A stretch of 64,000 nt of DNA from the NCBI GenBank assembly GCA_938083085.1, contig CALLKX010000052.1, positions 62,001 through 126,000 on the forward strand, given 5' to 3'. Origin of the DNA: an uncultured bacterium (GTDB lineage Bacteria; Planctomycetota; UBA1135; GCA-002686595). Under the pieces are notes generated by a model. It had not been told where the DNA came from, ran no database searches, and saw nothing but the letters and a program-made list of their open reading frames with translations. The stretch's first letter is position 1, and each line of letters starts with the position of its first letter. The position numbers and the translations under genes were made by a program. Of this stretch, positions 1 through 64,000 are shown piece by piece.

Positions 1-385
1 CGAACATCGGGGTCAGCGGAGGCCTCCTCCCCTCACCGCGCAGGGCGGCACCCTCAATCCGAACGTCACCCGTGGGGTCGAGGGAGATCACCTCGCCAGG
101 GAGGCCGATGACGCGCTTGATGGAGGCACCTCCCCCCACGCCGGTGAACGCCACGATGTCGAAGCGCTCGAGCGGGTCCACGTCGTAGCGCAGGAAGACC
201 CACTCGCCGGTCTCGACCGTGGGCGCCATCGAACCAGACACGACCGGGAAGAACCAGCCCACCTTAGCCTTGAAGAGGACCGCCGAGACCCCGGCGAGGA
301 TGACCCCGATCGCCAGCCGCCCCAGCAAGCGTCGCCGGCCGACGCGGCCCCCGCCGCTCGCCGTGCTCTCCCGGGAGGACTCCAT
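1..385 (-). CDS. lepB: Signal peptidase I (S26 family), 3' part cut by window edge
   Basis: Minus-strand translation from ATG at 385: MESSRESTASGGG...VSGSMAPTVETGEWVFLRYDVDPLERFDIVAFTG...SIKRVIGLPGEVISL. SGSMAPT catalytic Ser and KRVIGLPGE Lys motifs; one N-terminal TM. Not in the ORF list because it runs off the window. Confidence 0.9.
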   Translation of the reverse strand, partial: MESSRESTASGGGRVGRRRLLGRLAIGVILAGVSAVLFKAKVGWFFPVVSGSMAPTVETGEWVFLRYDVDPLERFDIVAFTGVGGGASIKRVIGLPGEVISLDPTGDVRIEGAALRGEGRRPPLTPMF

Positions 386-1758
386 CAGCGCATGGCGATC
401 TCACGCGCCACGAAGATGTAGATCGCCGAGCCAGAGACGTCCGAGAGGGCGATGAGGAAGGGGCCTGCGACCACCGCCGGGTCGATCCCCAGGCGGCGGC
501 ACGCGATCGGAATGATGCCGCCGAGCATCGCTGCCCAGGCCACGGCCGCGAAGACCGCGCACCCGACCGCGGCGCCGAGACCAGGGGTACCCGCCTCGAT
601 GAAGCCTGCCACGAGCCACGTCGCGACCCCGCAAAGAGCGCCGATCAGGGTCCCTACGCCCCACTCGGTGAGGAACACCGACCACTCACGATCCTCGTCT
701 ACCTCACCTGTGGCGAAGCCGCGGACGAAGATGGTCGAGGACTGGATCCCGACGTTGCCCGCGAGCCCGACGATCAGCGGCAGGTACCGGAGGATCGCCT
801 GCTGGACGCCGCTCTCCCCGCCCTCCGTGCCATGGCCGAGCCCGATGGCGAGAATCTTGGCGCTCGCGAGGCCCGCGAGCACGGTGAGCCCCATCAGCGG
901 CAGGCGTTGACGAACCCGCACCAGGACCGGCAGGCGGGTCTGCTGCTGGTCCGAGCCGACGCCGACCAGCAGCGCGAGGTCCTCATCGACCTCCTCTTCG
1001 AGGATCGCCGCTGCGTCCTCCGCGGAGATGACCCCGAGCATCCCGCCGGCGTCGTCGACCACCGCCACCGACTGGAGCCCGTACTTGGCCATCAGCTGGG
1101 CGACGCCCTCCTGATCCTCCTCCACCGCGACGACGAACGGCTCGCACATCACCTCCTCAACGGGGGAGTGGATGGTGTGCGTCAGCAGAGCTCGGTCGGA
1201 CAGGTAGCCGATCGGCCGGCGCTGCTGATCGAGGACGAAGACACCGACCTCCGACTCGATGTCCTCGGCGCCCTTGCGGACGCTCTTGACCACGTCTCCC
1301 ACGCGCTCACCCGGCTTGGTGACCACGAAGTCGGTGGCCATGATGCCCCCCGCGCTTTCGGGGTCGAAGCTGATCAGGGTCCGGAGGGCATCGGCGGTGG
1401 CCGGGGAAAGGCGCTCGAGGGCGTCGTTGGCCACCCGGTCGTCGGCCTCGATGAGCACGTCGGCCGCCTCGTCGGAGGGGAGCTCTTCCAGGACCTGGGT
1501 CAGGAGGCGAGCGTCCAGGGGCGCGATCAGCTCCTGAGTCAGGGCCTCATCAGCGTGCTCCAGGATCGACGCCTGGCAGTTGGGAGGCATGGCCCCAAAG
1601 ACGAGGCTGCGGTCGCGATCCTCCGTGTCCCGGAGCCACTCCACGGCGTCTGCGGGGTGGACATCGACGAGCAGCACCGCAGCCCGTGCGGGCGATTCCG
1701 CAAGGACCTCACGGAAGGCATTCTCCGCGGCCTCGAGGCTCGGGTCGGGGGCGGTCAT
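385..1758 (-). CDS. mgtE: Magnesium transporter MgtE
   Basis: MgtE N domain repeats, tandem CBS domains (VVDDAGGMLGVISAEDA), C-terminal TM domain with GNVGIQSSTIFVRG. Stop overlaps lepB start (TGATG). Confidence 0.93.
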   Translation of the reverse strand: MTAPDPSLEAAENAFREVLAESPARAAVLLVDVHPADAVEWLRDTEDRDRSLVFGAMPPNCQASILEHADEALTQELIAPLDARLLTQVLEELPSDEAADVLIEADDRVANDALERLSPATADALRTLISFDPESAGGIMATDFVVTKPGERVGDVVKSVRKGAEDIESEVGVFVLDQQRRPIGYLSDRALLTHTIHSPVEEVMCEPFVVAVEEDQEGVAQLMAKYGLQSVAVVDDAGGMLGVISAEDAAAILEEEVDEDLALLVGVGSDQQQTRLPVLVRVRQRLPLMGLTVLAGLASAKILAIGLGHGTEGGESGVQQAILRYLPLIVGLAGNVGIQSSTIFVRGFATGEVDEDREWSVFLTEWGVGTLIGALCGVATWLVAGFIEAGTPGLGAAVGCAVFAAVAWAAMLGGIIPIACRRLGIDPAVVAGPFLIALSDVSGSAIYIFVAREIAMR

Positions 1759-1919
1759 GAATGCTCGGAGCGAGCGCCGGGGAGCGCGGGGCGGGCGGAC
1801 GAAGAAATCAGTTCCTGAGAGGTCTCAGGGGAGGCCAAACGGAAGCGGACGGACGGGCTAAGATACGTGACGGCGCAGGGGGCGACCAACTCCCCGATCC
1901 CGCTCCTGCCCAACAGCTG

Positions 1920-3143
1920 ATGATGGAAACCAACGGCCAGGCCAATGACGCACTGATCCACGACTGGAATGACGAGGACCCCGCCGGGTTCGGGGAAATT
2001 CAGCTGGTGGACGAGACCCTGCGGGACGGCCTGCAGAGCCCCAGCGCCCTCGACCCGAGCCTGGCCGACAAGATCGAGCTGGTCCACATGATGGACCAGC
2101 TGGGGATCAACGCGGCCAATATCGGCCTCCCCGGAGCCGGGGACCGCGCCCGCGATCACATCCTCGAGCTCGCCAGGACCATGAAGGATCTCTCCATCAC
2201 GCCCAACGTGGCGTGCCGGACGATGATCGGCGACATCGAGCCCGCCGCCGAGATCCAGCAGCAGGTCGGCGCGCCTCTGGAGGTCTGCGCCTTCATCGGC
2301 TCCAGCCCGATCCGGTTCTACACCGAGAACTGGGAACTCGAGCGCATGGTCCAGCTCTCGAGCGACGCGGTCGCCTTCGCCGTCAAAGAGGACATGCCGG
2401 TCATGTTCGTGACCGAGGACACCACCCGGGCGAAGCCCGAGACCCTACGCGCGCTCTACGGGGCCGCCATCGACGCCGGCGCCTCGCGCCTGTGCGTCTG
2501 CGACACCTGCGGCCACGCGACCCCCACCGGCGTCCGGCGCCTGGTGAAGTTCGTGCGGGAGATCGCGGATGAGCGCGGCGCGGACGTGGAGATCGACTGG
2601 CACGGGCACCGCGACCGCGGCTTCGGGCTGATCAACGCGCTCGTCGCCATCGAGGCCGGCGCGAGCCGAATCCACGGGACGGCCCTCGGCGTCGGTGAGC
2701 GCGCGGGCAACACGGAGATGGACATGCTCCTGGTGAACCTCGGCCTCGTGGGCTGGATCGACCGGGACCTCACGGCCCTCGGCGCCTACGTCAAGAAGGC
2801 CTCCGAGTGCATCGGCATCCCCTTCCCCGACAACTACCCGGTCTTCGGTAGCGACGCCTTCGAGACGGCCACCGGCGTCCACGCGGCAGCCGTGGTCAAG
2901 GCCTTCCGCAAGGGTGACTCCTGGCTCGCGGACCGCGTCTACTCGGGCGTACCGGCGGCCATGGTCGGCCTCGAGCAGCGCATCCTCGTGGGCCCCATGA
3001 GCGGCAAGTCGAACGTCAGCTGGGTCCTCGAGAAGAACGGCGTCGAGGCCGATGAGGGCACCGTGGCGCGCGTGCTCGAGTTCGCCAAGAGCTCGGCGAG
3101 GAACCTGACCGACGCCGAGGTGGTCGAGGTCGCTCGCGCCTGA
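1920..3143 (+). CDS. 2-isopropylmalate synthase / homocitrate synthase-like (HMGL-like) protein
   Basis: VDETLRDGLQSP motif, DTCGHATP, HGHRDRGFGLINALVAIEAGASRIHGTALGVGERAGNTEMD: DRE-TIM metallolyase signature. Start ATG 1920 or 1923. Confidence 0.85.
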   Translation: MMETNGQANDALIHDWNDEDPAGFGEIQLVDETLRDGLQSPSALDPSLADKIELVHMMDQLGINAANIGLPGAGDRARDHILELARTMKDLSITPNVACRTMIGDIEPAAEIQQQVGAPLEVCAFIGSSPIRFYTENWELERMVQLSSDAVAFAVKEDMPVMFVTEDTTRAKPETLRALYGAAIDAGASRLCVCDTCGHATPTGVRRLVKFVREIADERGADVEIDWHGHRDRGFGLINALVAIEAGASRIHGTALGVGERAGNTEMDMLLVNLGLVGWIDRDLTALGAYVKKASECIGIPFPDNYPVFGSDAFETATGVHAAAVVKAFRKGDSWLADRVYSGVPAAMVGLEQRILVGPMSGKSNVSWVLEKNGVEADEGTVARVLEFAKSSARNLTDAEVVEVARA

Positions 3144-3173
3144 GGCGCGGCGCGGACGAGCCGAGGGAGGGAG

Positions 3174-3701
3174 TCAGGGCGAGGTCCAGCGCAGGACGCG
3201 CGTGACCGTGCCGTCCCCATGGGACCGCTCCCCCGCGGGCTCCATCCCGACCTTCGCGAGGACCCCCAGGGACGCGGCGTTCTCGGCGGCGACGGTGGCG
3301 ATGATCTCCGCCAGGCCGAGGCGCTCCGCGCCGTGGGCCAACATCCCCCGGGCAGCCTCCGTGGCGAGCCCCCTGCCCCAGCAGGACCGCAAGAGGGCGT
3401 ACTTGAGCTCATCCTCTGCCTGGCCTCCCGGCCTCACGATCCCGCAGAAGCCGACGACCTCGTGGGTCTCGGTCAACATCAACGCCGCCATCCCGTAGCC
3501 CCGCGCCGCGTAGTTGCCGTCGGTAACCTCGACCCACCGCGCGGCATCTTCGGGGGTCAGGGGCTCCCCGTCATCCACCCAACGGACGGTCTCCCGGTCC
3601 CCGTAGACCGCGAGGAGCGCCGCCACGTGCTCGGGCCCCAGCCGACAGGCCGTGAGCCGGTCCGTCTGGAAGAGGATCTGATGCCCTAGAGGCTGATCCA
3701 C
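3174..3701 (-). CDS. GNAT family N-acetyltransferase
   Basis: LFQTDRLTACRLGPEHV...VGFCGIVRPGG...ELKYALLRSCWGRGLATEA: RimJ/RimL-type GNAT. GTG start inferred at 3701, overlapping the end of the exchanger gene. Confidence 0.8.
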   Translation of the reverse strand: MDQPLGHQILFQTDRLTACRLGPEHVAALLAVYGDRETVRWVDDGEPLTPEDAARWVEVTDGNYAARGYGMAALMLTETHEVVGFCGIVRPGGQAEDELKYALLRSCWGRGLATEAARGMLAHGAERLGLAEIIATVAAENAASLGVLAKVGMEPAGERSHGDGTVTRVLRWTSP

Positions 3702-4654
3702 AGGACGTAGCCGAGCCAACCGCCCAGCATCAGGCCCGCCCGCAGACGAGCCGCGCGACCGCGGAAGACCGTCGGCGCGAGGACGAGGACCAGGGCGAAG
3801 ATCACGTTCACCGGGAAGTCCCTGTCCAGCGACCGCTCCACGGCCGCGGACCACGCCTCCTGCCCGCCCGGAGCCTCTCCGAAGGGCGCGACGAGGGCTG
3901 CGACTCCGACCACGGCCAGGGTGTTGAAGACGTTGCTGCCGACGATGTTCCCGAGGCCGATCTCCGTGTGCCCCTTGCGAGCGCTCACGACGCCGGCCGC
4001 GAGCTCGGGGAGCGAGGTGCCCAGGGCGAGGATCAGGAGCCCCACCACGCCGTCCTTGAGCCCGAGGACCTCGGCGACCCCCGTGGCGCCCATGAGGACC
4101 AGGCGAGCCCCGGCCAGGATGGCGACGGCGCCGAGGATGACGCGCAACCAGGGATAGGGGGCGTGGGTCTCGCCCGACTGGATGTCCGCCGCAGGAGAGT
4201 CCTCGCCGCGACCGCGGAACAGGATCAGCTCCAGCGTGTACGCCACGAAGACCGCCAGCATCACGGCGCCCTCCACCCGGGTGATCCGCCCGTCGCTCAG
4301 GACGAAGTAGAGGCCCGCGAGGGAGAGCAGCAGCGGCAGGCTCTCGCGGATGGACAGCCGGCCGACCAGGGCCCTCGGCAAGATCAGACCGACCGTCCCC
4401 AGCACCAGCCCGGCGTTGGCCACGTTGGAGCCCAGGACGTTGTCCACGGCCACGCCCGGCCGACCATCCATCGCCGCGAGGGTAGAGACGACCACCTCGG
4501 GGAGCGAGGTCCCCCAGGCGACGACGGTGAGGCCGACCACCCACGGGTTGATCCCCAGCTTGGTGGCGAGCGTGGCTCCCCCCTCCACGAGAGAGTCCGC
4601 GCCCTTCGCCAGCAGGACGAAGCCGAGCAGGAGAAACGCGACGTCGAGCAGCAT
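3686..4654 (-). CDS. Calcium/sodium antiporter (CaCA family, YrbG-like)
   Basis: Two repeats with GADSLVEGG..WGTSLPE and GTSLPELAAG..IGLGNIVGSNVFN. Confidence 0.92.
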   Translation of the reverse strand: MLLDVAFLLLGFVLLAKGADSLVEGGATLATKLGINPWVVGLTVVAWGTSLPEVVVSTLAAMDGRPGVAVDNVLGSNVANAGLVLGTVGLILPRALVGRLSIRESLPLLLSLAGLYFVLSDGRITRVEGAVMLAVFVAYTLELILFRGRGEDSPAADIQSGETHAPYPWLRVILGAVAILAGARLVLMGATGVAEVLGLKDGVVGLLILALGTSLPELAAGVVSARKGHTEIGLGNIVGSNVFNTLAVVGVAALVAPFGEAPGGQEAWSAAVERSLDRDFPVNVIFALVLVLAPTVFRGRAARLRAGLMLGGWLGYVLWISL

Positions 4655-4765
4655 GGCACGGAGGCTACCGCCCGCCGTCTGGAAGCACCCGCTCGAACGG
4701 CAAACTCTCCAGACACCGCCGGCGCGGGTCTAGGCCCCCGAAGGCCAGGGCGCCATACTCCTGGA

Positions 4766-5491
4766 ATGAGCGCTCCCGTGATCGCCGTCAACGGCCTCTA
4801 CCACGCGGAGGATCCGATGCTGCGCCTCCGGCAGCGTTATCCCGACGCCGTGCGGCGTGCCGGCGGGGTCCCCGTGGCCCTCGCCCCCATGCTCGACGCC
4901 GAGGGCCGCCTCGAGGAGTTGGAGGCCGTCCTCGAGCGCGTGGACGGTCTGGTGCTGACAGGCGGCGACGACTTCGTCACCGAGGGGCTCGGCCTCGGCC
5001 CCACCCATCCCGCGGCGGAGGTGACCGAGGACTCGAAGCAGGGCTACGACCTCGCCTTGACCCGCCTCGCCCTCGAGCGGGACCTGCCCATCCTCGGGAT
5101 CTGCTACGGCATGCAGTGCCTCGGCCTGGCGGGGGGTGCGACGCTCTGGCAAGACCTCCCCTCTCAGCGCCCTGGCGAGATCCATCACGCCGCCAGCGCG
5201 ATCCACTCCGTGCGCCCCGAGCCCAATTCGAAACTCGCCGGAATGATGGGCCTAGACCCCGCGAACGTCGTGTCCAGGCACCATCAAGCACTCCGAACCG
5301 TCCCGCCCCCTTGGATCACGTCCGCGGTGGACGAGGAGGGTCTGGTGGAAGCCATCGAACACCCTGACCGATCGTTCGTGATCGGTATTCAATGGCACCC
5401 TGAACTCAGCCCCGGCGAATCCGTTCACGAGGCGCTCTTCCGCGGCCTCATCGAAGCTGCGCGCGCCCTCCCTCGACCGGCCCAAAGATGA
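4766..5491 (+). CDS. Gamma-glutamyl-gamma-aminobutyrate hydrolase family (class I amidotransferase, peptidase C26)
   Basis: VDGLVLTGGDDF, LGICYGMQCLGLAGG (nucleophile Cys), IGIQWHPE motif. Confidence 0.88.
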   Translation: MSAPVIAVNGLYHAEDPMLRLRQRYPDAVRRAGGVPVALAPMLDAEGRLEELEAVLERVDGLVLTGGDDFVTEGLGLGPTHPAAEVTEDSKQGYDLALTRLALERDLPILGICYGMQCLGLAGGATLWQDLPSQRPGEIHHAASAIHSVRPEPNSKLAGMMGLDPANVVSRHHQALRTVPPPWITSAVDEEGLVEAIEHPDRSFVIGIQWHPELSPGESVHEALFRGLIEAARALPRPAQR

Positions 5492-6939
5492 AGTACGGCA
5501 AGATCACCCCTGAAGAAGCGGCCCGCCTGGCACGCATGGACAAGTTCAGGATCCTCGGCCTCACCGTGAGCGCGGTCCTCATCGGCGCCCTCTACCTCTA
5601 CTCCCACGCGAGGACCCTCGCCGAGCAAGAGAAGCTGAAGAATGAGGCTGCCGAGGAGGCCGTCGAGCCCGAGGGAGTGGTCCAGCGGATCCCCTTCGAC
5701 CAGCCGGAGATCCTGGCGCAGATCGAGGACGCCACCGAGACACAGCAGGAGTTCCTCAAGTCCACTCCGCTCCAGGAGGTCTTCTCCTACGCTCGGCTCC
5801 AGACCAGGAAGGCCCTGGAGTCCGCGGGGATGCGGACGCTGGACGCTGAGCTCACCGGCGAGCTGATGGCCGATCCTGCGGCCCACCGCCTTGAGCCCGT
5901 CCTCCTGCGCGGTCAGATCCTCGACGTCTCCCAGCGACAGAGTTCGGGCGGGGAGCGCCCCGGTTGGATGGGGAGCGTGCTCACCGACGACGGTTCGCTC
6001 GGCTACTTTCTCGTGGCCAACGCGCCGAAGCTCCAGGGCGCACCCGATGCCCCCCAGTCCCTACGCCGCGGGGACTTCGTCCGAATCGACGGCCTCTTCC
6101 ACAAGATCTACCGAGCCCCCGTCCCCGACGCGATCGGTTCGGAGGCGCTACAGTCCGCGAGCGGTCCGCTGATCCTGGGCTACGGCGCATCCCCGTCGAC
6201 CCCGGCGGTGCCGGACGCCGATGAGATCACCGAAGAGTGGTCTCGCGCCCTCCTGCTCGGGCTCGACTCCGTCATCGATGACGAGATCGCCCGGACCTTC
6301 GAGGAGGACGCCTTTGATCTCCAACAGTGGGGGCTGTTGGCGTACGCAAAGCTGAAGGGCGGCGAGACCGACTGGGACGCCGCCGCGGAACTCAACCAGG
6401 AGGTCCTGACCAAGATCTACGAGGACGGCGATGAGTTCCGTGGGACGCCGTTCCGGATTCCCGTCAGCATCAACCTGGACACCTACTCCACCACCGTGGA
6501 GGACAACCCCCTTCGGCTCGAGCGCGTGACCCGGGGTTGGATCGGCAACAACAACTGGAAGGGCGCGGTCAAGACCATCAAGTGGGTCGGCCCGTTTGTC
6601 CGCCGTGACCTCGTACGAGAGCAAGGCCTGAAGGGCGCCGATGACGCCCACCGCTACGTGGAGGCCAAGGGGTACTTCTTCAGGAACATCCTCTTCACCA
6701 ACAAGGCAGGGGAACCTCGCCGGTCGCCCGTCTTCGTCCTTCACGACCTGGAGGTCTTCCAGCTCAAGGGCTCCAACCCGGTGGCCCCCATCGCGATGAT
6801 CGTCGTCGGAGCGACCTTCTTCATGGTGATCGCGATCTTCCTCCTGCTTCGTGCCGACCGGCGTAAGAGCGAGCGCCTGCGAGTGGACATGGTCCGCCGC
6901 CGCCGCAAGCGCGAGGGCCGCGAAGCCGGCGCCGTCTGA
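5488..6939 (+). CDS. Hypothetical protein with N- and C-terminal TM helices
   Basis: Long ORF, coding-like GC3, overlaps previous stop; TM segments ILGLTVSAVLIGALYLY and PIAMIVVGATFFMVIAIFLLL. Confidence 0.75.
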   Translation: MKYGKITPEEAARLARMDKFRILGLTVSAVLIGALYLYSHARTLAEQEKLKNEAAEEAVEPEGVVQRIPFDQPEILAQIEDATETQQEFLKSTPLQEVFSYARLQTRKALESAGMRTLDAELTGELMADPAAHRLEPVLLRGQILDVSQRQSSGGERPGWMGSVLTDDGSLGYFLVANAPKLQGAPDAPQSLRRGDFVRIDGLFHKIYRAPVPDAIGSEALQSASGPLILGYGASPSTPAVPDADEITEEWSRALLLGLDSVIDDEIARTFEEDAFDLQQWGLLAYAKLKGGETDWDAAAELNQEVLTKIYEDGDEFRGTPFRIPVSINLDTYSTTVEDNPLRLERVTRGWIGNNNWKGAVKTIKWVGPFVRRDLVREQGLKGADDAHRYVEAKGYFFRNILFTNKAGEPRRSPVFVLHDLEVFQLKGSNPVAPIAMIVVGATFFMVIAIFLLLRADRRKSERLRVDMVRRRRKREGREAGAV

Positions 6940-6955
6940 CGCCGGAAGACCTCAG

Positions 6956-8032
6956 ATGTCTTCCGTTTCAATCTCCCTCACAGGCGAGAGCCGCCGTTAC
7001 GACGTCCTCGTGGGCGCCGGGATCTCGGCAGACGCCCGGGGCCATCAGCACGGGCGCGACCGGGTGGCGGTGCTCGCCGACCGCCGGGTGACCGCCCTTC
7101 ACGGCCCCCTGCTCGACGGGGCCCCGACCCTCGAGGTGGAGGCCGGTGAGTCCCTGAAGACGATGGACGGTCTCGGCCGAGCGCTGGAGTTCTGCGCAGC
7201 GTCCGGGCTCTCGAGACGCTCGCTGCTGATCGCCTACGGAGGCGGGACCGTGGGGGACCTTGGCGGGCTGGCGGCCTCGCTCTTCAAGCGCGGCATCGAC
7301 GTCCTCCAGGTCCCGACGACCCTGCTGGCGCAGGTCGACGCGTCCGTGGGCGGCAAGACCGCCATCAACCTCCCTTCAGGGAAGAACCTCGCAGGGACCT
7401 TCCACCAACCCGCCGGCGTCCTGTGCGACACCAACCTGCTCGTCACGCTCGATGACGCGGAGCTCTCGAGCGGCCTGGGCGAAGTCATCAAGACGGCCAT
7501 CATCGGCGGCGATGAGACCCTCACCCTCGTCGAGCGCCTCACCCCGCAGCTTCTCGACCGGGACCCTGCGGCCCTCGCGGAGATCGTCGAGGCCTGCGTG
7601 CGCGTGAAGGCTCGGGTGGTGCTCTCCGACCACGAGGAGCGCGGACCGCGCCGCGTCCTCAACCTCGGGCACACCTTCGCGCACGCCATCGAGCACGCCG
7701 CGGGCTTCGGCGCCGTCCCCCACGGGGTCGCGGTCGGCGTCGGGCTCGCGCTCGCCGCGCACGCGTCGGAGCGAACCCTGGGGGCCCCGGGCTCGCTGAC
7801 AGAGCGCACGGTCCGGCTGCTCGACCGAGCGGGCTTACCGTGCTCGCTAGAGGCGCTCCGCGAGGCGTACGGGCTAGCTGGGCAGCTCACCCCTGCGGCC
7901 CTGCGTGACGGGTTGAACCACGACAAAAAGGGCCAGGTGGGGGCTCCCGAATTTGTGCTCGCACGGGGAGAAGGCGACGTGATCATGGGGCTCCACCTCG
8001 GCGAGGATCTCCTCTCTGAACTGCTCGCCTGA
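6956..8032 (+). CDS. aroB: 3-dehydroquinate synthase
   Basis: AYGGGTVGDLGGLAASLFKRGIDVLQVPTTLLAQVDASVGGKTAINLPSGKNLAGTFHQP; LNLGHTFAHAIEH. Confidence 0.96.
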   Translation: MSSVSISLTGESRRYDVLVGAGISADARGHQHGRDRVAVLADRRVTALHGPLLDGAPTLEVEAGESLKTMDGLGRALEFCAASGLSRRSLLIAYGGGTVGDLGGLAASLFKRGIDVLQVPTTLLAQVDASVGGKTAINLPSGKNLAGTFHQPAGVLCDTNLLVTLDDAELSSGLGEVIKTAIIGGDETLTLVERLTPQLLDRDPAALAEIVEACVRVKARVVLSDHEERGPRRVLNLGHTFAHAIEHAAGFGAVPHGVAVGVGLALAAHASERTLGAPGSLTERTVRLLDRAGLPCSLEALREAYGLAGQLTPAALRDGLNHDKKGQVGAPEFVLARGEGDVIMGLHLGEDLLSELLA

Positions 8033-8038
8033 CCGCTC

Positions 8039-9232
8039 GTGAAATCTGAATCCATCGACATTGCGAACGACGGGAACCTCTTCCCCCGTGAGGACCTGCT
8101 CGAGGCCGTGGCGCGTTCCGACTGGCGGGACCGAGAGGTCCCAGCCGCGACGTGGCTGTTGACCGGCGCCGGGATCGCACTGCTCGCCGCAGGCACCCCC
8201 ATCGCAGACATCTTGATCCGCTCGACCACCGAGTTCGCGGCGGGATCCGCCGGCCCGCTGGCGCCCTTCCACGCGGCTCTGGCAGCCATCGGTCGGGGTG
8301 GGCTCGGCATCGAGACCGCGGCCTTCCTGGCGTCCGCCCTGGCCGTTGGCGCCACGCTTCCGGCGCTCGGGCTCGCCCTCAAGGCTGCCGGGTTCAATGG
8401 CCGGGTCGCGTTCGCGGCGGCGTTGATTGCGGTGATGTCCCCGCTCCTGCTCATGCACGGCCGGCTCCCCTCCGACGGCCCGGTGGTCGCCCTGGGCAGC
8501 ACCCTGCTCCTCGCCTCCATCGCTGCGCCGCGGGACGCCGGCCGTCGCGGCCGGAAGGGCTACTTGATCCGGATCGCCGTCGTCGCGTGCATCCTCATGG
8601 CCGTCTGCGGCATGTCGAGGACGGCGGCCGCCCTCGAGGACGAGACCATCTTCGGCCGGTGGGTCGACCTCCTGCTGCTCGGCGGCGCGGCCCTGATCAT
8701 CGTCCCGCTCAGCTGGTTCCGGCAGCAGGAAGAGGCCCCGCCGCCGCGGTGGCTCGTGCTCTGGCTGGCCGTCAGCGCCGCGCTCGCCGTGCTCGCGGGC
8801 GCGCAGGCCGGCGCGGCCCTTGTCCCCGCGCTGGCGGTGCTCGTGGCGAACGCACTGGCACGCAGGGCGCGCCCCGATGGCGCCCTTCGCTGGGCGGGCA
8901 TGCTCGTCGGTGGGCAGCTCGCCCTCGCCGCCGTCGCCATCTCCCTGGCACCCGCAGACACCACCTTCTTCGCGGCGCTCAGCCACGGCGAGGTCCAAGC
9001 GGGGGACACCGTGATCGTCGAGAACCTCACCTCCGACGAGGCTTACCTGCTCCGGCGCAGGCTGGGAGCCACGGTGGTCGACGGCTCCCCCGCGGAGACC
9101 ACGGGGCGCGTCATGACCCTCGGGGGAGGAGCGGCCGCGTCCCTGTCCCTCGACGCGAGCACCGGAGAGGTCACGCCGCGAACACCCCGGACCGAGGCGA
9201 TGCTGCCGAGTGAAGATGACGGCGAAGACTGA
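8039..9232 (+). CDS. Hypothetical multi-TM membrane protein
   Basis: GTG start directly after aroB, many hydrophobic segments; overlaps next CDS. Confidence 0.7.
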   Translation: MKSESIDIANDGNLFPREDLLEAVARSDWRDREVPAATWLLTGAGIALLAAGTPIADILIRSTTEFAAGSAGPLAPFHAALAAIGRGGLGIETAAFLASALAVGATLPALGLALKAAGFNGRVAFAAALIAVMSPLLLMHGRLPSDGPVVALGSTLLLASIAAPRDAGRRGRKGYLIRIAVVACILMAVCGMSRTAAALEDETIFGRWVDLLLLGGAALIIVPLSWFRQQEEAPPPRWLVLWLAVSAALAVLAGAQAGAALVPALAVLVANALARRARPDGALRWAGMLVGGQLALAAVAISLAPADTTFFAALSHGEVQAGDTVIVENLTSDEAYLLRRRLGATVVDGSPAETTGRVMTLGGGAAASLSLDASTGEVTPRTPRTEAMLPSEDDGED

Positions 9233-10325
9233 CCCCTCCACCGGGAACGCCGACATGAGGCGACGCCGCCGACTGCTGCGGCGGCTCCGCCGCGTGGTTC
9301 GCGTCATCGAGGAACAGCACCGGATCCAGGACATCGGGTACGGGCTGCTGGTGGCCGCCCTCGCTATGGCCTCACCCTCGGCGGCTCCGTACACGGGGGG
9401 TGATGAGGCCGCTCGCCGCCTCGACGGTGAGGCGGAGGTGTTGACCCAGGGGCTCCTCTACCCCCTCGCGAGCGGCTTGCTCGAGGTGGTCGACGGCATC
9501 GACGGGGCCACCGCCATCCGGATGCTCGCCGCCCTCTGCCTCGGTGCGGCGTTCATGCTCACCCTGGCCCTCCTGCGCGGCCTCGGCTTCCGGCGGACCG
9601 CCAGCCTCCCGGCCACGATCGCCGCCTTCGCTGTCCCCTACAGCTGGAACGGCGCGACCTCTCCCATCGACTATGCGCCGGGGATGCTGGGGGCGAGCCT
9701 GCTGCTCTGGTCCCTCTTCCGGCAGCCCCAGTCGAGCCGGCGCGGCTACCAATGGCGTGCGATCATCTGCTTCGGGGCCGCCTACATGCTCCACATGGAG
9801 CTCGTCCTGCTCATCCCCGCCACCGCCTGGGCCGTGGCGCGACACCCCGACTATCAGCGCGAGGCGCAGGTGACAGCCCTCTCCGTGGTCGCCGTCCTCG
9901 CGATGTCCATCTCCATCGGGCTCGCAGGTCCGTCGGAGTCCATGAGGGTCGATCACCTCGTGACCCGCGTCCTCGCAGGCGCCAACGGCCCCTCTCCGGA
10001 GGCCTGGCTCAAGTGGCTGATCGCGGCGCCCATTGGCTTCGGCGCGAGCCTCTTCGGGATCTACCAGCTCATCCTCGCCCAGCGAAGCGCTGAGGCCCAG
10101 CGGGCCCCGGTGTGGATCGTCGCCTGGTGCCTCCCGTTCCTGGCGCCCATCGTCGCGGGATCGCCCGAGTTCCAACCGATCTCGCCCTACCTCATTCCCG
10201 CCGGCGCTCTGGGCATCGCGGAATGGCTCAACCGGCAGGGCTCGGCGAGGCTTGAGGCCCGGCTAGGCACGGGCATGGTCCTGGCTCAGATCGCCCTGAC
10301 AGCCGCCGTGCTCCTGCTCCGCTAA
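9210..10325 (+). CDS. Hypothetical multi-TM membrane protein
   Basis: Multiple TM helices; overlaps the upstream membrane ORF, suggesting translational coupling. Confidence 0.7.
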   Translation: MKMTAKTDPSTGNADMRRRRRLLRRLRRVVRVIEEQHRIQDIGYGLLVAALAMASPSAAPYTGGDEAARRLDGEAEVLTQGLLYPLASGLLEVVDGIDGATAIRMLAALCLGAAFMLTLALLRGLGFRRTASLPATIAAFAVPYSWNGATSPIDYAPGMLGASLLLWSLFRQPQSSRRGYQWRAIICFGAAYMLHMELVLLIPATAWAVARHPDYQREAQVTALSVVAVLAMSISIGLAGPSESMRVDHLVTRVLAGANGPSPEAWLKWLIAAPIGFGASLFGIYQLILAQRSAEAQRAPVWIVAWCLPFLAPIVAGSPEFQPISPYLIPAGALGIAEWLNRQGSARLEARLGTGMVLAQIALTAAVLLLR

Positions 10326-11071
10326 CGGTCGAGCTGACCGCGCATGCGGCGCTGGACCGCCCGCACGACGGACCTCCCGACGCGCTCCATCTCCGCCCCG
10401 TCGAACTGGTCGGTGGCGTGATCCAGGACGAACGTCGCCCGATACTCCTCCTGGGCCTTGTCGAACTGGACGACGCGTTCCACCTCCCCGGGGACGTCGT
10501 CCACGCGGTCACTGTGCGCGAGGACGAGGAGCTCCACGGCGTTCCTGTAGTGCATCGCCTCATCGTTCTTCAGCTCGCGCAGGAGCCGGCCGAAGGAGGC
10601 CGGACCCAGAGAGCGGTAGAAGGGAATGTCGTCGCGGTAGGCGGCAGTGCTCATGGCCTCGTCGTAGGCGAGCAGGATGAGCACCTCGAACTCCCCCGCG
10701 AGGAGGGGCTCGACGGAGCTGAAGTCCCCGGCCCTCGCCCGGAGCCGGCTCAGGACGGCGTCCTCCGGCTCTCCGGTCACCAGCGAGTACAGCCGGAGCA
10801 ACCCCTCCGTGTGCCGCTCCTCGTCCGCGGCCCAACCCTTGAGGAAGGCGTAGAACTCCGGAGAGAACTCCCTGTCCGCCCCGAGGATGTGTGCCTCGAG
10901 CAGGCGAGCATCCCACTCTGCTGCCAGGTCAATCCAGAGCCGAGGCTCCGCGGCGCGCAGGTCCTGCTTGGAGCAGGTGACGTCCGCAGCGGTGATCCCC
11001 TCGAAGAGCTCTACCAAGGACCACTCGCGCTGTCGGGGGACGTAGGTCGTGGTCATGCTCTTCGCTCTCAC
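10322..11071 (-). CDS. Ferritin-like di-iron protein
   Basis: Two ExxH motifs in helical context: DEERHTEGLLRLY and NDEAMHYRNAVELL, plus additional Glu helices. Confidence 0.65.
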   Translation of the reverse strand: MRAKSMTTTYVPRQREWSLVELFEGITAADVTCSKQDLRAAEPRLWIDLAAEWDARLLEAHILGADREFSPEFYAFLKGWAADEERHTEGLLRLYSLVTGEPEDAVLSRLRARAGDFSSVEPLLAGEFEVLILLAYDEAMSTAAYRDDIPFYRSLGPASFGRLLRELKNDEAMHYRNAVELLVLAHSDRVDDVPGEVERVVQFDKAQEEYRATFVLDHATDQFDGAEMERVGRSVVRAVQRRMRGQLDR

Positions 11072-11115
11072 TGAGGGTGGTGCACGGCCGAGAGGCCGGA
11101 TGCTCCCCCAACGAC

Positions 11116-11481
11116 TCAGTCGTCCACTTCGACCGAGAACGTGAGCGGGAACCCGTCCATCCTCGCCCTCGCTTGGGCCTTGGCGACCTTCTTGCGAGCC
11201 ACGGACTCCGGCCAGGAACCGACCCAGGCGCTCCCTGCATGATGGACGCAGAGCATGAGCTCGAACGCCCTGGGTGACGGCTGACGGAAGACCGTCATCA
11301 GGACCTCAACCACGAAGTCCATCGTGGTGTGAGGGTCGTCGTGGCAGATCACCTTCCACAGGCGACCAAGGCGCTGCTCGGCCACGGGCTCCGCCACCGT
11401 CTCCACGGTGACCTCAGCCAACCCGGGGGCTCCAGGGGCTCCGACCCGTGGAGTCCTGGTTGATTGCTGCGCACTGCTCAC
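11116..11481 (-). CDS. clpS: ATP-dependent Clp protease adaptor ClpS
   Basis: LWKVICHDDPHTTMDFVVEVLMTVF...AFELMLCVHHAGSAWVGSWPESVARKKVAKA: ClpS core. GTG start inferred at 11481. Confidence 0.88.
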   Translation of the reverse strand: MSSAQQSTRTPRVGAPGAPGLAEVTVETVAEPVAEQRLGRLWKVICHDDPHTTMDFVVEVLMTVFRQPSPRAFELMLCVHHAGSAWVGSWPESVARKKVAKAQARARMDGFPLTFSVEVDD

Positions 11482-11712
11482 CCCAACAAGATGCAATTCA
11501 CGGCCGGAGATGGGAAGGGTCACGCGGGCTCGTCTGGAACGGGACATCTCTCTGATAAGGCGAGGAGGCCCCACCCGGAGACCCCAGGCCGGAGAAGACC
11601 GTTTCACCCTGCCGGGTTATCGTGCAGCCGCGACCTGCGGAGAGGGCCCGCGCCTGCGTCCCGCTCCGCCCATACCGGGACCCCCCTCGACCCCAGCCCG
11701 CCGCCCCCCCAC

Positions 11713-12711
11713 GTGACCGAAACCGAACGACTCGACGCGGAGCTCGAACGCCTCAGGGCGGCCGCGCGTGAGCTGCGAGGCCGCTTGAATCGCCAGTTCT
11801 TCGGCCAGGAAGAGACCGTAGAGTTCCTCATACTCGCCCTGATGGCGGGCGGCCACGTGCTCCTCGAAGGCGCGCCCGGCCTGGGCAAGACGACCCTCGT
11901 GCACGCCCTGTCCGACGCGGTCGATCTCCGGTTCCAGCGGCTGCAGTGCACGCCAGACCTGATGCCGTCCGACGTCCTTGGGACCCGGGTCCTGCGGGTG
12001 GACGACGACACCGGTGCTCGCTCGTTCGACTTCGAGAAGGGTCCCGTGTTCACCAACGTCCTCCTGACGGACGAGGTCAACCGGGCGACGCCGAGGACCC
12101 AGAGCGCGTTGCTGGAGGCCATGCAGGAGCGGCAAGTCACCCTGCATGGGAAGACCTACGCCCTCGACCCGCCCTTCTTCATGGTCGCGACCCAGAACCC
12201 CATCGAGATGGAGGGCACCTACCCGCTTCCCGAGGCGCAGCTGGATCGCTTCCTCTTCAAGCTCGAGCTCCAGCTCCCCGGCCATAGCGACCTGACCACG
12301 ATCCTCTCCGCGACCACGACCAGCTCCACCGCGGCCGCTCCCCCCTCCTTCACCCGGGGAGAGTGGCTCCGCCTGCAGGCCCTCGTCCGTGAGGTGGCCG
12401 CGCCATCCAGCGTGGTGGAGGCGGTCGCCTCGATCATCCTCGCGACTCACCCCGACCATGACAGCGCCCCCGAGGCGATCCGCTCACACGTCCGCTACGG
12501 GTCGAGCCTTCGAGGTGGTCAGGCCATCCTCCTCGCCGCCAAGGCCCGGGCTCTGCTGGCGGACCGCCTGAACATCGGTGAGGAGGACGTGCGCGTCGTC
12601 GCGCCACCCGCTCTGCGGCACCGGTTGATCCTGAGCTACGAGGGTGAAGCGCGCGGCGTCCGTCGCGGTGACCTCGTCGATGCGGCCGTGGCGGCGGTCC
12701 TGGGAACCTGA
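11713..12711 (+). CDS. MoxR-family AAA+ ATPase
   Basis: LLEGAPGLGKTTLVHAL (Walker A), LLTDEVNRATPRTQSALLEAMQERQVT, ATQNPIEMEGTYPLPEAQLDRFLFKL. GTG start inferred. Confidence 0.94.
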   Translation: MTETERLDAELERLRAAARELRGRLNRQFFGQEETVEFLILALMAGGHVLLEGAPGLGKTTLVHALSDAVDLRFQRLQCTPDLMPSDVLGTRVLRVDDDTGARSFDFEKGPVFTNVLLTDEVNRATPRTQSALLEAMQERQVTLHGKTYALDPPFFMVATQNPIEMEGTYPLPEAQLDRFLFKLELQLPGHSDLTTILSATTTSSTAAAPPSFTRGEWLRLQALVREVAAPSSVVEAVASIILATHPDHDSAPEAIRSHVRYGSSLRGGQAILLAAKARALLADRLNIGEEDVRVVAPPALRHRLILSYEGEARGVRRGDLVDAAVAAVLGT

Positions 12712-12717
12712 CCCCGA

Positions 12718-14064
12718 TCAGGGGTCGGTGACCACCGCCTCGGATCCCACGAGTTCCTCGATCTCGCGCTGGAGGTCAGCGAGTCGGCGGTCGCCTCGCC
12801 GGGACCGATCCGCCTCTGAAGCGCCGTTGGCGACCGAAGCCCAGTGGTTCTTGAGCCGAGTGAGCCAGCGCGCCGCGCCAACCGGCCGGCCGACCCGCAC
12901 GTGGAGGTCCGCGATGTCACGGATGAGGAACTCCGAGAACTCTCCGGCCTCGTAGGCGCGCTTCATGCACCTGATCGCAGCTCCATCACGTCCCTGGCGC
13001 TCCAGGAACCGACCGATGTCGTGCAGGGCTGGACCAAGCTCCTCGCTCCCCTCCAGCGCGCCGACCGCCTCCTCGAGGGAGGCGATGGCCTCGGCGTCCT
13101 TGCCCGACGAGAAGAGCAGCTCCGCGCGGAGGAGGACAGCTTGCTCCATGCAGGGGTACAGGGTGAGCGCCTGCCCGAGCGCCTTGGTCGCCTCGCCGTT
13201 GCCGCGCACCTTCCGCGTGGTCTCCACGAAGTCGAGCACGAGGCGAGCCTCGGGCGTCCCCACCTGCCAGTCACGGGTGACCGCCTGGCTTGTCGCGCTG
13301 TGGCTCCTGCGGAGTCCCTCCTCCAGGCACTGGAGCTGAGCTGCCGGATCCCCGGAGCTGCGATGAATCCTGGCGAGCTGCTGGTAGATCCGCGGCTCGG
13401 CCGGGAAGGCGTCCTTGGCCGCCTCCAGGGTGGTCTGCGCGGCGACCTCGTTGCCCTCGAGCAGCAGATTACGGCTCTTGCGCAGCCAGTCCTCCACCCC
13501 ATGTGACGAGCGGCTGTTGTGGACGACCGAGCAGACCTCGAGGGGTCCTCCATGCCCCTCGCTCAGATCGACGAGCGCGATGTCTCGGTTCCCAAGGTCG
13601 ATCGCGAGGCACGGCCCGGTGTCCACGAAGCCGAGGGTGATGGCCCCGTCCAAGGCACGCGGGCTCGACTCGGGAAGCAGCGCGGCCAGGGATCGGCTGC
13701 GGACCTCGACGCCGCCGAGATCGAGCTGGACGACGCGCGGCGAGCCGAGGGAGCGATCCACGCAGACAATGGACTCGTCCGTGGGGACGAAGAGGTGCTG
13801 CGGGATCTCGGTCAGGGGGAGCAGGACCCAGGACGCGAGCGCGCCAGGCTGAACGATGAGAGCGCGAACGGTCAGGGGACGGAGCGCGTTGGCACGGCCC
13901 TCCACCAACGTGACCCGGACGTCCCCCGAGGGGGAGGCCGCGCTCACTGCCGGGAGTATCACCGCGGCGGCGACATCGCCATGTCGCTCGCCATCGGCGG
14001 CGAAGCCAGCGCCCGCGGTCATCGCAGCGACAGCCACCCTCGTGGCGAATCCGGTCCCCTTCAT
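12718..14064 (-). CDS. Hypothetical secreted protein with TPR-like repeats
   Basis: Signal-like N-terminus MKGTGFATRVAVAAMTAGAGFAADG; several helical TPR-like units (KALGQALTLYPCMEQAVLLRAELLFSSGKDAEAIASLEEAV). Confidence 0.65.
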   Translation of the reverse strand: MKGTGFATRVAVAAMTAGAGFAADGERHGDVAAAVILPAVSAASPSGDVRVTLVEGRANALRPLTVRALIVQPGALASWVLLPLTEIPQHLFVPTDESIVCVDRSLGSPRVVQLDLGGVEVRSRSLAALLPESSPRALDGAITLGFVDTGPCLAIDLGNRDIALVDLSEGHGGPLEVCSVVHNSRSSHGVEDWLRKSRNLLLEGNEVAAQTTLEAAKDAFPAEPRIYQQLARIHRSSGDPAAQLQCLEEGLRRSHSATSQAVTRDWQVGTPEARLVLDFVETTRKVRGNGEATKALGQALTLYPCMEQAVLLRAELLFSSGKDAEAIASLEEAVGALEGSEELGPALHDIGRFLERQGRDGAAIRCMKRAYEAGEFSEFLIRDIADLHVRVGRPVGAARWLTRLKNHWASVANGASEADRSRRGDRRLADLQREIEELVGSEAVVTDP

Positions 14065-14212
14065 GTTGATCTGCTTGGCCCCGACTGGAGTGATCGCGCA
14101 GGACGCCCGGAGGGCGCGCGCACGCACAGGAGATCGGCAGGGACGGGTTCCGGCTGGACGTCAAAACCCCATCGGGATCACGGCCCCCCGGGGACTGCCT
14201 CGACCCTGGACG

Positions 14213-15250
14213 TCAGCGGGGCAGACCGAGCTCTCTGAGCCGATCTGTCAGCTCGGCCGAGTACACCCCGGCCGCCGCCCCGGTGAGGTGGAAGGGATTC
14301 TCCATCACCTCCCTCGGGAACACCTGGAGGCCGCCTGGGAGCCTCTGCGCCCGCTCAGAGCCCTCGCAGATCTCATCCATGAACCCGTGGATCTTGGCCA
14401 GGAAGGCACGGTGCTCTTCCCGATCAGCGAGCCCCTCCCAAACCGGGCCATCGACGAATACGAGATCGAAGCCGCGCTCCTCGGCAGCCTGGACCAGCCC
14501 CTTCATGGCCGCGCGATCACGGACCGAGGGGATCGGCCCGTCGCCCATGGCCGCGATCTCACCGAGGACCTTCTCTGCGAAGGGTGCGACGCCCTTGGGG
14601 TAGGCCCGGGGAAGCACCGAGGTCCCACCAGGCCCGATGGGCAGGCGGCTCCCGTCGATGTGCCAAAGCCCCTTCCGGATGCCGCCCTCGAAGCTCCTGT
14701 GCTGGGCATAGAGGGGGAACAGTCGCGCCGCAGCGAACTGGAGCACCTCGGCCGCGGGGAGGCCCACGTAGGGGATCCGCTCCGACCAGCCGCCGAAGGC
14801 GGCCGGGATGCTGGCGAAGGTGAAGCCGTCCGCCTCGAGCGCGAACGTCCGCGATCCCATGACCACCAGCACGACCGCCGGCGGCGCGTCCGCGTCCTTG
14901 AGGGCGTGATCAAGGAACCAGCCGGCGCCGAGGTTGAGGAAGCGACCGTACGTGCAGTAGTTGCGCGCCCCGACGCCCAGCCGCTCCTCCAGCACCGTCG
15001 TCTCCACCGCAAAGTTTCCGCTGCTGTCACCGATGACGACGACGCCGCCCGCCGGCGCCCCGGCGCTGGCGAGCGCCCACTTCGTGGCGACCGTGCGACC
15101 ATCGAAGGTGCGCTCGCTCACCGGAGACAGGCGAATCGCGACGGCGTTGACGCCGAGCACGAGGAGAACGACAAGGGCAAACATCAGGCCGAAGGCCCGG
15201 GCTCCTGTGGCGTGCTCTTGTTCGCCTGCGATTCGATTGATCCCGGCCAT
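14213..15250 (-). CDS. SGNH/AlgJ-like protein associated with MBOAT O-acyltransferase
   Basis: N-terminal TM, VVVIGDSSGNFAVET (GDS block); TGATG overlap with the MBOAT gene. Confidence 0.65.
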   Translation of the reverse strand: MAGINRIAGEQEHATGARAFGLMFALVVLLVLGVNAVAIRLSPVSERTFDGRTVATKWALASAGAPAGGVVVIGDSSGNFAVETTVLEERLGVGARNYCTYGRFLNLGAGWFLDHALKDADAPPAVVLVVMGSRTFALEADGFTFASIPAAFGGWSERIPYVGLPAAEVLQFAAARLFPLYAQHRSFEGGIRKGLWHIDGSRLPIGPGGTSVLPRAYPKGVAPFAEKVLGEIAAMGDGPIPSVRDRAAMKGLVQAAEERGFDLVFVDGPVWEGLADREEHRAFLAKIHGFMDEICEGSERAQRLPGGLQVFPREVMENPFHLTGAAAGVYSAELTDRLRELGLPR

Positions 15251-16671
15251 CAGAACTGGAAGTAGAAGAACTCGACGGGCTGACGGACCCCGAAGACCAG
15301 CATCCCGAGGATGAGGGCGGCGAAGAGCAGGGCGCGTGGGATGAGCGGGAGCCTGAGCGGTACGAGCAGGTCCCGGGTGCCGTGCTGGAAGAGCTGGACG
15401 ATCACGAGCGGCCAGGTGAAGTACGCGAGGGTCGCGAGGCCAGCCGCGGCGCGATCGGTGAGCAGGAACGACTGGTTGGTGAACAGGTGCCAGAACTGGT
15501 CCACCGAGGTGCAGCGGACGACGGCCATCCCGATCAGCATGAGGGGCCAGAAGAGCACGATCCTCGTCCACTCGCCGGCGAGCGAAAGCGGCCGCCTGGG
15601 GTCGATCCCGCGGGCGTCCGCCCAGATCCGCTCCATCACCAGGAGCACCCCGTGGTAGCTCCCCCAGAGGATGTAGGGCCACGCGGCCCCGTGCCAGAGC
15701 CCCCCGAGGGCCATCACCACGAACATGTTCCGGTAGGTGGCGAAGCGCCCCCCGCGGTTCCCGCCGAGGGGGATGTAGAGGTAGTCACGCAACCACGTGG
15801 AGAGGCTCACGTGCCAGCGCAGCCAGAAGTCACTGGGTCCGGTGGCCAGGTAAGGCAGCCGGAAGTTCAGCAGGAACTCGAAGCCCATCAGCTTGGCGAG
15901 CCCGCGCGCGATGTCGGAGTAGCCCGAGAAGTCGCAGTAGATATGGATCGTGAATCCGAGCACCGCGACGAAAGGCTCGAGGCCGTGCAGGGTCTCCCAC
16001 TGGCCACCGAAGAGCGGGTTGCTGACGAGGGCGGCTTGGTCCGCGATGACCGTCTTCTTGAAGTAGCCCCAGACCAGCAGCCAGAGCCCCGCCTGGACCT
16101 TGCTCGCGGTGACCTCGCGTGGCGCCTCGATCTGCGGGAGCAGCCGCGCCGCCCGCTCGATCGGACCGGCCACCAGCTGTGGAAAGAAGCTGACGAAGAG
16201 CGCGAAGCCCAGGAAGTCCCGCGTCGCCGGCATCCGCCGCCGGTACACGTCGATCGTGTAGCTCAGCGTCTGGAACGTGTAGAAGCTGATCCCGACGGGC
16301 AAGAGCACGCGCAGGGTCGGCAGGTGCACGGAGAAGCCGAGGGCGGCGAGCAGCTCCGCCGTACTGTCGATGAAGAAGTCGAAGTACTTGAAGAAGCCGA
16401 GGATCCCCAGGTTGATGACCACGGAGAGCGTCACCAGCCGCTTGCGGACGCGCTCATCCTCCGTCGCCTCTAGCCGTCCGCCGATCAGGAAGTCGATGAC
16501 CGTGGAGAGGCCGAGCAGCACCAGGAAGCGCGCGTCCCAGTAACCGTAGAAGAGGTAGCTCGCGCCGAGCAGCAGCCCGTTCTGCGCGCGGAAACGCCTC
16601 GGACCCAACCCCAGATACACCGCGTAGACCACGGCGAAGAAGAGCGGGAAGATCCAGGAGTTGAACTGCAT
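15250..16671 (-). CDS. MBOAT family O-acyltransferase (AlgI/DltB-like)
   Basis: FSGYSDIARGLAKLMGFEFLLNFRLPYLATGPSDFWLRWHVSLSTWLRDYLYIPLGGNRGG...LGGLWHGAAWPYILWGSYHG. Confidence 0.95.
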   Translation of the reverse strand: MQFNSWIFPLFFAVVYAVYLGLGPRRFRAQNGLLLGASYLFYGYWDARFLVLLGLSTVIDFLIGGRLEATEDERVRKRLVTLSVVINLGILGFFKYFDFFIDSTAELLAALGFSVHLPTLRVLLPVGISFYTFQTLSYTIDVYRRRMPATRDFLGFALFVSFFPQLVAGPIERAARLLPQIEAPREVTASKVQAGLWLLVWGYFKKTVIADQAALVSNPLFGGQWETLHGLEPFVAVLGFTIHIYCDFSGYSDIARGLAKLMGFEFLLNFRLPYLATGPSDFWLRWHVSLSTWLRDYLYIPLGGNRGGRFATYRNMFVVMALGGLWHGAAWPYILWGSYHGVLLVMERIWADARGIDPRRPLSLAGEWTRIVLFWPLMLIGMAVVRCTSVDQFWHLFTNQSFLLTDRAAAGLATLAYFTWPLVIVQLFQHGTRDLLVPLRLPLIPRALLFAALILGMLVFGVRQPVEFFYFQF

Positions 16672-16784
16672 CGGAAGGCGGACTCGACGGGACGGCGAGG
16701 CTCCCTATGGAGAGACGCGAGCCTCCACGGTGGAGAGCCCGCGCCGGGGGAGGATCCTACCGAGGATCCCCATCTCTGTAGGAA

Positions 16785-17231
16785 TCAGCCCTGGAGCTTC
16801 AGGGCCAGCTGGTCCAGATCGACCCCTTCGAGGTCGGACGGCGTGATGCGCCCCATGTGTTCGAAGCGCTTGCGCTCCTCCGACGAGGTCATCTCGGCGA
16901 TCGACCCCACGGGGAGGCGCTTGGGGAAGCGCTTGACCCTGCCGGCGGTCCGGACCACCTCGGCCAGGTTCTCGGGGAGGCCTTCGGGGAGGCTCTCACG
17001 GCGCTGGAGGGCGCGGCGGGCCCGCTTGCAGACCTCGAGCGTGCTGGACAGGTTCGTGCGGATCTTGATCAGGCGATCCATGTCCGGGTCCGGCCCGTCC
17101 AGAGACCGCTTCACCTTGGCGCTCGCGACCTCGAGCACCGCGATCAGGGTGTTGAGCTTGCGCATGAGACGCTCCCGGTACTCGGGGGACTCGAGATCAG
17201 TTTCCTTGAAGGGCTCGTCGGACATCGTCAT
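16785..17231 (-). CDS. Hypothetical small charged protein
   Basis: ORF MTMSDEPFKETDLESPEYRERLMRKLNTLI..., coding-like composition; no recognised family. Confidence 0.6.
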   Translation of the reverse strand: MTMSDEPFKETDLESPEYRERLMRKLNTLIAVLEVASAKVKRSLDGPDPDMDRLIKIRTNLSSTLEVCKRARRALQRRESLPEGLPENLAEVVRTAGRVKRFPKRLPVGSIAEMTSSEERKRFEHMGRITPSDLEGVDLDQLALKLQG

Positions 17232-17426
17232 CGGGGTCGGGAGGGCTCGGTGCGAACGGGACCATTCCCGACGCACACAAATCTACCCCGCCCCTGGGCA
17301 GACGTCGTGAGACCGTCACGCGGGGCCAAGATTCCCTGCCGGGCCCCGCTCATGCCCCGATCCGAGAACCACACAGCAGGCCGGCACGACCCACGCCCAT
17401 GGGGCGCAGGACACGGCGGCGGAGGG

Positions 17427-18458
17427 TCAAAAGGCGGACTGCACGACGCTGGCGAGGGCGTCCACCTTGACGCGGCCCGCGACGACGAAGCGAGTCCCGG
17501 CGAACTCTCCGAAGCCCACCTCCCAGTTCCCCAGGGACACCACCCGCAGATCACCCGGTGCGGTGCTGGCGATGGACGGCGAGACCGCGTGGGCGAAGCT
17601 CAGAGTCTGGAGGCCATCGGAGGCCATGAGGCGCACCCAGGACCCAGACTGCAGGATCGACGAGCTGCTCAGGGACGGGAGGTTCGGGATGGTCAAGAGC
17701 TCACCGCCGATCAGTTCGTACCCGGTGGGGAAGACGTCAGGGACGAAGACCTCGGCGCCGACCTGGGCAGAGAGCGCCGAGTTCAGGTCGAGGGTCTGGG
17801 CGGCGAAGGAGCGCTCCCGCAGGTTGAGGTTGCTCACGTCACCGCCGTAGACGAACGTCTCGAAGACCGACTCCACGATGGGTTGCTGAAACTCGTCGAA
17901 CTCACGCCAGGCCAGCACAAAGCCCGTCGTGGGGTCGATGTCGGCCTCGAAGTGCCCGGGGGAACCGTTGGCGCCGACGAAGCGCACGAACTCGACCCGC
18001 TCGCAGGGGATCCCCGCGACGGGAGGCGGGGTGGGGAGCAGATTGATCGAGTAGTTGGCGCAGGCCTTCTGGAGGCTCCACAACCGGAAGTCGCGCATCT
18101 GCCACTGGAAGCGCGCGGCGTTCTCGTGCACGAGGGGGAACGAGATGGGGTCTGCGTCGGGCAGGAGCGAGACCGCGTCGAGCAGCTCGATGGCGAACCG
18201 TCCGGTGCCGTCGGCGCCCACGTCTTCGAGCACCTCCATCACGCTCTGGCCCTGAACCAGCCGGAACCGACGAGTGCCGCGGAACGCTGTGTTGTCCTTC
18301 GCCCGACCAACCAGGTCCAGGTACGGCGGGAGAGAGCCGCTGGATGATTCGGAGGTCGCCGGGGCCCCCTCTCCACCAGCGCCCTGGGGATCCACGCCGC
18401 ACGCCGCGAGCCCGAGGGTCGCGAGCCCGAGCGCCAGGATGATGCTCGAGCCCCTCAC
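17427..18458 (-). CDS. Lipoprotein, possibly RseB/MucB-like sigma-factor regulatory protein
   Basis: Lipobox LGLAACG; mixed beta protein; located in a sigma / anti-sigma / lipoprotein order with stop-start overlap to the anti-sigma gene. RseB assignment is an inference from position and general layout. Confidence 0.55.
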   Translation of the reverse strand: MRGSSIILALGLATLGLAACGVDPQGAGGEGAPATSESSSGSLPPYLDLVGRAKDNTAFRGTRRFRLVQGQSVMEVLEDVGADGTGRFAIELLDAVSLLPDADPISFPLVHENAARFQWQMRDFRLWSLQKACANYSINLLPTPPPVAGIPCERVEFVRFVGANGSPGHFEADIDPTTGFVLAWREFDEFQQPIVESVFETFVYGGDVSNLNLRERSFAAQTLDLNSALSAQVGAEVFVPDVFPTGYELIGGELLTIPNLPSLSSSSILQSGSWVRLMASDGLQTLSFAHAVSPSIASTAPGDLRVVSLGNWEVGFGEFAGTRFVVAGRVKVDALASVVQSAF

Positions 18459-19219
18459 CGCGCCTCCCCCAGATACTCACCGGTCAACGAGCCAAGGAAG
18501 GCACGGTCCAGCGCCGAGGCGCTCACCGACTCGAGCGACTCGACCCGGATGATTCGAAGACTAGGTCCACCTGAGCCGGAGTCGGAGCCGGAGTCGGACG
18601 GCGTCGCGACCAGTCGCACGGCGACGAGTACGAGAGCCGCGGCGGAAGAGAAGATCGCAAACCGGCGGACACGCCCGCCCAGGAGGGAGGCCACGGCGAG
18701 GCCAGAGTCCTCTTCCAGCACTCGAGCATCCAGCTCCTCGGGAGCCGGCTTGCGATCGAGGCGGCCTGCCATGCTTCGGACCATGCCCTCCGCCGGGGCA
18801 GCCACCCGCTCCTCGACCAGCCGCCCGAGGACCGCGGGGGCCTGGACGCCTTCGAGGTTCTCCTCGACCCTTGCCTCTACCATGGGATCGAGCGCGCCTG
18901 GAGCGGCCTCGGCACCCAGCCCGGCCACGAGACCGACCGCTCGGTCTTGCCGGAAGCCCGCCTCGAGGCTCGCGACCACCCGGCCCTCCAGCTCAGCCGG
19001 AGCCCGCAGGCCATGCAGCGAACGAAGCGCCTTCAGGTGCCCCTTGGCAGACGCCAGGGCACGAAGTTGCTCCTCGCTCGGCGCCTCCCCATCAACGAGG
19101 AGCGCACGGGCCCCACTGCTCGGGGCCTCCTCGCCGGCTGTGGCGAAGACTTCACCGAGCCACGCCTCAGGCAGCGTGGGATCGAGGCGATCGTCTTGAG
19201 GATCGGATGCGGAGGACAT
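18455..19219 (-). CDS. Probable anti-sigma factor with single TM helix
   Basis: Directly downstream of the ECF sigma gene; cytoplasmic N-terminal helical region, TM FAIFSSAAALVLVAVRLVA, short C-terminal extracytoplasmic part. Confidence 0.65.
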   Translation of the reverse strand: MSSASDPQDDRLDPTLPEAWLGEVFATAGEEAPSSGARALLVDGEAPSEEQLRALASAKGHLKALRSLHGLRAPAELEGRVVASLEAGFRQDRAVGLVAGLGAEAAPGALDPMVEARVEENLEGVQAPAVLGRLVEERVAAPAEGMVRSMAGRLDRKPAPEELDARVLEEDSGLAVASLLGGRVRRFAIFSSAAALVLVAVRLVATPSDSGSDSGSGGPSLRIIRVESLESVSASALDRAFLGSLTGEYLGEAR

Positions 19220-19265
19220 GGAGGTGGATGCTGGGCAGGAACAGGATCGGCAGGTCTGGCAGTCG

Positions 19266-19898
19266 TCAGCGACCTTCTTCGTGAATGAAGTGGCGGTCGA
19301 CGATGGGAGTGAGCTCCCGGTCCAGGGCAGCGTGGGCGCGAGAGAGTCGGGACTTGACGGTCCCCAGTGAGATCGTGAGCGTCTCGGCGATCTCGTCGTA
19401 GCTCAGGCTCTCGAGGTACCTGAGGACGATGATCGTGCGCATCTTCGGGGAGAGCCTGTCGATGGACCGCTGGATGTCTTGCTCGAGCTCATGGCGGGAT
19501 GCGAAGTCGGTCGGAGCCTCGGTCCGCTCGTCCTCCACGTCGAACGAGCCGCCCTCGCGGTCCAGCGGAGCCTGCAGCGCCTCGAGCGAGGTCACGGACC
19601 TGGCGGCAGCGCGGCGCTTGATATCGATGCTGGCGTTCACCGCGATCCGGTAGACCCAGCTCGAGAAGCGGGACTCGAAGCGGAAGGCACTGATCTTCCG
19701 ATGAACGATGCCGAAGGTCTCCTGTGAGGCGTCCAGAGCGTCGGTCGCGTTACCAGTGACCCGGTAACAGACGTTGTAGACCCGGTCCTTGTAGAGCTCG
19801 TAGACCTGCCGGAAGGCGCCTCCAAATCCCTCTCCCAACGAGCGCTGGCACTCGAGGATCAGATCGCGGTCGGGGTCGGTCTTGAGGGGTCCAGGCAT
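19266..19898 (-). CDS. RNA polymerase ECF sigma factor
   Basis: Region 2 (VCYRVTGNATDALDASQETFGIVHRKISAFRFESRFSSWVYRIAVNASIDIKRR) and region 4 (LSPKMRTIIVLRYLESLSYDEIAETLTISLGTVKSRLSRAHAAL). Confidence 0.94.
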   Translation of the reverse strand: MPGPLKTDPDRDLILECQRSLGEGFGGAFRQVYELYKDRVYNVCYRVTGNATDALDASQETFGIVHRKISAFRFESRFSSWVYRIAVNASIDIKRRAAARSVTSLEALQAPLDREGGSFDVEDERTEAPTDFASRHELEQDIQRSIDRLSPKMRTIIVLRYLESLSYDEIAETLTISLGTVKSRLSRAHAALDRELTPIVDRHFIHEEGR

Positions 19899-20231
19899 GG
19901 GGGAACGTTGATTAGACGATGATGAGAGGGATCCGGTTCCCGATGGATGGACTCCTTCCTGCTCGATTTCGGCATTGGGACCCTCTCCGACACCAATCGA
20001 CGGGAGGGGGACACTACGACGCCCCTCGGACGCCGGCAGGCGGTCCCAATACAGGTCGCAGTCCGGTGCTGGCCGGATGAAGATGCCGCCGGACCAAGGA
20101 ACCTTCCCGTCATCGAAGGGAGCGTCCAGGGAAGCAGCCCAGGACCTGTGCCCCCGGGCCGGACGGCGAGGGACCCGGCACACGTGGTTGGGGAAGGTCG
20201 AACCTTCCCGGGGAGGCGGCGCGGGGGACGA

Positions 20232-21230
20232 TCAGCCGCCGATCAGCGCGATGGGGTCGATCGTCTCGTAGGTCGATCCCAGCGCTGAGCTGCAGTTGGA
20301 CACACAGAAGGTGTCCCACCCCTGAAGGCAATCGGCCTCGATCACCTGGTGGAGCATGATGGGGCCGTTCCCACCCACCACGGCGGATCGCTGGAAGCAA
20401 ATTGAGCCGGGCACCCAGCTCCCAGGAATGCTCGGCGAGGAGCTCCCAGGGATCGGCTGGCGGACGCTTCCGCCGCCCTGAGACGCCTGCAGTTGGACCT
20501 GCGCGGCGCTGAAGCGCTGCATGAGGAGGATGCCCTCGACGCTCGAGATGTCGACCTTCGCTGAGGCGGTGTAGCTCTGAGAGACGGCGTTGCCCGCGGC
20601 AAGGAAGAACGTGACCTGGTCAGCCACCTCGATGAACGAGGGGTGGACGGGCAACTCGATGGAGATGAGCTGTCCGCCGGCAGAGGCGGGGATCGTGGAG
20701 TACGTCATGTACGACGCAAACCGAGCCATGGGGACGGTGGACACCTGCCCTCCGCGAAGCGCCCCGAGCCGGACAAAGGAGTCCCCGACGTCCTCGGAGG
20801 GCTCGTAGACCAGCATGACCAGCTGGAGCGCGCTCCCTTCACCGCGGGCGGTGAGGTTGGCGCTGACCCCGGCGCCGTCGGGGGTGGAGTACAGGTCGCG
20901 CGGATCGGACTGCCGAGCGACCTCCTCGCCATCCCCAAAACCATCCTCGTCGGAATCCGCGACGAACGGGAAGGTTCCCAGGAGGAGCTCCTGGGCATCG
21001 GTCAGGCCGTCCGAGTCAAAGTCGGGGCTGCCGACCCCGGCGCTGAGCTCCAGCACCGGATCACCGGCCTCATCCACCGGGCCAAGGACGTCACCGACGG
21101 TAGACAGCAACAGGGCGCCCGCGCCGAGGGAGACGACGGGGACCAACCAGCGGGAGCAGGCCCCGAAGCGCCCTGTCGGGGCCTCGTTGGCGGGCTGGCT
21201 GAGAGCCTGGAGGTTGTTGTCGTGATCCAT
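20232..21230 (-). CDS. Hypothetical protein with thrombospondin type-3-like calcium-binding motifs
   Basis: SPDFDSDGLTDAQELLLGTFPFVADSDEDGFGDGEEVARQSDPRD; TM/signal region near N-terminus. Confidence 0.7.
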   Translation of the reverse strand: MDHDNNLQALSQPANEAPTGRFGACSRWLVPVVSLGAGALLLSTVGDVLGPVDEAGDPVLELSAGVGSPDFDSDGLTDAQELLLGTFPFVADSDEDGFGDGEEVARQSDPRDLYSTPDGAGVSANLTARGEGSALQLVMLVYEPSEDVGDSFVRLGALRGGQVSTVPMARFASYMTYSTIPASAGGQLISIELPVHPSFIEVADQVTFFLAAGNAVSQSYTASAKVDISSVEGILLMQRFSAAQVQLQASQGGGSVRQPIPGSSSPSIPGSWVPGSICFQRSAVVGGNGPIMLHQVIEADCLQGWDTFCVSNCSSALGSTYETIDPIALIGG

Positions 21231-21453
21231 AAGAAAGCCAGATGGAGCCCGCCGGGGGGCGAGCGCCACAGGAGGAATAGCCCCCCTTCCCGGACAGGAT
21301 ACGGCAACGTTTTGTTTTTTGAGGGCCCATGGCAGCCCTCAGGGGCCCAAACGGGGGTAATCCAGCGGTGACTACACGACGGAAGTCCCTTTCAGGGTGG
21401 GTGGCGGTGGCGCGATGAGCCCCACGGGCGCTAAGCTTCCGCCCCCAAATCGG

Positions 21454-21530
21454 GCGCCCGTAGCTCAGCTGGATAGAGCGTTCGCCTCCGGAGCGAAAGG
21501 TCACAGGTTCGAATCCTGTCGGGCGTACCA
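21454..21530 (+). tRNA. tRNA-Arg (anticodon CCG), CCA encoded
   Basis: Cloverleaf: acceptor GCGCCCG/CGGGCGT, D-arm TAGCTCAGCTGGATAGAGC, anticodon arm TTCGC-CTCCGGA-GCGAA, T-arm CAGGTTCGAATCCTG, ends ACCA. Confidence 0.96.
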
Positions 21531-21602
21531 CCCCTCCCCCCCCCACGCGGTCTCCCCTCCACGGAGCGGTCGAGACGACTGGCGGGTCGGAGCCGGGGGA
21601 TC

Positions 21603-22898
21603 TCAGCGTGAGCCGCCGGGCGCGCCACCGGGAATGCCAGCGGGAATGCCAGCGGCGCCCGGCCGGAGCCGCTCGCTGACCTCCTCACGCTGAAGCAACT
21701 CCGCGGACACCTGCGCCGCGCCCGCCCGTTGCCCCGCCGCGTTCCAGTGGATGTCGGTCCCCCCCACCCACAGGCCAGCGCCGCCGTTCTCGAACACCGC
21801 AGTCAGGTCAGTGGAACGCCCACCGGCGCGAGAGACGGCGGCCACCAGCTCGCTCACAAGACGCCCCGACGCGTGGTCCGGGAAGCGACCTGGATCGACC
21901 TGGATCCCGAAGCCCGGGCAGGCGTCCACGGCCGACGGCACGACCACGAAGTGCAGCGGCACGCCGCGGGCCGCGGCCAACTCGACCATGGCGCGCAGGA
22001 CCTCGGTCATGAGCGCCAACTTCATCCGTACGCCAGGCGCGAGGGGCCTGATGGCGACGTCGGCGTCATACACGTCCTCGAACAGCGAGACGACCTCGAG
22101 GTCGTTCCTCACAAAGAACTCATCGGACTGAGCCGCGAGGGCCGCGAGGTACAGGTCCATGGTCCCGGCGGGAACCGAATCCACTGGCCGTCGATCCGGT
22201 GCCTCTCTCCAGAAGCGCACGAGGCGCTCGACGCCGAGGCCGCTCGCCCGCTCGGCGCGGCGCGCGAACTCGTCCGCGAGGCGAGCCCCAAGCCTCGGCT
22301 TGCAGCGGACCAGCGCGCCGTCTCCCCCGAGACGGAAGAGCTTGTTGCGCGCGAGGTCCCCCACGTCGTTGTGGGCACAGAGGACGCACACGATGAGGTC
22401 CGGCGCCACCTCGTCGATCTCGCGTTGCAGGAGCAGCAAAGACTGATCGGGGCCGTAGCCCGAGCGGCCCGCGTTGATCCCCTCAATAGCACAGCCCAGC
22501 TGCCGATCCAGGTCGTCCGCCAGCAGGCGAACGAAGGTGTTCTCCAGCGGCACGTTCTCGGCCATCACGAACGAGTCCCCAAGGACCAGCACGCGGCGGG
22601 CCCCTTGCCCCCCCTGCTCGCCGTCTCCACGAAACCCGTCGCCGCCGACCTCCACCAGCACCCGCGCGTGATCCCCCTCTCCCAGACGGGAGGGCTCCAT
22701 GGGCTGGATCCGGCGCGAACCGGGGATGGTGTCGTGGAGGAGCTCAGGATCGAGCTGATAGACCTGACCGAGCACCGGGAAGAAGCGGTCCACGGACAGC
22801 TCGATCCCCAGCAGGGTCAGCGCCACCGCGGTGACCGAGAGCAGGACGCGGCTCCCCAAGCGGCCCCCCTTGGCCGGACTCTCTTCGCCAGATATCAC
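21603..22898 (-). CDS. SGNH/GDSL hydrolase-like membrane-anchored protein
   Basis: N-terminal TM (VLLSVTAVALTLLGIELSVD), VLVLGDSFVMAENVPLENTFVRLLADDL, GRSGYGPDQSLLLL, C-terminal DIHWNAAGQRAGA (catalytic DxxH). Confidence 0.75.
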   Translation of the reverse strand: MISGEESPAKGGRLGSRVLLSVTAVALTLLGIELSVDRFFPVLGQVYQLDPELLHDTIPGSRRIQPMEPSRLGEGDHARVLVEVGGDGFRGDGEQGGQGARRVLVLGDSFVMAENVPLENTFVRLLADDLDRQLGCAIEGINAGRSGYGPDQSLLLLQREIDEVAPDLIVCVLCAHNDVGDLARNKLFRLGGDGALVRCKPRLGARLADEFARRAERASGLGVERLVRFWREAPDRRPVDSVPAGTMDLYLAALAAQSDEFFVRNDLEVVSLFEDVYDADVAIRPLAPGVRMKLALMTEVLRAMVELAAARGVPLHFVVVPSAVDACPGFGIQVDPGRFPDHASGRLVSELVAAVSRAGGRSTDLTAVFENGGAGLWVGGTDIHWNAAGQRAGAAQVSAELLQREEVSERLRPGAAGIPAGIPGGAPGGSR

Positions 22899-23830
22899 GC
22901 CGGGAACAGCTCCTCGACCCGCTGCGCCAGCTCGTCATCCAGGCGGACCTCGGCGGCCTGGAGGTTCGACTCGACCTGCGCTGTGGAGGTCGCGCCGGTG
23001 ATCACGCTGGTGATCGCGTCGTTCCGCAAGATCCAGGCGAGCGCGAGCTGCGCGGGGGAGAGCTCGGCCTCGTGGGCCAGCGCACTGAACGCCCGTAGGC
23101 GGTCTTGGACGTCACCCCCGAGCTTGTCGTCCAACCACCGGGTCTCTGCGCCCCGGCTGCCGGGCGGGACTCCGTTGTCGTACTTGCCGGTGAGCAGCCC
23201 GCCGGCGAGGGGGCTCCAGACCACGAGGCCCATGCCAAGGCGCCGGGCCGCCGGGAGGACGGAGGCCTCGATCCCGCGTTCGAGCAGGCTGTACTGCGGC
23301 TGCTCCACCAGCGGCGGATAGAACCCGCGCCGGTCGCACAGGTCGTGGGCGCCATCCAGTAACTCGGCCGGCCAAACGCTCGTGCCCCAGTAGTGCACCT
23401 TGCCGCGGTGCACCAGGTCGTCCATCGCTCGCACCGTCTCCTCGAGGGGCGTCTCCGGATCAGGGCGATGGCAGAAGTACAGGTCGAGGTAGTCCGTCCC
23501 GAGCCTGCGCAGGGAGGCCTCGCAGCTCTCGATGATGTGCTTGCGCGACAGGCCGCGCTGGTTGGGACCGTCGCCCATGCGGCCGAACACCTTGGAGGAG
23601 AGGACGAGGGAGGTCCGATCAAGCCCCTGAATAGCGGCCCCCGCGACCTCCTCCGCCGCGCCCGCCGAGTAGACATCGGCCAGGTCGATGAAGTTCACGC
23701 CGCCGTCTACCGCGCAGCGCAGGATCCTGGAGGAGTCCTCGGATCCGACGCTGCCGCCCAGGGTGAGCCACCCGCCGATCGAGACGCTGCTGATCTTGAG
23801 GCCGGTTCGGCCCATCTTCCGGTAGTTCAT
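22895..23830 (-). CDS. Aldo/keto reductase
   Basis: MNYRKMGRTGLKISSVSIGGWLTLGG...NFIDLADVYSAGAAEE...LDLYFCHRPDPETPLEETVRAMDDLVHRGKVHYWGTSVW: shaker beta-like AKR. Confidence 0.94.
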   Translation of the reverse strand: MNYRKMGRTGLKISSVSIGGWLTLGGSVGSEDSSRILRCAVDGGVNFIDLADVYSAGAAEEVAGAAIQGLDRTSLVLSSKVFGRMGDGPNQRGLSRKHIIESCEASLRRLGTDYLDLYFCHRPDPETPLEETVRAMDDLVHRGKVHYWGTSVWPAELLDGAHDLCDRRGFYPPLVEQPQYSLLERGIEASVLPAARRLGMGLVVWSPLAGGLLTGKYDNGVPPGSRGAETRWLDDKLGGDVQDRLRAFSALAHEAELSPAQLALAWILRNDAITSVITGATSTAQVESNLQAAEVRLDDELAQRVEELFPA

Positions 23831-23907
23831 CGCTCGCTCACCTGCCATGAAGACGGTACACGACGGGACGCCATGCGGGACGCTCCGTCGGCTAGGCTCA
23901 TGCCGCC

Positions 23908-24825
23908 GTGAGCGCCGATTCGATCGATCCTCTCCCCCACAAGGCCGACCCCGACACGCCCTCCATGGAGCGTATCCGGGCGGGGCACGAGGCCGTGCGC
24001 CGCGCCAACCGCCAGGAAGTCGTCGAGGACTACGTGGAGGCCATCGACGACCTGATCATGGATCGGGGTGAGGCGCGTGTCCGGGACCTGGCCACAGGGT
24101 TCGGGATCAGCCACGTCGCCGTGTGTTCGGTCATGGAGCGCCTGCGTCGCGACGGTCTCGTCAGCTCGGGTCAGCAGGAAGCCATCCAGTTGACCGAGGA
24201 GGGGCGGAGCATCGCCAGCCGATCCCGTGCGCGGCACGCGGCGGTCCTCGCCTTCCTCCTCGCCCTCGGGCTCCCCGAGGAGATCGCCGAGGCCGACGCC
24301 GAGGGGATGGAACATCACGTGGGGCCCGAGTCCCTCAGGGCCTTCGGTGAGTTCGTGGCCTCTCGAGCCACAGAGCAGCGGCCCCAACCGGCACCGGCCA
24401 GCCCCGGCCCCCTCGCTGCGGATGCGGCGCGGCGCTTCGCGCGGGTCCGAGCTGCCCACGCGAGCGAGCTCACCGAGGACTACGTGGAGGCCATCGACGA
24501 CATGATCCGGGAGCGGGGCGAGGCCCGCGTCGGGTGGCTGGCCGAGCGCTTCGGTGTGGCACAGGTGACCGTGACCCGGGTGGTCGCGAGGCTCCGCAGG
24601 CTCGGCCACGTGACCACCCCGCCCCGTCGACCGTTGGTGCTGTCTGAAGGGGGCCGGGCGCTCGCAGCGAGCTCCCGAGAGCGGCACCAGGTGGTGCTTC
24701 AGTTCCTGCTGTATCTCGGCGTCCCAGAGGAGGCGGCGGAGATCGACGCCGAGGGAGTCGAGCATCACGTGAGCGAGCGGACGCTGGCCCGCTTCGCCGA
24801 GCTGACCGGCCCTGCTGGGACCTAG
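23908..24825 (+). CDS. Tandem-fused MntR-like (DtxR family) metal-dependent transcriptional regulator
   Basis: Two consecutive MntR units: VVEDYVEAIDDLIMDRGEARVRDLATGFGISHVAVCSVMERLRRDGLV...RARHAAVLAFLLALGLPEEIAEADAEGMEHHV and LTEDYVEAIDDMIRERGEARVGWLAERFGVAQVTVTRVVARLRRLGHV...RERHQVVLQFLLYLGVPEEAAEIDAEGVEHHV. GTG start. Confidence 0.88.
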   Translation: MSADSIDPLPHKADPDTPSMERIRAGHEAVRRANRQEVVEDYVEAIDDLIMDRGEARVRDLATGFGISHVAVCSVMERLRRDGLVSSGQQEAIQLTEEGRSIASRSRARHAAVLAFLLALGLPEEIAEADAEGMEHHVGPESLRAFGEFVASRATEQRPQPAPASPGPLAADAARRFARVRAAHASELTEDYVEAIDDMIRERGEARVGWLAERFGVAQVTVTRVVARLRRLGHVTTPPRRPLVLSEGGRALAASSRERHQVVLQFLLYLGVPEEAAEIDAEGVEHHVSERTLARFAELTGPAGT

Positions 24826-24840
24826 GAGGCCGCCGCTCTC

Positions 24841-24855
24841 GTTTTGAGACATAAC
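24841..24855. promoter_or_regulatory. Candidate metalloregulator operator (quasi-palindrome GTTTTGAGACATAAC)
   Basis: GTTnTG-nnn-CAnAAC imperfect inverted repeat in a locally AT-rich intergenic gap between the MntR-like gene and the metal ABC transporter operon. Position and symmetry only. Confidence 0.3.
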
Positions 24856-24884
24856 CTCCAGACAGGCGGCCAGTTCTAATAGCA

Positions 24885-25877
24885 ATGGTTACAAAGCCCT
24901 GGCTACTCTCTTGGCAGATCGCGCTCCCGCGCGGCCCTTCCATGGACTGGCCCAAGCTCCTCCCCGCCCTCGCGGCGCTCGCCCTCTCGTGTTCCGGCAG
25001 CGCCGAGGCCTCCCTCAAGGAGGGCCCGAGCGTGGTCTGTACAACGGCGATGATCGGTGACCTCGCCCTGGAGATCGCCGGCAGTGACGCGAGCGTCGAG
25101 GTCCTCTTCGGCGTCGACATGGACCCGCACCTGTTCCGCCCGACAAGGGACGACGTGAAGCTGCTCATGGCCGCTGACCTGGTCCTCTACAACGGCCTGC
25201 ACCTCGAGGGCTACCTCACCGATGCGCTGGAGCGGGTGGGCGATTCCGGCGTGGAGGTCATCCCCGTCGCCGAGCGGGTCCTGCTTGAGAGCGAGCTGAT
25301 CGAGAGCGGTCCGGCCCCCGACCCCCACGTGTGGATGGACGCCTCCGTCTGGTCGAGAGTGCCGGCGCTGATCGCGGATGCCCTGGGTCAACAGCTCCCC
25401 TCGGAGCGCCCCGCGTTCACGGCCCGAGCGGCGGCCATCGAAGCCCGGCTGCTCGCTGCGGACGAGGACTACCGGCGGTCCTTCTCCGCCCTGGCTCCGG
25501 ACCGTCGGGTGCTCCTCACCGCCCATGACGCCTTCCGCTACTTCGGCCGCCGCTACGGCCTCGAGGTCCGCGGGATCCAGGGCGTCTCGACGACGAGCGA
25601 GGCCTCCCTTAGCACGATCGAGGAGCTCGTCAACCTCGTGGTCCAGCGCGACATCCCCGCGGTCTTCTTCGAGTCCACCGTCTCCGAACGGAACGTGAAG
25701 GCCCTGCTCGAGGGCGCCAAGGCCCGCGGCCACGACCTCCAGGTCGGCGGGGTCCTGCACGCCGATGCACCGGGCGCCGCGGCCACCTACGAGGGGATGC
25801 TCGAGTCCAACGCCGCGACCATCCTCACCGCTCTGGGCGCCGGCCGCGAGGCAGCGGCGGGAGCAGACGTCCGATGA
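24885..25877 (+). CDS. Metal (Mn/Zn) ABC transporter substrate-binding protein (TroA/ZnuA family)
   Basis: VVCTTAMIGDLALEIAGSDASVEVLFGVDMDPHLFRPTRDDVKLLMAADLVLYNGLHLEG; DPHVWMD; LTAHDAFRYFGRRYGLEVRGIQGVSTTSEAS. Alternative start ATG 24940 (lipobox-like LALSCSG). Confidence 0.92.
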   Translation: MVTKPWLLSWQIALPRGPSMDWPKLLPALAALALSCSGSAEASLKEGPSVVCTTAMIGDLALEIAGSDASVEVLFGVDMDPHLFRPTRDDVKLLMAADLVLYNGLHLEGYLTDALERVGDSGVEVIPVAERVLLESELIESGPAPDPHVWMDASVWSRVPALIADALGQQLPSERPAFTARAAAIEARLLAADEDYRRSFSALAPDRRVLLTAHDAFRYFGRRYGLEVRGIQGVSTTSEASLSTIEELVNLVVQRDIPAVFFESTVSERNVKALLEGAKARGHDLQVGGVLHADAPGAAATYEGMLESNAATILTALGAGREAAAGADVR

Positions 25878-26650
25878 TCCTCCGCAGCCGCGAAGCTCTG
25901 GCCCCCCTGGCCCTGCGCTCCCTCTCCGTCGGCTACCGCGGTGTCCCGGCCCTGTGGGACGTGTCCTGGGAGGCCCGTGAAGGAGCCCTGACGGCGATCG
26001 TCGGCCCGAATGGAGCCGGGAAGTCAACGCTCCTCAACGCCGCCATCGGCGCGCTCCGCCCGCTCGCCGGCGAGACGTTCTTCTGGGGGCAATCCTTCGC
26101 CGACGCTCGCTCGCGGGTCGCCTACGTGCCGCAGCGCGAGTCGGTGGACTGGGACTTCCCCGTGACCGCGCTTGAGGTCGTCGAGATGGGCGCCGCTCGA
26201 AGGTTCGACTGGCTGCTCCCGGCCTGGGCGCGCCGCGGCGAGGCCCATCGCAGGCACCGGATGGAGGCTCACAGCTGCCTGGACGAGCTCGGACTCGGCG
26301 CGTTCGCCGACCGCCCGATCGGACAGCTCTCCGGCGGCCAACAACAGCGGGTGTTCCTCGCCCGCGCGCTCGCTCAGCAGGCGGACCTGCTGCTGCTCGA
26401 CGAGCCCTTCGCCGGGGTGGACGCCGAGACCGAGGACGCACTGTTTCAACGCCTGCGCCGGCTCTGCTCCGAAGGGACCACCGTCGTCGCCGTGCACCAC
26501 GACCTAGACACCGCGCGGTCGCGCTTCGACGACGCCCTGCTGCTGGCCGGCTCGGTGGTCGCCACCGGGCCCGCCCGCGAGGCGCTCTCCGAGGACAACG
26601 TCCGCCGAGCCTTCGCGCCCACCAGCCCGGCCGCGCACCAGCTCGCCTGA
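25874..26650 (+). CDS. Metal ABC transporter ATP-binding protein
   Basis: VGPNGAGKSTLLNA (Walker A), AYVPQRESVDWDFPVT, LSGGQQQRVFLARALAQQADLLLLDEPFAGVD. Confidence 0.94.
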   Translation: MILRSREALAPLALRSLSVGYRGVPALWDVSWEAREGALTAIVGPNGAGKSTLLNAAIGALRPLAGETFFWGQSFADARSRVAYVPQRESVDWDFPVTALEVVEMGAARRFDWLLPAWARRGEAHRRHRMEAHSCLDELGLGAFADRPIGQLSGGQQQRVFLARALAQQADLLLLDEPFAGVDAETEDALFQRLRRLCSEGTTVVAVHHDLDTARSRFDDALLLAGSVVATGPAREALSEDNVRRAFAPTSPAAHQLA

Positions 26651-26668
26651 GGCGAGGAGCGGTCCGGG

Positions 26669-27817
26669 ATGCTCGACGTTCCGCGCTGGCCCCTCGCGTC
26701 GCTCGCCAACGCCGCCATGACGGACGGAACGGCGGCGGGTCAGGATGGAGCGGCCCTGCTCCAGGCATGGGCGCGAGTGCTCACCTTCGGCGGCGGCTAC
26801 AACACCAACGTCGTGCTGATGGGCACGATCCTTCTCGGCATCAGCGCCGGTGCCGTCGGCTCCTTCGCAATGCTCAAGGGCCGGGCCCTGGTGGCCGATG
26901 CGATCAGCCACGCGTCGCTGGTTGGCGTCGCGCTCGCGTTCTTGCTGCACGCCGCCCTGGGTCAAGAGGAGCGGAGCATGCCCCTGCTCATGCTGGGGGC
27001 GGCGCTCTCCGGTGCCTGCGCGGTGGCCTCCATTGAGTGGATCGCCAGGAACACGCGCCTGAGCCCCGAGACAGCGGTCGCGACCATCTCCAGCGCATCG
27101 TTCGGCGCAGGGATCGTCGCGCTCTCGGCCACAAGGCGTGTGAGCGGCGCCGACCGCGCGGGGCTGGACGAGCTCATCTTCGGCTCGACCGCCTCGATGA
27201 CCAGCGCGGACGCAGCCCTGATGGCGATCCTCGCCACTACGGCACTGGGCGCGACGCTCGCCCTCTACAAGGTCCTCACCGCGGTGGCCTTCAATGAGCG
27301 CTTCGCCCGCTCGAGGGGATTGCCGGTGCAGCTCCTGGATGCGGTCCTCGCGGCCCTCGTCGGCGCCGTGGCGATGGCGGGGCTCCAGGCCGTGGGCATG
27401 CTCCTCGTCGCCGCGCTCCTCGTGGCCCCCGCGGCCACCGCCCGCCTGTGGACCACCCGCGTGGCCCCCATGGTCGTCGTCGCCGCCGCGGCTGGCGCTG
27501 GCGCCGCCTGGGTCGGCGCCTCCATCTCCGCGGTGACGCCGAGCGCGCCCGCCGGCCCGCTGATCATCCTCTCCGCCGCAGCGACCTTCCTGGTGAGCCT
27601 GCTGGTCGCGCCGGAGCGCGGCGTCCTCTCTGGCTGGCTCCGTCACCGCAGGCTGGCGGCCGCCGCACGGCGCGCCGCGGCGGAGGCGGCCTCGGGCGCC
27701 ACCTCTCCGGCCCCCAGTTCTACGGCTCCCATTTCCACGGGTCCCAGCTCTACGGCTCCCATTTCTACGGCTCCCATTTCTACGGGCGCCCCGCACACCG
27801 GGCCGGGTCGCACGTGA
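26669..27817 (+). CDS. Metal ABC transporter permease (ABC-3 family), annotated frame with Pro/Ser/Thr repeat tail
   Basis: GAVGSFAMLKGRALVADAISHASLVGVALAFLL...SRGLPVQLLDAVLAALVGAVAMAGLQAVGMLLVAALLVAPAATARLWT. Confidence 0.9.
   Translation: MLDVPRWPLASLANAAMTDGTAAGQDGAALLQAWARVLTFGGGYNTNVVLMGTILLGISAGAVGSFAMLKGRALVADAISHASLVGVALAFLLHAALGQEERSMPLLMLGAALSGACAVASIEWIARNTRLSPETAVATISSASFGAGIVALSATRRVSGADRAGLDELIFGSTASMTSADAALMAILATTALGATLALYKVLTAVAFNERFARSRGLPVQLLDAVLAALVGAVAMAGLQAVGMLLVAALLVAPAATARLWTTRVAPMVVVAAAAGAGAAWVGASISAVTPSAPAGPLIILSAAATFLVSLLVAPERGVLSGWLRHRRLAAAARRAAAEAASGATSPAPSSTAPISTGPSSTAPISTAPISTGAPHTGPGRT
27711..27790 (+). repeat. 15-bp tandem repeat (about 5 copies of CCCATTTCTACGGCT)
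   Basis: cccagttctacggct/cccatttccacgggt/cccagctctacggct/cccatttctacggct/cccatttctacgggc. Encodes PSSTA/PISTG in frame 1 and SHFYG-type units in frame 2. Confidence 0.92.
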
Positions 27818-28785
27818 TCCCTCCCGACGCAGCGCCGACGGGGGCGATCCCCGCTGGACTCCACGAGTTCATGACCCTCGACCTGATGCCCATGGTCGCG
27901 GTCACCGCGTCCGCGGCCACGCTGGCCCTGCTCGGCTCATTCCTGGTCCTCCGTCGACAGGCGATGCTGGGGGACGCGATGGCACACTCCGTGCTGCCTG
28001 GCCTGGTCGTCGCGTTCCTGCTCACCGGCTCCCGGGCCGCGGGTCCGATGTTCCTCGGCGCCGCCGCTGCCGCCGCGCTCTCCGGCGCCGCGATCGGCGC
28101 GATCATCCGCTACGGGCGGGTGGAGCGGAGCGCGGCCATCGGTCTCGTGTATACGACCATGTTCGCGCTCGGTGTCCTGCTCCTCGAGCTCAACGGCGGC
28201 GCCAACGTGGACCTCGACGTGGACTGCGTCCTGAGCGGCCAGCTGGAGCTGATGTTCTGGAACGCGCCAACCACCTGGGCCGAGGTCCTCGAAGGGCCAA
28301 GCCTGGCCGGGCTGCCCCCTCAGCCGCTGCGGCTCGTCGGGCTCCTCGCGGCCTCCTGCACGGCGGTGGTTGCGGGCTGGCCACTCCTGCGCGCCGTGGC
28401 GTTCGATGCCCCCTTTGCGCGCTCCCGCGGCCTCCATCCATCCGCGGCCTCCGCGGGCTTGATGACGCTCACGATCCTCGCGATCGTGCTGAGCTTCGAC
28501 GCCGTCGGCTCGATCCTCGCCATCGCCCTGCTCACCTGCCCCCCTGCCACGGCGAGGCTCCTCACCGACCGCATGGGCCCCTACGTGCTGCTCTCCGTGG
28601 GCCTCGGCGCCGCAGCTGGCCTCCTCGGATACCTGCTCGCCACGCGAGCGGCGCCCCTGCTGCTGGGCGGCTCGGTGGACGCGAGCGGCACGGTCGCCGC
28701 GCTCTCTGGGCTCGGGCTCCTCGCGGCCGCTGCTTGCACGGCGAGGGCGCGGCGTCTTCCGGAGTCGCAGGGCGCTGACCTATGA
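27814..28785 (+). CDS. Metal ABC transporter permease (ABC-3 family), second subunit
   Basis: LGSFLVLRRQAMLGDAMAHSVLPGLVVAFLL...SRGLHPSAASAGLMTLTILAIVLSFDAVGSILAIALLTCPPATARLL. GTG start 27814 overlapping upstream stop (GTGA); alternative ATG 27871. Confidence 0.9.
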   Translation: MIPPDAAPTGAIPAGLHEFMTLDLMPMVAVTASAATLALLGSFLVLRRQAMLGDAMAHSVLPGLVVAFLLTGSRAAGPMFLGAAAAAALSGAAIGAIIRYGRVERSAAIGLVYTTMFALGVLLLELNGGANVDLDVDCVLSGQLELMFWNAPTTWAEVLEGPSLAGLPPQPLRLVGLLAASCTAVVAGWPLLRAVAFDAPFARSRGLHPSAASAGLMTLTILAIVLSFDAVGSILAIALLTCPPATARLLTDRMGPYVLLSVGLGAAAGLLGYLLATRAAPLLLGGSVDASGTVAALSGLGLLAAAACTARARRLPESQGADL

Positions 28786-28792
28786 TCGGGGT

Positions 28793-29473
28793 GTGTGTGG
28801 TCGATATGCACTGACCGTTGCGCCCGACGTCCTCGCGGCGCTCTTCTCCTTGAGCGGCTCGACGGACTTCATGGCGCGGTTCAACCTCGCGCCGTCCCAA
28901 GAGGCGCCTGTCATCGTCAGGGGTGAGCTTGGACGGGACCGGGCGCTCACCTCCATGCGATGGGGCCTCGTCCCCTCGTGGGCCAAGGACTCCAAGATCG
29001 CCCACCGAACCATCAACGCCCGGTCAGAGACCGCCGCCGAGAAGCCCTCCTTCCGCTCGGCGTTCAAGCGGCGCCGCTGCCTGGTCCCCGCCAGCTGGTT
29101 CTACGAGTGGCAGCGCGAGGCCGGCGCGAAGGTCCCCTACCGGATCCAGCGCGCAGACCACCGCCCCCTCGCCTTCGCGGGCCTCTGGGAGCGATGGACG
29201 GGCTCAGCAGCGGAGCCACCGCGGGTCTCCTTCACCGTCCTGACCACAGACGCCAATGACGATGTGGCTCCGCTCCACGACCGCATGCCGTGTCTGATCG
29301 AGCCGGACGACTTCGACCGCTGGCTGACGCCCGAGGTGGATGACGGGGGTGCCACGGCCCGAATGCTCGCGCCCGCGCCTGCGGGCCTCCTCGCCCTCGA
29401 CCGGGTCAGCTCAAGGCTGAACAGCGTGCGGAACGAGGGGTCAGGGCTGATGGCGCCGGACACGCTCTTCTGA
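28793..29473 (+). CDS. SOS response-associated peptidase (SRAP / YedK / HMCES family)
   Basis: MCGRYALT (catalytic Cys2), FNLAPSQEAPVI, MRWGLVPSWAKD, TINARSETAAEKPSFRSAFKRRRCLVPASWFYEWQ, LTTDANDDVAPLHDRMPCLIEPDDFDRWL. GTG start. Confidence 0.95.
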   Translation: MCGRYALTVAPDVLAALFSLSGSTDFMARFNLAPSQEAPVIVRGELGRDRALTSMRWGLVPSWAKDSKIAHRTINARSETAAEKPSFRSAFKRRRCLVPASWFYEWQREAGAKVPYRIQRADHRPLAFAGLWERWTGSAAEPPRVSFTVLTTDANDDVAPLHDRMPCLIEPDDFDRWLTPEVDDGGATARMLAPAPAGLLALDRVSSRLNSVRNEGSGLMAPDTLF

Positions 29474-29484
29474 AGAGCAGTCCC

Positions 29485-30633
29485 TCAACGCTTCCGGCGC
29501 GGCCGATAGCGGTTCCAGGACCGCATGAAGTCCGAGGCGCGCAACAGGAGTTCGGGGTCCGAGGCAGCGACCAGCACATCGAGCTGATCATCCACCGGGA
29601 TCTCGTAGGCCGGGTTGGTCTCCCAGGTCCCGTCGGGGTAGGTCGTCCTGTAGCCCGCCTGGTAGCGCAGGCGGAACGCCTCGGCGACCTCGGACAGGAC
29701 CGCGGGCTCGTGGCGTGAGAGGTACTCCACCATCCCGAAGGCCAGCTGGGCCTTGTGGTCGTCCCAGGTGTTGCGGCGCCAATCCGCGAACTCGTCCAGC
29801 GAGAGGGGGTTCTTCTTCCGCTTCTTGAACTCGCGCTTCAGCTCCGACTCCCAGCCGCCGTGCTCGCCGACGCCGACGAACTCCCCCCGATAGGGGAAGC
29901 AGTAGATGTCCCGCATGACCTCGAGCTCTACGCTCCACGCCGCGGCGACGCTGAGCCAGGTGGGCTGGGGACCGTAGGATCGGAAGACCAGCAGGCGCAC
30001 CAGGCGGTTGACCAGCTCGTTCTCCGAGCGCCAGACCTTCCCCACCTCCATGTCCGCGGGCGCCTCTTGCCAGATCGCGGCGGTGCACTGCTCCTCCGAG
30101 AAGCCCGGCCGCTGGCTGTACTGATGCACCAGCGAGGCGAGGTCTTCCCGCGCAGCCCCGAGGCCGGTCAGCAGCGAGCGATACTCCTGCTCCTTGCGGA
30201 CCTCAACGAGGACCACGGGGGCCTGCGCGGAGCCAGGACCTCCGACGCTCGACCCCAGGCGGTTGAACGTCCCGTTGGAACCCGTTTGGTCCGGGGGGGA
30301 CAACAGCCCGTCGAAGCTCTCGAGCGTCTCCTCGACCAGCTTCATCCGGCGCCGCGCGATCTTCTTGGAGGAGGTCACCAACAGCACCCGACCGTCCTGC
30401 GAGAGCGAAGCGTGGTAGTCGTTGGCGCCGATCCAATCGCGGTACAGGTCCAGCTGGTCCATGACCCCGCTGGCCTGGCCGGCGGGGAGCTCCGCGGTGA
30501 GCTCAGCCGCTCCGAAGGACTTCCCTCGCAAGGACACCTCGAGCTCCTCACCACCGGGCAGGGCGACCGCGGCGGTCGCCGTCGGAATCGTCATCAGGGC
30601 CAGGGCCAAGAGGGAGGTGAGGTAGGGTCGCAT
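29485..30633 (-). CDS. Hypothetical secreted protein
   Basis: Signal peptide MRPYLTSLLALALMTIPTATAAVA; coding-like composition over 382 aa. Confidence 0.7.
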   Translation of the reverse strand: MRPYLTSLLALALMTIPTATAAVALPGGEELEVSLRGKSFGAAELTAELPAGQASGVMDQLDLYRDWIGANDYHASLSQDGRVLLVTSSKKIARRRMKLVEETLESFDGLLSPPDQTGSNGTFNRLGSSVGGPGSAQAPVVLVEVRKEQEYRSLLTGLGAAREDLASLVHQYSQRPGFSEEQCTAAIWQEAPADMEVGKVWRSENELVNRLVRLLVFRSYGPQPTWLSVAAAWSVELEVMRDIYCFPYRGEFVGVGEHGGWESELKREFKKRKKNPLSLDEFADWRRNTWDDHKAQLAFGMVEYLSRHEPAVLSEVAEAFRLRYQAGYRTTYPDGTWETNPAYEIPVDDQLDVLVAASDPELLLRASDFMRSWNRYRPRRKR

Positions 30634-31022
30634 GGTGTCTCGGTCTCAGTGGGGAGGGCTGGCGGGGGCTCGATCGAACGAGCGGCCCAGGGATGGGTCG
30701 GCCGCGCGGCTGCGGCGAACGGCCGCGGGCACGTCCGTCGGTGGGGCGCAAGTGCCGCGCGTGAAGGCCACGCGAGCCGAGGCCTTCGCCCCCCTCCATC
30801 GCGGAGGCTGGCCGTTGGGCGCCGGATCGACCGACGCTCTCGCTGGTCATCCCTCGCTTCGGATGGCGCCACCGCCTGTACGTAGGAATCCACGCGTTTA
30901 TTCGCGCCTTCCGCCGAGGAGCCCTACCCCTTACGCGCAGCCCACGCGCCTGATACACGCCCACCGCGACCGCCCAGGTTCTCGCCCGCCGTCCTCGGAG
31001 GGCGGCACCGCGCCCGCGCGCG

Positions 31023-31805
31023 CTACCTGGCCGGCCGCGTGAAGTGCGGCCGCGCCGCGCCGGGCGGCCCCTGGAGCATTCGCTTCGCCCTGGCGAGTTG
31101 CTCGACATCGACCGCGGCTTGCCGTCGCAGCCTCACGTAGTGGACGGAGCGGCCCTCGTCGATCCAGCGCTGCTCGTAGGCGGTCTTGAAGGCGAGCAGG
31201 TCGGTGAGCACCGGATCAAATCTCCCGGGCTCCGCACCGTGCACGTCGTCGCAGCTGTCCTCCACCACCATCTCCGCGAGGGGCCCATCCCGGAGTGTGT
31301 TCTCGAAGAACTCGGGACTATCGGTCTTCACGTGAACGACCCCCTCTTCCCGCAGCATGCTCTGATAGAGCCGCAGGTAGTGCGGTGAGGTGAGGCGCTT
31401 GGTGCCGCGCTTGTCGCCATTCTGCGGATCGGAGAAGGTCAGCCAGACCTCGCCCACTTCACCGGGCCCGAAGAAGTGATCCAGCCACTGGATACGGGCG
31501 CGCAGGAACGCTGCGTTGAGCAGCCCCCCCACGTGAACGGCCTTGGCCCCGCGCCAGAAGCGGTGCCCCTTGAGGTCGACGCCGACGACGTTGGTGGAGG
31601 GGAAGCGGCGCGCGAGCTCCGCCGCGAACATGCCCTGCCCACATCCAAGCTCCAGCGTCAGGGGCGCGTCCTGGGCGAAGACCTGCTCGCACCACTCGCC
31701 CCGGAGGTAAGTCGCCCCCGCGGCGACCCCCGCCAGGTCGGGCTCGTGGACCCGCTCCATATCCTGGTTCTCTCGCCAGCGGTCTCGTTTCGTCCTGCTT
31801 CGCAT
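31023..31805 (-). CDS. trmB: tRNA (guanine-N7-)-methyltransferase TrmB-like
   Basis: LELGCGQGMFAAELARRFPSTNVVGVDLKGHRFWRGAKAV...NAAFLRARIQWLDHFFGPGEVGEVWLTFSDPQ..DKRGTKRLTSPHYLRLY...VHVKTDSPEFFE. Start ATG 31805 chosen. Confidence 0.85.
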   Translation of the reverse strand: MRSRTKRDRWRENQDMERVHEPDLAGVAAGATYLRGEWCEQVFAQDAPLTLELGCGQGMFAAELARRFPSTNVVGVDLKGHRFWRGAKAVHVGGLLNAAFLRARIQWLDHFFGPGEVGEVWLTFSDPQNGDKRGTKRLTSPHYLRLYQSMLREEGVVHVKTDSPEFFENTLRDGPLAEMVVEDSCDDVHGAEPGRFDPVLTDLLAFKTAYEQRWIDEGRSVHYVRLRRQAAVDVEQLARAKRMLQGPPGAARPHFTRPAR

Positions 31806-31952
31806 CGGGCCAGAGGATGGCGCTTTGCCCCCGGTCCGCAACCCCCATCGCCCGAACCGTCTCGCCCGGACGCCAGCCGAGGCGGGGCGGTCGAGCTCAC
31901 GCGCGACCGGCGCCGCCCACCTGGCCTCCGCCGGACGGGGCTCCGCGGGAGG

Positions 31953-33152
31953 TCAGAGGGTCAGGGTGATCTCCACGCCGTCCGTGAAGTTGGAGGTGGC
32001 GCTGCCCGCCACGGAGTCGCGATGCCAAGCCTGGAAGTTCCAGACCTCGCCGACCGCGCCCGCCACGAGCCCGGTGGGCTGTGGGATCTGAGTCAGATCG
32101 ACGGGCAGCGTGAAGCTGCCACCCGCCCCCGAGTTCAGGATCTGTCCAGGGCCGACGAAGCGCCCGATGGCGCCGCCCAGGCAGAGGTCACCCTGGGAGC
32201 CGCCAGGCATCGACACCAGAGCCTGGGCCTGACTCGTGAGGAAGAACCCAAAGGACGCCGCCGGCAGGCCCGAGGCCTGGAGCGAGAGCTGGTTCGCGAT
32301 CACCGATGGAGAGCCGAGGCCGATGATGGAGCCAGGCCCGCCCGTGGAGTTGACCGCTCCGGGCCCGCAGTAGCTGGTCCCCACCCCCGCGGCGGGGTCA
32401 CCCTTCGAGATCACAAGGTGGTCGAAGTAGAAGCGGTCGTCATTGTTGCCCCCCGAGGAGATACGGATCTCGTTGAAGAACATGTCGTGGATCATCTCGT
32501 CGAGGTCTGCGGTCCCCGTGGGGTACTCCACCGACGGGTCGACGTAGAGCCGCAGACGCTCCATCCCAGGCAGGAAGTCGAGGCGCGCCACCAGCCGTGC
32601 GGGGACCGCGTCGTCCGTGCCGGCGATGGTCACAGGGCCCGGTCCAGCCGGCCCCTCGTCATCAATTCCCCACTCGTTCGTATTCCACGGCGAGCCGATG
32701 AAGAGCTGCTCACCCGTGCCTTGCTCGATCAGCGCGAAGCCGCCGAAGTGCTCCGCCGGCTGACCCGAGAAGCTGCCCAGGCTGAAGGAGAACCAGACCG
32801 TCGTGTCGTCGATGCCGAACAGGCCGCCCGCCGCCACGTCGGGGTGGGGCAGCGTGTCGGGCTTGCGGTAGGCCTCTCCGAAGGGATTCACCTGGCCCGC
32901 GTACCCCCCGACGTTGTCGCTCAACGCAAACGGGGGCGTCGCTGCCCCGTCGAAGACGGAGAGGTCATCGTTCGTCGCGCCGCTCACCCACCAGGGGTTC
33001 TCCCAGCCCACACCGCCGACCTGCTGGAAGAACGGGCCCGGCGCCGGATACTCGAAGGTCTCCGAGGAGATGATGGTCACCTGCGAGCTCGCAGGCGACA
33101 GGAGCCCCACGGCGCTGAGGAGCGCGAGGCTGACGGGGAGGAGCTTGAACAT
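31953..33152 (-). CDS. Secreted protein with planctomycete-type C-terminal domain
   Basis: Signal peptide MFKLLPVSLALLSAVGLLSPASSQ; lamin/lectin-like FEYPAPG...; C-terminus VGEVWNFQAWHRDSVAGSATSNFTDGVEITLTL. Confidence 0.75.
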   Translation of the reverse strand: MFKLLPVSLALLSAVGLLSPASSQVTIISSETFEYPAPGPFFQQVGGVGWENPWWVSGATNDDLSVFDGAATPPFALSDNVGGYAGQVNPFGEAYRKPDTLPHPDVAAGGLFGIDDTTVWFSFSLGSFSGQPAEHFGGFALIEQGTGEQLFIGSPWNTNEWGIDDEGPAGPGPVTIAGTDDAVPARLVARLDFLPGMERLRLYVDPSVEYPTGTADLDEMIHDMFFNEIRISSGGNNDDRFYFDHLVISKGDPAAGVGTSYCGPGAVNSTGGPGSIIGLGSPSVIANQLSLQASGLPAASFGFFLTSQAQALVSMPGGSQGDLCLGGAIGRFVGPGQILNSGAGGSFTLPVDLTQIPQPTGLVAGAVGEVWNFQAWHRDSVAGSATSNFTDGVEITLTL

Positions 33153-33225
33153 GGGAAGGGAGGGAGAGAGGAGTCCCGGCCGGGCGGGCCGCCTGCGCGC
33201 GGGAGGCCCCGGCACGAGGGCCGCA

Positions 33226-35412
33226 TCACTGCGAGAAGACCAACGCCGTGTAGGGCCCGACCGAGAGGTTCAGGCTGTATGGCATTCCGTCGTAGGGAAT
33301 GGGCTCCGCCTGAACGCCGCCCGAGGGGTGGTTACCGAAGGCGGGGTCGTAGATCGCGGCGTCGCTGTTGAAGCGGAGGTGCCACCAGCCAGGCCTCGGG
33401 ACGCCCACGCGATAGCTCGGGTAGCTCGCCGCGCCGAAGTTCGCGAAGACGACCACATCGTCCCCTGCGCCGCCCGCGTCCCAGCGGTGATAGGCGATGG
33501 CCTTGGCCCCGTTGTTCACGTGGTGCACGTTGATGTGCTGGCCGCGCAGACCCTGGGTGAAGCCGCCGAGGTTGCGGCGCATGGAGATCAGGTCGCGGTA
33601 GAGGTCCCTGATCCCGCCGAAGGTCACCGCTCTCGACCAATCGATCGGATCCGTGTCGGTGAAGAACCCGTCCTCCAGGAGCTCCTGGCCCTGGAAGAGC
33701 ATGGGGATCCCTGGCGCCGTCATCACGATGGCCGCGCCGAGCGTGGAGCGCTTCTTCGAGTACCAGCTCGCGGCGTTCCCCGGCCAGATTTCCTCGGGGA
33801 CACGCGACCGCCCGTTGGCCACCTCGTCGTGAGACTCCGTGTACACGACCCGCTCGAAGGCGTCCGCGTTGTAGCGCGCATAGAGGACATCCCTCACAGA
33901 CCACATGTCACGGTCCGCGTCGTTGGGCGTGATGACCGCCGCGCGGATGGGGTGGACGAAGCCGGCGTCCCACTGGGAGTCGAAGCCCGCGCCGCCGGCG
34001 CCCGTGGGCTTGGTGACCCACTCGTTGAGCCGCATGTCCTCGGCGATGATCAGCTTCCAAGGCTGGACCGCGTCGATCTCGTTGTTGATCCACTGCATCA
34101 GCGACCAGCCGTCCGGCAGGTCGCCGCCCGGACCCTCGCGGATGTACGCAGTGGCGTCGAAGCGGAGCCCGTCCATGCGGAACTCCTCGAGCCACATCAG
34201 CGCGTTGTCACGGATGTACTGACGGACCTCGCCGCGCCCGTAGTCAGGGCGCGTGTTGCCCCAGGGCGTCTGGGCGTTGAAGTCGTCGTAGAAGTAGTTG
34301 CCCCCGCTCCGGCCCGGGAAGGACCCGTCGAACTGCCAGTGCGGGATGTCGTTGGGCCCGAGATGGTTGTAAAGCACGTCGAGCGTCACCCCGATGCCCC
34401 GGTCGTGGGCCGCCTGAACGAAGCGCTTCACGTCCTCCACGTCTCCGTAGGCGGTCTCGGGCGCGTAGGGGTGGGCGGGGTTGTAGCCCCAGGAGAACTC
34501 TCCGGGGAACTCGTTGATCGGCATGAGCGCGATCATGTTCACGCCCAGGCTCTGCAGGTGGTCAAGCCGCTGGAGCGCGGACCCGAACGACCCCGGCGCT
34601 CCGCCGGGCAGGTCGTTGAAGGTCCCGATGTGCATCTCGTAGTGCACGGTGTCGTTCCACTGGGGGGTGAAGAACTGCCCGGTCCACGCGAAGGCATCGG
34701 GGTCGACGATCACGCTGTCCCCGACGCTGTTAGTCACCTGCCGCGAGCGCGGATCGGCGCGCCAGTTGAGCTGCGCCCCCGTGTCGACCACGTACTTGTA
34801 GCGGTCCCCAGCGCCGAGCCCCCGCACGTCCAGCGACCAGTTCCCGTCTCCCTCTGCCGAGAGCGGCGCCGAGCTGGGGGACCAGGCGTTGAAGGGTCCA
34901 GCGACGCTGACCGCGTCGGCGTCCGGCGCCCAGACGCGGAAGGTCGCGCCCCCGGCGTAGGGCATCGCTCCCATGCCCGGTCTCGTCGAGGCCTTGGAAC
35001 CGCGCTCGATGTCGAGGTCGTAGACGCTGCCCGCGGGACGATAGACGCCGACGTACCAGATGCCAGACTCGAGCGGAGGGAACGAGCCGGCGTCCATGAC
35101 GATGACCTCGTTCGAGGTGCCGCTCGTCCGGGAGCGCGCGTCCCAGTCCGTCAGCGTCGGCGGTGCGCCCTTGCGGAGATAGAGGTCCGCGCCAGTGCCG
35201 AGCTGCTCGGTCAACGTAACGCGCAGCTCGGCGTGCCAGTTGGAGACGACGAACAGCTGCTGGACGAAGGAGGACGGCCCCGCCGGGGTCGCGACCCGCT
35301 GCCTCTGCGAAGGCACCGACACCTGTCCCTGGGCCGCCGCAGGGACGGCGAGCGGGAGCGCCGCCGCGAGGAGCGCTGCTGAGAGCGTCAGTGATATGGG
35401 GCTTGCGGTCAT
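33226..35412 (-). CDS. Secreted GH13 alpha-amylase / branching-enzyme-like protein
   Basis: Signal peptide; CBM48-like ATFRVWAPDADAVSVAGPFNAW; GH13 motifs DVLYNHLG, GLRFDATAYI, IIAEDM, YTESHDEVANG. Confidence 0.9.
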   Translation of the reverse strand: MTASPISLTLSAALLAAALPLAVPAAAQGQVSVPSQRQRVATPAGPSSFVQQLFVVSNWHAELRVTLTEQLGTGADLYLRKGAPPTLTDWDARSRTSGTSNEVIVMDAGSFPPLESGIWYVGVYRPAGSVYDLDIERGSKASTRPGMGAMPYAGGATFRVWAPDADAVSVAGPFNAWSPSSAPLSAEGDGNWSLDVRGLGAGDRYKYVVDTGAQLNWRADPRSRQVTNSVGDSVIVDPDAFAWTGQFFTPQWNDTVHYEMHIGTFNDLPGGAPGSFGSALQRLDHLQSLGVNMIALMPINEFPGEFSWGYNPAHPYAPETAYGDVEDVKRFVQAAHDRGIGVTLDVLYNHLGPNDIPHWQFDGSFPGRSGGNYFYDDFNAQTPWGNTRPDYGRGEVRQYIRDNALMWLEEFRMDGLRFDATAYIREGPGGDLPDGWSLMQWINNEIDAVQPWKLIIAEDMRLNEWVTKPTGAGGAGFDSQWDAGFVHPIRAAVITPNDADRDMWSVRDVLYARYNADAFERVVYTESHDEVANGRSRVPEEIWPGNAASWYSKKRSTLGAAIVMTAPGIPMLFQGQELLEDGFFTDTDPIDWSRAVTFGGIRDLYRDLISMRRNLGGFTQGLRGQHINVHHVNNGAKAIAYHRWDAGGAGDDVVVFANFGAASYPSYRVGVPRPGWWHLRFNSDAAIYDPAFGNHPSGGVQAEPIPYDGMPYSLNLSVGPYTALVFSQ

Positions 35413-35939
35413 CGGATCCGTCTGTTCGTGCGGCCCTCAAGAAGTCGGGGCTCTTCAGCCACCATTGTCTCCAACGCAGGTGAGCCCGCAACCGAGCCCC
35501 CACGCTCACTTCATCAGGACCAAGCCCTCGTGTCCTGAAACAGGTCTCAGGGACCCTGGTGGGGGTTCGGTGGCCCGAGACGACACGAGGCGCCCAGGGC
35601 GAATTCCGCCCCGGTGGCGCCGGCGGGCCAGATCGGACACCGACCGGGCGGCCCCTCGTCGAGCCAAGCGGGACCAGGAGGAGAGGAGATCTGGCGGTGC
35701 TCTTCTTCAGGCTCGGAGCGGTGGATGGACCCCCTCTCGAACGCGCCCGTGAGCAGGCCGAGTTCGCCAGCAGGCGGAGGACTCGGCCCCTGATTTGAGT
35801 CACAGGAAAGCGGCCCAAAGCGAGTCCGGAGAAGCGCGCAAAGGAACGCTGAATGCGCGCGCCGCCTTAGACATCTGCTGGACACAGCGGCGACCCAAAC
35901 TGACTTGCGAAGAGGTCTCCCCTGCGACATCTTCACCGC

Positions 35940-37031
35940 ATGAACATCCAAGCTCGCACCTTGGCGTGGAAGACGCTAGCCGCCGTCTGCCTCGCCCTCA
36001 TCCTTCCCTTCGGCGCCACGGCTCAGGCAGCAACGCCGGCCCCTCTTCCGGTATCCAGCCTCGAGCAGTCTTCCGACACTAGCTCGGAAGACGCGGATTC
36101 GGCCAACGCCGGCTCGGAAGATGGCGCGCCCAAGGACCCAAAGGGTGATGTGGATCCTCCTATTGGGGACCAGATGGAGTCGCTCTTCAAGCGCCTCATG
36201 GACGAGCCCGGTGTCGTCCTGAAGGAGTGGGTCCTCGAGGATGGACCTCGTCTCATCGGCAACTTGCTCCTGTTCCTGCTGATTCTCTTCGTCTCGAAGA
36301 TCGTCGGGGGCTGGGTCGGGCGCATCACCCGCGGAGGCCTGGAGCGCTCGAAGCTCAACGCCAGCGAGCTCTTCAAGAACTTCGTTCAGAACACGGTCAC
36401 CAAGGTGATCTTCTTCGTCGGTCTGATCGTCGCCCTCCAGACCATCGGCGTCAACGTCGCCCCGCTGCTCGCCGGCGTCGGGGTCATGGGCTTCGTGGTC
36501 GGCTTCGCGCTTCAGGACACCCTGGGCAACTTCGCCGCCGGCGTGATGCTGCTGCTGTACCGCCCCTATGACATCGGCGACGTCGTGACGGTGACCGGCG
36601 AGACCGGCTCGGTCGAGGCGATGACCCTCGTCTCCACCACGCTGCTGACCCCCGACAACCAGCGCCTGACGATCCCCAACGGGTCGATCTGGGGCAGCAC
36701 GATTCGCAACATCACCGCCAACGACTCCCGCCGCATCGACCAGATGTTCGGGATCGCCTACGACGATGACATCGAGAAGGCCGAGGCCGTGATGCTCGAC
36801 GTCGTGAACAGCATGGAGCACGTCCAGAGCGACCCCGGGGCCCAGGTGATGCTCATGGAGCTCGCGGACTCCTCGGTCAACTTCAACGTGCGGGCCTGGG
36901 TCCCCACCAGCCAGTACTTCGGGACCGTGTGCGAGCTGCGCCGCCAGATGAAGATGCGCTTCGACAAGGAGGGGATCTCCTTCCCCTTCCCGCAGCAGGA
37001 CGTCCACATGCACCAGGTGGACCCCAGCTGA
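35940..37031 (+). CDS. Mechanosensitive ion channel, MscS family
   Basis: GVGVMGFVVGFALQDTLGNFAAGVMLLLYRPYDIGDVVTVTGETGSVEAMTLVSTTLLTPDNQRLTIPNGSIWGSTIRNITAN...ISFPFPQQDVHMH. Confidence 0.95.
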   Translation: MNIQARTLAWKTLAAVCLALILPFGATAQAATPAPLPVSSLEQSSDTSSEDADSANAGSEDGAPKDPKGDVDPPIGDQMESLFKRLMDEPGVVLKEWVLEDGPRLIGNLLLFLLILFVSKIVGGWVGRITRGGLERSKLNASELFKNFVQNTVTKVIFFVGLIVALQTIGVNVAPLLAGVGVMGFVVGFALQDTLGNFAAGVMLLLYRPYDIGDVVTVTGETGSVEAMTLVSTTLLTPDNQRLTIPNGSIWGSTIRNITANDSRRIDQMFGIAYDDDIEKAEAVMLDVVNSMEHVQSDPGAQVMLMELADSSVNFNVRAWVPTSQYFGTVCELRRQMKMRFDKEGISFPFPQQDVHMHQVDPS

Positions 37032-37041
37032 GCCTGGACCC

Positions 37042-37593
37042 GTGGCTCCTCGACGAGGTCAACCGCGCTCGGAGCGCGCCCAGGCGCTCCGGGACGCCAG
37101 GAGGGTCCAGCGCACCGGCGCGACCATCGCAGCCGCCGTGCTGGCGCTGGTCGCGGCGGCGCTGGGCCCGCTCCTCACCGTCTGGAGCATCGACGAGGTG
37201 AACCGCGAGTTCGGCGTGCTCGCGGTTCGCTCTCCTATGACCGGCTCGCTGCACCCGTTCCTCCTGACCTACGTCGCCGCGGGCGCCGCCGCCACCGGGG
37301 CCATCGGGCTCCTGACCCGCCAGCACTGGGGCTGGTGGGCCGCCGCCGGGGGCGCGCTCCTCGGCCTCGCGGACCTCGCTCGCCTGTACGTCGGGCTGTT
37401 CGGCTCGATCAACCAGGACCACCCCAGGGCGGCCGAGGTCACCGTAGAGCTGCTGGGCATCGTGGCCCTTCCCGGGGCGCTCTTCACCGCCGTCGCCGTG
37501 CTCCTCGCCCTCCGGCCCGTGCGCGTGGCGTGCCGCGTCTCGAGCGGCGGGAGGCGACCGAAGACCGAGGCAGAGGTCAGCGAAGAGGGCTAG
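37042..37593 (+). CDS. Hypothetical membrane protein
   Basis: GTG-initiated ORF with about four TM helices (TIAAAVLALVAAALGPLLTVW, FLLTYVAAGAAATGAIGLL). Confidence 0.6.
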   Translation: MAPRRGQPRSERAQALRDARRVQRTGATIAAAVLALVAAALGPLLTVWSIDEVNREFGVLAVRSPMTGSLHPFLLTYVAAGAAATGAIGLLTRQHWGWWAAAGGALLGLADLARLYVGLFGSINQDHPRAAEVTVELLGIVALPGALFTAVAVLLALRPVRVACRVSSGGRRPKTEAEVSEEG

Positions 37594-37625
37594 GCGGGAA
37601 CCTAACAAATACCTACCATCGGGCC

Positions 37626-38612
37626 ATGCGATCGCCCCAAGGCATCGAGGCGCTGCTCGAGCAGCTGCGAACGGGCCCCCTGGCCGGTACTCCGAACCCC
37701 GACCCCGAGGTCTTCGGACAGCCCTCCCGCGCGGTCTCCAGCGGCTGGCCCTCGATCGACCGCATCACAGGTTCCACCGGCGGCGCCGCCGGCCTCGTCC
37801 GGGGATGCGTCCATGAGTGGTTCGGCGTGGGCGGCGCAGGCTCCCCTCGCGCGGACCGCAGCACCCGGGATTGGAGCCCCCCGCTGCTCCTCCTCGCCCA
37901 CCTCGCCCGGCGGGCCGCCTGCGACGCGGTCTCCCGCGGAGCCCCCGCCTCGGTCATCTGGATCGGGCGCCGGGTCTGGCCTTATCCCGGCGCCATCGCG
38001 CGACGACCCGCCGTGATCGAGGGGCAGCAAGCGCCCGACGCCGAGCGCTCGGCCGGTGAGGTTGAGGTTCACCTGGAGCCCGGGAACGAGGCGGCGCCCG
38101 AAGGCACCTCTGATGATCCCTCTGAAGGATCCGGCGCCCAAGACCCTGCGAACGTGGGGCTGCTCGAGCGGTCCATCTTCGCCGCCCCGAAGGACGCGAG
38201 CCTGCGCCTCTGGACCATCGACACGGCCCTGCGCTGCCCCGGGATCACCGCCGTGGTCGCGGACGGCTCAGGCCTTGGGATGGCGGCCACCCGCCGGCTC
38301 CAGCTCGCGGCCACCTCGTCCGAGGCCCTCGTCCTGCTCGCGCGGCCTCCAGGCGAGGAGCGCGAGGTCTCGGCGGCCACCACCCGCTGGCGGGTCCGTC
38401 GACGGGAGAGCGCCCGCGAGGGTCCCGCCTGGAACGCGACGCTCCTGCGCGCCAAGGGAGCTCAGCAGCTCCACCGGAGCCGGATCGGCGCCTCCCAAGC
38501 CGCACAGGAGCGGAAGCGCGGCGCCGACGAACGGGCGCTCGCGCCTCTGGCGTCTCCGCCGCCGATATCCGCGCCGACATCCGCGCCGACGTCGAGACCG
38601 GCGGAACGATGA
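37626..38612 (+). CDS. imuA: ImuA-like (RecA-fold) translesion synthesis accessory protein
   Basis: N-terminal MRSPQGIEALLEQLRTGPL, GWPSIDRITGSTGGAAGLVRGCVHEWFG; IDTALRCPGITAVVADGSGLGMAATRRLQLAATSSEALVLLARPP; directly upstream of imuB. Confidence 0.8.
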   Translation: MRSPQGIEALLEQLRTGPLAGTPNPDPEVFGQPSRAVSSGWPSIDRITGSTGGAAGLVRGCVHEWFGVGGAGSPRADRSTRDWSPPLLLLAHLARRAACDAVSRGAPASVIWIGRRVWPYPGAIARRPAVIEGQQAPDAERSAGEVEVHLEPGNEAAPEGTSDDPSEGSGAQDPANVGLLERSIFAAPKDASLRLWTIDTALRCPGITAVVADGSGLGMAATRRLQLAATSSEALVLLARPPGEEREVSAATTRWRVRRRESAREGPAWNATLLRAKGAQQLHRSRIGASQAAQERKRGADERALAPLASPPPISAPTSAPTSRPAER

Positions 38613-38671
38613 AACGAATGAGGGAGGACTGCCCATGAGGAGGGACTGACACCTGAAGACTGAGCAAAACC

Positions 38672-40258
38672 ATGAGGCGCGTACTCGCCATCCATCTGCG
38701 TTCCCTGTCCATCGATCTCGCCCAGCGCCGCCGACGCCGCGCAGCCCGGCGTCCAGGGGCACCCAAGACCTCCTGCATCCTCCTCGCTCGATCGAGTCAG
38801 GGCCGATCCCTCGTGGCCGCCCGCTGCAACGAGGCGGCCCGGCGTGGTGTGCGCGTCGGACTCTCCCTCGCCGAGGCCCAGGCGTTGATCGACCCCCAGG
38901 TCCGTGCACGCCACGGAGACCCCTGGGTCGAGGAACTGTCGGAGGAGCGTGACCTGCGCGCGCTCCACGCCCTCGGGCAGTGGCTCATGGCGCGCTTCTC
39001 GCCCCTCGTCGCCCTCGAACCCCCTGACGGTTTGTTCGTCGACGTCGCCGGTACGGAACGGCTCTTCGGCGACGAGGAGGACCTGTGCCGCGCCGTGCTG
39101 CGTGCCATGCACCGGCTGGAGATCGGCTCACGCCTGGCCGTAGCCGACACCGTCGGCGCGGCGTCTGCCATCGCGAGGTTCGGCCGAACGCCCCGCCAGC
39201 TCGTCCCCGGCGGCGACGAGGCCCTCGCCTTGGGACCGCTGCCCGTCGCCGCGCTCCGGCTCCCCGAGGCCACCTGCGATGCCCTCGCCGAGCTCGGCGT
39301 GGAGTCCGTCCAGGAGCTCCTGCGCCTCGACCGTGACCGCGTGGCAGCGCGCTTCGGAGGTGACGTCGCCATGCGCCTCGACCAGGCGCTCGGGCGCGCG
39401 TTCGAGTCGGTCACGCCGCTGGCCTTCGAGAGCCCTCCCCAGGCCGAGCGCGTGTTCGAGGGCCCGGTCCAGCAGGCCGAGGCCATCGCCCAGGCCGCCG
39501 AGGAGCTCGTGCTGGAGCTCTCCCGCGAACTCGACCGCGCGCGCCAGGGCGTGCTGGAGGCGACCCTCGTGCTCGAGCCGTCGGATCTACCGCCTCGGCG
39601 GCTGCCCCTCTCGCTCTCCCGCCCCAGCGCGGACCCCCGGCACCTGTGGACCATGCTCAGACCCAGCGTCGAGTCCGTACACCTGGGCTTTGGCATCGAA
39701 CGGATTCGCTTCGTCGCCATCCGGACCGGACGCCTCCCGGCCCAGCAGGTTGGGGCCTGGGAGCCGCCGGAGCCGACCAGCTCCCCCACCTCGGAGCCCC
39801 TCGACCGGCACGTGGGTGAGCTGGTAGACATCCTCGCCGCTCGCCTCGGCCCCGAGAAGGTCCTCGCTGCCCGCGCCGAGCCCTCGCACCTCCCGGAGCG
39901 TTCCTACTCGTGGGTCCGCCCCCATGAGCACCGAGCGAGGGGAGCCAGCAAGCCACGCCACATGCCGCGCCCCTCCCTGCTCTTCTCTCCGCCGGAGCCC
40001 GCGACCTTCGAGAACCCCGGCGACCCAGAGGGGCTGCCCGGCCGCCTGCGCTGGCGCGGGATCGCCTACCGCATTCGCCGGACGCGGGGACCCGAACGGC
40101 TCGCGCGGCCCTGGTGGGACGACAGCCCCGCGTGGCCCGACGGATCGCCCCACACCGTGCGTGACTACTACCGACTGGAGACCAGCTGCGGGCGCTCGCT
40201 GTGGGCCTTCCGAGAGCCCAAGCACGGGCGCGCCTTCATCCAGGGGGAGTGGACTTGA
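38672..40258 (+). CDS. imuB: ImuB, Y-family DNA polymerase-like protein
   Basis: AIHLRSLSIDLAQRR, ARCNEAARRGVRVGLSLAEAQAL, FVDVAGTERLFGDEEDL, ALAELGVESVQELLRLDRDRVAARFG; lacks polymerase catalytic acidic motif as expected of ImuB. Confidence 0.9.
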   Translation: MRRVLAIHLRSLSIDLAQRRRRRAARRPGAPKTSCILLARSSQGRSLVAARCNEAARRGVRVGLSLAEAQALIDPQVRARHGDPWVEELSEERDLRALHALGQWLMARFSPLVALEPPDGLFVDVAGTERLFGDEEDLCRAVLRAMHRLEIGSRLAVADTVGAASAIARFGRTPRQLVPGGDEALALGPLPVAALRLPEATCDALAELGVESVQELLRLDRDRVAARFGGDVAMRLDQALGRAFESVTPLAFESPPQAERVFEGPVQQAEAIAQAAEELVLELSRELDRARQGVLEATLVLEPSDLPPRRLPLSLSRPSADPRHLWTMLRPSVESVHLGFGIERIRFVAIRTGRLPAQQVGAWEPPEPTSSPTSEPLDRHVGELVDILAARLGPEKVLAARAEPSHLPERSYSWVRPHEHRARGASKPRHMPRPSLLFSPPEPATFENPGDPEGLPGRLRWRGIAYRIRRTRGPERLARPWWDDSPAWPDGSPHTVRDYYRLETSCGRSLWAFREPKHGRAFIQGEWT

Positions 40259-40348
40259 CGCCCCCCCAGGCCGCCGATGGAACCTGGAGCGAGCGCCGCC
40301 CAGCGCGGGCCGCCAGCAGCGGAGCGCCGAACGCCCGACCGCGGACCG

Positions 40349-41251
40349 CTAGGGTCGGGGCGAGCGCAGGACGTCCGGTGAGCGAACCTCGACCTCGATC
40401 GACCCGTTGCCTGTCCGCACGACGGAGCGCGCCCCGCCGGCGCCCACGGCGAGGATCGAGGCCTTGCCCTTCTGGCGCAGCCCGTCCTGATCGCGGAACC
40501 GCACCTGCCCGTTACTGGTGGACGCCTCGATGACCCCTGACCATCCGTCGGCGACGCTCAGGTCGATCTCCCCGTTGCTCGAGCGCAGACGGACCGACTC
40601 CCTCGCGTCCTCCGCGAGGGAGACCGTGATGTCGCCGTTCGAGGTCTCAAGCTCAAGGGGGCCGTTGAACCCCGAGACGCGGATGGACCCGTTCGCTGTG
40701 GTTCCACGGATGTCTCCCGAGCCTCCCTCGACAGAGATGGCGCCGTTGCGCGTGGACAGCTGGACTTCTCCCACGCAGTCGAAGAGCTTGATCGCGCCGT
40801 TGGAGGACCCTGCTCGCACGCCCCCGCGAGCCCCCGAGGCGACCAGCGATCCGTTGCGCGTCTCCAACCGCACGCCCCCCAGGTCGGGCACCGTGACCTT
40901 CAGACTGATGCGCTCCGAGGAGCGCCGGCCGCCCTCGAAGGTCGGGGTGATGGTGACCCCGTCCGCCCCACGCTGAATCGAGGCCCCAAGCTGCTCGAAG
41001 CGCGCCCGCGCCCGCTCCTCATCTCGACCCGTGAGCTTCACCAGACCGCGGACCTCGATCCCCTCCAGGGCGGGGTCCTCCCCGACCTCGATGGACCCCA
41101 CCTCGCAGACCACATCGAGCGCCACCGGGCCATCCAAACCGAGCTCCTGCGTCAGCGTGAAGGACTCCTCCAACTCGAAGCTCGAGCAGGAGGCCAGGAG
41201 GACAAGCGAGGCGGCGAGGCAGCTGAGAAGAGCGAGGCGCATTGAATTCAT
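40349..41251 (-). CDS. Putative lipoprotein with DUF4097-like beta-solenoid adhesin repeat
   Basis: Lipobox LVLLASCSS; repeated LETRNGSLVASG..VRAGSSNGAIKL..VQLSTRNGAISVEG..IRGTTANGSIRV..LETSNGDITV. Confidence 0.88.
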   Translation of the reverse strand: MNSMRLALLSCLAASLVLLASCSSFELEESFTLTQELGLDGPVALDVVCEVGSIEVGEDPALEGIEVRGLVKLTGRDEERARARFEQLGASIQRGADGVTITPTFEGGRRSSERISLKVTVPDLGGVRLETRNGSLVASGARGGVRAGSSNGAIKLFDCVGEVQLSTRNGAISVEGGSGDIRGTTANGSIRVSGFNGPLELETSNGDITVSLAEDARESVRLRSSNGEIDLSVADGWSGVIEASTSNGQVRFRDQDGLRQKGKASILAVGAGGARSVVRTGNGSIEVEVRSPDVLRSPRP

Positions 41252-41377
41252 GCTTGTGGCAAGTTGAGGTCCGAGGCTGTCGACGATCCGAGATCGTCGG
41301 GGCTCCGCTCCGGAGGATAGCCCCTCCGCCCCGGATTCCCGCCCCCGGAACCAACGCTCACGGATACCGCCCCTCCC

Positions 41378-41887
41378 ATGACCGAAGAGCCCCAGGCCTG
41401 CATCGGCCCTACCGAGACCACCAGGCGCATCCGATCCCTGCTCGAAGGCGCCGGCGTGGCGTACCGATACGTCGAGCACAGCCCGACGCGCACGAGCGAG
41501 GAGTCGGCGGCGGCCCGCGGCGAGGCCCTCGAGGTTGGCGGCAAGTCCATCGTCCTGAAGGTCGGGGACACCTACCGGGTCTGCGTGCTCTCCGCCGCGA
41601 GACAGCTCAACTCCAACCGAGTCCGCAGGCACTTCAAGGAGAGCCGCGCGCGCTTCGCGAGCCGCGACGAGCTCCTGGAACTCACCGGCCTCGTCCCCGG
41701 CTGCGTCCCCCCCTTCGGCCCGCCGATCCTCACGCCACCCAACTGCCTGGACGAGGCCTTCCTGGACAACGACCGCATCGCCTTCAACGCGGGCTCGCTC
41801 ACCTGCTCCATCGTGATGCCCCTGGAGCCCTACCTCGAGCTTGCCCGACCGGAGGTGTTCGACTTCTCCAAGCCACTCTCCCCCTGA
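41378..41887 (+). CDS. YbaK / aminoacyl-tRNA deacylase domain protein
   Basis: IRSLLEGAGVAYRYVEHSPTRTSEESAAARG...KSIVLKVGDTYRVCVLSAARQLNSNRVRRHF...RFASRDELLELTGLVPGCVPPFG. Confidence 0.9.
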   Translation: MTEEPQACIGPTETTRRIRSLLEGAGVAYRYVEHSPTRTSEESAAARGEALEVGGKSIVLKVGDTYRVCVLSAARQLNSNRVRRHFKESRARFASRDELLELTGLVPGCVPPFGPPILTPPNCLDEAFLDNDRIAFNAGSLTCSIVMPLEPYLELARPEVFDFSKPLSP

Positions 41888-41925
41888 GGTCCGGACACCG
41901 CAGCGCCCGTGCAACCTCTGCGCCG

Positions 41926-44900
41926 CTACGTCGGGTCGGTGGCCAGCGCCGTTCCAGGACCCGGATCCGCCGCGAGGCGCTCCCGCAGGAGCGCGTCCAG
42001 CCGCTCGACCTCTGCGTCCGCGTCCCTCCACCAGTCCACGGCCCACACCCGCTCGAGGTCCCAGCCGAGGCCGGCGAGCACCATGGGGCGCAACCGGTCC
42101 CGATCCCGCGCCGTGGCCGAGCGCGCGTAGTTCTCGCCGTCCGTCTCGATCCCTGCCAGGAACCTCCCCGGACGGCCCGGGTGCAGCACGGCGACGTCCA
42201 CCCGCACGCTCGAGGCTCCGACTCCCGTGGTGACCTCCCACCCGCGCTCGGCGAGACGCGCCGCGAGCCGCTCGACCATCCCGTCGGCGGCGTCTCCTGT
42301 CGCGTGGCGGGGAGCGGCCCCGCTCCGGGCGCCTCGCTCGGCGTGCCGCAGGAAGGCCTGCAGGTCGCGTACGGCCCGCGCGCTGGTCCGAGCCAGGTCG
42401 ATCTGATCTGGCCTGAGGGAGGTGAAGACGAGCACCTCCTCACGGGCGCGCGTGACCGCCACGTTGAGCCGGCGCTCGCCGCCGTCCTTGTTCAGCGGCC
42501 CGAAGTTCATGGACACGTTGCCCCGCTCGTCCGGCCCATAGCCCACCGAGAACACGATCACGTCGCGCTCGTCGCCCTGGACGTTCTCCAGGTTCTTCAC
42601 GAACACGGACTCGTCCGCGCTCTCGTCGAAGAACGGCTCCAGCTCGGGGTGCTCACGCACGGCCCCGTCAAACAGGTCCATGACCAGCGTCTGCTGCGCC
42701 TGGCTGAAGGTCACGACGCCGACCGAGCGGTCACGCTGCGAGGGGTCCTTGAGGCGCCGGACGACCTCGTCCACCACCTCCCTGGCCTCCACCGCGTTCG
42801 TCCTTGTGCGCCCCTTGTCGTACACGCCGCCCTCCACGTAGCGCGAAGAGACGCCGAGCCCCTCGGAGGAGTTCGAGGGGAACGTGAGGAGCCCCCCGTC
42901 GTAGTAGCGCTCGTTGCTGAAGGCGATCAGGCTCTCGTGGCGGCTCCGGTAGTGCCAGGCCAGCCGCTGAGTGGGGACCTGGGCCCCAATGCACTCCTCG
43001 AGGATGCTCTCCAGATCCTGGATCTCGTCCTCCTCGACGGCCTCGTCCTCGCTGCGGCTGAAGAAGCTCGTGGGCGGGAGCTGCTTGGGGTCGCCCACGA
43101 TCACCGCCTGGTTGCCCCGCGCAATCGCGCCGATGCCATCCCACACGGGGATCTGGGACGCCTCGTCGAACACCACGAGGTCAAAGCGCGGGTGGTCCGC
43201 CTCGAGGTACTGGGCCACGGACATGGGGCTCATGAGGAAGCACGGCTTGAGCTCCATCGCCAGCTCGCCGAGCTCCGCCAGCAGCCGGCGGATGGCCATG
43301 TGGCGGGTCTTCTTCGTGATCTCGCGCTGAAGGACGCCCAGCGCCGTGCCCCGGTTCTTCTCTCGCAGGGTCGCCGGCTGGGGTCGTGTCGTCCCGATCC
43401 GCTGACGGACCTCCTCGCGCGCTGCCCCGAGGCGCTCCTCGTCGAGTCTCTTGAAGCGCTCCATGGCCCGGCCTTGATCCGCGCCGTCGAAGGCCTTGAG
43501 CGCCCCGTCCGCAGAGATCTCGTGCAGCACCCACGCCTGTGAGTACGCCTCGTCAAAGGCGCGGCGGGACTGACCGCCGCCGATCCGCCCGTCCTCGAGC
43601 GCCGCGACCACGTCCCCACGGCCAGCCTCGAGCGCCGCAGCCCGCAGGGTCTGCCAGCGGGTCCAACCGCGCAGCTCCCCCCAGCGGTCCGTCCAGCGCA
43701 AAGTGAGCGACTGCAGGGCCGCTACCTCGTCCCGGGACCAGCCAACCGGCGCGCCAGGGAGCGGCTGCGCGGCCTCTTCGGCGGCGCCCTTCCTCACGTC
43801 AAGCTCCGTCAACGCAGGCTGGAGCTCGCGGGTGCAGGTGGAGAGCTCGCCCTCCGGATCGGTCAGCTCACGGTCCCAATGGGCCGCGAGCGCCTCCGCC
43901 GCAGAACGGACCGTGAGCCCAGCGTCCGGCGCGAACGCGGCCAGGGCAGCGGCCAGGTCGCGCACGCGCTGCAGGTGGTCCGAGCAAGCGCCCAGGTCCC
44001 GTGCGTCCGCGTCCCAAGCGGGGCCGAGCGCCGTGCGCTCGAGGTCCCCGACCTCTCCGACCTCGCGCTCCAACTCGAGCGCTCGCTGGACCTCCTCGAG
44101 GCCTCGCAGGGCGTCGTCGTTACCGATGGATCCCGGCTCACGGGCGATGCCTCGGAACGCGTCGCGCAGCGCCCGACGTCCGCGCCAGCGAGTGAACAGG
44201 CCCAACAGGCCGCTGGCCAGGGTGTCCCGGCGCGCCAGCTCGAGTCCGTCGAGGTCGAGCGACCCGGGCGCCGCCCGATAACGCGCGTCGAAGCCCGACT
44301 GGAGCGCAGCGAGCTCGGTCGCGGCGTCGCGGAGGGCCGCCGCACGGCCGAGAAAGGGCCCGCCCTCCAGCAGCGCCGCGGCGTCAGCCCCGGGCTCGGG
44401 GGCTCCCGCGAGCGCGCTGGCCAGCGCGAGCAGGAGATCCCATCCCCCGCGGGAGGTGGGCGAGGTCAACCCGAGCAAGCCGAGGACCTGGTCCGCCGCC
44501 GCCAGGAACTCCGACGCCGCTCCGTCGAAGGCCGTCAGCGACGCGCGGGCCTCGTCCTCGATGATCGGCGAGTAGTCCTGGCGCCCCACGAGCAGGAGCG
44601 GGTGGTCGGGTGAGACCAGCTGCTCCTCGGCCACGGGGTCGAGCTCGTCCAGGACCCGCCGCCACCGGCCGAGTTCCTCCGGGCTGACGCCTGTGGGGTC
44701 GTCGAGGTCGAGCTCCAGGGTCGCCTGGCCCCGCCGGGCCGCCGAGGCAAAGCCTGCGATGACCCCATGGATCGTCTCGCCCGAGCTCCGCTCGCGGTGC
44801 AGAGCGTCCACGTGGCCGTTGAGGCGGCCGCGTGCCGCGTCCACATCGTCAGTCACCTCCTCCCAGCCCCGACGCCGCGCGCCCCGGACGCGCCCCTCCT

Positions 44901-47823
44901 CGAGGGACTCCTTGAACTGCTCGAGGACGCCCTTCTTGTTGGCCTTGTTCGAGTGCAGCTCGAGGCAGGCGGGCCCGAGCCCCAGCCCGCGCAGCCGCCG
45001 GTGCACCACGTCGAGCGCGGCCATCTTCTCCGAGACGAACAGGACGCGCTGCCCCTTGGCGATGACGTGAGCGATCAGGTTGGTGATCGTCTGGGACTTG
45101 CCCGTCCCCGGCGGGCCCTCGAGCACCATCGTGCGCCCCCGCGCGGCGGCGAGGATCGCGCTGAGCTGGGTCGAGTCGTAGGAGAGCGGCGCGAAGACCT
45201 CCTTCGCCCCGACCGCTTCGTCAAGCTCCTCCGGCGAGATGCCGATCCCCTGCTCCTCCATGGGCCCCTCGAAGGGCTCCCGGGGGCGGTCAAGGAGGTG
45301 CGCCACGAGAGCGTTCTCACGCAAGACGTCGGCCCGGTCCCGCAGGTCACGCCAGAGCAGGTACTTCGAGAAGGAGTAGAGGCCCACCTGCCCCTCCTCG
45401 GTGACCTCCCAGCCGTCCTCGTCCTTGACCGCGTCCTTGATGATGCGCAGCACGAGCGACACATCCACGCCGTTCTCGTCCTCGGGCAACGGGTCGAGTC
45501 CCGTGATGTCCACGTCGTGATCCCGCCGCAGGTACTCCAGCAGGGTCACGTTGATGCGCGTCTCATCGCCGCCCTTCACGAGCGAGTAGCCGGCTCGGCC
45601 GGACTTGCGCTTGATCTCGAGCGGGATCAGCAGGAGCGGCGCTCGGCGCGAGCGGGTGGCCTGGCGAGTCTCCCGGTAAGAGAGGAAGCCCACGGCGAGA
45701 TAGAGGCTGTTGACGCCGCCCTCCTCCCGTGCCGTCCGCGCCTCGCGGTAGACATTGGTCAGGCGAACCTCGAGCTCCGCGGCGTCCAGGTAGGACCGGA
45801 GCTGCCCCTCCCCGACCCCGGCCTCGAGCAGGGCGTCCAGAGCACGGACCGCCTCGTCCTCTGGAGCGCCCTTCCCCGCAAGCTCCGATGGGCGCTCGAG
45901 GACGGCGAAGCTCCGACCCGCGGCCAGTCGATCCTCCACGGCGTCGAGCTTGCTCCCCAGGAGGGGGATGACCCGCTTGCTCTTGCTCGAGGAGTTCAAG
46001 AGCCGGTTCCGCATGGTCAGGTCGAGGAGCTGACGGAGCCAGCGATCCAGCCGCGTCTCCGGTGTCTCCTCCGCCTCCCGTCGCAGGCGGTCTGCCTCCA
46101 GGTACGCCTTGAGGTCTGCCTCCAGGTCGCGAGCAGAGGCGGTGGGCGCGGCACCGCTGGGCGCCACGCCTGCGCTGGAGCTCCCTGGACCGCCGTCCGC
46201 AAAGGTAGGCAGCGGCAGCATCCCACCGCGGCGCGCCCTCGCCACGTCCACCGCGAACCGGAACACGGTGCGGTCCAAGAGCTCCCGCTCTGCCACCTCA
46301 CGCGCCCCCGCGAAGTCCGGCGAAGGCCGGTGGCAGGCGCCAGTGGGGTCGAAGACGCAGATCTCGGCCAGGTCGACCCGCTTCGAGAGGCGCAAGGGCT
46401 CCTCCACCAGGGGGTTTGAGAAGGTGCGCTCCACCAGCCAGGCGCCCACGAACGCGTGCCCGCGAATGATGATCACAATCGGGTGGAGCCCCGCCTGCTC
46501 CATGGCGGCCGCCGCCAGGAGCGAGACGTCCAGGCAAGTCGCGAGCCGCGCCTGCTCGATGGCCGCTGGAAAGCGCACGCGCTGTCCCTCGCTCTCGAAG
46601 CTGGCGGGGTGATTGGCGTAGCTGATCTGTGCGTCGAGGAGCGCCCCGTAGATGGCCTCCACCATGTGGAGCGCGTGGACGGGGTCGCGAGACTGGTAGC
46701 CGCTGAGCGCCGGCTCGTGGCCCGCTCGCTCAAGTCGCTGAGCCGCCGATGAGAGCAGCTCGGCCGCGAAGGGCGCGTTCGGCATCACGAAGGCCGCAAG
46801 CACCTCGGGGAGCGTGGACGCGCCCGGCCAGGAGTCCGCCGGGTGCAGCTCCCAGGAGGCCCGCGTGTAGCCCACCTCCAGGCCCTCCGCCGTCAACGCA
46901 CGCGCGACCACGGCCCCCTCAGCGCGCTCGGTCAGCCGAGCGAGGAGCGCCGGTTCGTAGCGGAGGAGTCCATCCAGGCGATCCGCGCCCAGCTCAAGGT
47001 CTTCCCCCGCGGCCAGCGGCGGGAGCTCGATGACCGCGTCGGCGAGGAACGGCGGAGTGGCCGCGATCTTGAGCGTCGAGGCCGCCAGCGGCACCTCAGA
47101 GACGTTGCACACTCGCACGGCGTGCACCGGGGCCCGGCGGCCGCGCAGCATCGCGAGGTGAACCCGAGGGAGCAGCTCCAGCGAGATCTCCACGTGGGGC
47201 GCGGCGGCGCCCCCGTCCGAGGTGCTCGACGCCCCATCAAGGGCGGACTCCACGTCGCCCGCGAGGGCCCCCTCGACCTGGGCACCGGCCTCCCGAGGCA
47301 CGGGGACCGCGACCTCGATCACCCCGCCGTCCTGGGCGCTGAGCCGCTCAAGGTCCGCCTCCAGGGCGCCGAGGCGCTCCTCGACGGCGCCCTGGTCGAC
47401 CCCATCGACACCGCGGGAAGAGACCAGCAGCGCCCGCGCCTCCACGAGCCGCTCCCGCTGAACGTCGGGGCGCCGCGCCGCGCCAGCGCGCTCGATCAAC
47501 CGCGCGGCGGCGTTCAGGCGCCAGGCCGTGGGGAAGCGCGCTTCAAGGTCCGCCATGAAGGCCGCCAGCTGCGCCTCGATCTCCGGCGGGAGGCCGACCT
47601 CGAGCAGCTCGACGTGGCTGGAGCGAGCCAGGTCTGCTCGCGCGGACGCTGTCTGCGGCACACCCGACTCGAGCGCAATCTGGATCGAGTCCCGGAGCAC
47701 CTGAAACAGGCGCATGACCCGCTCACGCTCCGCGGCCGACCGCGCCCCTGTGGCGTCCCCCACCGCGGGGGTCTGGCCGACGAGCCCGTGACTCGGGGCG
47801 TTCTGATCAGGAGGGACATTCAT
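41926..47823 (-). CDS. Giant DUF4011-type SF1 helicase with N-terminal transglutaminase-like and C-terminal REase-like (MTES_1575/Vsr-type) domains
   Basis: Transglutaminase-like ARLATCLDVSLLAAAAMEQAGLHPIVIIIRGHAFVGAWL; DUF4011-like RWLRQLLDLTMRNRLLNSSSKSKRVIPL; Walker A LEGPPGTGKSQTITNLIAH; VFDEASQIPVWDG; AWHYRSRHESLIAFSN; VTRAREEVLVFTSLRPDQI; C-terminal VDVAVLHPGRPGRFLAGIETDGENYARSATARDRDRLRPMVLAGLGWDLERVWAVDWW. Confidence 0.92.
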   Translation of the reverse strand: MNVPPDQNAPSHGLVGQTPAVGDATGARSAAERERVMRLFQVLRDSIQIALESGVPQTASARADLARSSHVELLEVGLPPEIEAQLAAFMADLEARFPTAWRLNAAARLIERAGAARRPDVQRERLVEARALLVSSRGVDGVDQGAVEERLGALEADLERLSAQDGGVIEVAVPVPREAGAQVEGALAGDVESALDGASSTSDGGAAAPHVEISLELLPRVHLAMLRGRRAPVHAVRVCNVSEVPLAASTLKIAATPPFLADAVIELPPLAAGEDLELGADRLDGLLRYEPALLARLTERAEGAVVARALTAEGLEVGYTRASWELHPADSWPGASTLPEVLAAFVMPNAPFAAELLSSAAQRLERAGHEPALSGYQSRDPVHALHMVEAIYGALLDAQISYANHPASFESEGQRVRFPAAIEQARLATCLDVSLLAAAAMEQAGLHPIVIIIRGHAFVGAWLVERTFSNPLVEEPLRLSKRVDLAEICVFDPTGACHRPSPDFAGAREVAERELLDRTVFRFAVDVARARRGGMLPLPTFADGGPGSSSAGVAPSGAAPTASARDLEADLKAYLEADRLRREAEETPETRLDRWLRQLLDLTMRNRLLNSSSKSKRVIPLLGSKLDAVEDRLAAGRSFAVLERPSELAGKGAPEDEAVRALDALLEAGVGEGQLRSYLDAAELEVRLTNVYREARTAREEGGVNSLYLAVGFLSYRETRQATRSRRAPLLLIPLEIKRKSGRAGYSLVKGGDETRINVTLLEYLRRDHDVDITGLDPLPEDENGVDVSLVLRIIKDAVKDEDGWEVTEEGQVGLYSFSKYLLWRDLRDRADVLRENALVAHLLDRPREPFEGPMEEQGIGISPEELDEAVGAKEVFAPLSYDSTQLSAILAAARGRTMVLEGPPGTGKSQTITNLIAHVIAKGQRVLFVSEKMAALDVVHRRLRGLGLGPACLELHSNKANKKGVLEQFKESLEEGRVRGARRRGWEEVTDDVDAARGRLNGHVDALHRERSSGETIHGVIAGFASAARRGQATLELDLDDPTGVSPEELGRWRRVLDELDPVAEEQLVSPDHPLLLVGRQDYSPIIEDEARASLTAFDGAASEFLAAADQVLGLLGLTSPTSRGGWDLLLALASALAGAPEPGADAAALLEGGPFLGRAAALRDAATELAALQSGFDARYRAAPGSLDLDGLELARRDTLASGLLGLFTRWRGRRALRDAFRGIAREPGSIGNDDALRGLEEVQRALELEREVGEVGDLERTALGPAWDADARDLGACSDHLQRVRDLAAALAAFAPDAGLTVRSAAEALAAHWDRELTDPEGELSTCTRELQPALTELDVRKGAAEEAAQPLPGAPVGWSRDEVAALQSLTLRWTDRWGELRGWTRWQTLRAAALEAGRGDVVAALEDGRIGGGQSRRAFDEAYSQAWVLHEISADGALKAFDGADQGRAMERFKRLDEERLGAAREEVRQRIGTTRPQPATLREKNRGTALGVLQREITKKTRHMAIRRLLAELGELAMELKPCFLMSPMSVAQYLEADHPRFDLVVFDEASQIPVWDGIGAIARGNQAVIVGDPKQLPPTSFFSRSEDEAVEEDEIQDLESILEECIGAQVPTQRLAWHYRSRHESLIAFSNERYYDGGLLTFPSNSSEGLGVSSRYVEGGVYDKGRTRTNAVEAREVVDEVVRRLKDPSQRDRSVGVVTFSQAQQTLVMDLFDGAVREHPELEPFFDESADESVFVKNLENVQGDERDVIVFSVGYGPDERGNVSMNFGPLNKDGGERRLNVAVTRAREEVLVFTSLRPDQIDLARTSARAVRDLQAFLRHAERGARSGAAPRHATGDAADGMVERLAARLAERGWEVTTGVGASSVRVDVAVLHPGRPGRFLAGIETDGENYARSATARDRDRLRPMVLAGLGWDLERVWAVDWWRDADAEVERLDALLRERLAADPGPGTALATDPT

Positions 47824-47896
47824 CGCGCTAGACCGGAACGCAGGGGGCTCCGCCGAGCCGAGACTCTAGCAGGGCGCGCGCCCGCTGACCGGCCCC

Positions 47897-49876
47897 TCAG
47901 TGAACCGTGTCCTCGGCGTCCAGGGTGCCAGCGATCAGGTCCCGGGCGAGGTCCAGCTCACGATGCTCCCCGCGTACGACGAGGAGGTCCCCCGGCTGCA
48001 GCACGAGGTCGGCGCCGGGCCCGTGGATCTCGTCTGCGCCGCGCACGACCGAGAGGACCGTCGCGCCAGTTCGGACCCTGAACCCCATTTCCCCCAGAGA
48101 CCGCCCGCAGCCCGCGCAGTCCGTACCCACGAAGAGCGTGTCGACCGCCGTACTCGCGAGGATCTCGCCCACCACGGCGAGGTGGCGCTCCTCGGCGACG
48201 GGGCCCCGGAGGAGCTGGTAGCCCTCTCGACGCACGAGCTCCGTCTGGACCGCGATCGTTCCCCTGGGCACATGAAGCTCCCGCAGGACGCGGCCGAAGA
48301 TCTCCACCGACGTCTCGAACTCCTCGGGGACGACCTGGTTCGCGCCGAGGCGCAGCAGCTCCTCTGTGTCGCTGAGGAAGCGGGTCCGGACGATGACCTG
48401 GACCGAGGGCGAGAGCTGACGCGCGAGGGCCACCGCCCGGCGGCTCGCCCCCGCGTCATTGATGGCCACCACAAAGACCTTGGCTCCGGCGATCCCCGCC
48501 TGCGTCAGAGCGTCGGCCCGACTGGCATCTGCCAGCACGATGGGGACTCCGGCGGCCCGCTCCCGCTTGACCCTGTCGGGGTCGGTGTCGAGCACGCGAT
48601 GGTCGACTCCGGTCGCCGCGAGGACCCGGGCGAGATGCTCGCCCGTGAGCCCGAAGCCGGCGATCAGGACCCGCGGCGCGTCCTCCGGTTGAACCCCGTC
48701 GCCGCCATCGGCGCTCGAAGGACGCCCGGCGTCACCCCGCCTCCAAGCGAGGCGCATCACGACAGGGGTGACCACCATGGAGAGCACCGCCACCGCGAGG
48801 AAGCGCTGCTCGTCCGCGCCCCCGAGCACCCCGAGCTCGCGGGCCTGGCTCGCCACCACGAAGGCGAATTCCCCCACCTGGAAGAGGGCCGCGGCGACGA
48901 TCATCGCCGTCCGGCGCGACCGGGTCAGGTAGTAGCCCACGCCGAAGACAACCGCGGCCTTGGTGCCCGCCACCGCCAGGAAGAGCGAGAGGGTCGCCAC
49001 GGGCTCCTCGATGACAATCGAGGCGTCGAAGAGCATCCCGATCGAGACGAAGAAGAGCGCGCTGAACACGTCACGAAAGGGCAGGATCTCGTCGACGACC
49101 TGGTGGTTGTACTCCGACTCGGAGACGACCAGACCGGCGATGAAGGCGCCCAGGGCCAGGGGCAGGTCGAGGCTCTCGGTGAGCCAGGCGGCGCCCAACG
49201 CCACCAGCACAGTGAACAGCGTGAAGAGCTCACGGCCGCCGGCGCGCACGACCACGGGGGCCATGCGGGAGAAGCCGTAACGCGCGGCCAAGAGGACGAC
49301 CACCACCGCCACCACCGCCTTCGCGCCCGCGACCCCGAAGTCCGCGAACCCGCCGCCGCCGCCCCCGCCGAGCAGGGGGACGAAGAGCAGCAGGGGGATG
49401 ATCGCGAGGTCCTGGAAGAGCAGGATCGCCACGGCGAGCTGGCCGTGGGGCGTGTCCACCTGGCGCTCGTCGGTGAGCGTCTTCAGCACCACCGCGGTGC
49501 TGGAGAGGACCACGAGGAAGGCGAAGAGGACGGCGCCCGACACGTCGCGGCCAAGGGCGATCCCGCCCAGCCCGACGACCAGGAGGGTCAGCGCGACCTG
49601 CCCGAAGCCGCCGACGAGGAGGGCTCGCTTGAGGAGCAGGAGCCGCGGGAGGGAGAACTCCAGCCCGACGGTGAAGAGCAGGAGCGCGACCCCGATCTCG
49701 GCCAGCGCCTCGACCTCCTCCACGGAGCGGATCCAGCTCAGGGCATGGGGGCCGAACAGGGCCCCTGCCACGACGAACCCGGCGACGGAGGGGAGTTGGA
49801 CCCGCCGCAGCAGGACGACGATCGGGATCGACGCCGCCAGCAGCAGCACGATGTCCGTGAGGAACGTATGGGGCAT
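47897..49876 (-). CDS. Kef-type monovalent cation:proton antiporter (CPA2) with TrkA-N and TrkA-C domains
   Basis: PSVAGFVVAGALFGPHAL..IGVALLLFTVGLEFSL; LFQDLAIIPLLL; VLIAGFGLTGEHLARVLAATGVDHRVLDTDPDRV; TrkA-C C-terminus. Confidence 0.95.
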   Translation of the reverse strand: MPHTFLTDIVLLLAASIPIVVLLRRVQLPSVAGFVVAGALFGPHALSWIRSVEEVEALAEIGVALLLFTVGLEFSLPRLLLLKRALLVGGFGQVALTLLVVGLGGIALGRDVSGAVLFAFLVVLSSTAVVLKTLTDERQVDTPHGQLAVAILLFQDLAIIPLLLFVPLLGGGGGGGFADFGVAGAKAVVAVVVVLLAARYGFSRMAPVVVRAGGRELFTLFTVLVALGAAWLTESLDLPLALGAFIAGLVVSESEYNHQVVDEILPFRDVFSALFFVSIGMLFDASIVIEEPVATLSLFLAVAGTKAAVVFGVGYYLTRSRRTAMIVAAALFQVGEFAFVVASQARELGVLGGADEQRFLAVAVLSMVVTPVVMRLAWRRGDAGRPSSADGGDGVQPEDAPRVLIAGFGLTGEHLARVLAATGVDHRVLDTDPDRVKRERAAGVPIVLADASRADALTQAGIAGAKVFVVAINDAGASRRAVALARQLSPSVQVIVRTRFLSDTEELLRLGANQVVPEEFETSVEIFGRVLRELHVPRGTIAVQTELVRREGYQLLRGPVAEERHLAVVGEILASTAVDTLFVGTDCAGCGRSLGEMGFRVRTGATVLSVVRGADEIHGPGADLVLQPGDLLVVRGEHRELDLARDLIAGTLDAEDTVH

Positions 49877-49909
49877 CGAGGTGGGGAGCCAGCTTGGCCC
49901 AAGACAGGT

Positions 49910-50662
49910 TCAGTTGACGGTCATTCCGCCGTTGACCACCAGGGTCTGCCCTGTGACAAACCCCGCCTCATCGCTCGCGAAGTAGACCGCGGCGCCCGCG
50001 ATGTCCTCCGGCTTGCCCCAGCGGTCCATGGGAATCAGGGCGCGGTAGCCGTCCTTCATGTCCTGAGGGTCGTTCTCGTGCCGCTCCACGGGGATCCAGC
50101 CCGGGGAGACCATGTTGACCGTGATCCCAAACGGCGCGAGCTCCTGGGACATGGAGCGGGTCCAGCCGCGCTGGGCCCCCTTGGCCGCCACGTACGGGCT
50201 GAAGTTGGGCACGCCCCGGTCGAAGACCTCGGAGCCGATGTTGATGATGCGCCCGTGCTTGCGCGCCTTCATCCCCGGCAGGACCGCGCGGGTCACCAGG
50301 TAGGGGCTCTTTACAAAGAACTCGAGCATCGACTGGTGGAAGGACCAGTCGTACTCCTCGATGGGCATCTGAGGCTGATCGGGGGTGGCGTTGAAGACCA
50401 CGATGTCCACCGGGCCCAGCTCCGACTCGATGTCGGCGATCATCCTCTCGACGCTCTCGGGGTCGACCACGTTGGCCTTGAAGAGCGCCCCCTCGAGCCC
50501 CTCCTCGCGGAACTCCTCGAGCGCCTTGGCAGCGCGCAACTCGTTGTTCGCGAAGTTCAGGGCCACCTTCGCGCCGGCGCGGCCGAGGTGGAACGCCATG
50601 GCCTTGCCGAGGCCTGTGGTGGAGCCCGTCACGAGGGCAACACGTCCTTTGAGGTCAAACAT
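49910..50662 (-). CDS. Short-chain dehydrogenase/reductase (FabG-like)
   Basis: GRVALVTGSTTGLGKAMAFHLGRAGA; GRIINIGSEV...YVAAKGAQRGWTRSMSQELAPFGITVNMVSPGWI; C-terminal VTGQTLVVNGGMTVN. Confidence 0.93.
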   Translation of the reverse strand: MFDLKGRVALVTGSTTGLGKAMAFHLGRAGAKVALNFANNELRAAKALEEFREEGLEGALFKANVVDPESVERMIADIESELGPVDIVVFNATPDQPQMPIEEYDWSFHQSMLEFFVKSPYLVTRAVLPGMKARKHGRIINIGSEVFDRGVPNFSPYVAAKGAQRGWTRSMSQELAPFGITVNMVSPGWIPVERHENDPQDMKDGYRALIPMDRWGKPEDIAGAAVYFASDEAGFVTGQTLVVNGGMTVN

Positions 50663-50682
50663 GGGCGAGTTCTTGGGTGCGG

Positions 50683-51846
50683 TCAGTCAGCCAGAAAGCG
50701 GTGGACGGTGAACTGGCGATATTCCTCGCCAGGCACCAGGAGCACCGAGGGGAAGCCCGGCTCGTTGATGGCGTCGGGGTATCCCTGGGTCTCCAGGCAG
50801 CAGGCCGAGCGGTGCGCGTAGACCGCGCCGCCCTTGCCGGAGTCGCCCTTCAGGAAGTTCCCCGAGTAGAACTGGAGGCCCGGTTGATCGGTGAAGAGCT
50901 CCAGGGTCCGCCCGCTGGCCGGGTCGGTGAGCACCGCCACAGGCCCCGCTGCCATGACCGCCTCCGAGCCGCCCTCGAGCGCGCTGGAGCGCACCGCGTA
51001 GTTGTGGTCGTAGCCGAGGGCTGAGGTGTCATCCAACGCCCCGATCCGCGCGCCGATGAGCTCGGGGGTGCGGAAGTCCAGGGGCGTGCCCGCCACCGAT
51101 TCGATCGCGCCCGTGGGGATCAGTGTGGCGTCAGCAGGGGTGTAGCGGTCCGCGTTGACCTGCAGCTCATGGTCCAGCACGGAGGCGCTGCCCGCCCCCG
51201 CGAGGTTGAAGTAGCTGTGGTGCGTGAGGTTGACGGGCGTCGGCTGGTCCGCGGTGGCGCGATACTCGACGATGAGCTCGTCCGCCTCGGTCAGGGTGTA
51301 GGTCACCGTCGCGTCCACGCGACCGGGGTACCCCTCGTCGCCGTCCTCCGAGGTGAGCCGAAAGGTCACCGAGGCGAGGCTGGGATGCGGCTCGGCGCGC
51401 CACATGCGGTGGCTGTAACCCCGGTCTCCGCCGTGGAGGTGGTTGGGATCATTGTTCGTGGCGAGCTGGTACGTGCGCCCCTCGAGGGTGAAGCGGCCGC
51501 GGGCGACCCGGTTCGCGACCCGACCCACGGTGGACCCGAAGTACTGGTTGGCGTCGCTCTCGTAGCCAGAGACGTCGTCGAAGCCGAGCACCACGTCCGC
51601 TCGCTCTCCGCCGCGGTCCGCGACGTTCATGGAGACAAGCGTCGCCCCGAACTCCGTGAGATGCGCCTCCGTCCCGCGACCGTTCCGCAGGACAAAGAGG
51701 TTCGCGGCGGTGCCATCGGCGGTCGCCCCGAAGGACCGGACGTCGACCGGCGAGGCGGCGGGGTTGCCTGTCCCGGTCGCGCTGCACGCGACGAGGGCCA
51801 TGAGGGCGATCAGCAGGAGGGGGAGTTGAAGCACGGTTCGAGTCAT
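50683..51846 (-). CDS. Aldose 1-epimerase (galactose mutarotase), lipoprotein-type signal
   Basis: Lipobox ALVACSA; NQYFGSTVGRVANRVARGRFTLEGRTYQLATNNDPNHLHGGDRGYSHRMW; PVNLTHHSYFNLAG; ETQGYPDAINEPGFPSVLLVPGEEY. Confidence 0.94.
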   Translation of the reverse strand: MTRTVLQLPLLLIALMALVACSATGTGNPAASPVDVRSFGATADGTAANLFVLRNGRGTEAHLTEFGATLVSMNVADRGGERADVVLGFDDVSGYESDANQYFGSTVGRVANRVARGRFTLEGRTYQLATNNDPNHLHGGDRGYSHRMWRAEPHPSLASVTFRLTSEDGDEGYPGRVDATVTYTLTEADELIVEYRATADQPTPVNLTHHSYFNLAGAGSASVLDHELQVNADRYTPADATLIPTGAIESVAGTPLDFRTPELIGARIGALDDTSALGYDHNYAVRSSALEGGSEAVMAAGPVAVLTDPASGRTLELFTDQPGLQFYSGNFLKGDSGKGGAVYAHRSACCLETQGYPDAINEPGFPSVLLVPGEEYRQFTVHRFLAD

Positions 51847-51854
51847 GGGTTCCT

Positions 51855-52907
51855 TCAGGTCGTTCGTTCAGTCCGCGCGCGGGCGCGCTCCCGCGCCCGA
51901 CGCGCCTCCGCGAGCCGCCGCACCACCTCGTCCGCGACCGCCCCAAGGAGGAGCACCCCGCCGACGATGGCGAACTCGAGCTGACTGGGGATGCCGAGCA
52001 GCACGATCGAGTTGTACAGCAACCGCATCACCGCCGCACCGAGGACCACCCCGAGGATGGACCCTTCTCCGCCGCGGAGGCTACAGCCGCCCAGCACGGC
52101 CGCTGCGATGGCGTAGAGCTCGTAGAAGTTGCCCATGCTGGCCGGCTGGACGGAGTTCACGTCCAGGGCGAAGAGCACCCCCCCGACCCCCGCGAGGAGC
52201 GAGCAGATCACGTACGCGAGGATCGTCACCCGCTCCACCGGGACCCCGGCGTAGCGGGCCGCGACGGGGTTCCGCCCGAGAGCCAGCATCCAGCGTCCCC
52301 AGACGCTGCGGCCCAGGAAGACGGCCGCGAGGACCGCGACCGCCACGAGCACCAGCGCCGGCGCCGGCACGTCGAGGGCGCCAATGGAGAAGGGGCGACC
52401 GGTGGCCAGGGACCGAAGGCCGTCGTGGCTAGACCCGAACCCCATGGTCTGGTCGTCCACGATGTAGCGCGCCACGCCGCGGTAGACCAGCAGCCCGCAG
52501 AGCGTGACCACGAAGGGCTGGAGGCCCAGGCGCGTGATGAGGAGCCCGTGAATGACGCCGAGGCTCGCCGCCAAGACGAGGACCAAGACCACGGCCGCCC
52601 CCGCGGGGACCCCAGCTTCCAGCAAGAGCGGGAGCGAGGTCGCGACCAGAGCGATGACCGAGCCGATGGAGAGGTCGATCCCCGCCGTGACGATGGGGAA
52701 CGCTGCGCCGATGCCGATGATCCCGAAGAGCGCCGTGCGCTGGAGGACGTTCTCGAGGTTCTCCGCCCCGAAGAAGCGCGGGTTCATGGCGCCAGTCGTG
52801 ACCACGATCGCCACCAGGAGCCCGAAGATCCCCAGCACCTTGCCCCACCCCGCCAGAGGGGAGCTCGCGTCCGAATGCGCCGCGCTGGCGCTGCCTGATT
52901 CCGTCAT
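51855..52907 (-). CDS. Ribose-type sugar ABC transporter permease
   Basis: VTAGIDLSIGSVIALV...LITRLGLQPFVVTLCGLLVYRGVARYIV; VLGGCSLRGGEGSILGVVLGA: RbsC family. Confidence 0.94.
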   Translation of the reverse strand: MTESGSASAAHSDASSPLAGWGKVLGIFGLLVAIVVTTGAMNPRFFGAENLENVLQRTALFGIIGIGAAFPIVTAGIDLSIGSVIALVATSLPLLLEAGVPAGAAVVLVLVLAASLGVIHGLLITRLGLQPFVVTLCGLLVYRGVARYIVDDQTMGFGSSHDGLRSLATGRPFSIGALDVPAPALVLVAVAVLAAVFLGRSVWGRWMLALGRNPVAARYAGVPVERVTILAYVICSLLAGVGGVLFALDVNSVQPASMGNFYELYAIAAAVLGGCSLRGGEGSILGVVLGAAVMRLLYNSIVLLGIPSQLEFAIVGGVLLLGAVADEVVRRLAEARRARERARARTERTT

Positions 52908-54427
52908 GTCGTCGCTCCCTCTATCCGAGAGCCGCCGCCGGTGGCGAGCTCCATGACCGCCTCCTCGGTGGCCACGCTCCGGTCCAGTGTTCCAGTGATC
53001 TGTCCGTCATGCAGCACGACCACGCGATCCGAGAGGCGCAGCAGCTCCTCCATGTCGCTGGACGCGAAGAGCACCGCCAGGCCCTCCGATGCCAGCCGCT
53101 CGAGGAGCAGGTAGAGCTCCTCGCGGGCGCCCACATCTACGCCCCGGGTCGGCTCGTCCATGAGCAGGATCGTCGGCTCCGCAGCGAGCCAGCGCCCCAC
53201 AACGACCTTCTGCTGGTTGCCCCCGGAGAGGGTCTGCACCACCTGCTCTATCCCGGCGGTCCGCACGCCCAGGCGCTCCACCTGCGCCGCGGCCACGGCG
53301 CGCTCGGCGGCCCCGTCCACGAGCCCACGGCGGCGGCGGCGATCGAGGGTGGCGAGGGCGGTGTTCACCCGCACCCCCTCCTCGAGCAGCAGGCCCTGGA
53401 GCTTGCGATCCTCGGGGACGAGCGCGAGCCCCGCCCTCGCGGCGTCGCGGGGTCCCCTGAAGCGCTCGGGCTGGCCGTCGACCCGGACCTCCCCGGAGAC
53501 GGGCGCGCGCAGGCCGAAGACGGTCTCCAGCAGCTCGGTGCGGCCGGCGCCCACAAGCCCCGCGAGCCCCACCAGCTCGCCGGGGCGGACCTGAAGGTCC
53601 ACGGCGGCGGCGGGGAAGGCGTCGGTCACAAGCTCACGGAGCTCGAGGACCGGCGCGCTGGAGACCCCGCCGGCCTCGGCCCGCGCCACGGGGGCCGCCA
53701 GGTCTCGCCCCACCATCAACCGGACCATGGCCTCGCGGGTGAGCTGGTCACGGGTCAGGTGCCCCGCGTTCTGACCGTCCCGAAGCACAAAGGCGCGGTC
53801 CGCGAGCTCGAGGATCTCGGTCAGGCGGTGCGAGACGTAGAGCACCGTGATGCCATTCGCCCGAAGCTGGTGCACCAGCTCGAACAGCCGCGAGGTCTCC
53901 TTCGAGGTGAGGCTCGAGGTTGGCTCGTCGAGGATGAGCACGCGCGCGTCCTGGTCGATGCCCTTGGCGATCTCGACCAGCTGCCGTTGACCGGCGGCGA
54001 GGCGCTCAACCTTCACATCCGGACCGAAGGCCGCCCCGACCCGTTCGAGGGCGTGGGCCGCGCGCTCGCGCAGCGCCTGGCGATCCACGAGGGGCAACCA
54101 CCCGCGTCGCGGCTCACGACCGAGGCCGATGTTCTCCGCCGCGGAGAGGTTCTCCGCCAAGCAGAGCTCCTGGTGCACCAGCGCCACGCCCCCGCTGGCC
54201 GCCTCGGCCGTCGAGCGCGGCGCCCAGACACCTCCCTCGTAGGTCATCGACCCCTCGTCCGGCTGCTCCAGCCCCGCGAGGCACTTGAGCAGCGTGCTCT
54301 TCCCCGCGCCGTTCTCCCCCACGAGCGCCACGACCTCGCCCGAACCGGCATCGAGATCCACGCCGCCGAGGGCGAGCACCCCGGGGAAGCGGCGGACGAG
54401 CCCCCTGGCCGAGAGGCGCGCGGTCAC
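52904..54427 (-). CDS. Sugar ABC transporter ATP-binding protein (RbsA/MglA type, two ABC domains)
   Basis: GENGAGKSTLLKCLAGLEQPDEG; LAAGQRQLVEIAKGIDQDARVLILDEPTSSLT; LSGGNQQKVVVGRWLAAEPTILLMDEPTRGVDVGAREELY. GTG start inferred (GTGA overlap). Confidence 0.94.
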   Translation of the reverse strand: MTARLSARGLVRRFPGVLALGGVDLDAGSGEVVALVGENGAGKSTLLKCLAGLEQPDEGSMTYEGGVWAPRSTAEAASGGVALVHQELCLAENLSAAENIGLGREPRRGWLPLVDRQALRERAAHALERVGAAFGPDVKVERLAAGQRQLVEIAKGIDQDARVLILDEPTSSLTSKETSRLFELVHQLRANGITVLYVSHRLTEILELADRAFVLRDGQNAGHLTRDQLTREAMVRLMVGRDLAAPVARAEAGGVSSAPVLELRELVTDAFPAAAVDLQVRPGELVGLAGLVGAGRTELLETVFGLRAPVSGEVRVDGQPERFRGPRDAARAGLALVPEDRKLQGLLLEEGVRVNTALATLDRRRRRGLVDGAAERAVAAAQVERLGVRTAGIEQVVQTLSGGNQQKVVVGRWLAAEPTILLMDEPTRGVDVGAREELYLLLERLASEGLAVLFASSDMEELLRLSDRVVVLHDGQITGTLDRSVATEEAVMELATGGGSRIEGATT

Positions 54428-55464
54428 TTGCCCGAGCCTGCGGCGATGTCCGCCTTGAGCTTCGTGCGAAAGGCCTCGAGGTTGTCCTTTCTCACGACCG
54501 TCGGCGGCGTCGAGAGAGTCCCGCCTTCCGGCAGGACGGACTCGTCCCCCTCGCACAGACCCTTCAGGATCCGGACCGACTCATAGCCGTACTGGAAGGG
54601 GTTCTGACTCACGGTGCCGAGCACATGCCCGGCGGCGATCCCGTCCAGGGTCGCGTCCTGCTCGTCGAAGGAGGCGATCGCCACCTCACCGAGCCGGCCT
54701 GCGCCCTTGAGCGCCTCGACGCACGCCGGCGCGTTGTAGGCAAAGAGGCCCGCCACGCCGACGAGCTCGGGGTACTTGACCAGGGTGTCCTCGACGTTGG
54801 ACTTGGCCCGCGCGGCGTCGAAGTCGTCGGTCCGGGTCGCGACGATCGTGAAACCGTTGCCCGCGAGCGCCGCGTCCACGGCGTCACTCCGGGTGGCGTC
54901 CGAGCTGCGCCCGAGCAGCGCGTCGATCACGCCCTGGCGACGGAGGCGCGCGTTGTCCTGCTCGAGGCGGCCCACGAAGATCGCAACCTCGCCGCCGCCC
55001 GGGAGGGCCTCCACGAGCAGCTCGCCGCAGGCCCGACCGGCCTCGTAGTTGTCCACGCCGATGAAGCAGCGACGCTTCGACTTGGGCGCGTCGGAGTCGT
55101 GGGTAATGAGGTGAACTCGGTCCGTCAACGAGTCCAGGAAGGGCGTCATGTTCTCCGCGTCCACCGGGCTGATCGCCACGGCGTCCACACCGCGCACGAG
55201 GAGGTCCTGGACCTTCTGCTGCTGGACCTCAGCCGTCGCCGGCGATGGAAACACGACCTCGACGTCCACGCCAAACTCGGCCTCGGCGGCCCGAGCCCCG
55301 GCGGCGGCCACATCCCAGAAGGGATCTACACCGTTGGAGACATAGGCGATCCGGACCCCGTCGCCTTCTCCTCCATCGCCCGGCTGACAGGCGGCGGCGA
55401 GGAGGGCGGCGCCCAGGGAGAGGGCAGCGAAGAGCGGGCGGGCTGAGTGAGGCATGACGATCAA
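54424..55464 (-). CDS. Sugar ABC transporter substrate-binding lipoprotein (periplasmic binding protein 4 type, RbsB-like)
   Basis: Lipobox LLAAACQPG; RIAYVSNGVDPFWDVAAAGARAAEAEFGVDVEVVFPS...VQDLLVRGVDAVAISPVDAENMTPFLD. Confidence 0.93.
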   Translation of the reverse strand: MIVMPHSARPLFAALSLGAALLAAACQPGDGGEGDGVRIAYVSNGVDPFWDVAAAGARAAEAEFGVDVEVVFPSPATAEVQQQKVQDLLVRGVDAVAISPVDAENMTPFLDSLTDRVHLITHDSDAPKSKRRCFIGVDNYEAGRACGELLVEALPGGGEVAIFVGRLEQDNARLRRQGVIDALLGRSSDATRSDAVDAALAGNGFTIVATRTDDFDAARAKSNVEDTLVKYPELVGVAGLFAYNAPACVEALKGAGRLGEVAIASFDEQDATLDGIAAGHVLGTVSQNPFQYGYESVRILKGLCEGDESVLPEGGTLSTPPTVVRKDNLEAFRTKLKADIAAGSGK

Positions 55465-55681
55465 TCCGTCGCGGAGAGAAGAGGTGCGGAGCGGACGCCG
55501 GGGCGCGCTCGGCGGCCGAGCATACGGGAAGGTCCCAATAGCTGCCGACCTGCGGTCTACCCGAGGTCTGGTCGACCGAGGCGCGAGCGCGTTTCAGCCG
55601 GCTCCGACCGGACGGTCCAGCAACGGAGAATCTGGTCACCCGGCGGTGCCACACCGGCCGCACCGCCTTAGATTCAGCGCC

Positions 55682-57409
55682 ATGCTGCCCCATTCGATCC
55701 GCGCCCTGATGACGCGGCGTCTGCTCACCCCGGCTTTCGCCCTGTGCCTCGCCCTCCCCGCGCCCGCCCAGGACGCTTCCGACGAACAGGCCATCCTCGA
55801 GGGGACGCCCGTGCAGGAACGGGCTGAAGGCGTCGAAGCACCGGCAAAGGTCGAGCCTCCGCCCGTGGTCCCCGCCACGGAGGCTGAGGCCGTGGCGCGC
55901 GCCGGGAAACTCCTGAGCGAGCTCGAGGAGCAGCCCACCCCCGTCGTGCAGGGGTTCCTCGACGCGTATGTCTCGATCATCGAAGCTGAGTTGGTCGAGC
56001 TGGAGCGCATCGAGGCCACGGCGGCGGACAGCCCGGACCGCGAGAAAGAGAACGAGCTCCGCGCGGACACCCAGACGCTCATTTCCGCAGCGGATGACCT
56101 GGTCAAGGCGCTCTCCAAGGCAGGTCAAGACATGGAAGCAACGCGGAGCCGCCTCAGCCGCGCCCGCGAAGCCGCCGCCAAGATCTCCACCACGGAGGCC
56201 GGATCCTTGACCCGGTCCAGCGCCATCGAGCTCGACAAGGAGGTGCTCAAGGCCCGCCTTAGGCCCATGACCCTGGAGCTCGTCCAGGAAGAGCTGGGGG
56301 TGTGGTTGGCGCTCCTCGAGGCGACGTGCGCCGAGATCTCGGCCAAGGAGATTGCCGGCCTCCAAAGCTCCGATGAGGGGCAGGCCCGCTTCAACGAACA
56401 GGCCGTCCTGCTCCGGGGCCAGCGCGGACGACTCATCGAACGGGTCAACATCGTGATCTCCGCGCTGGAGAAGAAGGGCGGCGACGGCTCGGCCGCCAAG
56501 GCCTACATGAGCTCGGTCGTGGCCACGCCGCCCATCACCGGCGTGAATGCAGCGATCACCAGCCTCACCGCATGGCTCGGGAGCCCGGACGGCGGCATCG
56601 CCATCGGCCTCGAGCTGCTCCGAGCGCTGGCGACGATCCTGGTCGCGTTCCTGATCTCCAGGGTCGCCGGCACGGTCACGAAGCGGGCCATGAACCGCGT
56701 CCGCGGGTCCTCCGCGCTGCTCCGACAGTTCGTCGTCTCGACCGTGGAGAAGGGCCTGGTCATGATCGGCCTCCTCATGGCGCTCTCGGCCCTGGGCGTC
56801 AACATGGCCCCGATGGTCGCCGCCATCGGCGCCGCCGGCCTGGTGCTCGGCCTCGCGCTCCAGGGCACCCTCGGCAACCTGGCCAGCGGCCTGATGATCA
56901 TGGTCTTCCGACCGTTCGACGTGGACGACATCGTCGACACCGCCGGAGCCTTCGGCCGCGTGATGGGCATGACCCTCATGACGACCACCATCCGGACCAT
57001 GGACAACCGGACCATCCACGTGCCGAACGGCATGGTCTGGGGGGACGTGATCACCAACGTCACGGCCAACCGCACCCGCCGCGTCGACATGGTCTTCGGC
57101 ATCGGCTACGGCTGCGACTTCGCCCGCGCCCGAGAGGTCCTGCTCGAGATCCTGACCTCCCACGACAAGGTCCTCGACGACCCCGAGCCCAACGTCCGCG
57201 TGCACGAGCTCGCGGACTCGTCGGTCAACCTCATCACACGTCCGTGGGTCAAGACCGACGACTACTGGGACGTCTTCTGGGACGTCACCGAGACCGTCAA
57301 GCGCCGCTTCGACGAGGAGGAGATCCAGATCCCGTTCCCGCAGCGCGACGTCCACTTCTACAACGAGGGGGCGCCCGCCCCCTCGTTGAAGAGCTCCGAG
57401 TCCGCCTGA
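55682..57409 (+). CDS. MscS-family mechanosensitive channel with long N-terminal periplasmic helical domain
   Basis: GAAGLVLGLALQGTLGNLASGLMIMVFRPFDVDDIVDTAGAFGRVMGMTLMTTTIRTMDNRTIHVPNGMVWGDVITNVTANRTRRVDM...IQIPFPQRDVHFY. Confidence 0.95.
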   Translation: MLPHSIRALMTRRLLTPAFALCLALPAPAQDASDEQAILEGTPVQERAEGVEAPAKVEPPPVVPATEAEAVARAGKLLSELEEQPTPVVQGFLDAYVSIIEAELVELERIEATAADSPDREKENELRADTQTLISAADDLVKALSKAGQDMEATRSRLSRAREAAAKISTTEAGSLTRSSAIELDKEVLKARLRPMTLELVQEELGVWLALLEATCAEISAKEIAGLQSSDEGQARFNEQAVLLRGQRGRLIERVNIVISALEKKGGDGSAAKAYMSSVVATPPITGVNAAITSLTAWLGSPDGGIAIGLELLRALATILVAFLISRVAGTVTKRAMNRVRGSSALLRQFVVSTVEKGLVMIGLLMALSALGVNMAPMVAAIGAAGLVLGLALQGTLGNLASGLMIMVFRPFDVDDIVDTAGAFGRVMGMTLMTTTIRTMDNRTIHVPNGMVWGDVITNVTANRTRRVDMVFGIGYGCDFARAREVLLEILTSHDKVLDDPEPNVRVHELADSSVNLITRPWVKTDDYWDVFWDVTETVKRRFDEEEIQIPFPQRDVHFYNEGAPAPSLKSSESA

Positions 57410-57457
57410 TCGCGCTCGGTGCATTCACTCCCTATCTCTTCCTTCGCCTCTCCCCCC

Positions 57458-57988
57458 ATGAAGCTCGTGTTCCTCGCGCTCCCCGCGCTCCTTCTCGCCT
57501 CTTGCCAGTCCATGTCCGAAGGCGTCCTCGCCTTCGAAGCTCGCGCGGTCGTCATCGACGACGCCGACATCGATACGACCGACCCTGGCTCGGTCTTTGA
57601 TGACGAGAACATCGAACTCTCCGGCTACGGCATCCATGCCGCGCTCAAGACCCCCGTCGTGGACTTTCTCGTCGGCGTCGATGATCGCGAGTTCGGCCGT
57701 GAAGACTCCGCCGAGCTTGTCCTCGGCGTCCGCCGCCGCTTCCTCGAGATCTGGAAGCTGCACCCCTTCATCGAGGCGGACTATCGCCACGGCTTCGACC
57801 TCGACAACGGCGTGGACTCGGAGACGTACGACGGCTGGGCTGCCGGCGCCGGCGCGCTGCTCCACCTGACTGACTCGGTCTTCCTCAACTTCCGCCTCAT
57901 GTACGAGTCGACGTCGATCCAACTCCCCAGCACATCCGCAGATGTGGATGGCGTGACGGGCACCATCGGCCTCGGCTTCAGCCTCTGA
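57458..57988 (+). CDS. Small outer-membrane beta-barrel-like lipoprotein (paralog A)
   Basis: Lipobox LLLASCQSMSEG; VLGVRRRFLEIWKLHPFIEADYRHG; C-terminal TGTIGLGFSL. Confidence 0.75.
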   Translation: MKLVFLALPALLLASCQSMSEGVLAFEARAVVIDDADIDTTDPGSVFDDENIELSGYGIHAALKTPVVDFLVGVDDREFGREDSAELVLGVRRRFLEIWKLHPFIEADYRHGFDLDNGVDSETYDGWAAGAGALLHLTDSVFLNFRLMYESTSIQLPSTSADVDGVTGTIGLGFSL

Positions 57989-58036
57989 GGCCGGCGGCGG
58001 ACCGGGTGATCGCTCACCGGCCGGCCAATACAGCAC

Positions 58037-58071
58037 GCGCCCTGGTCGCCCCTGCGGGGAGGCCAGGGCGC
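58037..58071 (+). terminator. GC-rich hairpin, possible transcription terminator
   Basis: GCGCCCTGG...CCAGGGCGC perfect 9-bp stem with inner CCCC/GGGG; lacks a U-tract. Confidence 0.35.
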
Positions 58072-58355
58072 ACCTGTTGGCTAAAGGGCACCTTGGACTC
58101 AAGGGGAGGGCACGGCCGCGCGCTTCGAGGAGGCGCGCCCTCCTCCATGGCGAGGAGCGCCCAGGCGGATCCCCGCGTCCAAACCGGCAGTGAAGCCAGC
58201 TGCGCTATCGGTGGCGCTGAACGCACCCCTACAATTCCGCGCCTAGCGAGCCTGGGCCCAACCTTCGCGGCTCGCCTCGCTGACTAGTCCTCCTTCCTGC
58301 GCCTCCAGACGGGCCCAAGCCTCCTGACGGGCCCAAGCCTCCAACCTCCTCCGCC

Positions 58356-58832
58356 ATGAAGCCTCTCCTCCTCGCGCTCGGCGCCGCCCTCCTCGCCTCC
58401 TGTCAGTCCATGTCCGGGGGCGTACTCGCCCTCGAAGCGCGTGCTCTCGCGCTGGAGGACACCGACGAAGACCTCTCTGGATATGGCGGCCACGTCGCCC
58501 TCAACACACCGGTCGTGGACTTCCTCGTGGGCGTCGATCAGCGCGAGATCGGCACCCTGGATTCGACCGAGGCGGTCCTCGGTGTCCGGCGCCGCTTCCT
58601 CGAGATCTGGAAGCTCCGGCCGTTTGTCGAAGCCGACTACCTCATCGGCATGGACCTCTTCGATGACGTCAGCGGGTGGAGCGCGGGCGGCGGCGCCCTC
58701 CTGCATCTCAACGACCACCTCTTCCTCAACTTTCGGGTGATGTACGAGCAGCGGACCACAGACGAGCTCTTCGTCGAGGCCAAGCAGGTGGACGGCGTCG
58801 TGGGCACCGTCGGTATCGGCCTCAGCCTCTAG
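58356..58832 (+). CDS. Small outer-membrane beta-barrel-like lipoprotein (paralog B)
   Basis: MKPLLLALGAALLASCQSMSGGVLALEARALAL...VLGVRRRFLEIWKLRPFVEADYLIG...VGTVGIGLSL; clearly paralogous to 57458..57988. Confidence 0.75.
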   Translation: MKPLLLALGAALLASCQSMSGGVLALEARALALEDTDEDLSGYGGHVALNTPVVDFLVGVDQREIGTLDSTEAVLGVRRRFLEIWKLRPFVEADYLIGMDLFDDVSGWSAGGGALLHLNDHLFLNFRVMYEQRTTDELFVEAKQVDGVVGTVGIGLSL

Positions 58833-58911
58833 GAGTCGGCCGGCAGGAGCGGGAGCGCCGCGAGCCCAGGCCCCGAGGCCGGCCGCCGCGCCCGTTCCGG
58901 CCCCGTTGCGG

Positions 58912-58950
58912 CCCTCAGAGCTGCCCTCAGAGCTGCCCTCAGAGCTGCCC
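58912..58950. repeat. 12-bp tandem repeat (CCCTCAGAGCTG x3 plus partial)
   Basis: ccctcagagctg ccctcagagctg ccctcagagctg ccc; overlaps the stop codon of the PLD gene. Confidence 0.9.
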
Positions 58951-60495
58951 TTCGATGGGCAGCCAACCCACGAGGGCGCACTTGAATCGCTGCCACCAGG
59001 ACGTCCGGGGCTCCTTGCGGTACGAGGCCGGCTCCCCCCCTTCGACGCCTGTCCAGACGAGGCCGTCCTCGTCCATGGTGACGCTCCAGCTGCTGCCCGG
59101 CGCGAGCACCGCCTCGATCCCCTCGATCAACCCCTCGGCGAGCTCCGGGCTGTCGATGACGAAGCCCAGCTCCGTGTTGAGTTGGACGGAGCGCGGATCA
59201 AGGTTCATGGAGCCCACGAACAGGTACCGGCGGTCCGAGATGAAGGTCTTGGCGTGCAGGCTCGCGTTCTTCGAGCCGAACAGGCCCTCGTCGTAGAGGG
59301 CGTCCGTGAAGTCGCTGCTGGGCTGGACCTCGTAGACCTGGACCCCGCCCTCCACGAGCGTGCGACGGTACCTGCGATAGCCGGCGTGTACCGCCCCCAC
59401 GTCCGTCGAGGCCAGCGAGTTGGTGAGGATCCGGACCTCCACGCCACGGGCTGCGTCAGCCACGAGGGCGCGCGTGCCCGCCTTTCCAGGGATGAAGTAG
59501 GGGGAGACGATCAGGAGCTCCTCCTGCGCGGTGGGGATGTCATTTCGCAGGCGCTCGATCAGCAGCAGCTCGGCGAGCTCGTCCCCGCTCGCGACGATCT
59601 TCCTGGGCCGATCGCTATGAGCGTGGGTCACCGCCCAGGTCAGCGGGAGCTCATCGTCAGCCGCCTCCTGGATGAAGTCCGCCCCGTCCAGCCTGCGCGC
59701 GTACGAGGAGTCGCTGTTCTCTGCCGCGACGTCCAGGAGCGCAGCCCGCAGGGCGTCGAGGTCGCCCGCGTCCCTCTTGAACGAGCTCCACCCGTTGAGC
59801 TGCTCGGTGAACTCGGAGTTCCAGTACTCGTCGAAGGACTCCCCTAGCTCCGAGAGCACCGGCCCAAAGGCGAGCACGTCGAGGTCACCGAAGTTGACGT
59901 CCTCTGCGGCGTCGAAGTACTCATCCCCCACGTTCCGCCCGCCGACGATCCCCGCGATTCCATCGGCGGTGAGCATCTTGTTGTGCATCCGGTGGTTGAT
60001 CCGGAAGGGGCGCCCCATGAGGTCCAGGGTCTTCGCCAGCCAGGTCCACGGACCCCTGGCCCGCGGATTGAAGAGGCGCACCTCGAGGTGCTCATGGACG
60101 TTCGCCGCGGCGAGCCGGTCATCGATCCCGTCCGAACCCAGGTCGTCGATCAGGAGCCGGACCCGCACGCCCCGATCCGCCGCCTCGAGGAGCAGCTTGA
60201 GGAGGATGGAGCCCGTGACGTCGTCGTGGAAGATGTAGTACTGCACGTCGATCGCGTGCTCAGCACGCTGGATCAACGCCCCTCGCGACGCGAAGGCGTC
60301 GAGTCCATCTCCGAGCAGGTACAGCCCCGTCTCGCCGGGGTGGCGCGCGAGGACCTCGGTGATCTCGGCGCCGATCTCCGAGTCCACCGGGCCGTCGAAG
60401 GCGAAGCTGGGCGTCGCCGCCCCGTCCAGTCGTGGATAGACGCAAGAAGAGAGGGTCCCGACCAACAACAGCAGGAGAAACCAGGGGCTCTTCAT
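58939..60495 (-). CDS. Phospholipase D family protein / cardiolipin synthase-like lipoprotein
   Basis: Two HKD motifs: HNKMLTADGIAGIVGGRNVGDEYFD and HAKTFISDRRYLFVGSMNLDPRS; lipobox TLSSCV. Confidence 0.93.
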   Translation of the reverse strand: MKSPWFLLLLLVGTLSSCVYPRLDGAATPSFAFDGPVDSEIGAEITEVLARHPGETGLYLLGDGLDAFASRGALIQRAEHAIDVQYYIFHDDVTGSILLKLLLEAADRGVRVRLLIDDLGSDGIDDRLAAANVHEHLEVRLFNPRARGPWTWLAKTLDLMGRPFRINHRMHNKMLTADGIAGIVGGRNVGDEYFDAAEDVNFGDLDVLAFGPVLSELGESFDEYWNSEFTEQLNGWSSFKRDAGDLDALRAALLDVAAENSDSSYARRLDGADFIQEAADDELPLTWAVTHAHSDRPRKIVASGDELAELLLIERLRNDIPTAQEELLIVSPYFIPGKAGTRALVADAARGVEVRILTNSLASTDVGAVHAGYRRYRRTLVEGGVQVYEVQPSSDFTDALYDEGLFGSKNASLHAKTFISDRRYLFVGSMNLDPRSVQLNTELGFVIDSPELAEGLIEGIEAVLAPGSSWSVTMDEDGLVWTGVEGGEPASYRKEPRTSWWQRFKCALVGWLPIEGQL

Positions 60496-60587
60496 CGACT
60501 TGATCCTAGCCCCGCGCTGGTACGAGGGGGGATCCGCGGCGCGAAGGTGCTCGCGATGATGCGCCAGGTGGGTAAGGTCGGTCCGCC

Positions 60588-61175
60588 ATGCTCACCCGCA
60601 CCATCCTGCTCCTCCCTCTCGTGCTCGCCGCGAGCTGCGTCGCTCCGCCTGTCTTCACCGATCTCGATACGAGTGCGGACTTCGGGGCGTACCAGACGTA
60701 CGCCTTCCTCAAGCCGTCCTCGGTCGTCGCCAGCCCCAAGGGCGCCAACCCAATGCTGGCCGGCCATCTCGAGGACGCCGCAGCCGGGGACCTCGCCGAA
60801 TTGGGGTACCGACCGAGCGCAGAGGGGCAGGCGCCCGACCTCGTGGTCTCCTTCACGCTCGGCGCCCGCGACCGCATCATGGAGACCGAGTACCCCAGCT
60901 TCTACGGGCGAGGGCGGTACGACTGGGGTGGGCCGTACTACCAGCAGACCGACATCCGCCACTACACGGAGGGCACGCTCTGCATCGACTTCTTCGACCC
61001 CGCGCGCGACGCGCCCGTGTGGCACGGTAAGACCGTTCGCACCGTCACCAAGAAGCTCCGTGAGGACCCCGCTGGCGCGGCGAAGGCCGTGGTCGGCGCG
61101 ATCCTCGAGCGCTTCCCCAAGAGGTCCGAGGCCGCCCCCGTACCGGTGACCAAGAGCGACGGGGGAGCCACGTGA
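60588..61175 (+). CDS. DUF4136-like lipoprotein
   Basis: Lipobox LAASCVA; FTDLDTSADFGAYQTYAFL..., LAELGYRPSAEGQAPDLVVSFTL, GTLCIDFFDPARDAPVWHGKT. Confidence 0.82.
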   Translation: MLTRTILLLPLVLAASCVAPPVFTDLDTSADFGAYQTYAFLKPSSVVASPKGANPMLAGHLEDAAAGDLAELGYRPSAEGQAPDLVVSFTLGARDRIMETEYPSFYGRGRYDWGGPYYQQTDIRHYTEGTLCIDFFDPARDAPVWHGKTVRTVTKKLREDPAGAAKAVVGAILERFPKRSEAAPVPVTKSDGGAT

Positions 61176-61921
61176 TCGGCGCCGACCACCGTCGCCGTCA
61201 GGCACCGTTCGGCACCCTGCTCATCGCGCTGGTGCTGTTCATCGTCCTGATCCCGATCATGGGGAGCTCGACCCTGGGCATCCCGACGCTCCGGGTCGGC
61301 TTCTCCGGGATCCTCATCGCCGGCCTCTGGGTCGCGAACGACGCGAACGAGGGGCGCAAGGTCCTCACCGTGGCGGCGGTCCTCGTCCTGTTCAACCTCT
61401 GCGCCCAGTGGTTTGCGAGGTTGATCCTCGATGAGGCGCTCGACAAGGCCCTGCTCAAGTCAGCGCTCAGCGCGATCTACCTCGGCGTGCTCGCGATCAC
61501 CCTGATGCGTACGCTGATTCGAGAGCGCTCACCATCGAGCGACACGCTCGTCGGAGGGATCAACGTGTACCTCCTCATGGCGCTCATGTTCGCGGAGCTT
61601 CACATCGTGACCGAGTGCCTCACGCCCGGCTCCTACCAGCAGGGAGGCGTGAGCCTCGTGGAGCTCGGCAGCGCCGCCGCGACCTGCCTTCACACGCCCT
61701 TCGTCTACTTCAGCTTCGTGACCATCACCACGCTTGGATATGGGGACGTGATCCCCGTAACCCCCAGCGCACAGTTCCTTTGCGCCGCGGAGGCCGTGGC
61801 CGGTCAGCTCTACGTGGCCATCCTCATCGGCGGGCTCGTGGCCCTGTGGATCAGCAACCGCGGCGCCGGGCAACAGGAGCCCGGACCGGTGACGCCGCGA
61901 GGTACCTCCCCAGACGCCTGA
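61172..61921 (+). CDS. Two-pore-domain-type potassium channel family protein
   Basis: Selectivity filter TTLGYGDVIPVT after pore helix; flanking TM segments; GTG start overlapping the previous stop. Confidence 0.88.
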   Translation: MIGADHRRRQAPFGTLLIALVLFIVLIPIMGSSTLGIPTLRVGFSGILIAGLWVANDANEGRKVLTVAAVLVLFNLCAQWFARLILDEALDKALLKSALSAIYLGVLAITLMRTLIRERSPSSDTLVGGINVYLLMALMFAELHIVTECLTPGSYQQGGVSLVELGSAAATCLHTPFVYFSFVTITTLGYGDVIPVTPSAQFLCAAEAVAGQLYVAILIGGLVALWISNRGAGQQEPGPVTPRGTSPDA

Positions 61922-61925
61922 ACCG

Positions 61926-63080
61926 TCAGCCGTCGCTCTTCTTCACCGACTGGGGCTTCTTCGGCGACTGGGGCTTCTTCGACGGCTCCGCTGAGGCGCT
62001 CCGCTCGACCCGGGTGCGCTCGAGCTGAGCTTCCCAGAGGGCGGGGGTCGAGACGCACCGGAACCCGAGGTGGTTCATCCCGCTGTCGGGCGGCGTGGCC
62101 ATGCGCGCACTCGGCCGGTAGCTCGAGCAGTAGTCGGCATGGCACAGGAAGGACCCCCCCTTCTGGACGTAGGAGTCCCTCGAGTAGGGATTGCGAGGAT
62201 CGGCAGCTCGAAGGGGTCCGGTGGGGTTTTCGATCACGGCGCCCGGCCCGCCAGCGCGCACCCGCTGCTCGTAGAGGTCCGGCTGGAACTGATCCGAGGT
62301 CCACTCCCAGACGTTGCCGCTCAGGTCGAAGAGCCCCAGGGCGTTCGGCGCGTAGCTCCCCACGGGCGCGGCCACCTCGAAGCCATCCGCGAGCTCGTTC
62401 TCGAAGGGAAACTGGCCTTGCCAGATGTTGGCGCGGTGGACCCCGTCGGGGACCAGCTCCGCGCCCCAGATGTAGCGCGCACCCTCGGCGCCAGCGCGGG
62501 CCGCGCGCTCCCACTCAGCCTCCGTGGGCAGCCGCTTGCCGGCCCACGCAGCGTAGGCCGTCGCGTCGAACCACGACACATGAACGACCGGATAGGACTC
62601 CATGCCCTCGATGGAGCTCCCCGGCCCCTTGGGATGGCGCCAGTCGGCGCCCGGGGTCCACGCCCACCACTGTGAGTAGTCCCGTAGATCGACCCGCCCA
62701 GGCGTCTTGGCGAAGATCAACGACCCGGCCACCAGGGTCCCCGGCGGCGGCTCGGGCGTACCCGGCGGCAGCTGGGCCGCGAGTTCCTCCCAGCTCGGCA
62801 CGATCTCGGCCGTGGTCTTGTAGCCCGTGGCCTCCACGAAGCGTGCGAACTGCGCGTTGGTGACCTCGGTCAGGTCCATCCAGAAGCCGTCGACCCGCAC
62901 GCGGTGCGCGGGCCGCTCGTCCGGCCTGCCGTCTTCACCGTCCCACCCCATGGTGAAGACACCTGGCTCGACCCACACCATGCCCGAGGGAGCCTTGGGC
63001 GCGGGCATCGGAGCCGCGGGAGCGGAGGCGTCACCCTGGATGAGGGCTGGCGCGAACAGAGCGAGGGCGAGGAACATCAT
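61926..63080 (-). CDS. Secreted formylglycine-generating enzyme (FGE/SUMF1 family)
   Basis: GMVWVEPGVFTMGWDGEDGRPDERPAHRVRVDGFWMDLTEVTNAQFARFVEATGYKT; AAWAGKRLPTEAEWERAARAG; QKGGSFLCHADYCSSYRPSARMATPPDSGMNHLGFRCV. N-terminal signal peptide. Confidence 0.94.
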   Translation of the reverse strand: MMFLALALFAPALIQGDASAPAAPMPAPKAPSGMVWVEPGVFTMGWDGEDGRPDERPAHRVRVDGFWMDLTEVTNAQFARFVEATGYKTTAEIVPSWEELAAQLPPGTPEPPPGTLVAGSLIFAKTPGRVDLRDYSQWWAWTPGADWRHPKGPGSSIEGMESYPVVHVSWFDATAYAAWAGKRLPTEAEWERAARAGAEGARYIWGAELVPDGVHRANIWQGQFPFENELADGFEVAAPVGSYAPNALGLFDLSGNVWEWTSDQFQPDLYEQRVRAGGPGAVIENPTGPLRAADPRNPYSRDSYVQKGGSFLCHADYCSSYRPSARMATPPDSGMNHLGFRCVSTPALWEAQLERTRVERSASAEPSKKPQSPKKPQSVKKSDG

Positions 63081-63128
63081 CCCGCGCAGTGTAGGTCGAA
63101 TCTTGGCCCAGGGGAGGCCGGCGCTGAC

Positions 63129-63476
63129 CTACAGCTGAGCGCCGAGGACAATCGCGTGGAAGCCGTACTCGGTCAGCGCGTTGTCCTCGAAGTGGAGCTT
63201 GAGAGCCTTGGAGGGGATGAGGATCGCGGACCGCTCCGGGAGGTAGACCCAGACGTCCCCCCGCTCACTCTTCTCGGCAGGGGAGCCGACCGTGGAGAGC
63301 ACCTGGAGCTTGGTCATGCCTTGCTGCAGGTCCTTGGAGTACTCCTTCACCGTCGAGAACTTGTAGCGCTGATCGCCCCTGGGGATGACCTCGTTGGTCT
63401 CGGCGTCCACGGTGACGCAGCCCGGTCCGATCGAGAGAGTCGCGACGAGCGCGACAGCGAGCAGGTGGAGCTTCAT
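63129..63476 (-). CDS. BamE/SmpA-like small lipoprotein
   Basis: Lipobox-like IGPGCVTV; LQQGMTKLQVLSTVGSPAEKSERGDVWVYLPERSAILIPSKALKLHFEDNALTEYGF resembles the BamE core. Confidence 0.6.
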   Translation of the reverse strand: MKLHLLAVALVATLSIGPGCVTVDAETNEVIPRGDQRYKFSTVKEYSKDLQQGMTKLQVLSTVGSPAEKSERGDVWVYLPERSAILIPSKALKLHFEDNALTEYGFHAIVLGAQL

Positions 63477-63528
63477 GGAGGCAGGGGCGCTTGGGGGAAC
63501 GGAGTCAGCGGCGAGTCTAGCGGGCCCG

Positions 63529-64000
63529 TCAGTACGACTGCGAGACCGTGAGTCCGAACTGTACGCCCTCGATGATGAGGTCATTGAAGTCAGGACCGAG
63601 GTACGCGTAGGAATCGACCCAGCGCACGCCGAAGCCCAGGAGCAGGGGCCCGCCAAGCTCCAACTCGACGCCTGCGCGGGCGTACCAGCCGCCGCCGACC
63701 CCGTCGACCGAGTCGCGCTCTGAACCCGATGGTTGATCCACGCTGAGGGTCTTGATGCTGGCGTACTGGAGCACGGGGCCCGCGCCGCCGTAGATGCGCC
63801 ATCCGCCCTCGAGTGGGATCGTGGCGTAGGCTCCGACGAACCCATCGAGCAGCAGCACGTCGTTGTCGCGCTGGGTCACGATCGCCCCGTTGCCCAGCGC
63901 GAGGACGGTGCGCGTCGACTGCCAGCCACCGGAGATTCCGCCCTCCAGCCCCAGGCGAACCTCTCCATCAGTCATGGAGTGCTGGAAGCTGCCGCCCAAC
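63529..64000 (-). CDS. Outer-membrane beta-barrel-like protein, 5' end cut by window edge
   Basis: Alternating pattern RLGLEGGISGGWQSTRT...WRIYGGAGPVLQYASIKTL...WYARAGVELELGGPLLLGFGVRWVDSYAYLGPDFNDLIIEGVQFGLTVSQSY; frame open to the window end. Confidence 0.6.
   Translation of the reverse strand, partial: LGGSFQHSMTDGEVRLGLEGGISGGWQSTRTVLALGNGAIVTQRDNDVLLLDGFVGAYATIPLEGGWRIYGGAGPVLQYASIKTLSVDQPSGSERDSVDGVGGGWYARAGVELELGGPLLLGFGVRWVDSYAYLGPDFNDLIIEGVQFGLTVSQSY

Follow-up and report, generated by a model that had tools for sequence, protein, structure and literature searches.

The gene at positions 23908-24825 of the analysed stretch of planctomycete DNA (64,000 nucleotides, hereafter the window) encodes what we regard as a natural single-chain MntR, which departs from the usual form of its family. 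The explanation that we consider probable is that a fusion produced a single-chain MntR acting on one site, and that the two halves and the operator diverged together in the window's clade. New here is a candidate operator, recognised by sequence conservation at 24879-24892, directly upstream of a metal transporter.

Two MntR units in one reading frame

The reading frame is uninterrupted and free of frameshifts, and the 305-aa chain consists of two complete MntR units, as an earlier note on this DNA had claimed. They are of the E. coli type, ~125-128 residues each, and are joined by a linker of ~20. NF008273, the NCBIfam model for E. coli-type MntR, matches two stretches of the chain (307.8 bits vs a cut-off of 153), and in a profile search of the genome the separate halves scored 163 and 157 bits, both above the cut-off for a single MntR. 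The Pfam domains Fe_dep_repr_C and Fe_dep_repress were likewise each found twice. The features of the gene are as follows.

23908-24825, plus strand: tandem two-unit MntR gene, 305 aa, GTG start (open reading frame; NF008273 twice; 9/9 genus genomes)
23989-24372, plus strand: N-terminal MntR unit, residues ~28-155 (Pfam, metal ligands)
24109-24150, plus strand: N-unit recognition helix, S68 H69 V70 A71 V72 C73 S74 (alignment; contacts from PMC11275975)
24373-24432, plus strand: linker, residues ~156-175, of low confidence and weak constraint (AF2, in-frame start check, dN/dS)
24433-24807, plus strand: C-terminal MntR unit, residues ~176-300 (Pfam, metal ligands)
24559-24600, plus strand: C-unit recognition helix, A218 Q219 V220 T221 V222 T223 R224 (alignment)

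Separate translation of the C half was considered and rejected, there being no in-frame start codon from codon 150 to 193. No DtxR-family gene other than the tandem MntR was found in the window's genome (assembly 89.65% complete).

The six Mn ligands of B. subtilis MntR (D8, E11, H77, E99, E102 and H103) align in both halves, as D41/E44/H110/E132/E135/H136 in the N half and D191/E194/H260/E282/E285/H286 in the C half. That both halves keep the MntR ligands, as had been proposed, is therefore borne out; the further suggestion of non-equivalent metal sites is not, since with all six ligands present in either half the sites look equivalent. The set is complete in both halves of every tandem protein with the exception of one broken C half. 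In that locus (L011, G001:C7:27833-27961) the C half is frameshifted, and the contig soon ends in adapter-looking sequence.

Pfam and the AF2 helices show a wHTH and a metal/dimer domain, and the SH3-like domain that DtxR/IdeR carry is missing. At the positions of the Fe-type signature of DtxR/IdeR, Met10 and Cys102, the protein has Asp and Glu, and there is no third domain. By these sequence features the tandem regulator is of the Mn type, and Mn would be its signal. A typical MntR is a stand-alone homodimer of ~140-155-aa chains; here two units share one 305-aa chain, and we therefore class the protein as an MntR variant.

The fusion is confined to one genus among the loci compared

The earlier note had proposed a search for the two-unit architecture in related genomes. 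We found the two-unit gene in 9/9 genus genomes examined, including the complete chromosome CP036434 of Planctomycetes bacterium Poly30 (which we take to be Saltatorellus ferox), and no match at all in the other 28 genomes sampled from the same family. Across 395 planctomycete genomes, 158 matched the MntR model at E<=1e-15, 32 above the cut-off, and no adjacent one-frame two-unit matches lay outside the genus among the matches listed. Six of the best 80 loci in a collection of 85,462 species were tandem, all from this genus, and the other 74 were single-unit; an independent fusion may exist elsewhere among matches weaker than these 80. In the open-access literature, of which coverage was incomplete, no paper on a fused MntR was found.

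A tree of 114 units places the N halves in one group and the C halves in another (support 100/97), within the planctomycete MntRs. Because the N halves and the C halves each group together, a single duplication older than the genus is indicated; on this tree the halves split before the genus radiated and the fusion is one event. Transfer of the tandem units from Pseudomonadota is not favoured, both halves lying among planctomycete MntRs in a tree whose deep forks are weak.

The earlier note had pointed to an identical DNA block at 24025 and 24475, and we confirmed this 26-nt identity, exactly 450 bp apart. The block sits inside a 100-nt stretch with 75% identity between the halves, which are 51% identical at the protein level. 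Gene conversion or a recent duplication was considered as its cause and rejected. The encoded EDYVEAI is invariant, and in eight sister species the block's 24 nt agree between halves at 19-23 positions, differing at synonymous sites, so that the block carries no weight for a recent duplication. Judged from these alignments, the identity stems from invariant residues combined with a preference for GC-rich codons.

Purifying selection is strong in both halves (dN/dS mostly 0.02-0.17; wHTH mostly 0.04-0.15) and much weaker in the linker. Within the window's clade, dN/dS is ~0.08-0.13 for the N unit and ~0.02-0.13 for the C unit.

The tandem MntR heads a metal transporter operon

The tandem MntR is the first gene of a conserved operon for a TroA-type metal ABC transporter, with the following features around it.

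22895-23848, minus strand: divergent aldo/keto reductase, a conserved neighbour (PF00248; same place in 6/6 same-genus contigs compared)
24879-24892, plus strand: candidate asymmetric operator ATAGC-AATG-GTTAC before the transporter genes (conserved in five species)
24942-25877, plus strand: TroA/ZnuA-type metal-binding lipoprotein (PF01297; TroA 1toa, E=6e-63; start conserved)
25874-26650, plus strand: metal ABC transporter ATPase (PF00005; manganese-type model best, yet below cut-off)
26669-27817, plus strand: ABC-3 metal permease 1 (PF00950)
27814-28785, plus strand: ABC-3 metal permease 2, overlapping GTGA start (PF00950; junction read)

The order of aldo/keto reductase (divergent), tandem MntR, substrate-binding protein, ATPase and two ABC-3 permeases is kept in all genus contigs long enough to show it. 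Three Phycisphaerales loci have the same MntR-transporter order, but with a single MntR. The longest reading frame of the substrate-binding protein (24885-25877) would begin within the candidate operator; the start conserved among the species is the ATG at 24942, followed by a lipoprotein-like signal, LSCSGS. Mn is not certain as the metal transported because this protein is closest to TroA (Zn/Mn), and the substrate may be Mn, Zn or Fe. No Mn riboswitch was found in the window. The same genome holds an Nramp (MntH-like) gene (G000:C3:23736-24770) with no ATAGC-N4-GTTAC box nearby. A tRNA-Arg (ccg) lies at 21454-21530 of the window, where long reading frames on both strands are spurious.

A conserved asymmetric block accompanies unlike helices

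Alignment across species of the DNA that separates the MntR gene from the transporter genes revealed one conserved block. In the window it is the candidate operator, which ends 49 bp before the likely start of the substrate-binding protein; no sigma-70-like promoter or terminator was found beside it. The block reads ATAGC-AAYG-GTTAC in 5/5 species of the window's clade, and the 14-mer occurs exactly once per genome. At the same place the other four species carry a symmetric GTAGC-N4-GCTAC, with spacers CAAG, CTAT, CCAT and, in the fourth (G001), ATTG. Relative to the MntR box RTAGC-N4-GCTAY, the site before the transporter is thus symmetric in four species and modified to ATAGC-N4-GTTAC in five. 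The canonical long E. coli-type box AACATAGCNNNNGCTATGTT had no match in the window. A wider regulon was also sought and rejected, ATAGC-N4-GTTAC occurring once per genome in the five genomes and hence offering no second target.

The box type changes together with the recognition helices. In the four species with symmetric boxes the helices of both halves are nearly identical, SHVTVSR (SHATVSR in one half), whereas the five with the asymmetric box have unlike helices. The earlier note, which had seen that the helix-turn-helix halves differ, guessed at an asymmetric operator, and this covariation in sequence lends the guess independent support. Its overall interpretation thus stands as regards the covalent fusion and is strengthened as regards the operator, the non-equivalent metal sites being the part that falls away.

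In the B. subtilis MntR-DNA structure, His35, Pro36, Ser37 and Lys41 lie at base pairs 4 to 7, with Lys41 at 4/5 (PMC11275975). The N half keeps H69 and has a serine (S74) where Lys41 aligns, a position normally K or R; the C half has Q219 and keeps an arginine, R224. Where a single MntR has H as its second helix residue, the neighbouring box is GTAGC-N4-GCTAC; those of Halomonadaceae with Q adjoin TTAGC-N4-GCTAA, and E. coli K-12 MntR, also with Q, has ATAGC-N4-GCTAT before mntH and mntS. Over the half-sites of single MntRs, H goes with an outer G in 48/52 and Q with A/T in 55/56, counts that ignore phylogeny and largely follow clades. Read from outside in, one half-site of the window's box is ATAGC (A outside, G at position 4) and the other GTAAC (G outside, A at position 4); one half-site has changed at base pair 4, and the N half has lost the basic K41 equivalent. 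On the H/G and Q/A-T pattern we predict that ATAGC is read by the C half, with its Q219 and R224, and GTAAC by the N half, with H69 and S74. The lost basic residue leads to the same pairing, and exchanging the half-sites would contradict both arguments.

These matches raise the prospect of a natural single-chain pseudo-heterodimer in the DtxR superfamily, with half-specific reading of DNA (N on GTAAC, C on ATAGC) and a co-evolved, directional, non-palindromic operator, a proposal for and against which we find the balance even. An unlikely alternative, although one to be weighed seriously, is a single-chain dimer without functional asymmetry, in which the helix and operator differences are near-neutral drift and the box is merely an imperfect palindrome. 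Imperfect boxes do occur beside ordinary MntR homodimers with like helices (11/56 sites), among them boxes with a GTTAA half in Billgrantia and with a GCTAA half in Phycisphaerales, and because the change of helix and operator happened once, the five species amount to one evolutionary event. Against drift, five species strongly diverged at silent sites (pS up to ~0.6) have kept both helices and the 14-mer, and the changes at positions 7 and 4 match the altered residues.

It is rather improbable that strong DNA reading is confined to the C half, with the N half as a tethered partner for dimerisation and metal sensing and GTTAC as a decayed half-site. The N helix SHVAVCS and wing SSGQQEA do lack the basic residues of relatives, with the K41-equivalent R replaced by S and the wing arginine lost. 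Yet the wHTH of the N unit is among the most constrained parts of the protein (dN/dS ~0.04 in 3/4 pairs of the window's clade), and the GTTAC half is identical in 5/5 species.

Modelled packing of the two halves

The earlier note had also suggested modelling the chain for intramolecular pairing. AF2 gave the two-unit chain a pTM of 0.79 for the window's protein and 0.82 for a different member of the genus (L008), with eight and seven genus sequences as input, respectively. Freely tumbling units should give a clearly lower pTM, and these values hence suggest a fixed packing, with the two halves in contact within one chain. The best Foldseek match of the model was E. coli MntR 2h09 over ~115 aligned columns, the top matches being single MntR chains. 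Together with the single 14-bp, dimer-sized site at each promoter, the modelled packing makes a built-in dimer likely. The DtxR/MntR fold dimerises well, and tandem chains might instead pair between molecules (N-N, C-C or swapped) as ordinary or tetrameric repressors; with a lone dimer-sized site, no second box in five genomes and pTM values that suggest packing within the chain, we think this a poor prospect. An assembly or gene-calling artefact, conceivable for draft metagenomes, is refuted by independent assemblies, as the same architecture recurs in nine genomes, one of them a complete chromosome, and the window's gene has no frameshift.

Discussion

In the model that we favour, of a fused MntR whose halves and operator diverged together, a planctomycete mntR heading a Tro/Sit-type metal ABC transporter operon would have undergone tandem duplication and a single fusion ahead of the radiation of the genus. 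The same chain would then hold the two subunits that normally come together as a Mn-activated dimer. In ample Mn, both would bind the metal, pair within the chain, as the pTM values suggest, and close on one 14-bp site shortly before the gene for the substrate-binding protein, and metal uptake would be repressed. We infer repression of the transporter by the tandem MntR on this basis. GTAGC would at first have been the half-site of both units; later, in the window's clade, units and operator would have diverged together, the C unit moving to ATAGC and the N unit to GTAAC.

The symmetry of most bacterial repressors follows from their being homodimers. Like tandem MntR, engineered single-chain repressors and the TATA-binding protein have two repeats in one chain that form a pseudo-symmetric reader of DNA, the former being laboratory constructs and the latter of unrelated fold.

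The closest solved relative of the tandem protein is E. coli MntR (PDB 2h09; NF008273; E=1e-30), which shares its ligands, wHTH and metal/dimer domain. The E. coli protein is one 155-aa unit that forms a homodimer on symmetric boxes, whereas tandem MntR has two unequal fused units and an asymmetric box. B. subtilis MntR (PDB 2f5c, 9c4c) has the same six ligands; unlike tandem MntR it is a homodimer, has a different box and also activates efflux genes via four cooperative sites. The Treponema TroR-TroABCD system resembles our locus in combining a metal-dependent DtxR-family repressor with a TroA-type ABC importer (TroR: PMC2628430), and T. pallidum TroA is the closest solved relative of the window's substrate-binding protein. 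TroR, however, is a single unit and last in its operon (troABCDR), whereas tandem MntR is first.

The interest lies chiefly in a dissected evolutionary series. Fusion would have freed the MntR halves to diverge, and a living series appears to run from a single MntR (Phycisphaerales), through a fused protein with like halves and a palindrome (four species), to a fused protein with unlike halves and an asymmetric site (five species). If this is true, the four like-helix relatives preserve an intermediate state, fused yet still symmetric with a symmetric box, and the escape of repressors from palindromic operators becomes directly testable. Tandem MntR could also be a natural template for single-chain metal sensors.

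Two further groups of MntR loci were observed among the single-unit relatives. Three from Billgrantia/Halomonas (L076, L091 and L093), with the helix SQATVSK, have an imperfect TTAGC-N4-GTTAA and offer a natural control, an asymmetric operator without protein asymmetry. SAR116-type MntRs with the helix TSPTVNA (12 loci: L021, L022, L026, L039, L050-L052, L056, L058, L068, L081 and L082) have no RTAGC-N4-GCTAY box near the gene, and an upstream AAAATTTTGATGTGGCTAAATTT-like block there may be a different box.
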